Positions 1-32,942 of a stretch of 32,942 nt of DNA are shown piece after piece. Where the stretch lies: positions 1 through 32,942 of the forward strand of contig JAIFMD010000188.1 in NCBI GenBank assembly GCA_020048755.1, given 5' to 3'. Below the pieces are notes generated by a model. It searched no databases. It was not told the origin of the DNA and saw only the letters and a list, made by a program, of their open reading frames with translations. This DNA comes from Spirochaetota bacterium. Lineage in GTDB: Bacteria; Spirochaetota; Spirochaetia; Treponematales; UBA12059. The position numbers were made by a program, and so were the translations under genes. Position 1 is the first letter of the stretch, and each line of letters starts with the position of its first letter.

Positions 1-1
1 T

Positions 2-124
2 CCCAAGGCCAGACAAATCAGGTTTATCGATCAGGGAACGGTCTCGGAAGATCTTGAATCAGAACCCGAAGCCCCAACCGCTACAGACTCCACAACAGAA
101 ACTTTACAAGTCACTACAGATTAA
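2..124 (+). CDS. C-terminal tail of an unidentified protein, cut by the window edge
   Basis: An open frame runs from the left edge to a TAA stop at 122-124, giving about 40 residues. The tail is rich in Glu, Ser, Thr and Asp (for example ESEPEAPTATDSTTETLQ) and looks like a disordered acidic C-terminus. It ends 6 bases before the converging helicase stop, which fits a real gene end. No domain is visible, so the family cannot be named. It could also be a chance open frame, because only 123 bases are visible. Confidence 0.45.
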   Translation, partial: PKARQIRFIDQGTVSEDLESEPEAPTATDSTTETLQVTTD

Positions 125-130
125 CAAACA

Positions 131-2656
131 TTACGCAAAGAATTCGCTGATTTTCCTGTAGAGCGTTCCGACTTTTTCCTTCTGCTCGGGAGTGGCGAGT
201 TCGGAAATTTCATCGACGAGGTATTCCAGGCTGGCCAGGCTCTCGTTGAGGGCCGTGTGGAAGCCCCGGGAAACACGGAACCAGTAGGTGCCGGCGGTAT
301 CGGTGAACATGGCAACAAAACCAAGTTCGGGATTTTTGGGCTTCCAGTAGGCAGTCTGTAGTACATGGTCCAGTACGGTTACGAGACCATCAAGATCATC
401 GTTGACGTTGAACTGCTTTTTGCGGGGCCACTCGCGCTTCAGGTCGTTTTCCGGATCGAGTATAGGGGAGATGCGGAGTATCGTTTCGAGTTTCTCGCCG
501 TCAAGCAGGCGGTTGTGCCCGACGGTGACAACGCCGAGCATGCCCTTGAAGGCAAGACCCGCATCGGCCGGCAGGCCTTCCCTGGCACGCTTGAAGCTCT
601 CCCAGACGAGCACGGCTTTCTTGCGTTTCTTCTCGGCTACAAGATCAAAGGTCTCGCCACCTATCTTGATGCGGTTGGTAAAATCGCGGGCTTCTTCGAG
701 CCTGGGGTGCTCGATCCTGGCAGGCCGTGCCGCCGCGGGCCGGCCGCGGACAGGATATTCCGGTGCAGCCGCAGGTTTCTGCTTGAGGAGCGTCTCCGCG
801 ACTATGGGTGATATTTTTGCCAGCATGCGCCGCTGCAACGGTGAGACGCTCATCGCGTACATCCTGGTAGTCCTGACGATTTCACCGGCGACTATGAAGT
901 CGGGATTTTCCTTGAACATGACAGAACTGGGATGTATCTGTACCCGTTCATCCATCAGCGTGCGGAACGTACCTCGGTCTTGCCTGGCGCAGACGAACTG
1001 GATAAGGCCACGGCTGACGGCACAGAGGTAGTCTTCGGTGGAGCCGCCGGAGGCTATGGGTACGCCGAGGTCGTGGACTATCATCTCTATCTGTTCCTTG
1101 ATGCGCGCGATTTCAAGAAGGGTGCGTTCGTCCAGGTAATTCTTTTCAGCAAACTTGGCCTTGTTCCTGGCCTCGCCAAAGGTGCGGTACATCTTGAGGT
1201 ATGACATGAAATCGCCGGCAGGGTCGCGGAAGGCATGGTGCGCTCGCCTGGCTTCCAGCTCTTCTCCGGGTGGCAAGACATAAGGGCTGGAGGTGGAAAG
1301 GAACGCCGCGGCGATGACTACTTCTTCTACCACATCGGGATACTTGAGTATCGATTCGACGATCATGCGCGAGAGGCGCGGCAGCAGCGGAAACGCGCAC
1401 ATCATCTGTCCAACCCTGGACAGGCTGCGGTCCGGTTCGAATACCTCAAGCAGGTTGAGCACATCCATCGCCCCGAGTATTCCCGAGCGCGGTGGCTTGG
1501 ATATGAAGTCAAAGCGCTCGAACTCCGTAATGCCCAGCTCGGCCATACGCAGCACGACCTCGGACAGGTCGGTACGGTAGATCTCTTCCATGGTGAACAG
1601 CGAGCGGTTCTCGAAGTCGTCTCGCGTGTACAGGCGATAGCAATACCCTGGCGCGGTGCGCCCCGCCCTGCCCTTGCGCTGGTTGCTCGAGGCCTTTGAA
1701 ACGGGAACCTGCACGAGGCTTGCGGTATAGGTCTTGGGATTGTAGAAGTTGAGTTTGGCCTGGCCCGAGTCTATTACGCTGGTGACGCCGTCTATCGTGA
1801 CGCTCGTCTCGGCTATGTTCGTAGACAGGATTACCTTCTTCTTGCCGAGCGGCGCCTTGTCAAAGACACGTTCCTGCTCGTCCTTGCCGAGCCTGGCATA
1901 CAAGGGAACGATGAGTATGCGGTTGCGGCTTTCGCTGGCGGCGAGGCGTTCCATACAGTCCTTGATGAGACGTTCGCCTGGCAGGAATACGAGCAGATCG
2001 CCGTCGCGCCTGTCGCCTATGATGCGGTTGACTATCTGTTCGATCTTGTCGACCAGGGAGTCGGGACTGCCTTCTACGGCCGGCGGATCCCAGACTATGG
2101 TAACCGGATAGACCTGGGTTTCAATCTTGACGATAGGACAATCGCCGAAGTACGCGCTGAAAATCTCGGCATTGATGGTGGCGCTCGAGACTATGACCTT
2201 GAATTCCGGTCGCGCATCGAGGACACGTTTAAGGAGTCCCAGGATGAAGTCTATGTTGAGGCTGCGCTCGTGCGCTTCATCCACCATGATGACCGAATAC
2301 TTTGACATGGCGGGATCGAGCTTCATTTCCTGGAGCAGTATGCCGTCGGTCATTATCTTTATTTTAGTCGACTGGTTTGTCTTGTCCTCGAAGCGCATTT
2401 TGTAGCCCACGAGGCCGGGCATGGGCGTACCGAGCTGCTTTGATATGAATTCGCTGACAGAGATGGCGGCGATGCGCCGGGGCTGTGTAACGCCTATTAT
2501 TCCGCCGTTTGAGTAACCGGCTTCGTTGAGTATGACAGGGAGCTGGGTCGTCTTGCCTGAGCCGGTGGGGCTCTCCACGACTATGACCTGGTGTGACTGG
2601 AGTGCATCGAGTATGCGCTGTTTCTGTTGATATACGGGAAGGTTCTTGGCATCCAT
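131..2656 (-). CDS. hrpA: DEAH-box ATP-dependent RNA helicase, HrpA-like
   Basis: This 841-residue superfamily 2 helicase probably remodels RNA or RNA-protein complexes in the cytoplasm using ATP. Visible motifs in order: Walker A GSGKTT (residues 32-37), TQPRR (58-62), DEAH (126-129), SAT (158-160) and QRKGRAGR near residue 330. These are followed by the HA2/winged-helix region and an OB-fold-like segment to about residue 650. The HrpA/Prp-type Walker A surroundings favour HrpA over HrpB. It is shorter than E. coli HrpA (about 1300 residues), and its last 180 or so residues do not resemble any HrpA domain I recognise. The ATG at 2656 is the first codon that keeps the Walker A region and has no Shine-Dalgarno sequence; a promoter -10 lies 6 bases upstream. 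It is divergent from the anion transporter. Confidence 0.88.
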   Translation of the reverse strand: MDAKNLPVYQQKQRILDALQSHQVIVVESPTGSGKTTQLPVILNEAGYSNGGIIGVTQPRRIAAISVSEFISKQLGTPMPGLVGYKMRFEDKTNQSTKIKIMTDGILLQEMKLDPAMSKYSVIMVDEAHERSLNIDFILGLLKRVLDARPEFKVIVSSATINAEIFSAYFGDCPIVKIETQVYPVTIVWDPPAVEGSPDSLVDKIEQIVNRIIGDRRDGDLLVFLPGERLIKDCMERLAASESRNRILIVPLYARLGKDEQERVFDKAPLGKKKVILSTNIAETSVTIDGVTSVIDSGQAKLNFYNPKTYTASLVQVPVSKASSNQRKGRAGRTAPGYCYRLYTRDDFENRSLFTMEEIYRTDLSEVVLRMAELGITEFERFDFISKPPRSGILGAMDVLNLLEVFEPDRSLSRVGQMMCAFPLLPRLSRMIVESILKYPDVVEEVVIAAAFLSTSSPYVLPPGEELEARRAHHAFRDPAGDFMSYLKMYRTFGEARNKAKFAEKNYLDERTLLEIARIKEQIEMIVHDLGVPIASGGSTEDYLCAVSRGLIQFVCARQDRGTFRTLMDERVQIHPSSVMFKENPDFIVAGEIVRTTRMYAMSVSPLQRRMLAKISPIVAETLLKQKPAAAPEYPVRGRPAAARPARIEHPRLEEARDFTNRIKIGGETFDLVAEKKRKKAVLVWESFKRAREGLPADAGLAFKGMLGVVTVGHNRLLDGEKLETILRISPILDPENDLKREWPRKKQFNVNDDLDGLVTVLDHVLQTAYWKPKNPELGFVAMFTDTAGTYWFRVSRGFHTALNESLASLEYLVDEISELATPEQKEKVGTLYRKISEFFA

Positions 2657-2662
2657 GGATCC

Positions 2663-2690
2663 ATTGTAGCCTAAATTACCCGATTATCAA
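2663..2690 (-). promoter_or_regulatory. Promoter of the DEAH helicase gene, leaderless type
   Basis: On the minus strand, TTGATA (2690-2685) and TACAAT (2668-2663) are separated by 16 bases. Only 6 bases separate the -10 from the ATG, so the predicted transcript start falls on or next to the start codon. Confidence 0.6.
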
Positions 2691-2713
2691 AGGACCCGCA
2701 CCCCGGTTATACT
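2684..2713 (+). promoter_or_regulatory. Promoter of the anion transporter gene, leaderless type
   Basis: TTATCA (2684-2689), an 18-base spacer and TATACT (2708-2713). Seven bases separate the -10 from the ATG at 2721, and there is no Shine-Dalgarno sequence. Its -35 occupies the same bases as the -35 of the divergent helicase promoter. Confidence 0.5.
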
Positions 2714-2720
2714 CCGATCC

Positions 2721-4013
2721 ATGCTGAAGGAAATTCTGTCTGATATCCTGATACTGGCTGGCATGGCCGCGATCGCCGCCGGGCGTGTCCCCTGGCTGCG
2801 GATGAACCGCGCCGCAATTGCACTTGCAGCTGCGGCTGGCCTCATCGTTGTCGGGGCCATACCGCTAGGCGATGCGCTCGGTGCCGTCGACATGGGCACG
2901 ATTACCCTGTTGCTGTCGATGATGGTGCTCGTAGCGGCGATACGGCTGTCCGGTCTCTTTGACTTGGTGGCCGCGCGTCTTTCAGGGCTTGCCGGGTATC
3001 CAAAACTTTTTCTGGCGGCGATCGTCGCGGCGGCGGGCGTGCTCTCGGCGCTGTTCCTCAACGATACGATGTGCCTGGTGCTGGGGCCGGTCGTAGCGGA
3101 GACCAGCCTCCGCGCGCGGCGGAATCCCGTACCATACCTGGTCGCGACAGCGACGGCCGCCAATGTGGGCTCGGCTGCGACCATCATCGGCAATCCCCAG
3201 AACATGCTGATAGGCGCGAAAAGCGGCATACCATTTGTACAGTTCGTCACCCGGATTGGTCCTCCTGCGCTCCTGGGACTGGCTATCTGCTGGGTTGTGG
3301 TCGTTCTTGTATTCCCCAGGGAATTCAGGAACCATCGGAAGAGCCCCGCTCGTGACCATGTCAATTTGGCGGGTAGCGCTACGGAGCGGCAATTGGAGGC
3401 CAGGACCATGAGCGCGGGCCTCCTGGGAGCGGTACGGCTGGACAAGCCACTGGCCATAAAAAGCGCCATAGCCAGCGCCGCCATGCTTGCCGGATTCCTT
3501 GCAGGTGTTCCCGTCGTGGTAGCGGCACTCGTGCCTGCTGCCATAATGCTGGCATCTACAAAAATCGAATCGGAGAAACTGTTCTCCGGCGTGGACTTCA
3601 ACCTGCTCGTCTTCTTTGCCGGCCTATTCATCATCACTGACGCCACATCCCGCACGGCAGCCTTTGCCTGGCTGGAACGTACCGTGCTCTCGGGAGCTGC
3701 CGCTTCACCCTGGATGTTTTCCGCCGCGACGACTGCAGTATCAAACGTCGTTTCCAACGTACCTGCCGTGATGGTGTTGTCACCGCTGGCTGCTGGAGCC
3801 GCCGACCCGGCCAGCGCATGGCTCATACTCGCGATGGCGAGTACCTTTGCTGGCAACCTTACCCTGCTCGGTTCGGTAGCCAACCTCATAGTCGCAGAGG
3901 GTGCCGCTACCCGTGGCGCAAGACTGGGATTCTGGGATTATCTGAAAGCCGGAGTGCCTATAACACTTTTGACACTCGCTGTCGGTACAGCCTGGTTGAG
4001 CCTTACGGCTTGA
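2721..4013 (+). CDS. SLC13/ArsB-type (CitMHS superfamily) inner-membrane anion transporter
   Basis: A 430-residue, strongly hydrophobic protein with about 10-12 predicted membrane segments. The two halves carry the hallmarks of the ion-transporter superfamily: NDTMCLVLGPVV in the first, ATIIGNPQNMLIG nearby, and the corresponding SNVVSNVPAVMVL in the second. Relatives carry dicarboxylates, citrate, sulfate or arsenite, or exchange Na+/H+ (NhaD); the substrate here cannot be read from sequence. It ends 24 bases before a TPP riboswitch. It might be cotranscribed with the thiamine importer, because I see no good promoter between them, but the riboswitch would not control it. The start has a -10 box 7 bases upstream and no Shine-Dalgarno sequence. 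Confidence 0.85.
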   Translation: MLKEILSDILILAGMAAIAAGRVPWLRMNRAAIALAAAAGLIVVGAIPLGDALGAVDMGTITLLLSMMVLVAAIRLSGLFDLVAARLSGLAGYPKLFLAAIVAAAGVLSALFLNDTMCLVLGPVVAETSLRARRNPVPYLVATATAANVGSAATIIGNPQNMLIGAKSGIPFVQFVTRIGPPALLGLAICWVVVVLVFPREFRNHRKSPARDHVNLAGSATERQLEARTMSAGLLGAVRLDKPLAIKSAIASAAMLAGFLAGVPVVVAALVPAAIMLASTKIESEKLFSGVDFNLLVFFAGLFIITDATSRTAAFAWLERTVLSGAAASPWMFSAATTAVSNVVSNVPAVMVLSPLAAGAADPASAWLILAMASTFAGNLTLLGSVANLIVAEGAATRGARLGFWDYLKAGVPITLLTLAVGTAWLSLTA

Positions 4014-4036
4014 CCCTCGGGTGTGTGCAGACGTAT

Positions 4037-4132
4037 CTTCCTCTTGCGGGGTGTCGGCGCGGTTCCCTGGGAATCGCAGCCGTCTGAGAACAGACCCGAG
4101 GAACCTGATCCGGATAATGCCGGCGGAGGGAG
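4037..4132 (+). promoter_or_regulatory. TPP riboswitch (THI element) controlling thiBPQ translation
   Basis: The conserved core is present in order: GGGGTG (4048-4053), CTGAGA (4084-4089), ACCC (4094-4097), GAACCTGATC (4101-4110) and GGATAATGCC. The P3 arm is a 12-bp hairpin at 4055-4082 with one bulge. P1 pairs 4037-4043 with 4126-4132 (7 pairs, one G-T). The 3' strand of P1 contains most of the thiB Shine-Dalgarno GGAGG (4125-4129), so bound TPP should hide the ribosome site. No terminator hairpin with a T-tract is visible, so control looks translational. Confidence 0.93.
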
Positions 4133-4137
4133 TACTT

Positions 4138-5157
4138 ATGCACACTCGTCCCGTTTCAACCAGGGAAGGGCTAGCGGTTTTGTTCACCGCGCTCGTTGCC
4201 CTCACTACTTCATGCGTCCAGAAAAACGACGCCCAGCTCGTCATCTACGCCTACGACTCGTTTGCCAGTGAATGGGGCCCCGCTCCAATTGTCATACCAG
4301 CTTTCGAAAAAGCCACAGGCATCAAGGTTGAACTCGTCGTCCCCGGAGATGCGGGCCAGGTGCTCGCGCGTGCCATCGATGAGAAAAAGGCACCTGTCGC
4401 TGACCTGCTCATCGGAATCGACGGAAATCTATTGCCCAAAGCGCTGGCCGCTGGTGTCCTTTCGGCGTACAAACCAAAAAACAGTGAAGTGCTTCAACCA
4501 AACCTCGTGCTCGATTCCGAATGGCGGATCACGCCCTACGACTGGAGCAGTTTTGCCATCATCTGGGATTCTGAGAAGCTCGCCAACCCGCCTGCTTCAC
4601 TTGAAGACCTGACCAAGCCTGAATATGCCCGGAAGCTGATCCTCATGGATCCACGCACCTCCACACCGGGCCTCGGTTTCGTTGCCTGGACCGCGGCGGA
4701 GTATGGCGATGGCCTTGCGGATTACTGGAAGCGGCTCAAGCCTTCTATCCTGACAATGTCTCCCGGCTGGGACACTGGTTACGGCCTCTTTACCTCGGGA
4801 GAAGCGCCTCTGGTAATTTCTTACACGACAAGCGCGGCCTATCATGCAGAATACGAGACAGCGGGACGATACCGGGCGCTCGAGTTTCCGGAGGGGCATC
4901 CCGTGCAGATAGAAGGCGCAGGCATCGTCGCCAAGGCACGGCACAGGAAAGCGGCTGAAGCCTTCATAGACTTCATGCTGACGAGGGAGTTCCAGGAGGT
5001 GCTGCCTTTGACTAACTGGATGTACCCGGTGCTGCCCGGAATCGAATTGCCGGCCAGTTACTCAGCCGCACCGGAACCCGAGAGAATGCTGCCCGCCAGC
5101 GGTTCAGGGCTCGATGCGGCGGTCAAGGTCGCCCTGGACGCACTGCAGGCGCCTTGA
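4138..5157 (+). CDS. thiB: Thiamine-type ABC transporter substrate-binding lipoprotein
   Basis: A 339-residue periplasmic binding protein anchored as a lipoprotein: residues 1-25 form a signal peptide ending in LTTS-C, with Cys26 as the acylated residue (a spirochaete-style relaxed lipobox). The mature part matches the ThiB/iron-binding-type fold (IDGNLLPKALAAGV, then YDWSSFAIIWDSEKL). The ATG at 4138 was chosen because it sits 8 bases after the Shine-Dalgarno in the riboswitch; the upstream in-frame ATG lies inside the riboswitch core. The TPP riboswitch points to thiamine, a thiamine phosphate or a precursor as ligand. The stop overlaps the thiP start by one base. Similarity to iron and polyamine binding proteins means the ligand rests mainly on context. 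Confidence 0.87.
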   Translation: MHTRPVSTREGLAVLFTALVALTTSCVQKNDAQLVIYAYDSFASEWGPAPIVIPAFEKATGIKVELVVPGDAGQVLARAIDEKKAPVADLLIGIDGNLLPKALAAGVLSAYKPKNSEVLQPNLVLDSEWRITPYDWSSFAIIWDSEKLANPPASLEDLTKPEYARKLILMDPRTSTPGLGFVAWTAAEYGDGLADYWKRLKPSILTMSPGWDTGYGLFTSGEAPLVISYTTSAAYHAEYETAGRYRALEFPEGHPVQIEGAGIVAKARHRKAAEAFIDFMLTREFQEVLPLTNWMYPVLPGIELPASYSAAPEPERMLPASGSGLDAAVKVALDALQAP

Positions 5158-6776
5158 TGCCCATGAAGGCCCCACTGCGCAGGCTGGGGGTCCGTCCCGG
5201 CGCCGTACTGTTCCCGGCGTTCGGCTTGCTCCTCCTCGTCCCGCTGGCGGCGGCCTTCTCTCCCCTGTTTGATGGAGGCATGTTCAGCAATCTGGTGCGC
5301 GCCTTCTCGGAGCCACGGTTTGTACGTTCCTTTGGCTATGGAATTGCCCAGGCGGCCGCCAGTGCGGTACTGGCGGCGCTCGTAGGCATTCCGGGAGCCT
5401 TTCTGCTGGCCAGGCGGCAGTTCCCCGGTAAAAAAATCCTGTCGGCCTTGTCTGCCGTGCCGTTCTGCGTGCCGCCCCTGATCATAGCCATAGGTTTTGT
5501 GCTGTACTACGGTCGGCAAGGCTTCCTGAACCGGGCACTGATGGCCGCATTTGGCCTGACCGAGCCCCCGCTACAGTTCCTGTACTCGTTTTCCGGGGTG
5601 GTACTGGCACACGGTTTTTACAACTTCCCGGTTGTGATGAGGTTCGTCGGGGATGCGTGGGCCACCGCTCCCAGACGGCATGAGGATGCAGCCCGGCTCC
5701 TCGGCGCATCCGAGAGGCGCGTGTTCCTGACGGTAACACTGCCGTCGATACTGCCGGCCTTCGGTGCCGCGATGTCACTGGTGTTCCTGATGTGCTTCTA
5801 CAGTTTCGTCATCGTGCTGCTGTTCGGTGGCCCCGGTGTCGGAACACCTGAGGTCGAGCTGTACCGGGCTGCACGCTTCGAGTTTGACAGGCCTCTGGCA
5901 AGTGCATTTGCGCTGGTCGAGACCGTCGTTGCGATGCTGGTTTTGTATGCGTACAGCATGTTCGAACGCCGGGCTGCCGCCGACCGGCGGGAAGCCGAAC
6001 GCTCGGCTCCGTCTGGCTTCAGGAACTCCAGGGGCGTTTTTCTGGCGCTCCTCTATGGAGCCTTCATACTTGTCTGCTTCATCGGTCCGCTCGCCTCCAT
6101 AGTAGTGGAATCCTTGACGATGAGAACGGCTGCCCGTGGCGCTTTTACATTTGGATTCGGCAACTACACCTCGCTGTTTGCAAGACGGGGTTTCGGGGCG
6201 GCAGTGCTTAATACCCTGGTGCTGGGTCTTTCCAGTGCCGCGCTTGCCGCAGCTACGGGTTTTGCTTTTTCAGTGGGCATGAAGCGGACCGGATCCAGCC
6301 TGATGGCAAAAATACTGCCACTTTTGCCGCTGGGCATCTCGAGCGTAGTATTGGTGTACGGCTGGAATGCAGTGCTCGGCACACCCTCCGTATTCGCGTT
6401 GGCCGCCGTGCAGGCCGTGTCAGCCTACCCGTTTGCGCTCAGGGCCATACAGTCATCGGTAGGACTCTCGGACGAGCGCTATGTGGAAGCGGCACGGTCG
6501 CTCGGATCATCACGCCTGGGAGCCACCTTGCGGGTACGACTACCTATGGCGGCACCTTCAATAGCGTCTGGTTTTGCACTGGCCTTCGCGATGAGCGCAG
6601 GCGACGCGAACGCCATCATTGCCGCTCCCGTGAGCGGCTTCGAGACGCTGGCCTTGCTCCTGTACCGGCTCGCGGGGTCGTACCGCCTCAACGAGGCCTG
6701 CGCCGCAGCCGTGTTGCTGGCTGTAGCCACCGGCTTCATATTCTTCTGGAAGGATGCCCGCGATGGTCTCGCTTGA
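5157..6776 (+). CDS. thiP: Thiamine-type ABC transporter permease with two fused permease domains
   Basis: This 539-residue inner-membrane protein has two tandem binding-protein-dependent permease domains, as in ThiP and FbpB. Each half carries the EAA loop that contacts the ATPase: HEDAARLLGASERRVFLTVTLP in the first half (near residue 180) and YVEAARSLGSSRLGATLRVRLP in the second (near 450). About 12 membrane segments are expected. The ATG at 5157 shares its A with the thiB stop (TGATG), which suggests translational coupling; a second ATG at 5163 is possible. The end overlaps thiQ. Length matches E. coli ThiP (536 residues). Confidence 0.88.
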   Translation: MPMKAPLRRLGVRPGAVLFPAFGLLLLVPLAAAFSPLFDGGMFSNLVRAFSEPRFVRSFGYGIAQAAASAVLAALVGIPGAFLLARRQFPGKKILSALSAVPFCVPPLIIAIGFVLYYGRQGFLNRALMAAFGLTEPPLQFLYSFSGVVLAHGFYNFPVVMRFVGDAWATAPRRHEDAARLLGASERRVFLTVTLPSILPAFGAAMSLVFLMCFYSFVIVLLFGGPGVGTPEVELYRAARFEFDRPLASAFALVETVVAMLVLYAYSMFERRAAADRREAERSAPSGFRNSRGVFLALLYGAFILVCFIGPLASIVVESLTMRTAARGAFTFGFGNYTSLFARRGFGAAVLNTLVLGLSSAALAAATGFAFSVGMKRTGSSLMAKILPLLPLGISSVVLVYGWNAVLGTPSVFALAAVQAVSAYPFALRAIQSSVGLSDERYVEAARSLGSSRLGATLRVRLPMAAPSIASGFALAFAMSAGDANAIIAAPVSGFETLALLLYRLAGSYRLNEACAAAVLLAVATGFIFFWKDARDGLA

Positions 6777-7842
6777 ACTCAGGGATCTTGTAAAAAGCTG
6801 GCCGGACATGACTGTCAGCGCCTCGCTTGTGGCAGAAGCCGGCACGATACTCGCGGTCGCGGGGCCTTCAGGTTGCGGCAAGAGTACGCTGCTCAGGATG
6901 GTTGCAGGCCTGATCAAACCCGATTCAGGCAACGTCATCGTAGGTGGCCGGGATGTAACGGCCGCCGAGCCGCATACCCGCGGGATCGGCATGGTATTCC
7001 AGGATCATGCGCTGTTTCCACACCTCGATGTGGCAGGGAATGTGGCCTACGGACTCCGTCGCCTTCACCTGGGACGAGCCGATCTTGCGGAGAGGATCTC
7101 GAGGTTGCTCGCCGCAGTCGATCTTTCGGGATTCGAGCACAGGAAGCCGCATGAACTCTCGGGTGGCGAGCGGCAACGCGTAGCATTGGCCAGGACACTG
7201 GCGATTGAACCATCGGTGGTACTCTTCGACGAACCGCTCTCGTCGCTGGATGCAGCGCTCCGCAAGCGCCTCCGCTCGGATATCGTAGAGGAACAGCGCA
7301 GGTTGGGCTTCACTGCCGTCTACGTTACCCACGACCTTGAGGAAGCCATGGCCATCGGGGATTCCCTTGCCATAATGGATTCAGGGCGCGTACTCCAGTG
7401 CAACCCTCCGCGCACGGTATGGTCTGAACCTGCCTGCGTAAAGGTAGCCCGCTTCATGGGGAGCGGTCCTTGCCTGCCGGTGTTGCGCCTTGAGGAGCGT
7501 CTCGGCGTCCTGACTGCATGCACGGCCGCGGGGGAATTTCCTCTGGCTGGCCTGGCAATACAGGATCCTGGGTTCCGGCCTGAAAACACGTATGTGTTCT
7601 TTGAGCGTTCAGCGGCAAGGCCACATGCTTCAGACGCTGCGGCTGCATCCGGAGCCAGCTACGGCAAGTTCAGTGCTGTGTGTCTGCGGGCTGATTTTGC
7701 CGGGGACGCCGTCGATTGCCTGATGGATTCAGGCGGAGAATTGTTCACCCTGCGGTTCGACAGGGAAACCGCCCCTGCCGCAGGTACCATAACCAGCTAC
7801 GAGGTTCCAGCCGGCAGGTGCAGCCTGCTCACCGACAGCTGA
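6763..7842 (+). CDS. thiQ: Thiamine-type ABC transporter ATP-binding protein
   Basis: A 359-residue ABC ATPase that would energise ThiBP uptake. Visible are Walker A GPSGCGKST (near residue 35), the Q-loop MVFQDHALFPHL, signature LSGGERQRVALA, Walker B SVVLFDEPLSSLD and the switch histidine in YVTHDLEEA. The last 130 residues form an extra TOBE-like region, so it is longer than E. coli ThiQ (about 230 residues) and resembles PotA/FbpC-type ATPases in layout. The start at 6763 was chosen because GGAAGG (6748-6753) lies 9 bases upstream; the ATG at 6754 would leave no gap. It overlaps the end of thiP. Substrate assignment comes from the riboswitch. Confidence 0.86.
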   Translation: MVSLELRDLVKSWPDMTVSASLVAEAGTILAVAGPSGCGKSTLLRMVAGLIKPDSGNVIVGGRDVTAAEPHTRGIGMVFQDHALFPHLDVAGNVAYGLRRLHLGRADLAERISRLLAAVDLSGFEHRKPHELSGGERQRVALARTLAIEPSVVLFDEPLSSLDAALRKRLRSDIVEEQRRLGFTAVYVTHDLEEAMAIGDSLAIMDSGRVLQCNPPRTVWSEPACVKVARFMGSGPCLPVLRLEERLGVLTACTAAGEFPLAGLAIQDPGFRPENTYVFFERSAARPHASDAAAASGASYGKFSAVCLRADFAGDAVDCLMDSGGELFTLRFDRETAPAAGTITSYEVPAGRCSLLTDS

Positions 7843-7856
7843 ATCCCTGCAAATGT

Positions 7857-9236
7857 TCAGTCGGCGTAACCATATTCATTGAGCTTGTTGAGGAGCGTCC
7901 GTCTGGTGATGCCCAGTTCCGTTGCGGTAGCCTCGCGCTTGCCCTCGTTGCGCTCGAGTGCGGCCAGGATAGCCAGCTTTTCAATCTCCGCGATTGACCG
8001 TGGCATTCCGTCCGCGGTCAGGAAGGTCTGAGTCTTGAAGTCAGGTACACCGGCGGGGCCTGATGCTTTTGTGTCCGGGGATAGCCTCCCGGCACCAAGC
8101 TGGAAGTCCCGTGCCCTCAGTTCGTCACCATCGGCGAGGATCAATGCACGCTCGACAGCATTTGAAAGCTCCCGGACATTCCCCGGGAACGGGTACGACG
8201 AGATGAGTTCCAGCGCATCCCCGGCAAGTTTGACACCCTTGCGACCCAGAGTCGGCGCGAGCGAATCCACGAAATGCAACGCAAGGGCAACAGCGTCTCC
8301 CGGCCGTTCACGGAGCGGCGGCAGGTGTATCCTGACAACGTTGACGCGATAGTACAGGTCTTCCCTGAAGGTACCTTCGGTCACCATGGCTTCAAGGTTC
8401 CTGTTGGTAGCGGCGACGATGCGGGCATCTACCGGAACACCCTGTGAACCGCCGAGCCGCATCACCTTGCGCTCCTGTATGGCCCGCAGGATCTTTACCT
8501 GCATGTGTGCAGGCATTTCTCCTATCTCGTCCAGGAACAGTGTGCCTCCGTCGGCAAGTTCAAACAACCCGAGTTTGCGTTCGACAGCGCCGGTAAACGC
8601 ACCTTTTTCATAGCCGAACAGCTCGCTCTCGAGCAGGTTTTCTGGAACAGCGCCAAGGTTCACAGCGACAAAAGCCCCCTGACGTCCTGAACGGTCATGG
8701 ACAAGCCGGGCCGCCACTTCTTTGCCTGTGCCGCTTTCCCCCGTAATCAGGACCGTAGAGGGAGTCGGGCCGGCCCTGTCTATGAGGCGCAGGGCTTCCT
8801 TGACAGCTGCGCTTTCACCGACCATGCGCACGTGGGCCTGTGACGGCCGCCTGGATACTTCATGGTCCGCGGACAGGCGTCTGTCCCTCACCGCTTTTTT
8901 CAGCCTGATTGCCAGTTCGTCCGGATCAAACGGTTTGACGAGATAATCAGTGGCCCCGAGCCGCATGGCCTCGACCGCGTCCCTCACATCTCCATGTGCG
9001 CTCATCATGATGACAGGCAGGGCCAGCCCCTCATCCTTGATCCAGCGCAGCAGGGAAATTCCATCGAGTCCGGGCATACGGATGTCGAGAACCGCCGCAT
9101 CGAAGGATTCTTCTGACAGCAGGGTTCTGGCTTTGGCCCCATCCGGAGACAGGATCGCTTCTATGGATTCCGATTTCAGGAAGGCACCTACAGAACTCAG
9201 CATATTGGGTTCGTCGTCTGCAACGATGACTCGCAT
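7857..9236 (-). CDS. NtrC-family sigma-54-dependent response regulator
   Basis: A 459-residue transcription activator. Residues 1-120 form a receiver domain with acidic pocket Asp7/Asp8, phosphoacceptor Asp51 in VLDIRMPG and Lys in YLVKPFD. An AAA+ domain follows (Walker A GESGTGKE near 165, GAFTGA sigma-54 contact loop near 215, LFLDEIGEMP Walker B), and a Fis-type helix-turn-helix ends the protein (RNEGKREATATELGITRRTL). It should activate sigma-54 promoters when phosphorylated. No sensor kinase is adjacent, so it is an orphan here, and its targets are unknown. GGAG precedes the ATG. It converges on thiQ with a 14-base gap and is divergent from the Memo gene. Confidence 0.92.
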   Translation of the reverse strand: MRVIVADDEPNMLSSVGAFLKSESIEAILSPDGAKARTLLSEESFDAAVLDIRMPGLDGISLLRWIKDEGLALPVIMMSAHGDVRDAVEAMRLGATDYLVKPFDPDELAIRLKKAVRDRRLSADHEVSRRPSQAHVRMVGESAAVKEALRLIDRAGPTPSTVLITGESGTGKEVAARLVHDRSGRQGAFVAVNLGAVPENLLESELFGYEKGAFTGAVERKLGLFELADGGTLFLDEIGEMPAHMQVKILRAIQERKVMRLGGSQGVPVDARIVAATNRNLEAMVTEGTFREDLYYRVNVVRIHLPPLRERPGDAVALALHFVDSLAPTLGRKGVKLAGDALELISSYPFPGNVRELSNAVERALILADGDELRARDFQLGAGRLSPDTKASGPAGVPDFKTQTFLTADGMPRSIAEIEKLAILAALERNEGKREATATELGITRRTLLNKLNEYGYAD

Positions 9237-9286
9237 AAAAACTCCACTAGTTCAGTTTGCTCTGGAATGCATTGATAGCATGCAAC

Positions 9287-9299
9287 TATACTGTACTTC
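9287..9299 (+). promoter_or_regulatory. Possible -10 of the Memo-AMMECR1 operon
   Basis: TATACT (9287-9292) lies 7 bases before the ATG at 9300, and no Shine-Dalgarno sequence is present. No convincing -35 occurs at the right distance, so this is the weakest member of the leaderless set. Confidence 0.35.
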
Positions 9300-10148
9300 A
9301 TGGGATCATACGGAGTAAACCGCAGGATACGCGAGGCAATAGTCGCGGGTATTTTCTATCCTGACGATCAGACAAGACTCAGAAACAGGATAGATGAAGC
9401 CTTGATCAAGGCCTCCGGTTCGATGAAGGCTGCAGCATCAGGTCGGCCAGTCGCTATTCTATCGCCGCACGCTGCCTTCGAGTATACCTGTGATGTACAA
9501 GCCGCGGCCTGGAACGCTACTGCCGGTAGCCGGGTTGACACCGTCGTAATCATCGCGCCGCTCCGCCGGCCTGATGAATCCGGAGCCTACCTTCCTGAAT
9601 CTGCCGCGTTCCAGACTCCCCTGGGTGATGTGCAGGTGGATACAGGTGCATGTGCCGACCTGGAATCATGCAGCACCCTGTTCTCAAGCAATGATGGCCC
9701 CCATTTCGAGAGCCACGCCATCGAGGTGCAGTTGCCGTTCATGCACACCCTGTTTCCGGATGCCTTGCTGGTACCGGTACTCGTCTGCGGTAACGCTACG
9801 GTAGCATCAAGCCTCGCCCGTGCCATAGACATGGTGTTTGGCGACGATCTTGACAGGACCTTAATCGTCATCTCATCCAACCTTGCCGCTTCTCTGGTCG
9901 CAGGAGACGCGAGCAGACGTTCCGACGAACTGGTCCAGCTCATGCAGGTAATGAGCTGGCGGGATCTGGCCGCGCAGCGTGATTTCGCGGGCTCGACGGC
10001 TATCGCGTCGGCCATGGCCATGGATGCGATGATCGGTGCCCGTTTTGAACTCTTCGAGCGCATGGATTCGCGCTACCATGCGGGGATATCGTCCGATCGT
10101 GTCGTCAATTATGCCGCCGCCGCCTGGTACCCGGGAGCAGCATCATGA
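9300..10148 (+). CDS. Memo-family protein with a degenerate metal site
   Basis: This 282-residue protein follows the Memo fold (related to extradiol dioxygenases and LigB): AGIFYP (17-22), SPHAAFEYT (55-63), QTPLGDVQVD (105-114) and SHAIEVQLPF (138-147). Usual family motifs are GPNH, SSDxxHY and CG in the C-terminal third. Here the equivalent positions read APLR (86-89), SSNLAAS (192-198) and AGS (230-232), so the second His, the Asp-His pair and the Cys are gone, while His57 and His139 remain. It may have lost catalysis or iron binding. Its stop overlaps the AMMECR1 start (ATGA), so the two are probably made together; a radical SAM enzyme of the same system lies at 20732-21742. Confidence 0.8.
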   Translation: MGSYGVNRRIREAIVAGIFYPDDQTRLRNRIDEALIKASGSMKAAASGRPVAILSPHAAFEYTCDVQAAAWNATAGSRVDTVVIIAPLRRPDESGAYLPESAAFQTPLGDVQVDTGACADLESCSTLFSSNDGPHFESHAIEVQLPFMHTLFPDALLVPVLVCGNATVASSLARAIDMVFGDDLDRTLIVISSNLAASLVAGDASRRSDELVQLMQVMSWRDLAAQRDFAGSTAIASAMAMDAMIGARFELFERMDSRYHAGISSDRVVNYAAAAWYPGAAS

Positions 10149-10726
10149 GCCTCGTCCTGCACTCCGCAGACGAGACTTCCCTGCTCCTGACCGCACGTGA
10201 AGCCATAGTATCCAGAATCCAGGCACGACAACCCAGCTGGCCAGCATACGGACCTGTAGCTGAAGAACACTATGGAGCATTCGTAACCCTCCACAAGACT
10301 TCGCCTGATGGCCGAAGGCTGCTGCGCGGATGCATAGGCCGGATGAGTTCAGGGCTTCCGCTCCGGACGACCATCCGGGACATGGCTCTGGCCGCTGCGT
10401 TCGAGGATCCACGTTTCCCGGCATTGAACAAGGATGAACTGGCCGGCATCGACATCGAGATATCCGTGTTGTCACCCTTTGAACCCTGCTCCCCCGAAGA
10501 CGTGGTTTCCGGTGAGCACGGGGTCTATCTGACCAGGGGGTATCATTCGGGCGTATTCCTGCCACAGGTGGCGGTCGAGCAAGGCTGGGACAGGCATGAA
10601 CTGCTGGAACAGTTGTGCGCCAAGGCGGGCCTTGAAGGTGGTGCCTACATGGCAGCCGGAGCGAGTCTTTTCAGGTTTACCGCGACGGTTTTCGGGGAAC
10701 TTGATCGTCCTGCTTCACACCGATGA
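10145..10726 (+). CDS. AMMECR1 domain protein
   Basis: A 193-residue protein with the AMMECR1 signature LRGCIG (60-65) followed by ALAAAFEDPRFPAL, DIEISVLSPF and GVFLPQVAVEQGW, all well conserved. The biochemical role of the family is not settled. In bacteria it co-occurs with Memo and a radical SAM enzyme (AmmeMemoRadiSam), which suggests a shared redox or modification pathway. The start overlaps the Memo stop by 4 bases. The last 50 bases of the gene overlap the end of the opposing amidohydrolase gene. Length is normal for the family. Confidence 0.9.
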   Translation: MSLVLHSADETSLLLTAREAIVSRIQARQPSWPAYGPVAEEHYGAFVTLHKTSPDGRRLLRGCIGRMSSGLPLRTTIRDMALAAAFEDPRFPALNKDELAGIDIEISVLSPFEPCSPEDVVSGEHGVYLTRGYHSGVFLPQVAVEQGWDRHELLEQLCAKAGLEGGAYMAAGASLFRFTATVFGELDRPASHR

Positions 10727-11909
10727 CGGTTACACGCCCCGTATCTTCGTCTATTTCCAGTGTCACTGTTCCCGACACTCCGCGGGCGGGTCCATAGCCC
10801 GTTACCAGCTCAGCGAGTGACAGGTGCTGCACAGGATGCGCGGGAAACAACGAGGCGGTTGCCGCATACGCAATCCCGTCGGGCATTCCATCTGATCCAA
10901 AGACCAGGTCTATTCCAGGCTCGAAACCGGCTTCATCTATGAGCATCCTGAACGGATTGTTCCTGCGCAGGTAGGATTCTGGCAGGCGGTCTGAGTAATC
11001 CCTGGAATCGCTTGAAAAATTCGGTTGCATCGACAGTATGGCCCCGAGTTGTTTCGCCCTGCGGGCCTGGTCCCTGTCAATGAACTGCAGATGCTCCAGT
11101 CGTATCTGCCTGAAGCGGGCACCACGAGTATGTGCGTGTTCCAGTGCTGTCAATGCCTGGCCAATCGCAAGTTCGCCTATCGCGTGCAGGGCGATGCCTG
11201 TATTCCACCCGCCAATTGTAACCAGCAGTTCAAGAAGTGCCTCATCAGTGTAGGTAAACATCGCGGTCCCTGGCCCTATCCAGGGGCCTTGTATTGCTGC
11301 GCTCCTGGCTCCAATGGCTCCATCGAGGAATAGCTTGACGCCAGCAACTGCAGCCCGCCTCGGCTTGTCAACTTTTTCATACAGCTCCGGCGCTACCCAG
11401 AGCTTCAGCCGCTCCGCATACGCCGAGGACAGGCACCGGTCCAGTGCTCCTTGTGTCGGTACGGTCATCTCGTCGCTGGAACCAATACCGAGCGGAACCA
11501 TCGCGTCAATGTAGGAAACGAGCTTGCCTTCGTCGATGCCGGCAAGGCCGCAATAAGCGGCAAATATAGCCGGCACATGAGCTTCACACCAGATCTGGTT
11601 GTTCCTGTTGGCTGCAACCTGAGGAACAGCCTGCTCAACAAACGGAAGCCCCGCGTCGCTGACGGCAAATCCGTGCAGGCTGAAATTGATGAGCAGCAAG
11701 GGAGGCAGGGAGGCCAGTGCCTCACCGGCAAGGGGTAGTTCAAAAGACTTCCAGCCTCTTACAACAGTCAGTCTTTCCTTGGGAAGGCTACCGAGCAGAT
11801 TCCATGCTTCTTCAGGACCAAGCCTCGAGATATCGATGCAGGACGAGAAAGCAGCGTACAGGCTTACATGGTTATGATTGTCATGCAGTAGGGGTATCGT
11901 CGTTATCAT
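10677..11909 (-). CDS. Amidohydrolase family 3 metal-dependent hydrolase (YtcJ-like)
   Basis: About 410 residues of the amidohydrolase-3 type. Metal-site motifs visible: HDNHNH at the N-terminus (the HxH strand), GVKLFLDGAIGARSAA with the likely carboxylated or bridging Lys, ALHAIGELAI, IRLEHLQFID and GSDGMPDG with the final Asp. The substrate is unknown; relatives hydrolyse amides or N-acyl compounds. The start at 11909 was chosen as the ATG just before the HxH motif; a longer start at 11978 would lie deeper inside the preceding gene. It overlaps the EamA gene by 29 bases, so the two are probably translated together, and it overlaps AMMECR1 tail-to-tail by 50 bases. Confidence 0.82.
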   Translation of the reverse strand: MITTIPLLHDNHNHVSLYAAFSSCIDISRLGPEEAWNLLGSLPKERLTVVRGWKSFELPLAGEALASLPPLLLINFSLHGFAVSDAGLPFVEQAVPQVAANRNNQIWCEAHVPAIFAAYCGLAGIDEGKLVSYIDAMVPLGIGSSDEMTVPTQGALDRCLSSAYAERLKLWVAPELYEKVDKPRRAAVAGVKLFLDGAIGARSAAIQGPWIGPGTAMFTYTDEALLELLVTIGGWNTGIALHAIGELAIGQALTALEHAHTRGARFRQIRLEHLQFIDRDQARRAKQLGAILSMQPNFSSDSRDYSDRLPESYLRRNNPFRMLIDEAGFEPGIDLVFGSDGMPDGIAYAATASLFPAHPVQHLSLAELVTGYGPARGVSGTVTLEIDEDTGRVTVIGVKQDDQVPRKPSR

Positions 11910-12825
11910 GCACAGACGATACCGCCGCGTGTCGGCGTTTGACAAGCACTCCCGGTCCAGCGGGCCACTGGGCGACAAACATTCCAGAGAGCATCAGAGC
12001 GCAACCAGTGAGTTCGCGTACCCCAAGCCTCTCGGCAAGGAATACATAACCGGCAATGACTGCAAAAGCGGATTCAAGTGACATGATTATGGCAGCCCTT
12101 GCAGGATGCGCCTTGCTTTGCGCTACAGCCTGCAAGGTGTAAGCTATGCCTATGCTGAAAATTCCACCGTAGAGTATGGGCAATGCTCCGGATATGAAAT
12201 CGGCAGGCACCGGAACCTCGGTTGTGAATGCTCCAAGCCAGCACAGGGCCGAACATACGGCAAACTGTATGCAGGCTAATACCAGTGGATCAACCTTCGA
12301 GGCCCAGCGGTCCAAAACGAGGATGTGGATGGTCCAGAAAAACGCGCTCACAAGCACGAGCAGGTCACCCCGGTTGATACCAGCAATCGAAGAGAACGAG
12401 AGGATGTAGAGCCCTCCCAGAGCGCTGGCTGCGCCTATCCAGGTGCGGATCGGCGTCCTTCGACCGAGCAGCATGGCGGCGATCGGCACGAGCACGACAT
12501 ACAGGCCTGTAATGAACCCGGCCTTGCCCGCCGTCGTATACAAAAGCCCCGATTGCTGAAATCCGGCCGCTACCGCCAGTACCGTACCAGCAGCCAGCCC
12601 GGAAGGCAGGGCTGCCTTTACCTGTGCACTTGTAACTCTCCTGAACAACAGCACCGGCACGAGTACCAGGGAGCCAACGATGAAACGTGCGGCATTATAT
12701 GAAAAAGGCCCGAGATTCTGCATTCCAAGCCGCTGGGCTACGAAACCCGTGCCCCAGATGGCGGCGGTGATGAACAGTAGGGCCTCATAGCGGCTGGTAG
12801 AAGAAATTCCGTAGGTTCGTTTCAT
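11881..12825 (-). CDS. EamA/DMT-family membrane transporter
   Basis: A 314-residue protein with about ten hydrophobic segments arranged as two EamA repeats. Typical signatures are LFITAAIWGTGFVAQRLG near the start and SLESAFAVIAGYVFLAERL near residue 270, matching drug/metabolite exporters. The substrate is unknown. The start has no Shine-Dalgarno sequence, and its -10 is 9 bases upstream. The gene overlaps the amidohydrolase downstream, which suggests that a product or substrate of that enzyme could be exported; this is inference only. Confidence 0.88.
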   Translation of the reverse strand: MKRTYGISSTSRYEALLFITAAIWGTGFVAQRLGMQNLGPFSYNAARFIVGSLVLVPVLLFRRVTSAQVKAALPSGLAAGTVLAVAAGFQQSGLLYTTAGKAGFITGLYVVLVPIAAMLLGRRTPIRTWIGAASALGGLYILSFSSIAGINRGDLLVLVSAFFWTIHILVLDRWASKVDPLVLACIQFAVCSALCWLGAFTTEVPVPADFISGALPILYGGIFSIGIAYTLQAVAQSKAHPARAAIIMSLESAFAVIAGYVFLAERLGVRELTGCALMLSGMFVAQWPAGPGVLVKRRHAAVSSVHDNDDTPTA

Positions 12826-12834
12826 GGTCGCGAG

Positions 12835-12862
12835 TCTATACGCCGTATCGTCTCAGGTGCAA
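12835..12862 (-). promoter_or_regulatory. Promoter of the EamA transporter gene
   Basis: On the minus strand, TTGCAC (12862-12857), a 16-base spacer and TATAGA (12840-12835). Nine bases lie between the -10 and the ATG at 12825, giving a predicted leader of 0-3 bases. Confidence 0.55.
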
Positions 12863-12872
12863 GCGCAAAGGC

Positions 12873-12900
12873 TTGTGCGGATGCTTTTCCATGGTACAAT
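12873..12900 (+). promoter_or_regulatory. Promoter of the lipoprotein peptidase gene, leaderless type
   Basis: TTGTGC (12873-12878), 16 bases, TACAAT (12895-12900). The ATG at 12907 begins 6 bases after the -10, where transcription itself should start, and there is no Shine-Dalgarno sequence. It stands back-to-back with the EamA promoter, with 10 bases between the two -35 boxes. Confidence 0.6.
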
Positions 12901-12906
12901 CCGACA

Positions 12907-13977
12907 ATGAACCTGTCTTCAGCACGCATCATTTTGTATGCAGCCATTGTAATCCTGCTTGCCCTGAGCCTCTCGTCCTGCTGGTATGCAAAGCAAGCCA
13001 GTTACTTCCTTCTGGAACGTGCGAGGGCGCAACCGGTAGACAAGGTACGGTCGGGGCCAGACGTTTCAGACGCATCCCTGACCTTATTTGAAACAGCAGA
13101 CCGGGTCAGGGACTTTTCAATCACCAGCATCGGCCTCGCGCCTACTAAAAATTATACGCGCTATGTGACCCTGGATAAAGACTACGTAGCTGACGTGGTA
13201 TCGGCTTGCGCCTCGGATTCCTTTGAACGGCATTACTGGCGTTATCCCGTATTGGGGAATTTGCCGTACAAAGGCTTTTACGAAAAAAAAGACGCGCAGA
13301 AGGAAGCCACCAAACTAAAAAAATCGGGTCTTGATGTGATAGTGCGTCCCGTCGAGGCGTTCAGTTCACTCGGTTATTTTACTGACCCGCTCTATTCGTT
13401 TATGGTCGAATATAGTGAAGATGTCATAGCGGAGCTCATCATCCACGAATCGGCCCATGCTACGCTCTTCATCAAGGGGGCCGAACAGTTCAATGAAGAA
13501 TTCGCTACATTCGTTGGCCGCAAAGGGGCAGAACGATATCTTGAAGAACGCTACGGGCCTCAATCAGACCAGCTGGCAAGCAGACGTGCCAGGAATTCAG
13601 ATGGGGAGTCCTTCATCGCATTCCTCAAGGAAACAGCGTCCCTGCTTGATGCGGTGTACCTCGATGCTTACATGACCAAAGAAGCAAAACTAACGGAAAA
13701 GGCGTCGATACTAAGCTTGCGCGCCGCCGCCTACAAAGCCGTAGCAGAGACACGGTTCGCCTCTGAGAGCTACCGCAGCTTCGACATGGCCGCAATCAAC
13801 AACGCTTTCATCGATATGTACAGGCTGTATGAGGAAGATCTTGCCCTGTATGAAGACTGGCTGACCCGTGTGGCTGGTGACTCACTGCCTCAATTCATCA
13901 TGACCCTGAAAGAATTATCCGTGAGTGCGCAGAAAGACATCAAACTTGCCATGTCCCGACGGCTGGGGGCTCCTTAG
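12907..13977 (+). CDS. Predicted zinc aminopeptidase lipoprotein (DUF2265-type)
   Basis: A 356-residue lipoprotein: residues 1-24 form a signal peptide with lipobox LSLSS-C, making Cys25 the anchor. The peptidase signature is HESAH (180-184, the HExxH zinc motif) followed by NEEFATFVG (196-204), which would supply the third ligand Glu. This arrangement matches the predicted aminopeptidase family PF10023. It should act at the cell envelope on peptides; no substrate is known to me. It stands alone between the divergent EamA gene and the converging lon operon. Confidence 0.83.
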   Translation: MNLSSARIILYAAIVILLALSLSSCWYAKQASYFLLERARAQPVDKVRSGPDVSDASLTLFETADRVRDFSITSIGLAPTKNYTRYVTLDKDYVADVVSACASDSFERHYWRYPVLGNLPYKGFYEKKDAQKEATKLKKSGLDVIVRPVEAFSSLGYFTDPLYSFMVEYSEDVIAELIIHESAHATLFIKGAEQFNEEFATFVGRKGAERYLEERYGPQSDQLASRRARNSDGESFIAFLKETASLLDAVYLDAYMTKEAKLTEKASILSLRAAAYKAVAETRFASESYRSFDMAAINNAFIDMYRLYEEDLALYEDWLTRVAGDSLPQFIMTLKELSVSAQKDIKLAMSRRLGAP

Positions 13978-14006
13978 TATTTTTTGTCATCCAGACTTGG
14001 CCGTGA

Positions 14007-14348
14007 CTAGAAGGCAAGCCCCTGCGAGATGGCCCCGGAGATTCCCGAGCCCAGGATGGCCGCAATGCCGAGCAGGCCTGAAGTTATGGCAATCGCGAGT
14101 GACGACGCTGAAAAGCGCGCACCGGCTATCGGTGCCACTATTGCCGTGACAAGCGTGGCAATTGCAAACATGCAAGCCGCGAGCCCGGAAGCTCCCATAC
14201 CGTATGAAGCTACGGCTATGGCACGGCCAGACAGGGAGCCGGTGTTACCTGTGAAGAAAACTAGAAAGCAGACCACAGCTATCAAGGCCGTCGTGGCCGA
14301 AAGCCTCGCGAGCATGGCTCTCGTAAGATTTACAGCATCGCCTCTCAT
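14007..14348 (-). CDS. Small membrane protein at the end of the lon operon
   Basis: This 113-residue protein is rich in Ala, Gly, Ile and Ser, with about three hydrophobic segments (roughly 19-33, 45-74 and 82-106) and a positively charged N-terminus. The ATG overlaps the lon stop (ATGA), which supports translation as the last gene of the tig-clpP-clpX-lon operon. I do not recognise a family. The glycine-rich helices recall the c subunits of ATP synthases, but no conserved carboxylate lies mid-membrane, so I do not assign that role. The context hints at membrane proteostasis, but this is speculative. Confidence 0.65.
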
Positions 14349-16771
14349 GGTGTTTTTACCGTTTTTTTTCTGCCAGGTTTAATAGGATTCATGACGGGTC
14401 TGGCATCCGGAAGCAGTATCGAAAAGGCATCGGCTATCGTAGATGTAAACCTGAACTCCATCGCCGTGGAAACTTCCGTCGGGATGTCATCAAGGTCTTT
14501 GCGGTTGGCTTCAGGCAACAGCACCTTGTAGATCTTGTTCCGGTGCGCGGCCAGAATTTTTTCCTTTACGCCACCGATCGCCAGTATTCTACCCGTCAGG
14601 GTTATCTCCCCGGTCATTGCCCAGCCAGGTGACAAGGGGCGCACCGTCAGGGCAGATGCGATTGCGGCCGCGAGTGTAATTCCTGCGGATGGGCCGTCCT
14701 TGGGAATGGCTCCTTCAGGCACATGGATATGCATGGTGCGTCCGGAGAAATTCTTTGTCGCCAGCCCGTAGTCGGCTGCGTGGGCGCGCAGGTAGGTAAG
14801 AGCGGCCCGTGCACTTTCCTTCATCACATCACCGAGGTTGCCCGTCAGTATAAGTTCGCCTTCACCCTCAAATCCGGAAGCCTCGACCGGCAACACCGTG
14901 CCGCCCATTTCAGTCCAGGCCAGCCCGCAGGCCAGTCCTGGACCAGGCTCGGAGAATACAAGGTCATTCTCATGCCGACGCTTGCCTATCAGCTTCTGCA
15001 GCGAGGCCGCACCTATGATCCGCTTGAACTCGTTTATTGGTTTTTCACCTGTGGCGTACCCCGCGTTTACAGCCTGCTCCGCTGTCTTGCGAATTACATG
15101 GGCAATCTGGCGCTCAAGGGAGCGTACGCCGGATTCCATAGTGTAGTGCCTGATTATTTCAAGGATGGCGTCGTCCCTGATCCTTAAGCCGGAACCGCCC
15201 AGGCCATTTTCAGTTATCTGTTTTGGAACAATAAAGTGTTTTGCAATCTCAAGTTTCTCGTATTCGCTGTAGCCAGGAATCTCTATGAGTTCCATGCGGT
15301 CAAGAAGTGCGTAGGGTATCGACTGCACCCCGTTGGCAGTGGTCACGAACATGACACCGGAGAGGTCGCAGGGTAATTCAAGGTAATGATCGACGAACGT
15401 CGCGTTCTGCTCTGGATCCAGTACCTCGAGGAGGGCGCTGGCAGGATCGCCCCTGAAATCGCTGGACATCTTGTCTATCTCGTCCAGAAGGAACACCGGA
15501 TTGGTAGAACCGGCTTTTCGCATGCTCTGCACGATTTTACCTGGCAAAGCGCCAACATAGGTCTTCCTGTGGCCGCGTATCTCTGCCTCGTCGCGCACCC
15601 CGCCAAGACTCATGCGCACGAAATCCCTGTTCAGCGCGCGGGCAATGGATCGGCCGAGGCTGGTCTTGCCGGTCCCCGGAGGACCTACCAGGCACAGTAT
15701 CGGCCCCTTGAGCGAACTATTGAGCTGCCTTACGGCTATGAACTCGAGTATGCGCTCCTTGACCTTCTTCATGCCATAATGGTCTTCATCCAAAGCGAGT
15801 TTTGCAGCGGCGAGGTCCTTTGCTTCTGCTGTTCTGGCAGACCAGGGTAGATCGGCGAGCCATTCGCAATACCCGCGGATAACACCTGCCTCTGGCGACA
15901 GGGGTTGCAGTTTGGCGAGGCGGGCCAGTTCTTTTTTTGCCTTGTCCAGGACTTCCTGCGGGGGATTCTTTGATTCTATCCTGCCGAGCAGTTCAGCGAA
16001 CTCGTTCTCGTCATCTTCGCGACCAAGTTCCTTGTTTATTTCCTTGAGTTGCTCCTGCAGGAAATAATCTTTCTGCGTCTTGTCCATCCTGGCGCGGACT
16101 TTCTGTGAGATGCGCTTCTGGATTGAAAGCAGTTCTATATCCTGAGACAGGGTCTGGGCGGTAGCTTCGAGCCTTTCCCTGACCGGAACTACGGACAGGA
16201 GATCCTGCTTGCGCTCAATTTTAAGCCCCATGGCATTGGCGACGGTATCACAGAGCTTGTGTGGATCCTCGGCGCGTTGCACGGCATGGAGCACTTCGGT
16301 GGGTATCTTCTTTACCAGTTCTGCATAGTTGGCAAAATCACGTCGCACGATCTGTACCAGGGCACTGAATTCCTTGTCGTCCGGCAGCATCTGCTCATCA
16401 TCCGGCAGCAGATCTACGATGGCTCCCAGGTATTCCTTGCGGAAGACCGTGCGACGGAGCCTTGCCCGTCGTTGCCCTTCTACGAGCAGGCGCACAGAAC
16501 CGTCGGCAAGCTTGATTGATTGCAGCACATGCGAGACCGTGCCTATTTCCTGCACGTCTATGTCGTTGGCACCGTCCGGAGGAATATTCTTGAGAAGGGA
16601 TATAAAAATCTGTTTGTCAGCCTTGCCGGCTACTTCGGATGCGGTTATGCAGAATTTCGTGGCGGCGAGCACGGGAGCGATCGTATGCGGGAATACGACC
16701 GCGTCCCTTACATAGACAAGCGGAATTTCCACAGCGTCCCCCTTGGGGCGCAAGGAATCCAGAATGCTCAT
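14345..16771 (-). CDS. lon: ATP-dependent protease Lon
   Basis: An 808-residue cytoplasmic protease that degrades damaged and regulatory proteins. N-terminal substrate-binding LON domain (about 15-210, starting [14 protein letters not shown]), a coiled-coil stretch, AAA+ domain with Walker [10 protein letters not shown] and Walker [11 protein letters not shown], then the protease domain. The catalytic dyad is about Ser695 (KDGPSAG) and Lys738 (GGVKEK). Length is close to E. coli Lon (784). The ATG overlaps the clpX stop by 4 bases, so it is translated as part of the clp operon, which makes this cluster a single protein-turnover unit. Confidence 0.97.
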
Positions 16772-18027
16772 GCGCTCTTCTTCAGGCCTTCCACGATGGG
16801 CGGATGTTTTGAGACGACCGTATCGCGGGTAACAACGACTCGCTTGCTTTCTGAATCGCTGGGCAGGTCAAACATCACATCTACGAGCAGATTCTCGACT
16901 ATGGAACGAAGGCCACGTGCACCGGTATTCCGTGTTATGGCCTGCTCCGCAATAGCATCTATGGCTTCAGGTGAGAACACGAGGTCTGCGCCATCGAGTT
17001 TGAAGCTTTCCTGGTACTGCTTGAGGATTGCGTTCTTGGGTTCCGTGATGATGCGCTTTAGGTCTGCCGCCTCGAGGTTGTCAAGCGCGACCTGTATGGG
17101 CAGACGGCCGATAAACTCGGGAATCATGCCAAACTTGACCAGATCATCCGGGTGAATGTTGGCGAATAGTTCACGCAGGCCAATCTTGGTCCTGGACTGT
17201 ATTTCGGCACCGAAACCGAGGGCTGCTTTGGCTACCCTCGACTCGATTGTCTTGTCCAGACCGACGAAGGCGCCACCACAGATGAACAGTATGTTGGTGG
17301 TGTCGATGCGGATATATTCCTGCTGGGGATGCTTGCGACCACCCTGGGGCGGAACATTGGCAACTGTGCCCTCAATGATCTTGAGCAGGGCCTGCTGGAC
17401 GCCTTCTCCGGAAACGTCTCGGGTAATCGATACGTTCTGGGTCTTGCGGGCAATCTTGTCAATCTCGTCGATGTAGATGATGCCTTTTTCAGCCAGCGCG
17501 ACGTTTCCGCCCGCGTTCTGGATAAGCTTGAGGAGGATGTTTTCAACGTCCTCCCCTACATATCCGGCTTCGGTCAGTGTGGTTGCATCGGCTATGGCGA
17601 AGGGCACATTCAGTTTCTTGGCCAGGGTTCGCGCCAGCAGTGTCTTGCCTGTACCCGTAGGACCAAGGAGCAGGACATTTGATTTTTCAAGTTCGATGCC
17701 GTCAGTCAGCGTGCGGGAATTGGCTATGCGCTTGTAGTGGTTGTATACGGCTACCGAGAGAACTTTTTTGGCATAATCCTGTCCAATGACGTACTGATCC
17801 AGGTATTCCTTGATCTCCCTGGGCTTGGGCACGTCAGTGGAGAAGTCTCCTGACGCGGCGCTTTCGTCTTCGGAAAGTATGCGGTTGCAGACCTGGATGC
17901 ACTCGTCGCAGATATAGACACCCGGACCAGCGATAAGTCTCTTGGCGAATTCAGCGGATTTACCGCAGAATGAACACTCGTGGGAATCTTCGCCCTCGGT
18001 GGTCTTACTTGCTTTCGACCGGGCCAT
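16768..18027 (-). CDS. clpX: ClpXP unfoldase subunit ClpX
   Basis: A 419-residue AAA+ unfoldase that feeds substrates into ClpP. N-terminal zinc-binding domain (HECSFCGK and [10 protein letters not shown]), Walker [12 protein letters not shown], Walker [11 protein letters not shown], arginine-finger region GLRELF, and a ClpP-docking loop that reads LGF where many proteins have IGF. The ATG at 18027 has GGAGG 4 bases upstream and overlaps the end of clpP by 23 bases; the stop overlaps lon. The gene order clpP-clpX-lon matches other bacteria. Confidence 0.97.
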
Positions 18028-18625
18028 GCTTCCTCCGTTCGAGTATCGTATCCACCAGACCGTACTCCACAGCCTCCTGGGCTGACATGAAGAAGTCGCG
18101 CTCCATATCCTGTGACACGCGCTCGATGGATTTACCCGTATGACGTGCGAAATATTCTACCGTCATGCGCTTCATCCTGATTATCTCGCGTGCCTGGATG
18201 CTGATGTCGGAGGCCTGTCCCTGCACACCACCCCAGGGCTGGTGTATCAAGATGCGGGAACTTGGCAGTGCCATGCGTTTGCCGGCAGCGCCTCCCGCAA
18301 GGAGAAGAGCGCCCATGCTGGAAGCTTGTCCCACACAGATTGTTTTAATGTCCGGCTGGACTATCTGCATCGTGTCGTAAATTGCCAGTCCTGCGGTAAC
18401 GGCACCACCAGGAGAGTTGATGTACAGGTCGATGTCTTTCTCCGCATCCTGAGACGCGAGGAAAAGAAGTTGTGCAACAACGAGGTCGGCCGTAAGGTCG
18501 TTTATCTCGCCATCGACGAATACAATACGGTCTTTGAGCAACCGTGAATAAATATCGTAGGAACGCTCGCCAATGCCGGTTTGCTCAATGACAACCGGGA
18601 CGAGGTTATGCATCTTCTCGATCAT
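18005..18625 (-). CDS. clpP: ATP-dependent Clp protease proteolytic subunit
   Basis: A 206-residue serine peptidase that forms the barrel docked by ClpX. With the start at 18625 the catalytic triad is Ser103 (GQASSMGA), His128 (ILIHQP) and Asp177 (MERDFF). The ATG at 18625 was chosen because GAGG lies 6 bases upstream; a TTG at 18643 is in frame but would precede the ribosome site. Only 20 bases separate it from the trigger factor stop, so the two share a transcript. Confidence 0.96.
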
Positions 18626-18645
18626 GTTGTACCTCGCGGACAAGA

Positions 18646-20004
18646 TTACTCATTTTCCTTGAACAAGTCCACGAAGGCGACCTTCTTGCCCTTCTTCGTC
18701 TTGACCTTTTTCTCAAGATCGGCGAGGAGCTTGTCTTCCTTGACCCTGTCCTTGAGGTAATCGATCATGCCACGTCGTTCGTATTCCGCCTTGACTTCTT
18801 CAGCCGAGAGGCTGGAGTCGGAAGCCATCTTGGCATACTCTGCCGCGATATCGTCATCCGAGGCCTCATATTTGCCTTCCTCGACGAGCTTGTCCATAAC
18901 GAGGCGGGTCTTGATGGCCTTTTCAGCTTCGGGGCGCCATTCTTCACGAAGCTGGTCTATCGACCGGCCGCTCATGCTGACGATCTGCGTGAGTTTTTCC
19001 TCGTTCTCGATACCCATGCGCTGCATGAGGTTGCGGAGGCGCATCTCGAGTTCTGCGGCTATCATCGAGGCGGGGATATCAACTGTGGATTTTTCGACGA
19101 GCACATCGATGATGGCCTTCTCGCGGAGGGTGCGGAGGCGGTCTTCAAGACGTTTCTCGAGCTTTGTCTTTATGTCGGCCTTGAGGTCGTCCAGAGTCTT
19201 GAATTTCTCCGATACATCCTGGGCCAGTTCATCATCCAGAGCCGGTAGCTTCTTTTCCTTGAGCTTGGACAGCTTTACCTTGATTTTCTTGGTGAGGCCG
19301 GCAAATTCAGCGTATTCAAAGTCGGCGGGGAACGTCTTGTCAAAGATTTTTTCGTCACCCTTCTTCATGCCCAGTACTTCATCATCGAACTTGTAGAGGT
19401 TGTGGCCCGTGCCAATTTCAAAGACAAAGTCCTGGCGTTCAGAACCTTCCAGAAGGGCGCCGGAAGCATCGAGTTCCGAATAGTCGACAGTGGCAATGTC
19501 GCCTTTCTTTGCGGCCGACTTGTCGTCCTTGTCCATGACAATGGCGTTGCGCTCCCGGATCTCGTCCATCTCCCGTTCTTCATCGGCTTTCGCTACCGCG
19601 ACCTGGGGCAGTTCGATTTCCTCACCATCGAGAGAACCAGCAACAACCTCGGGGAAGACGTCATAGGAAACAGAGAAGGAAAAGTCGGAATCGAGTTCGA
19701 AACGAGGCTCTCCATCCAGCGAGGGTTGCGCGTACGAGAGCGGAACAAGGGTTTCTCCCTCGAGGGCCTTCTCTACAGCCTCGTCCATTACACGGCCCAT
19801 GGCGTCGAGCTTGAGCTGGGAGCCAAACTTGCGCTCCAGGATGGTCGCCGGAACCTTGCCCTTGCGGAAACCGTCTATGCGGACATTCTTTGAATAATCC
19901 CTGACAATTGCCTCGTACGCGGCGCGGACATCGTCCTTGCCTACGGTTACGGTGAGTTTGACGGCTGAATGCTCGAGTTTTTCGAAGTTCTTTGTAACGA
20001 CCAC
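18646..20004 (-). CDS. tig: Trigger factor, ribosome-associated chaperone and prolyl isomerase
   Basis: A 452-residue chaperone that meets nascent chains at the ribosome. The N-terminal ribosome-binding domain contains GFRKGKVP (family signature GFRxGKxP) near residue 45; the PPIase (FKBP-like) domain spans about 150-250, with GDIATVDYS near its start, and the C-terminal helical arms follow. The GTG at 20004 is taken as the start: AAGGGG is 7 bases upstream and translation begins directly at [10 protein letters not shown]. The frame is open upstream to 20190 but would run through a terminator and into a tRNA. A hairpin with a GNRA-type loop sits in the leader. Confidence 0.93.
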
Positions 20005-20026
20005 GTGTCTACCCCTTCTCGATGGC

Positions 20027-20042
20027 GGTTCCTCGCGGAACC
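20027..20042 (-). promoter_or_regulatory. Hairpin in the tig leader
   Basis: A perfect 6-bp stem GGTTCC/GGAACC closes a GCGA loop when read as minus-strand RNA (a GNRA tetraloop). It ends 22 bases before the tig start codon. No T-tract follows, so it is not a terminator; it may affect mRNA stability or ribosome access. Confidence 0.4.
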
Positions 20043-20103
20043 ACAAACTTGCGTATACGGAAAGCGCCCCGGATACGATGAGGGTATCGGAGGCGTTATC
20101 AAC

Positions 20104-20139
20104 AAAAAAAAAGGCGATCCGGGTTTTCTCCGGACCGCC
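20104..20139 (-). terminator. Rho-independent terminator after the tRNA cluster
   Basis: On the minus strand, a 10-position stem (GGCGGTCCGG with GCCGGATCGCC-type partner, one A-C mismatch) encloses a 7-base loop, followed by nine T residues. It separates the tRNA genes from tig. Confidence 0.9.
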
Positions 20140-20148
20140 TTCGCATCG

Positions 20149-20215
20149 AGCGGGAAACGGGAGTCGGACCCGCGACATCCACCTTGGCAAGGTGGCGCTC
20201 TACCACTGAGCTATT
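20149..20215 (-). pseudogene. tRNA-Gly(GCC) lacking its 5' acceptor strand
   Basis: From the D stem onward this is a normal tRNA-Gly: TAGCTCAGTGGTAGAGC, anticodon loop TTGCCAA (GCC), T loop, and acceptor 3' strand TTCCCGC plus a T discriminator, with no encoded CCA. The matching 5' strand GCGGGAA should precede it, but only the last AA is there. The five missing bases and any spacer are replaced directly by the truncated tRNA-Leu. As written it cannot form an acceptor stem or an RNase P cleavage site. This is either a real deletion or an assembly error. Confidence 0.85.
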
Positions 20216-20288
20216 AGGGACTTGAACCCTCACGCCGCAAGGCACCAGATCCTAAGTCTGGCGTGTCTGCCAATTCCACCACTCTCGC
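20216..20288 (-). pseudogene. tRNA-Leu(TAG) lacking its 3' end
   Basis: Class II tRNA with 5' strand GCGAGAG, D arm, anticodon loop CTTAGGA (TAG), a variable arm with a 3-bp stem (GCC-TTGC-GGC) and T arm GAGGG-TTCAAGT-CCCT. The sequence then switches to tRNA-Gly: the last base of the T stem, the 3' acceptor strand (expected CTCTCGC) and the discriminator are missing. The acceptor stem cannot form, so this copy should be inactive if the sequence is right. Confidence 0.85.
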
Positions 20289-20309
20289 TCGGATCCATAA
20301 AGGCACCGA

Positions 20310-20339
20310 ACCATAACTGAAATCGGCAAACCCTGTCAA
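20310..20339 (-). promoter_or_regulatory. Promoter for the tRNA-Leu/Gly pair
   Basis: On the minus strand, a consensus TTGACA (20339-20334), an 18-base spacer and TATGGT (20315-20310), placed 22 bases before the tRNA-Leu 5' end. Confidence 0.65.
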
Positions 20340-20381
20340 GGTCAGACTTTGTTTCGCAGTTGCCCGCGAACTTTGTCTCAT

Positions 20382-20454
20382 TGAGCCGTGCAGGGATCGA
20401 ACCTGCGACCCGCAGATTAAGAGTCTGCTGCTCTACCAGCTGAGCTAACGGCCC
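20382..20454 (-). tRNA. tRNA-Lys(CTT)
   Basis: A complete 73-base cloverleaf. Acceptor GGGCCGT pairs with ACGGCTC (one G-T), discriminator A, anticodon loop CTCTTAA giving CTT, T arm GCAGG-TTCGATC-CCTGC. CCA is not encoded, so the nucleotidyltransferase at 25699-27054 would be needed. Confidence 0.95.
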
Positions 20455-20483
20455 TGGTAATCAACAAAAACACAAAACAGAAC

Positions 20484-20557
20484 TGCGTCCGGAGGGAGTC
20501 GAACCCCCGACCTACGGATTCGAAGTCCGTCGCTCTATCCAGCTGAGCTACGAACGC
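20484..20557 (-). tRNA. tRNA-Arg(TCG)
   Basis: A complete 74-base cloverleaf. Acceptor GCGTTCG pairs with CGGACGC (one T-G), discriminator A, anticodon stem ACGGA/TCCGT around loop CTTCGAA (TCG). CCA is not encoded. Confidence 0.95.
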
Positions 20558-20594
20558 CCGTCGCCGATCGGTCTCACGCCGGCCGATAAGCTAG

Positions 20595-20667
20595 GGTGAG
20601 TGACGGGGTTCGAACCCGCGACATCCAGATCCACATTCTGGGACTCTACCGCTGAGCTACACCCACC
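20595..20667 (-). tRNA. tRNA-His(GTG)
   Basis: A complete 73-base gene that includes the extra 5' G opposite discriminator C typical of tRNA-His. Acceptor GTGGGTG pairs with CACTCAC, and the anticodon loop is ATGTGGA (GTG). CCA is not encoded. Confidence 0.95.
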
Positions 20668-20686
20668 GTGCCGCTTGACGAGACGT

Positions 20687-20715
20687 ACAATGCCAAAACC
20701 GAAAATAAATGTCAA
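20687..20715 (-). promoter_or_regulatory. Promoter for tRNA-His-Arg-Lys
   Basis: On the minus strand, TTGACA (20715-20710), a 17-base spacer and CATTGT (20692-20687), 19 bases before the tRNA-His 5' end. Confidence 0.6.
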
Positions 20716-20731
20716 GAGGATTTCTGAAAGA

Positions 20732-21742
20732 TTATTTGCAGCGGTTGATAATTGGACTTTCAGAACCGCACGATGAACAACGGGAACCACTCAGCCCGCC
20801 AGCATCGACAGCATACACGTGTCTGGCTACCAGTACCGCCCCGCAGGACCGGCATTCAGTGATGGACCGCTCCCCGGCAATGTTGCCGGCGTAGACGTAC
20901 CGCAAGCGGCGCCTGGCTGCCTTGACGAGTCTATGGATGGTCGCCGCGGGAGTAGCCGGTATCGTGTAGCGGTACATCGGCCTGTAGGACGACACATGGA
21001 GCGGTATGTCAGGCGACAGCGCGGCGAGGAAGCCGGCAATTCCGTCTATATGGCTGGTTTCGTCGTTCTTTCCAGGAATGACCAGCGTAGTTGCCTCCAC
21101 GTGGACACCGGAACGGAACGCTTCTGCTATGAAAGCCTTGACCGTTTCCAGATCGCCACCGAGTTCCGAACGGTAGAAAGCCTCGTCCCAGGATTTGAGG
21201 TCGATATTGACGGCATCGCAGAGTGACAGCAGCGAGACAGCAGCATCGGGTGCTGCACAGCCATTGGTCACCAGCACATTGGCAAGGCCGGCTGCCCTTG
21301 CCGCCTTCATGCAGGCCTCGACGAATTCAGCATGGACCACCGGCTCCGAGTACGTGTGCGCGATTGACGGACAGCCCGCCGTCCTGGCCTCCTGTACCAG
21401 CATGGCTGGATTGACAGGTGTGAGGTGGGCTTCGGTGGACTGGGAAATGCTGTAATTCTGGCAAAAGGGGCAATGGAGGTTGCAACCGACATAGCCTATC
21501 GAATACGAGCTGCTGCCCGGCAGGAAATGGTACAGTGGTTTCTTCTCTATGGGATCGACAGAAAGTGCGCTCGCGAGGCCGTAGAACGGCAGCACGAGCC
21601 GCCCCCCATCGTTGCGTCGGACCCTGCAGGCACCCGATGAACCTGGCAGGATACGGCAACGGTGGTGGCAAAGCCTGCACGAGACTGTGCCATCCATGGC
21701 TTTATCGTAGTATCGAGCCTCGGGAGGGCCGGATCGAGGCAT
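20732..21742 (-). CDS. AmmeMemoRadiSam-system radical SAM enzyme
   Basis: A 336-residue radical SAM protein. The cluster motif is CNLHCPFC (Cys87, Cys91, Cys94). Before it lies a Cys-rich N-terminus (Cys22, 25, 29 and 39) typical of the AmmeMemoRadiSam and PflA-like enzymes, and a C-terminal zinc-ribbon-like CRSCG...CSSCG ends it. It should cleave S-adenosylmethionine to make a radical; the family's substrate is not known. The partners Memo and AMMECR1 are at 9300-10726 rather than adjacent. The ATG at 21742 was chosen because GGAG lies 9 bases upstream and it starts 4 bases after the preceding stop; the open frame to 21955 would overlap that gene. Confidence 0.87.
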   Translation of the reverse strand: MPRSGPPEARYYDKAMDGTVSCRLCHHRCRILPGSSGACRVRRNDGGRLVLPFYGLASALSVDPIEKKPLYHFLPGSSSYSIGYVGCNLHCPFCQNYSISQSTEAHLTPVNPAMLVQEARTAGCPSIAHTYSEPVVHAEFVEACMKAARAAGLANVLVTNGCAAPDAAVSLLSLCDAVNIDLKSWDEAFYRSELGGDLETVKAFIAEAFRSGVHVEATTLVIPGKNDETSHIDGIAGFLAALSPDIPLHVSSYRPMYRYTIPATPAATIHRLVKAARRRLRYVYAGNIAGERSITECRSCGAVLVARHVYAVDAGGLSGSRCSSCGSESPIINRCK

Positions 21743-21746
21743 GGTA

Positions 21747-22121
21747 TCAGCTCCGGTGCCGGCCGAGCACCTTCTCCTTGAGGGCATGGGGCTCGTTGAG
21801 GAACCGGAGCGGGGATTCCACCTCAAAAGGCTCGTAGCGTATCCCCACGGACCCGCGGCGGACCCACAGGCGCACGATACGGTAACTCTCACCAGCCTCG
21901 GTAACCGGGCTCGGCAGATCCTGGGCACCAGCCACATCGGCTGCCCTGAACTCATAGATTGCCGATTCTCCGCTCTGTGGTTCGACTATCAGGATAATCT
22001 TCTCATCGTCATATGGATGTTTGCGGGGAGAACCGGTAAAGGCCAGCGCATCCTGGGGTGGATCACTTCTATATGGCTGGATCTCGTAAAACTCTCCGGA
22101 AAGGTACTTGTGGAGGCTCAT
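21747..22121 (-). CDS. Hypothetical protein between lnt and the radical SAM gene
   Basis: A 124-residue soluble protein with no membrane segment, signal peptide or recognisable motif; a predicted beta-rich mix, with an N-terminus SLHKYLSGEFYEIQPY. I do not recognise the family. The ATG overlaps the lnt stop (ATGA) and the stop is 4 bases before the radical SAM start, so it is expressed with both. That tight coupling marks it as a real gene and a possible accessory of the radical SAM enzyme or of lipoprotein maturation. Confidence 0.75.
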   Translation of the reverse strand: MSLHKYLSGEFYEIQPYRSDPPQDALAFTGSPRKHPYDDEKIILIVEPQSGESAIYEFRAADVAGAQDLPSPVTEAGESYRIVRLWVRRGSVGIRYEPFEVESPLRFLNEPHALKEKVLGRHRS

Positions 22122-23773
22122 GCCAGCTCCTTCTTCGAGGTTGAGTCGTCAATAAAAAGTATAATAGCCAACGACGCCAGAATACAGGCCAGAAAAAAAG
22201 CAAACCAGTCACCGTACATCAGATATGGGGTGGTTTCATCGACATGGACTGGTATCCTTACCATTCTGGATGTAGCCTGGAATAGTGGCAGTATCTCGAG
22301 GATGCGTCCGTCCGGGCCAACGATGGTCGATACACCTCCGTTGGTCGACCGCACAAGGGTGCGCCGGAGTTCTATGGATCTGAAACGGGCCGCGACGAAG
22401 TGCTGTATCTCGGCTGATTCAGTCTTGGACCACGAATCATTGGTCAGGTTGACCAGTATTTCAGCGCCTTTTTGCACAAACTCCCGGCACAGGGTAGACA
22501 CGGCATCCTCGAAGCAGATTGGCGCGGAGAATTTTACTATTCCGGCGTTTTTCGTTGGCAACTCGAAGATGACACGCTCCGTCCCCATCACCCAGCCGGA
22601 TTCCAGCCCGACGACATCCTGTATGAATTTCCTGAATGGATCGTATTCCCAGAACGGGATGGCCTCCGCAAACGGCACAGGGTGAATCTTGGCATACGTT
22701 CCAGTCTGTTTGCCCTGTGGGTTAATCAGGATGACAGAATTCGTAGCTTCATAAGTCTCATAATCCAGAATTTCCGGAGCCCCTGTAAAAAGGTAGGCAC
22801 CACTTTCGGAGATGAACCCGGCCAGAGGATCCTTGAGAGGTGTTTTGGCGTAGAAACGCTCGAAACCGTTCCATGGGCGCCTGAGGGTCGTCTCGCTGAA
22901 CAGAACTATGTCCGGGGCAATGGCAGATCCTGCTATTGCCTTCCTGGCCAGGGCTATGGAAACCCCGAGGTTTTCTGATTCAGAACCAAGCCAAGAATCG
23001 ACATTCTGCTGAACCATGACCGCATCGACGAAGCCGCGGGGTGTCCTGACCTTGTCCAGTGCAATGAGGCCGTACCCGGTTATAGCCAGCAACAGTACCG
23101 CGGAAACAACGAGGTGCCCTGAAGCAAGAAACCTGTTGCCTGCATAAACTGGACGTGCGGGCAGCAGGAAACGCAGTCGTCCACGCATCGGTCGTTCAGC
23201 AGCTTTGTCCCATGGAGCACGGATACGCCCCGGTGGTGGTGCAAGTATTTCTCCCAGTGCTGCCGAAACGAATGCCAGTGCAAAAGACAAGCCATAGACG
23301 CCCGTGGATTCCGCTATCTGGGTGGCGGGCAGCACGGTATTCCAGCTGTATGCTACAAGCCCCCAGGGATAGCCAAGGAACCCCGAAGACTTGCCCCACT
23401 CGATTACGGCCCAGGCCATGGCAAATACGAGCGTCCTTGCAATTCCAGTCCGCTTGAGTGCGCCGCGGAGGTACATGCCCATGCAGCCGTAGACTACCAT
23501 ATAGGCTGCGGACGAAGTGCCGAGGGTCCAGAATCTGAAATCCTTGAAAAACCACAACCAATAACTTGATAGTCCGTGCGCAAGTCCCCCGAAAATCGCA
23601 CCGACAAGGAAGGCCTCCCTGAAGGAGCGTGTCGAAGCAAGCGCGACAAACAGAGGAGCCAGCGCGATGAGGCCGAGCGCGGGATTTCCCCAGCCAAAAA
23701 GTTCATTGGGCAGGGCAAGTGCAAGGAGGACACTCGAAAAACCGCCCAAAATGGATAATCGTAAGAGTCTCAT
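22118..23773 (-). CDS. lnt: Apolipoprotein N-acyltransferase
   Basis: A 551-residue inner-membrane enzyme that adds the third acyl chain to lipoproteins. About six to eight membrane segments occupy residues 1-230, followed by a periplasmic nitrilase-like domain. Catalytic residues appear as Glu in FSETTL, Lys in YAKIHPVPF and Cys in APICFED, with the conserved LVNLTNDSW after them. A final hydrophobic segment is near the C-terminus. This suits a genome with many lipoproteins (two occur in this window). The start has a -10 only 8 bases upstream and no Shine-Dalgarno sequence. It overlaps the downstream small gene. Confidence 0.93.
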   Translation of the reverse strand: MRLLRLSILGGFSSVLLALALPNELFGWGNPALGLIALAPLFVALASTRSFREAFLVGAIFGGLAHGLSSYWLWFFKDFRFWTLGTSSAAYMVVYGCMGMYLRGALKRTGIARTLVFAMAWAVIEWGKSSGFLGYPWGLVAYSWNTVLPATQIAESTGVYGLSFALAFVSAALGEILAPPPGRIRAPWDKAAERPMRGRLRFLLPARPVYAGNRFLASGHLVVSAVLLLAITGYGLIALDKVRTPRGFVDAVMVQQNVDSWLGSESENLGVSIALARKAIAGSAIAPDIVLFSETTLRRPWNGFERFYAKTPLKDPLAGFISESGAYLFTGAPEILDYETYEATNSVILINPQGKQTGTYAKIHPVPFAEAIPFWEYDPFRKFIQDVVGLESGWVMGTERVIFELPTKNAGIVKFSAPICFEDAVSTLCREFVQKGAEILVNLTNDSWSKTESAEIQHFVAARFRSIELRRTLVRSTNGGVSTIVGPDGRILEILPLFQATSRMVRIPVHVDETTPYLMYGDWFAFFLACILASLAIILFIDDSTSKKELA

Positions 23774-23781
23774 GGTTCAGA

Positions 23782-23810
23782 ATGATACACGGTGTCGCGC
23801 GGACTGGCCA
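23782..23810 (-). promoter_or_regulatory. Promoter of lnt, leaderless type
   Basis: On the minus strand, TGGCCA (23810-23805, 4 of 6 matches), a 17-base spacer and TATCAT (23787-23782). Eight bases separate the -10 from the ATG at 23773. Confidence 0.5.
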
Positions 23811-23834
23811 GAGATCAATAAAGAACGAGATACC

Positions 23835-23863
23835 TTGACGCCCCGCTGGGGGCAGTTTATGGT
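23835..23863 (+). promoter_or_regulatory. Promoter of coaD, leaderless type
   Basis: TTGACG (23835-23840), a 17-base spacer and TATGGT (23858-23863). The coaD ATG at 23870 starts 6 bases after the -10, at the expected transcription start, and there is no Shine-Dalgarno sequence. Confidence 0.6.
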
Positions 23864-23869
23864 TCCGGC

Positions 23870-24358
23870 ATGGTCAAGGCTGTTTTCCCCGGATCATTTG
23901 ATCCCCCAACCTACGGTCACCTCAATGTCATCGAGAGGGCCCGCACTATTTTCGAGCGCGTCCTCGTCGTCATTGCCGTAAACCGTGACAAGCACTATCT
24001 CTTTGACACCGAAGAACGTGTCGCGTTCATGAAAGAAATAGTAGCGCCCTGGCCCAACGTCGAAGTGCACGTGTGCGACACGCTGATCGTGGAGTTTGCA
24101 CGGCAACATGCCTGCCGCGTCTTGCTGCGCGGTGTCAGGAGCGTTCAGGATTTCTCATATGAATTCGAACTGTCCATTCTGAACAAGGGGGTCGGCCCCG
24201 AGGTGGAAACACTCTTCATGCCGACCGACCAGCAATTCTTTGTGCTCCGCTCCAGCGCCATCAAGGAACTTGCATCATTTGGTGGCGATGTCAGTGGCAT
24301 GGTACCACCCGTAGTGGCCAAAGCCATGGAACGTTTCAGGTTAAAGAAAGAATCCTGA
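23870..24358 (+). CDS. coaD: Phosphopantetheine adenylyltransferase
   Basis: A 162-residue enzyme of coenzyme A synthesis that joins AMP to 4'-phosphopantetheine. It has the nucleotidyltransferase motif [15 protein letters not shown] (6-20; TxGH variant YGH), [15 protein letters not shown] and the C-terminal ISS/T-like [12 protein letters not shown]. The start cannot be later, because the family's core begins at residue 3. Product CoA supplies the phosphopantetheine of the acyl carrier protein encoded just downstream. It is divergent from lnt. Confidence 0.96.
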
Positions 24359-24366
24359 GTAGGACA

Positions 24367-24376
24367 ACTACGTAGT
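24367..24376 (+). promoter_or_regulatory. Perfect 10-bp palindrome next to the rpmF-acpP promoter
   Basis: ACTACGTAGT reads the same on both strands and ends one base before the -35 hexamer. Its position suits a repressor or activator site, but no regulator is identified. Confidence 0.35.
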
Positions 24377-24377
24377 C

Positions 24378-24406
24378 TTGACAAAAGGTATGCATTTCGT
24401 TATTGT
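24378..24406 (+). promoter_or_regulatory. Promoter of rpmF-acpP-rnc
   Basis: A consensus TTGACA (24378-24383), an exact 17-base spacer and TATTGT (24401-24406). It predicts a transcript start near 24413 and a leader of about 42 bases before the rpmF ATG. It rules out translation starting at 24378. Confidence 0.75.
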
Positions 24407-24454
24407 GCGCCGGTATCCGTTACAGGCAATTTATTGTGGGAATGAGGTTATAGT

Positions 24455-24593
24455 ATGGCTGTACCCAGATGTAATACTTCGAACGATCGTATCCTGTGGA
24501 AATTGCGGTAACGCAGTATTGTTCCATAGGGTTTGCCCGAAGTGCGGCTTCTATCGCGGCAGGCAGGTTTTCACCCCCGAGACCAACGCGTAA
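24455..24593 (+). pseudogene. rpmF: Ribosomal protein L32 gene with an internal deletion and frameshift
   Basis: The start MAVPRCNTSN (ATG 24455, GAGG upstream) matches the L32 N-terminus, but that frame hits TAA at 24509. A different frame carries the L32 C-terminus: VSCGNCGN...HRVCPKCGFYRGRQV, with the four zinc-binding cysteines, ending at 24593. From the ATG to the first zinc Cys there are 40 bases where the family norm needs about 90, so roughly 50 bases (the basic RxRRR segment) are missing. The junction is near 24480-24487. The C-terminal frame has no ATG, GTG or TTG between the promoter -10 and the zinc motif. This is either a real lesion or an assembly error. acpP follows after 12 bases. 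Confidence 0.85.
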
Positions 24594-24605
24594 AGGAGAT
24601 TCGCT

Positions 24606-24839
24606 ATGGACGAATTGTATGAGAAGATCAAGAAGATCATCGCCGACAAGCTCGAAGTCGAGGAATCAAAGATAACCCTCGATGCCAGCTTCAGGCAGGA
24701 CCTCGGCGCCGACAGCCTCGACACGTACGAGCTTGTTTACGGCATCGAAGAAGAACTGAAAATCCGCATTCCAGATGAAAAGGCTAATGAATTCGAGACC
24801 GTCCGGGACGCGTACGAATTCATAAAGTCACAGGTATGA
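24606..24839 (+). CDS. acpP: Acyl carrier protein
   Basis: A 77-residue carrier of growing fatty acids. The phosphopantetheine attachment site is the Ser of GADSLDTYELV (near residue 37), and the rest follows the standard four-helix acidic pattern (ITLDASFRQDLGADSLD). A strong AAGGAG precedes the ATG by 8 bases. It is cotranscribed with rpmF upstream and rnc downstream, a common bacterial order. Confidence 0.97.
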   Translation: MDELYEKIKKIIADKLEVEESKITLDASFRQDLGADSLDTYELVYGIEEELKIRIPDEKANEFETVRDAYEFIKSQV

Positions 24840-24845
24840 CGCTGC

Positions 24846-24868
24846 CGGACGGGCTTCGTGCCCGTTCG
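24846..24868 (+). other. Hairpin between acpP and rnc
   Basis: A 9-bp stem (CGGACGGGC with GCCCGTTCG, one G-T) closes a 5-base loop. No T-tract follows, so it is unlikely to terminate fully; it may protect the acpP mRNA 3' end or be a processing site, possibly for the RNase III encoded downstream. Confidence 0.5.
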
Positions 24869-24900
24869 CGCTCGCGTGTACTGTCTTTGAGGCCGTGGAC

Positions 24901-25668
24901 GTGTCCTTCCGTTACGCCGATATAAGTCGGCAACGGCTGGAGGCGCTCGCGGCCTTTCAGCGTTCCCTACGCTTCCGCTTCAAGGATCAAACACTACTCA
25001 ACCGTGCCCTGACGCACCGCTCCTACGTCAACGAAGATCCACGTTCCCTGGGAAACAACGAACGGCTGGAATTCCTCGGTGATGCGGTGCTTGGCATGGC
25101 TACGGCAGCCCGCCTATTCAAGGCTCTCGGTGACAAGACCGAGGGAGATCTTGCACGCATAAAAAGCTTTGTTGTCTCTGAAGACACACTTTCAGAACTC
25201 GCGGCAGAATTGGGCATGGACGCGTTGCTGATGGTTGGCAAGGGCGAGGAACGATCCGGAGGCAGGAACAAGAAGGCCATCCTGGCAGACGCCCTCGAGG
25301 CTGTCTTTGGTGCGGCCTACCTTGATTCGGGCTTCGAGAAGGCCCAGGAACTCGTGCTTTCACTCGTCAACCCTGAAATAGAAAAGGTCCTGACAGACCG
25401 TCACCGCAAGGATTACAAGACCCTGCTCCAGGAATACGCCCAGAAATGGCACCGTTGCTATCCGGTATACGAGCTTGAAAAGAAGACGGGGCCCGACCAC
25501 GACAAGACCTACTGGATCTGCTGTTCACTGTTCGGCGTGACCTATGGGCCGGCTTCAGGCAAAACGAAGAAGGATGCCGAGCAGGCTTCCGCGGCGATAG
25601 CCTACAACGCAATCATCGCGGCCGGTGGAACCGAGGCGGAGCGGCTCGTTTCAATGAAGCGACTGTAG
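24901..25668 (+). CDS. rnc: Ribonuclease III
   Basis: A 255-residue double-strand-specific RNase that processes rRNA and mRNA. The catalytic domain carries the signature NNERLEFLGDAVLGM (near residue 58) and the later acidic site DALEAVFGAAYLD; a double-stranded RNA-binding domain ends the protein (DYKTLLQEYAQ, then KKDAEQASAAIAYNAI). The GTG at 24901 was chosen because GAGG sits 8 bases upstream; an in-frame GTG at 24895 lies too close to it. Confidence 0.94.
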   Translation: MSFRYADISRQRLEALAAFQRSLRFRFKDQTLLNRALTHRSYVNEDPRSLGNNERLEFLGDAVLGMATAARLFKALGDKTEGDLARIKSFVVSEDTLSELAAELGMDALLMVGKGEERSGGRNKKAILADALEAVFGAAYLDSGFEKAQELVLSLVNPEIEKVLTDRHRKDYKTLLQEYAQKWHRCYPVYELEKKTGPDHDKTYWICCSLFGVTYGPASGKTKKDAEQASAAIAYNAIIAAGGTEAERLVSMKRL

Positions 25669-25670
25669 GC

Positions 25671-25690
25671 AGCAGGCATCCTGGCTTTTT
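25671..25690 (+). terminator. Probable terminator after rnc
   Basis: AGCAGG pairs with CCTGGCT (one bulged G) around a CAT loop, followed by TTTTT. It lies between rnc and the converging nucleotidyltransferase gene. The stem is short, so efficiency is uncertain. Confidence 0.5.
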
Positions 25691-25698
25691 CAGGGCGC

Positions 25699-27054
25699 TC
25701 AGCGTACGCCATGCTTTTCTTTAATGTGCCCGGCTATTTCAAGCAGCTTTTCCCTGGTGTTGAGTTCGGGATCGTCCAGGACGGCCTCCAGCAATTCCGC
25801 CAGCGCCCTGCCCATCGACGGCCCCTTGGGCCAGCCTATCGCAGCCAGATCGTTACCGCGTATCGCCAGGTCTTTTATCCCGAAAGCCTGATCCTTGGCC
25901 CTGAGTTCCTCTACCCTGTCTATCAAAGGCATAACCGAACGCGGATCGGCCGGGCCATGACCCAGTCCGGTTGTGTCGGCGAGCCTCAGGATGGCCAGCG
26001 GCTTTACATGCTCGATGCCAACCCTGGCTACAAACCGCCGGACAGCGGCATCAGTCCAGTCTTCCGCGTAATCAAACATGTGGTGTTTCACGAGGGTGAC
26101 GACCTCGTCGATTATGGCATTGGGGTATTTGAGGCGCCTGAGGGCTTTTTCAGCCAGTCTGGCCGATTCCAGGTCGTGGCCGTAGAATGTCAGCGAACCA
26201 TCGCCGGCTTCCGTGCGCTTGGTTGGCTTTCCGATGTCGTGGAGCAGGGCAGCCAGGCGCAGCACCAAGTCAGCGGGGGCTGCTTCGCATGCCGCCACCT
26301 GATGCCGGAAGACATCATAACAGTGTGGACCACCCTGCCCTACATCCTTGCATGCAGTCAGCTCGGGAAGGAATTCCGTGAGCAGGCCGGCTTCGTCGAG
26401 CCGTAACAGCCCCTCGCCGGCCCGACTGGATACCAGTATCCTGGTAAATTCGTCCCGGATGCGTTCAGCGGACACCAGCCTGAAACGTTCCACGGTAGCC
26501 GGTATGGCGGCCAGGGTAGCAGGGTCTATGCTGAAACCAAAGCGAGCTGCGAACCTGACTGCCCGGAGCGGCCTGAGGCCGTCTTCTTCGAACCGTGCCA
26601 CCGGATCGCCTATGGCCTTGATGAGGCCAGCCGCAAGATCCTCGAGACCGCCATTGGGGTCGACAATCTCGCCGGTAGCCGGATCTACAGCCATACCGTT
26701 GATGGTGAAATCTCGGCGTGACAGGTCCTCTAGCAGGTCTGAGGTAAAGCAGACCGATACAGGCCGGCGGCCGTCCTTGTATTCCCCGTCGACGCGAAAG
26801 GTCGTAGTCTCAATTGAACCGCCCCGCCAGTGCACTGTTACGGTGCCATGCTGTATGCCGGTAGGTATGACTGATTTGAAGAGTTTCTTTACGTCCTCCG
26901 GCCTGGCGTCGGTGGCCGCATCCCAGTCGCTTGCCGAGAGGCCGAGCAACCGGTCGCGCACTGCACCACCGACGAAGTAACAGGAATATCCGGCAGCCTT
27001 GAACACCTCGGCGAAGTCTTTAAGGTCCCTGGGCACATCGATGCGTCTTGTCAT
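25699..27054 (-). CDS. cca: CCA tRNA nucleotidyltransferase with HD domain
   Basis: A 451-residue class II nucleotidyltransferase. Motifs: GGAVRDRLLG (28-37), metal-binding DWDAATDA, RRDFTINGMA, and RFEEDGLRPLRAVRFAA. An HD phosphohydrolase-type domain follows with LLHDIGKP. It would build or repair the tRNA 3' CCA, which fits the absence of CCA in every tRNA gene in this window. Poly(A) polymerases share the fold, so a poly(A) role cannot be excluded. It is the last gene of the yebC-ruvCAB-queA unit, 9 bases after queA. Confidence 0.88.
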   Translation of the reverse strand: MTRRIDVPRDLKDFAEVFKAAGYSCYFVGGAVRDRLLGLSASDWDAATDARPEDVKKLFKSVIPTGIQHGTVTVHWRGGSIETTTFRVDGEYKDGRRPVSVCFTSDLLEDLSRRDFTINGMAVDPATGEIVDPNGGLEDLAAGLIKAIGDPVARFEEDGLRPLRAVRFAARFGFSIDPATLAAIPATVERFRLVSAERIRDEFTRILVSSRAGEGLLRLDEAGLLTEFLPELTACKDVGQGGPHCYDVFRHQVAACEAAPADLVLRLAALLHDIGKPTKRTEAGDGSLTFYGHDLESARLAEKALRRLKYPNAIIDEVVTLVKHHMFDYAEDWTDAAVRRFVARVGIEHVKPLAILRLADTTGLGHGPADPRSVMPLIDRVEELRAKDQAFGIKDLAIRGNDLAAIGWPKGPSMGRALAELLEAVLDDPELNTREKLLEIAGHIKEKHGVR

Positions 27055-27063
27055 CCCATCCGC

Positions 27064-28080
27064 CTAGCGTATCAACATGGCATCGCCATAGGAGAAGAAC
27101 CGGTAGCGTTCACGCACCGCTTCTTTGTATGCGGCAAGGATGTGCTCACGGCCGGCGAAGGCCGAAACCAGCATCAGGAGCGTCGACTCCGGCGTATGGA
27201 AGTTGGTGAACATCGCGTCTACTACTTTGAACGGATAACCGGGGTAGATGAAAATGTTTGTCGCACCGGGACCGCTCTGAAGGCCATCAGAGGTCCAGGC
27301 GCTCTCCAGCGTCCGCACGCTGGTGGTTCCTACAGCCAGCACTGGCCGGCCATCCCGTTTCGCTGTATTGACTGCATTCGCAGTCTCCTCGGGAACCGTA
27401 TACTCCTCGAAGTGCATGCGGTGATCTTCTATAGATTCTGCACGCACTGGCAGGAACGTGCCCAGACCGACATGCAGGGTTACAAAATGTATGTCTACCC
27501 CGGCTGCGCGCAGGGCATCCAGTAATTCCGGTGTAAAATGCAGGCCGGCTGTCGGGGCCGCTGCGGAACCGTGCTCTCGTGCATACACGGTCTGATAACG
27601 CTCTGCATCAGCGGGAACATCGGCGCGGCGGATGTAGGGTGGCAAGGGCAGGTGGCCGTTGCGCTCCAGGTAGTCGTCGTCTATTTCGCGGGAGAACCTG
27701 AACAGCCGTTCGTCGGGCCTTGATTCTATAACTTCCGCATCCAGGCCTTCTGGCAGCGTTACCCGCTTGCCGGGCACGAGCTTTGCCATCCTCGTGGTCA
27801 GTGCAGCCCACAGCAAATCACCCTCGCGCCTGAGGAGCAGCACCTCGACCTTGCCGCCTCCGGCTGTCGTCGCAAAAAGCCTGGCGCGCCTGACTCTGGA
27901 GTCGTTGAACACCATCACGGTTCCGGCCGGTACGTACGAGATCAATTCGCGTACACTCGAGTGGCTCACCTCGCCGCTCTGCCGGTCAAGCACCAGTAGA
28001 CGCGAGGATCCACGCTCTGATGCGGGATGCTGCGCGATGAGCTCTTCGGGAAGGTTAAAACTGAAATCCGTCGTCAGCAT
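27064..28080 (-). CDS. queA: S-adenosylmethionine:tRNA ribosyltransferase-isomerase
   Basis: A 338-residue enzyme that converts preQ1 at the tRNA wobble position to epoxyqueuosine. Typical QueA sequence throughout: FNLPEELIAQHPASERGSSR at the start, MVFNDSRVRRARLF, GAAAPTAGLHFT-type SAAAPTAGLHFTPELL, and FTNFHTPESTLLMLVSAF. The ATG at 28080 has AGGA upstream; a longer start at 28098 is possible. It overlaps the ruvB end by 26 bases. The target tRNA-His(GTG) is a normal queuosine substrate, and a copy lies in this window. Confidence 0.96.
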   Translation of the reverse strand: MLTTDFSFNLPEELIAQHPASERGSSRLLVLDRQSGEVSHSSVRELISYVPAGTVMVFNDSRVRRARLFATTAGGGKVEVLLLRREGDLLWAALTTRMAKLVPGKRVTLPEGLDAEVIESRPDERLFRFSREIDDDYLERNGHLPLPPYIRRADVPADAERYQTVYAREHGSAAAPTAGLHFTPELLDALRAAGVDIHFVTLHVGLGTFLPVRAESIEDHRMHFEEYTVPEETANAVNTAKRDGRPVLAVGTTSVRTLESAWTSDGLQSGPGATNIFIYPGYPFKVVDAMFTNFHTPESTLLMLVSAFAGREHILAAYKEAVRERYRFFSYGDAMLIR

Positions 28081-29089
28081 GGTTTTTCCTGTATCCAAGA
28101 TGCTCGTAGGCCAGCGGCGTTGCCACCCGGCCGCGCGGCGTACGCATGATGAAGCCCGACTGTATGAGGAAGGGCTCCAGGTAATCCTCGAGCGTTTCGA
28201 TGCTCTCGCTTGTTGATACGGCCAGGGTCTCGGCGCCGACCGGGCCTCCGCCGAATTTCTCTATGATGGCGGCGAGCACGTCGCGGTCATGGCGCTCGAG
28301 GCCGTAATGGTCAACCTCGAGCCGCGCCAGTCCGTTTTCCACAACCTTTGCGCTGATTGTTTCCGAACCGCCCACCTGGGCAAAGTCGCGCATCCTGCGG
28401 AGGAGCCGGTTGGCCACGCGCGGCGTACCACGACTGGCATCGGCAAGCCGGTCAGCCGCATCGTCATCCACCGTGGTGCCGAGTATGCCCGCGGACCGAC
28501 GGAGTATTGCCATGGTGTCGGCTTTTTCATAGAAGCCCAGCCTGACGTTGATGCCGAAACGGCTGACCAGCGGGCTGCCCACCATGCCGGCCCGCGTTGT
28601 TGCCCCTACGAGCGTGAACGGCGGCAAGGGAATGCGCAGCGTTCTGGCAGCGGGCCCCTGGCCTATGATGAAATCAAGTTCGCCATCCTCCATGGCCATG
28701 TACAGCATTTCCTCGATGGCGGGCTTCAGGCGGTGAATTTCGTCTATGAAGAAAATGGATTTCGGTGCCAGAGTGGTAAGAATACCTGCCAGATCCTTGG
28801 GCTTTTCAAGCGCGGGAGCGCTGGTCACCTTGAAGTCGACTCCAAGCTCATGGGAGAGGATGCCCGCGAGCGTCGTCTTGCCGAGCCCCGGTGGCCCCAT
28901 CAGGAACACATGGTCAAGAGCTTCGCCCCGTTTCAGGGCGGCTTCTATAAATACCGAAAGGTTGGCTTTGATTGAAGTCTGTCCGAGGAATTCAGAAAGC
29001 CGCTTGGGCCGCAGCGCGTTTTCCCGCTCATCCTCTACCGGATTGAAGGACGCGGAGACCATTCCGGCTTCCGGTTCACGTGCACTCAT
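28055..29089 (-). CDS. ruvB: Holliday junction branch-migration ATPase RuvB
   Basis: A 344-residue AAA+ motor that drives branch migration with RuvA. Walker A GPPGLGKTTLA, Walker B FFIDEIHRL, sensor 1 GATTRAGM and sensor 2 region RGTPRVANRLLRR are all present, followed by the winged-helix domain ending in TPRGRVATPLAYEHLG. Length is normal. The ATG overlaps the ruvA stop (ATGA), so the two subunits are coupled. Confidence 0.98.
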   Translation of the reverse strand: MSAREPEAGMVSASFNPVEDERENALRPKRLSEFLGQTSIKANLSVFIEAALKRGEALDHVFLMGPPGLGKTTLAGILSHELGVDFKVTSAPALEKPKDLAGILTTLAPKSIFFIDEIHRLKPAIEEMLYMAMEDGELDFIIGQGPAARTLRIPLPPFTLVGATTRAGMVGSPLVSRFGINVRLGFYEKADTMAILRRSAGILGTTVDDDAADRLADASRGTPRVANRLLRRMRDFAQVGGSETISAKVVENGLARLEVDHYGLERHDRDVLAAIIEKFGGGPVGAETLAVSTSESIETLEDYLEPFLIQSGFIMRTPRGRVATPLAYEHLGYRKNHADDGFQF

Positions 29090-29679
29090 GATGCGCTCAG
29101 CTCCACAATGGTGCGACGGAACAGTTCACGCTCACGCTCTGGCAGGCTGGAGGACAGGTCCGCATCAACCCTTGTCACCGCGTCAACGACTTTACGTTTG
29201 TCGTAGCCCATATCGACAAGGGCCCGGACTATGTCGTCATGCGGGCCTGCCTGGATGGCTGCCTGGGCCGCCATCCTCGAGGGCAACTTGCCTTTGAGGG
29301 TGAATACAAGTTTTTGTGCGGTTTTTTTACCCAGACCGGGAATCGACTCGAGTCTGGCAAGATCTTCTGACTCGAGTGCCGTTTCGAGTTCAGCTGCACC
29401 TATGCCCCCGAGTATCTTGAGGGCAGCCTTGGGACCGATGCCATCAACACTCATGAGCTCAATGAATACCGAGCGCTCCGCTTCGCTGACAAATCCATAC
29501 AGCCGCATCTGGTCGTCACGGTGCAGGAGCCAGGCCAGTACCCGGGCCTCATCACCCAGGCGGCCGAATGAATCCACCGAGCGGGCGGGGACGGAGAATT
29601 CCCACTCCACACCCTGGTTGTCTATCCGTATGATATCGGCGCCCTTGTAGCAGAGCGTTCCTCGTACTGCGTTGAACAT
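29086..29679 (-). CDS. ruvA: Holliday junction-binding protein RuvA
   Basis: A 197-residue DNA junction-binding subunit. The OB-fold N-terminus begins FNAVRGTLCYKG, the tandem helix-hairpin-helix motifs are seen in MSVDGIGPKAALKIL and IPGLGKKTAQKLV, and a C-terminal RuvB-binding domain follows. The ATG at 29679 was chosen because the family starts at this point; there is no Shine-Dalgarno sequence, but a perfect TATAAT lies 6 bases upstream. The frame is open to 29715 inside ruvC. Confidence 0.96.
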   Translation of the reverse strand: MFNAVRGTLCYKGADIIRIDNQGVEWEFSVPARSVDSFGRLGDEARVLAWLLHRDDQMRLYGFVSEAERSVFIELMSVDGIGPKAALKILGGIGAAELETALESEDLARLESIPGLGKKTAQKLVFTLKGKLPSRMAAQAAIQAGPHDDIVRALVDMGYDKRKVVDAVTRVDADLSSSLPERERELFRRTIVELSAS

Positions 29680-29685
29680 GTCTGG

Positions 29686-29715
29686 ATTATAGACGGCCTG
29701 AGCGGGCTGCATCAA
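29686..29715 (-). promoter_or_regulatory. Internal promoter of ruvA, leaderless type
   Basis: On the minus strand, TTGATG (29715-29710), an 18-base spacer and consensus TATAAT (29691-29686), located inside the end of ruvC. Six bases separate the -10 from the ruvA ATG. Confidence 0.6.
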
Positions 29716-30220
29716 CCAAGGCGGAGCGCACGGCCCGTCCCTGGCAATGGCAGATGGCTACCGCCAGTGCGTCGGCAGCATGATCCGGTTTCGGGATTGC
29801 CGAGAGGCCAAGTACGAGTTTTACGAAGGTCTGAACCTCTTCCTTGCCCGAGCGTCCAGAGCCAGTCGCGGCTTTCTTGACGTCCATGGGACCGTATTCA
29901 CGCATCGACAATCCCGCATCCTTGCAGACGAGCCTTATCACACCGCGGGCTTCGGCTACACCGAGGGCGCTGGTCACGTTGCGCGAGAAAAACAGTGACT
30001 CCATCGCTGCTTCCGTCGGCAGGTATTCCGCTATGACCGCGGCCAGCGAATCCCTGATGAAGGCCAGACGATCGGCCACGTCCTCGCCAGCCTTGGTATT
30101 GAAGCAGCCGTGCCCTCTATAAACGACTCGGGCGCCGTCAATATCGACGACGCCCCATCCAACGGCTGCGAGGCCGGGATCTATGCCGAGGACGCGGACG
30201 ATGTGCTGTCCGCGCACCAC
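29687..30220 (-). CDS. ruvC: Holliday junction resolvase RuvC
   Basis: A 177-residue nuclease that cuts Holliday junctions. Acidic catalytic residues: Asp14 (VLGIDPG), Glu in AMESLFF near 70, and two Asp in PDHAADALAVA near 145. The GTG at 30220 has GAGGA 6 bases upstream; a second GTG follows immediately. It begins 2 bases after the yebC stop and ends 7 bases before the ruvA start. Confidence 0.96.
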   Translation of the reverse strand: MVRGQHIVRVLGIDPGLAAVGWGVVDIDGARVVYRGHGCFNTKAGEDVADRLAFIRDSLAAVIAEYLPTEAAMESLFFSRNVTSALGVAEARGVIRLVCKDAGLSMREYGPMDVKKAATGSGRSGKEEVQTFVKLVLGLSAIPKPDHAADALAVAICHCQGRAVRSALVDAARSGRL

Positions 30221-30222
30221 GC

Positions 30223-30960
30223 TTATTCCTCGTCTTGTTCGGGGAGTTCCGCGTTGTGGTAGACGTTCTGTACGTCGTCGCTTTCTTCTAGCTTGTCTAT
30301 GAGTTTCTGGATCTTGGCACCGGCATCCTTGTCAGCCGCAACGTAAGATTCCGGAATCATGGATATCTCGGCACCATCGGTTTCCATGCCGCCCGCGGTA
30401 ATGGCGTTGAGCACGGCTTCGAAGGCTTCAGGGGTGGTATACACGACAATCTCACCGTCTTCGTTGACGATGTCGTCTGCTCCGCCTTCAAGGGCAAGCT
30501 CCATCACCTTGTCTTCGGCATACTTTTCGCCATCGAGGGATATGACGCCCTGCCGGGTAAAAAGCCTTAGTACGGCGTTGGAAGTAGCCAGGGAACCGCC
30601 CGAACGGGTGAGTATGTTGCGCACTTCAGCAGCGGCACGGTTCTTGTTGTCTGTCAGCACTTCTATGAGGATGGCAATGCCGCCGGGGGCATACGCCTCG
30701 TAGACGAGTTCTTCATATATCGCGTCGCCGAGTTCTCCCGTGCCCTTCTTGATGGCCCTGTCGATGTTGTCCTTGGGCATGTTCGCGCCGCGGGCCTTGA
30801 GGATGGCTGTCCGGAGGCGCGCGTTGGAGTCAGCATCACCGCCGCCCATGCGGGCCGCGATTGAAATTTCCTTGATCAGCTTGGTAAAGATCTGGCCGCG
30901 CTTGGCGTCGGCTGCTCCCTTTTTATGCTTGATCGTCGCCCATTTACTATGTCCTGACAT
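30223..30960 (-). CDS. yebC: YebC/PmpR-family protein
   Basis: A 245-residue protein with the family's N-terminus SGHSKWATIKHKKGAADAKR, then GGGDADSNARLR and acidic C-terminal domains. The family was described as transcription regulators, and more recent work links it to relief of ribosome stalling at proline runs. The gene is usually beside ruvC, as here. AAGGAG lies before the ATG. It heads a six-gene operon. Confidence 0.96.
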   Translation of the reverse strand: MSGHSKWATIKHKKGAADAKRGQIFTKLIKEISIAARMGGGDADSNARLRTAILKARGANMPKDNIDRAIKKGTGELGDAIYEELVYEAYAPGGIAILIEVLTDNKNRAAAEVRNILTRSGGSLATSNAVLRLFTRQGVISLDGEKYAEDKVMELALEGGADDIVNEDGEIVVYTTPEAFEAVLNAITAGGMETDGAEISMIPESYVAADKDAGAKIQKLIDKLEESDDVQNVYHNAELPEQDEE

Positions 30961-31101
30961 TGTGACTCCTTGCCGAGTAGCATACGCGGTTTAGAACGTA
31001 TCGACGTTTCGCAATTCCTGTGAAGGCCTCGCGCTTTGTTGTTGCGCGTTGGATGGCAATCGCCCTGGAAGCGGGGCGTCCGTTCATATTTTTCGGGTCG
31101 A

Positions 31102-31131
31102 ATGTTACCATAAGGTACGATTTACTGTCAA
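31102..31131 (-). promoter_or_regulatory. Promoter of the yebC-ruvCAB-queA-cca operon
   Basis: On the minus strand, a consensus TTGACA (31131-31126), an 18-base spacer and TAACAT (31107-31102). Predicted start is near 31095. Confidence 0.6.
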
Positions 31132-31210
31132 CGATTGGGCTGGATAGCGTAATAATCTCAGAAACCGTAGAAAACGACAAAGGAACCCGAAACGAGATTT
31201 TTACAGACTA

Positions 31211-31239
31211 AAAAACCCCCGTCATAACAACAGGGGTTT
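31211..31239 (-). terminator. Rho-independent terminator after the Cys4 protein gene
   Basis: On the minus strand, AAACCCC (31239-31233) pairs with GGGGTTT (31219-31213) around a 13-base loop, and the T run continues to 31211. It lies 19 bases after the stop of the gene at 31259-31504. Confidence 0.8.
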
Positions 31240-31258
31240 CAAACTGAATTCCGGGTGT

Positions 31259-31504
31259 TCAGGAATGCGTTTTGGCGAGCACGATCTTGTTTTTCTTGAT
31301 GCCTTCCTGTATCAGGTCGACACGGAGTTTGTCATACCACATGAAGTCGAATGGCTTCTTCATCCGGACCGTGTTTTTCACGGCTGATTCCAGGTCATCG
31401 CGGCAAGCTTCGCAGAGATCGAATTCTCGAACATGGAAAAAGGTCCTCGAAGGGATAGGGTCTAAAACTTCTTTCTTGCAGACATCGCAGAACAAGTGCT
31501 TCAT
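31259..31504 (-). CDS. Small Cys4 zinc-ribbon-like protein of unknown function
   Basis: An 81-residue protein with two CxxC pairs (FCDVCK, Cys6/Cys9; LCEACR, Cys31/Cys34), spaced like a zinc ribbon. The rest is charged and contains PFDFMWYDKLRVDL. I do not recognise the family. GAGGAG precedes the ATG, a promoter lies at 31538-31566 and a terminator at 31211-31239, so it forms its own transcription unit. It is divergent from the NeuB-type gene. The zinc-ribbon idea comes from the cysteine spacing alone. Confidence 0.8.
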   Translation of the reverse strand: MKHLFCDVCKKEVLDPIPSRTFFHVREFDLCEACRDDLESAVKNTVRMKKPFDFMWYDKLRVDLIQEGIKKNKIVLAKTHS

Positions 31505-31537
31505 AATGGATCTCCTCGATTGCGGTCGATGTGTCTG

Positions 31538-31566
31538 ATTCTATAGTATACGAAGTGTATTGTCGA
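31538..31566 (-). promoter_or_regulatory. Promoter of the Cys4 protein gene
   Basis: On the minus strand, TCGACA (31566-31561), a 17-base spacer and TAGAAT (31543-31538). It predicts a leader of about 27 bases that includes the GAGGAG ribosome site. Confidence 0.6.
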
Positions 31567-31583
31567 GTGGAATAGCATACACT
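31554..31583. repeat. Inverted repeat in the divergent control region
   Basis: AGTGTAT (31554-31560) and ATACACT (31577-31583) are perfect 7-base inverted copies with 16 bases between them. They flank the -35 of the minus-strand promoter and end 18 bases before the NeuB-type ATG. The centre-to-centre spacing is 23 bases, about two helix turns, as expected for a dimer site. Confidence 0.4.
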
Positions 31584-31601
31584 GCACGAAACGGAGGTGC
31601 C

Positions 31602-32735
31602 ATGAACAAGCCTGGATTCAGCATCGATGCAAAAACTTATGGAAGCTCCAGAGTGTTGATCATTGCTGAAATTGGTACAGGACATGGCGGGGATGAGGCA
31701 AAGGCTGCCGAACTAATAGCTGCTGCAATCGAATCCGGGGCTGATTGTGTCAAATTCCAGCATGTATATGCCGACGAGATAATCCATCCTGCTACCGGAC
31801 TCGTCCCTCTTCCTGGCGGGCTTACTCCGTTGTACGACACCTTCAGGGCTCTCGAATCCGGTCCTGATTTTATGGCACGGCTCAAGGCGCGGGTAGAATC
31901 ACTCGGGGCTCTTTACCTCTGCACGCCATTCGGACCAAGGAGTGCCCGAGAATTGCGGGATATCGGTGTAAGGGCCATGAAGATTGCCAGCCCTGAATTG
32001 AACCACGCCCAACTGATCGACGAAGTAGCTTCCTATGGATTGCCGACCATCCTCTCGAGCGGCGTCTCGAGACTCGCAGACATAGAGGCTGCGCTGGATT
32101 CCTTCACTCGTGCCGGCACCCCTGCCGCACTCCTGCACTGCGTAACCGCCTACCCTGCGCCCGAGGCCGATTATAATCTGCGCGTGCTTGAGGCTTTGTC
32201 AATGCTGTTCGGAGTTCCGACAGGTGTCTCTGACCACTCGACGGATCCGCTCGTCGTCCCGTCGGTCGCTACGGCCTGCGGCGCATGCATTGTCGAGAAA
32301 CACATCTGCCTCTCGCGGACCGGCGATGGCCTGGATGACCCCATCGCACTGCCTCCCGGTGATTTTTTACGCATGGCTGCGGCGGTGCGCCGTACCTCGC
32401 AGCTGGTTGAGGAACTTGGGGCAAGCGCGGCAATCAACGCGCTGAAAAACGAGTACGGGGCCACCAGGATAGAAGCCGTGCTGGGTGACGGCCGCAAGCG
32501 ACTGGCCCCCAGCGAGGCCGCCAACTACAGCAGGACCAACCGCTCGATACACGCCAGGCGACCCATCGAGCGCGGTGAACGCTTCAGCGAGGACAACCTG
32601 GTCATCCTGCGGACAGAAAAAGTGCTGAGGCCCGGCCTCGAGCCACGCTACCTGCCGGTCGTCAGGGGCCGCAGTGCCGCGCGGTACATACCAGACGGAG
32701 AAGGAGTGGAGTGGGCTGACCTTGGATCATACTGA
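31602..32735 (+). CDS. NeuB-family nonulosonic acid synthase (sialic-acid-synthase type)
   Basis: A 377-residue protein with two parts. The first 280 residues form a NeuB-type TIM barrel (IAEIGTGHGGD, CVKFQHVYADEI, TGVSDHSTDPL and VEKHICLSR). The last 70 form a SAF antifreeze-like domain (RSIHARRPIERGERFSEDN). Such enzymes condense phosphoenolpyruvate with an amino sugar to make sialic, legionaminic or pseudaminic acid for surface glycans. The usual GxNH barrel motif reads GTGH here. No other sugar gene is nearby, so the substrate is undecided. GGAGG lies 4 bases before the ATG at 31602; an in-frame start at 31560 lies upstream of that site. Confidence 0.85.
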   Translation: MNKPGFSIDAKTYGSSRVLIIAEIGTGHGGDEAKAAELIAAAIESGADCVKFQHVYADEIIHPATGLVPLPGGLTPLYDTFRALESGPDFMARLKARVESLGALYLCTPFGPRSARELRDIGVRAMKIASPELNHAQLIDEVASYGLPTILSSGVSRLADIEAALDSFTRAGTPAALLHCVTAYPAPEADYNLRVLEALSMLFGVPTGVSDHSTDPLVVPSVATACGACIVEKHICLSRTGDGLDDPIALPPGDFLRMAAAVRRTSQLVEELGASAAINALKNEYGATRIEAVLGDGRKRLAPSEAANYSRTNRSIHARRPIERGERFSEDNLVILRTEKVLRPGLEPRYLPVVRGRSAARYIPDGEGVEWADLGSY

Positions 32736-32743
32736 ACTGCAGA

Positions 32744-32782
32744 CTGATCCCTGATTCCTGATTCCTGAACAGGCTGGTTCAG
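32744..32782. repeat. Short tandem repeat and hairpin between converging genes
   Basis: CTGATTC-like units repeat about three times (32744-32764), then CTGAAC and GTTCAG form a 6-bp stem (32765-32782) that includes the mutS2 stop. No T-tract on either strand, so a terminator role is not supported. Confidence 0.35.
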
Positions 32783-32942
32783 CCAAAAACGACTATGGTC
32801 TTGCCGTGACCGCCCTCTTCAGGGCGGGCATAGTGAAAATCCTTGATACCAGGATACCGTGCCAGCGTTTCCTTGACACCTTGCTGCAGGACACCTTCAC
32901 CGGTACCGTGGATGATTGAAAAACCCGTCAGGCTCTCCATGG
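32779..32942 (-). CDS. mutS2: C-terminal Smr domain of MutS2, cut by the window edge
   Basis: The last 54 codons of a minus-strand gene; the start lies beyond the right edge. The visible protein carries the Smr nuclease signature IIHGTGEGVLQQGV and ends HYARPEEGGHGKTIVVFG. In MutS2 the Smr domain follows MutS-like ATPase domains and acts in recombination or in rescue of collided ribosomes. A stand-alone Smr protein would look the same from this piece, but the ending favours MutS2. Confidence 0.8.
   Translation of the reverse strand, partial: MESLTGFSIIHGTGEGVLQQGVKETLARYPGIKDFHYARPEEGGHGKTIVVFG

What the first reader, a model, noticed from the sequence alone, without database searches (positions are those of the whole stretch)
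20149..20288. tRNA-Leu(TAG) and tRNA-Gly(GCC) fused by a deletion
The tRNA-Leu runs normally to the last base but one of its T stem. The next base belongs to tRNA-Gly just inside its acceptor stem. The Leu 3' acceptor strand and discriminator, any spacer, and five bases of the Gly 5' strand are absent. Neither tRNA can form its acceptor stem, although the upstream promoter and downstream terminator are intact. A GCC glycine tRNA is normally indispensable, so another copy must exist or the sequence is wrong here. A genuine fusion transcript would be unusual.
Basis: seen in the sequence. Interest (0 to 1): 0.65.

Follow-up and report, generated by a model that had tools for sequence, protein, structure and literature searches.

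The report
Tandem tRNA pair, probably misassembled
Two neighbouring bacterial tRNA genes appear fused because a block of about 57 bases is missing between them; every relative examined has both genes whole, and the contig comes from a fragmentary metagenome assembly that often breaks at tRNA genes, so this is most likely a local assembly error and otherwise a recent strain-level deletion, not a new kind of tRNA.

Summary
On the minus strand, tRNA-Leu(TAG) (20288-20216) stops one base short of the end of its T stem and is joined bluntly to tRNA-Gly(GCC) (20215-20149), which lacks its first five bases. Promoter, terminator and the Lys/Arg/His tRNAs upstream are intact. In relatives the same locus is His-Arg-Lys-Leu-Gly-tig with both tRNAs whole; the stretch missing here is 54-58 bp there. 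The fused form occurs in 1 of 394 genomes of the order (this one) and in none of the other collections scanned. The window is a contig of a 65%-complete, 234-contig metagenome bin. Eight of its 31 tRNAs lie within 100 bp of a contig end (0.9 expected), and two contigs break on one tRNA-Ala. Both remnants are undecayed, no protein gene of the contig shows a comparable deletion, and the lost Leu(TAG) is the only such gene in the congeners checked although CUA codons are in use. Best reading: a local assembly or scaffolding error at a tandem tRNA pair. A genuine recent deletion is not excluded: the junction shows no microhomology, no reads could be inspected, and a third of the genome is missing. 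A functional fusion tRNA has no support.

The parts
20310..20339 (-). sigma-70-like promoter of the Leu-Gly pair (TTGACA-18-TATGGT)
   Evidence: TTGACA conserved at the same place in relatives
20216..20288 (-). tRNA-Leu(TAG) remnant: 73 nt, lacking last T-stem base, 3' acceptor strand and discriminator
   Evidence: not called by ARAGORN
20215..20216 (-). blunt junction where 54-58 bp present in relatives are missing
20149..20215 (-). tRNA-Gly(GCC) remnant: 67 nt, lacking first five bases GCGGG of the acceptor stem
20110..20142 (-). intrinsic terminator downstream of tRNA-Gly
   Evidence: conserved in relatives
20382..20454 (-). intact tRNA-Lys(CTT) upstream
20484..20557 (-). intact tRNA-Arg(TCG) upstream
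20594..20666 (-). intact tRNA-His(GTG) upstream

Best explanation
A local assembly (join or scaffolding) error in a metagenome-assembled genome. The organism most likely carries, as its relatives do, an ordinary His-Arg-Lys-Leu(TAG)-Gly(GCC)-tig tRNA cluster with about 57 bp more at the junction. The tandem Leu and Gly genes are almost identical between congeneric species, while the spacer between them differs. Such a place is ambiguous for a short-read de Bruijn assembler, and here the two sides were joined without the middle. Shown: the junction, the intact state in relatives, the concentration of contig breaks at tRNAs, the undecayed remnants. Inferred: that no sequencing read spans the junction, and the precise step that produced the blunt join.
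For: Intact locus in the 11 congeneric and family relatives whose junction was read; exact pattern of an intact pair in 19 of 23 family genomes. Fused form only in this genome out of 394 of the order; no hit in genome contigs or viral contigs. The genome is a 64.8%-complete, 234-contig bin. Eight of 31 tRNAs lie within 100 bp of a contig end, 0.9 expected, P about 2e-6. Contigs C224 and C185 end on the same tRNA-Ala with a 78-nt exact overlap, and other contig ends share exact 91-mers, as de Bruijn assemblers leave them (PMC10914622). A run of N shows that scaffolding was used. 24 protein genes of the contig align to G007 and/or G004 with no in-gene gap longer than 9 residues, so the damage is confined to the tRNA pair. 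Both remnants match the relatives' intact genes at 93-100% within the genus and family. No intact Leu(TAG) or Gly(GCC) elsewhere in the bin, and Leu(TAG) is single in the five congeners checked, while 21 CUA codons occur in 19 window genes including lon, clpX and tig. Chen et al. 2020 (PMC7111523) describe local assembly errors as a limitation of MAGs.
Against: The junction has no microhomology and its ends do not fall at the limits of the stretches shared between species, so a simple repeat collapse in a de Bruijn graph does not produce it; a blunt scaffold join or end trimming has to be assumed. The one N run seen shows that this assembler writes N at a gap at least sometimes. No reads were available. 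The contig is otherwise clean.
Confidence: 0.75

Rival explanations
1. A genuine, recent deletion of about 57 bp in this strain or population turned both tRNA genes into pseudogenes; intact Leu(TAG) and Gly(GCC) copies lie in the unassembled third of the genome, or the variant is a dying or minority strain.
For: Clean, blunt junction in an otherwise accurate contig. A second tRNA-Gly(GCC) gene exists in four of seven congeners, and the bin is only 65% complete.
Against: No second Leu(TAG) in the five congeners checked. Remnants, promoter and terminator show no decay. Not seen in any other genome. CUA and GGC/GGU codons are in full use.
Confidence: 0.2
2. A functional chimeric or bipartite tRNA: the fused transcript folds through the pairing CGAGCG...CGCTCG between the Leu leader and the Gly 3' end and serves as an unusual tRNA or regulatory RNA.
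For: The two ends can pair in the predicted fold.
Against: Fold z-score only -1.9. The pairing segments are also present in relatives with intact genes, so they are incidental. Neither acceptor stem exists, and no homologue of the fusion was found.
Confidence: 0.02
3. A chimeric contig joining two different congeneric species at the tRNA cluster (a special form of assembly error).
For: tRNA genes are near-identical between congeners, a typical place for a chimeric join.
Against: GC is 0.569 left and 0.570 right of the junction, mean GC3 0.64 and 0.66; gene order across the junction is that of G007, and protein identities to G007 are similar on both sides.
Confidence: 0.03

Closest known systems
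Local assembly errors in metagenome-assembled genomes (Chen et al. 2020, PMC7111523)
   Same: Sequence wrong at a join in an uncurated MAG, disrupting otherwise conserved genes.
   Different: The defining test, absence of read support, could not be run; no N marks the join.
Tandem tRNA-Leu(UAG)/tRNA-Gly(GCC) pair upstream of tig in congeneric genomes
   Same: Same genes, order, promoter, terminator and flanking genes.
   Different: Here the 3' end of Leu, the spacer and the 5' end of Gly are missing.
tRNA pseudogenes left by deletion (general knowledge)
   Same: Two truncated tRNA genes.
   Different: No decay, and no compensating copies demonstrated.

Membership tests
tRNA-Leu(UAG) gene | Complete acceptor stem and discriminator | tested here: not met
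   TCTCTCGCA missing; not called by ARAGORN
tRNA-Leu(UAG) gene | D arm, TAG anticodon arm and long variable arm as in relatives | tested here: met
   93-100% identical to intact genes over query 1-81 in the genus and near family
tRNA-Gly(GCC) gene | Complete acceptor stem | tested here: not met
   GCGGG missing; Rfam match covers model positions 6-65 only
tRNA-Gly(GCC) gene | Remaining body identical to functional genes | tested here: met
   100% over query 82-151 in many relatives
MAG local assembly error | No read supports the junction as written | not testable with these tools
   no reads available
MAG local assembly error | Located at sequence that is ambiguous for the assembler | tested here: met
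   tRNA genes near-identical across congeners; contig breaks concentrated at tRNAs
Fixed tRNA deletion compensated by other copies | Intact Leu(TAG) and Gly(GCC) elsewhere in the genome | tested here: inconclusive
   none in the held 2.8 Mb, but the bin is 65% complete

The most novel reading that the evidence does not exclude
The junction is real and fixed: a bacterium lost the only tRNA-Leu(UAG) gene known in its genus together with one tRNA-Gly(GCC), and reads CUA by another route or with a relocated copy.
Probability: 0.04. Interest if true: 0.5.

Novelty: not a real feature. Interest (0 to 1): 0.07.

Why it matters
Mainly as a caution: tandem tRNA genes conserved across co-occurring species are weak points of metagenome assemblies, and tRNA losses or fusions seen only in one fragmentary bin should not be read as biology without reads. 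If real, it would be a natural test of how CUA codons are read without tRNA-Leu(UAG).

Tried and rejected
Searches for the fused junction elsewhere (exact, and with a gap of up to 12-14 bases) in genome contigs, viral contigs and 394 genomes of the order found only the window. Searches for the missing halves elsewhere in the bin, allowing 3 mismatches, found nothing. A fold of the fused RNA was not convincing. The neighbourhood of the second tRNA-Gly copy of G003 was sought in the bin: scattered weak gene-level matches, no tRNA. I tried to derive the breakpoints from an assembler k-mer length (77 or 91): the contig-end overlaps of 91 and 78 are real, but the breakpoints do not follow cleanly from them, so I do not rely on it. 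A chimera of two species was tested by GC, GC3 and synteny and not supported. Two literature searches for tRNA-related breaks in MAGs and bacterial tRNA pseudogenes gave nothing closer.

Full report
What is there. On the minus strand the window carries His(GTG), Arg(TCG) and Lys(CTT) tRNA genes (20666-20382), then a promoter-like site (TTGACA-18-TATGGT, 20339-20310), then a tRNA-Leu(TAG) that runs from 20288 to 20216 and stops one base before the end of its T stem. The next base, 20215, is base 6 of a tRNA-Gly(GCC), which runs to 20149 and is followed by a terminator at 20142-20110. ARAGORN calls neither gene; Rfam calls the Gly remnant only.

What relatives have. The window is contig C97 of a genome held as G000 (64.81% complete, 0.72% contamination, 234 contigs). 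Congeneric and family genomes carry the same block with both tRNAs whole. Where this contig reads CCCT|AATAG, they read CCCT-TCTCTCGCA-spacer-GCGGG-AATAG, 54-58 bases more, in all 11 relatives whose junction was read. Blast of the window against G007 and G004 breaks at exactly 20215/20216 and is otherwise collinear there. The exact intact pattern was found in 19 of 23 family genomes; of the other four, one is this genome and three have slightly different sequence but match the pair over its full length with a normal gap. The fused pattern, allowing 0-14 bases between the halves, occurs in 1 of 394 genomes of the order, this one, and nowhere in genome contigs or viral contigs (records very near the window's genome may be left out of those two).

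Could the organism live with it? Within the 2.8 Mb held there is no other Leu(TAG) or Gly(GCC), but a third of the genome is missing. Four of seven congeners have a second Gly(GCC). In five congeners the other leucine tRNAs examined are CAG, GAG and CAA, with no second TAG. CUA occurs 21 times in 19 genes of the window, among them lon, clpX, tig, rnc and yebC, and GGC/GGU are the main glycine codons. Losing both genes would therefore be costly unless copies exist in the missing part.

Why an assembly error is most likely. First, the assembly is demonstrably weak at tRNA genes: eight of 31 tRNA matches lie within 100 bp of a contig end where 0.9 are expected (binomial P about 2e-6), two are cut by a contig end, and contigs C224 and C185 end on the same tRNA-Ala with a 78-base exact overlap. 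Three other pairs of contig ends share exactly 91 bases, the signature of de Bruijn contigs broken at ambiguous places (PMC10914622), and a 22-N run shows scaffolding. Second, the Leu and Gly genes are nearly identical between congeners while the spacer between them differs, which is the kind of place that is ambiguous in a mixed sample. Third, the remnants, promoter and terminator show no decay, and 24 protein genes of the contig align to relatives with no in-gene gap longer than 9 residues, so the defect is confined to the tandem pair. Published experience with MAG curation describes local errors of this general kind (PMC7111523).

What speaks against it. The junction has no microhomology (CCCT|TCTC... 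against ...GCGGG|AATAG), so it is not a plain repeat collapse; a blunt scaffold join or end trimming has to be assumed, and I could not tie the breakpoints to a k-mer length. No reads could be inspected. A genuine recent deletion in the sampled strain therefore keeps a probability of about 0.2.

A functional fusion. The fused RNA can fold with its ends paired, but with z = -1.9 (8 of 200 shuffles fold as well), and the pairing segments exist equally in relatives with intact genes. There is no homologue. I see no case for a functional chimeric tRNA.

Verdict. Observation confirmed; most likely not a real biological feature; low interest unless reads confirm the junction.

Noticed in passing
L166 and L167 (G034:C1:1588000-1589600 and 1595900-1597500); L065 (G003:C85) 1805-2097: Downstream of some tRNA-Gly(GCC) genes in relatives lie tandem noncoding repeats, each carrying the last ~30 nt of the tRNA (GCGCGGGTCCGACTCCCGTTTCCCGC) and an inverted copy of its T arm (GCGGGAGTCGGAC), at ~107 or ~147 bp spacing: four further tail copies in L166, three in L167, one in L065, with a terminator-like stem in the units of L167 and L065. 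Resembles the tRNA-tail repeats of the E. coli tyrT operon (from memory). The inverted T-arm motif alone follows the second Gly gene in L066, L067 and L068.
   Followed up: partly
window 20149-20215 and Gly(GCC) genes of relatives: The T loop of tRNA-Gly(GCC) reads TCCGACT, i.e. C at position 55 where T (pseudouridine) is nearly universal; the same in both gene copies of the relatives read.
   Followed up: no
L085 (G000:C4) 723-744: A 22-N scaffold gap is followed by A/G-rich low-complexity sequence unlike the flanking DNA, possibly a wrong scaffold join.
   Followed up: no
L065 1355-1809: Five copies of an 89-bp GC-rich tandem repeat rich in GCGATCGC lie just beyond the tRNA-Gly tail repeats.
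   Followed up: no
window 18646-20190: The 514-aa ORF for tig in the mechanical list starts inside the tRNA-Gly remnant; alignment to relatives supports the 453 residues from about 20007 onward.
   Followed up: yes
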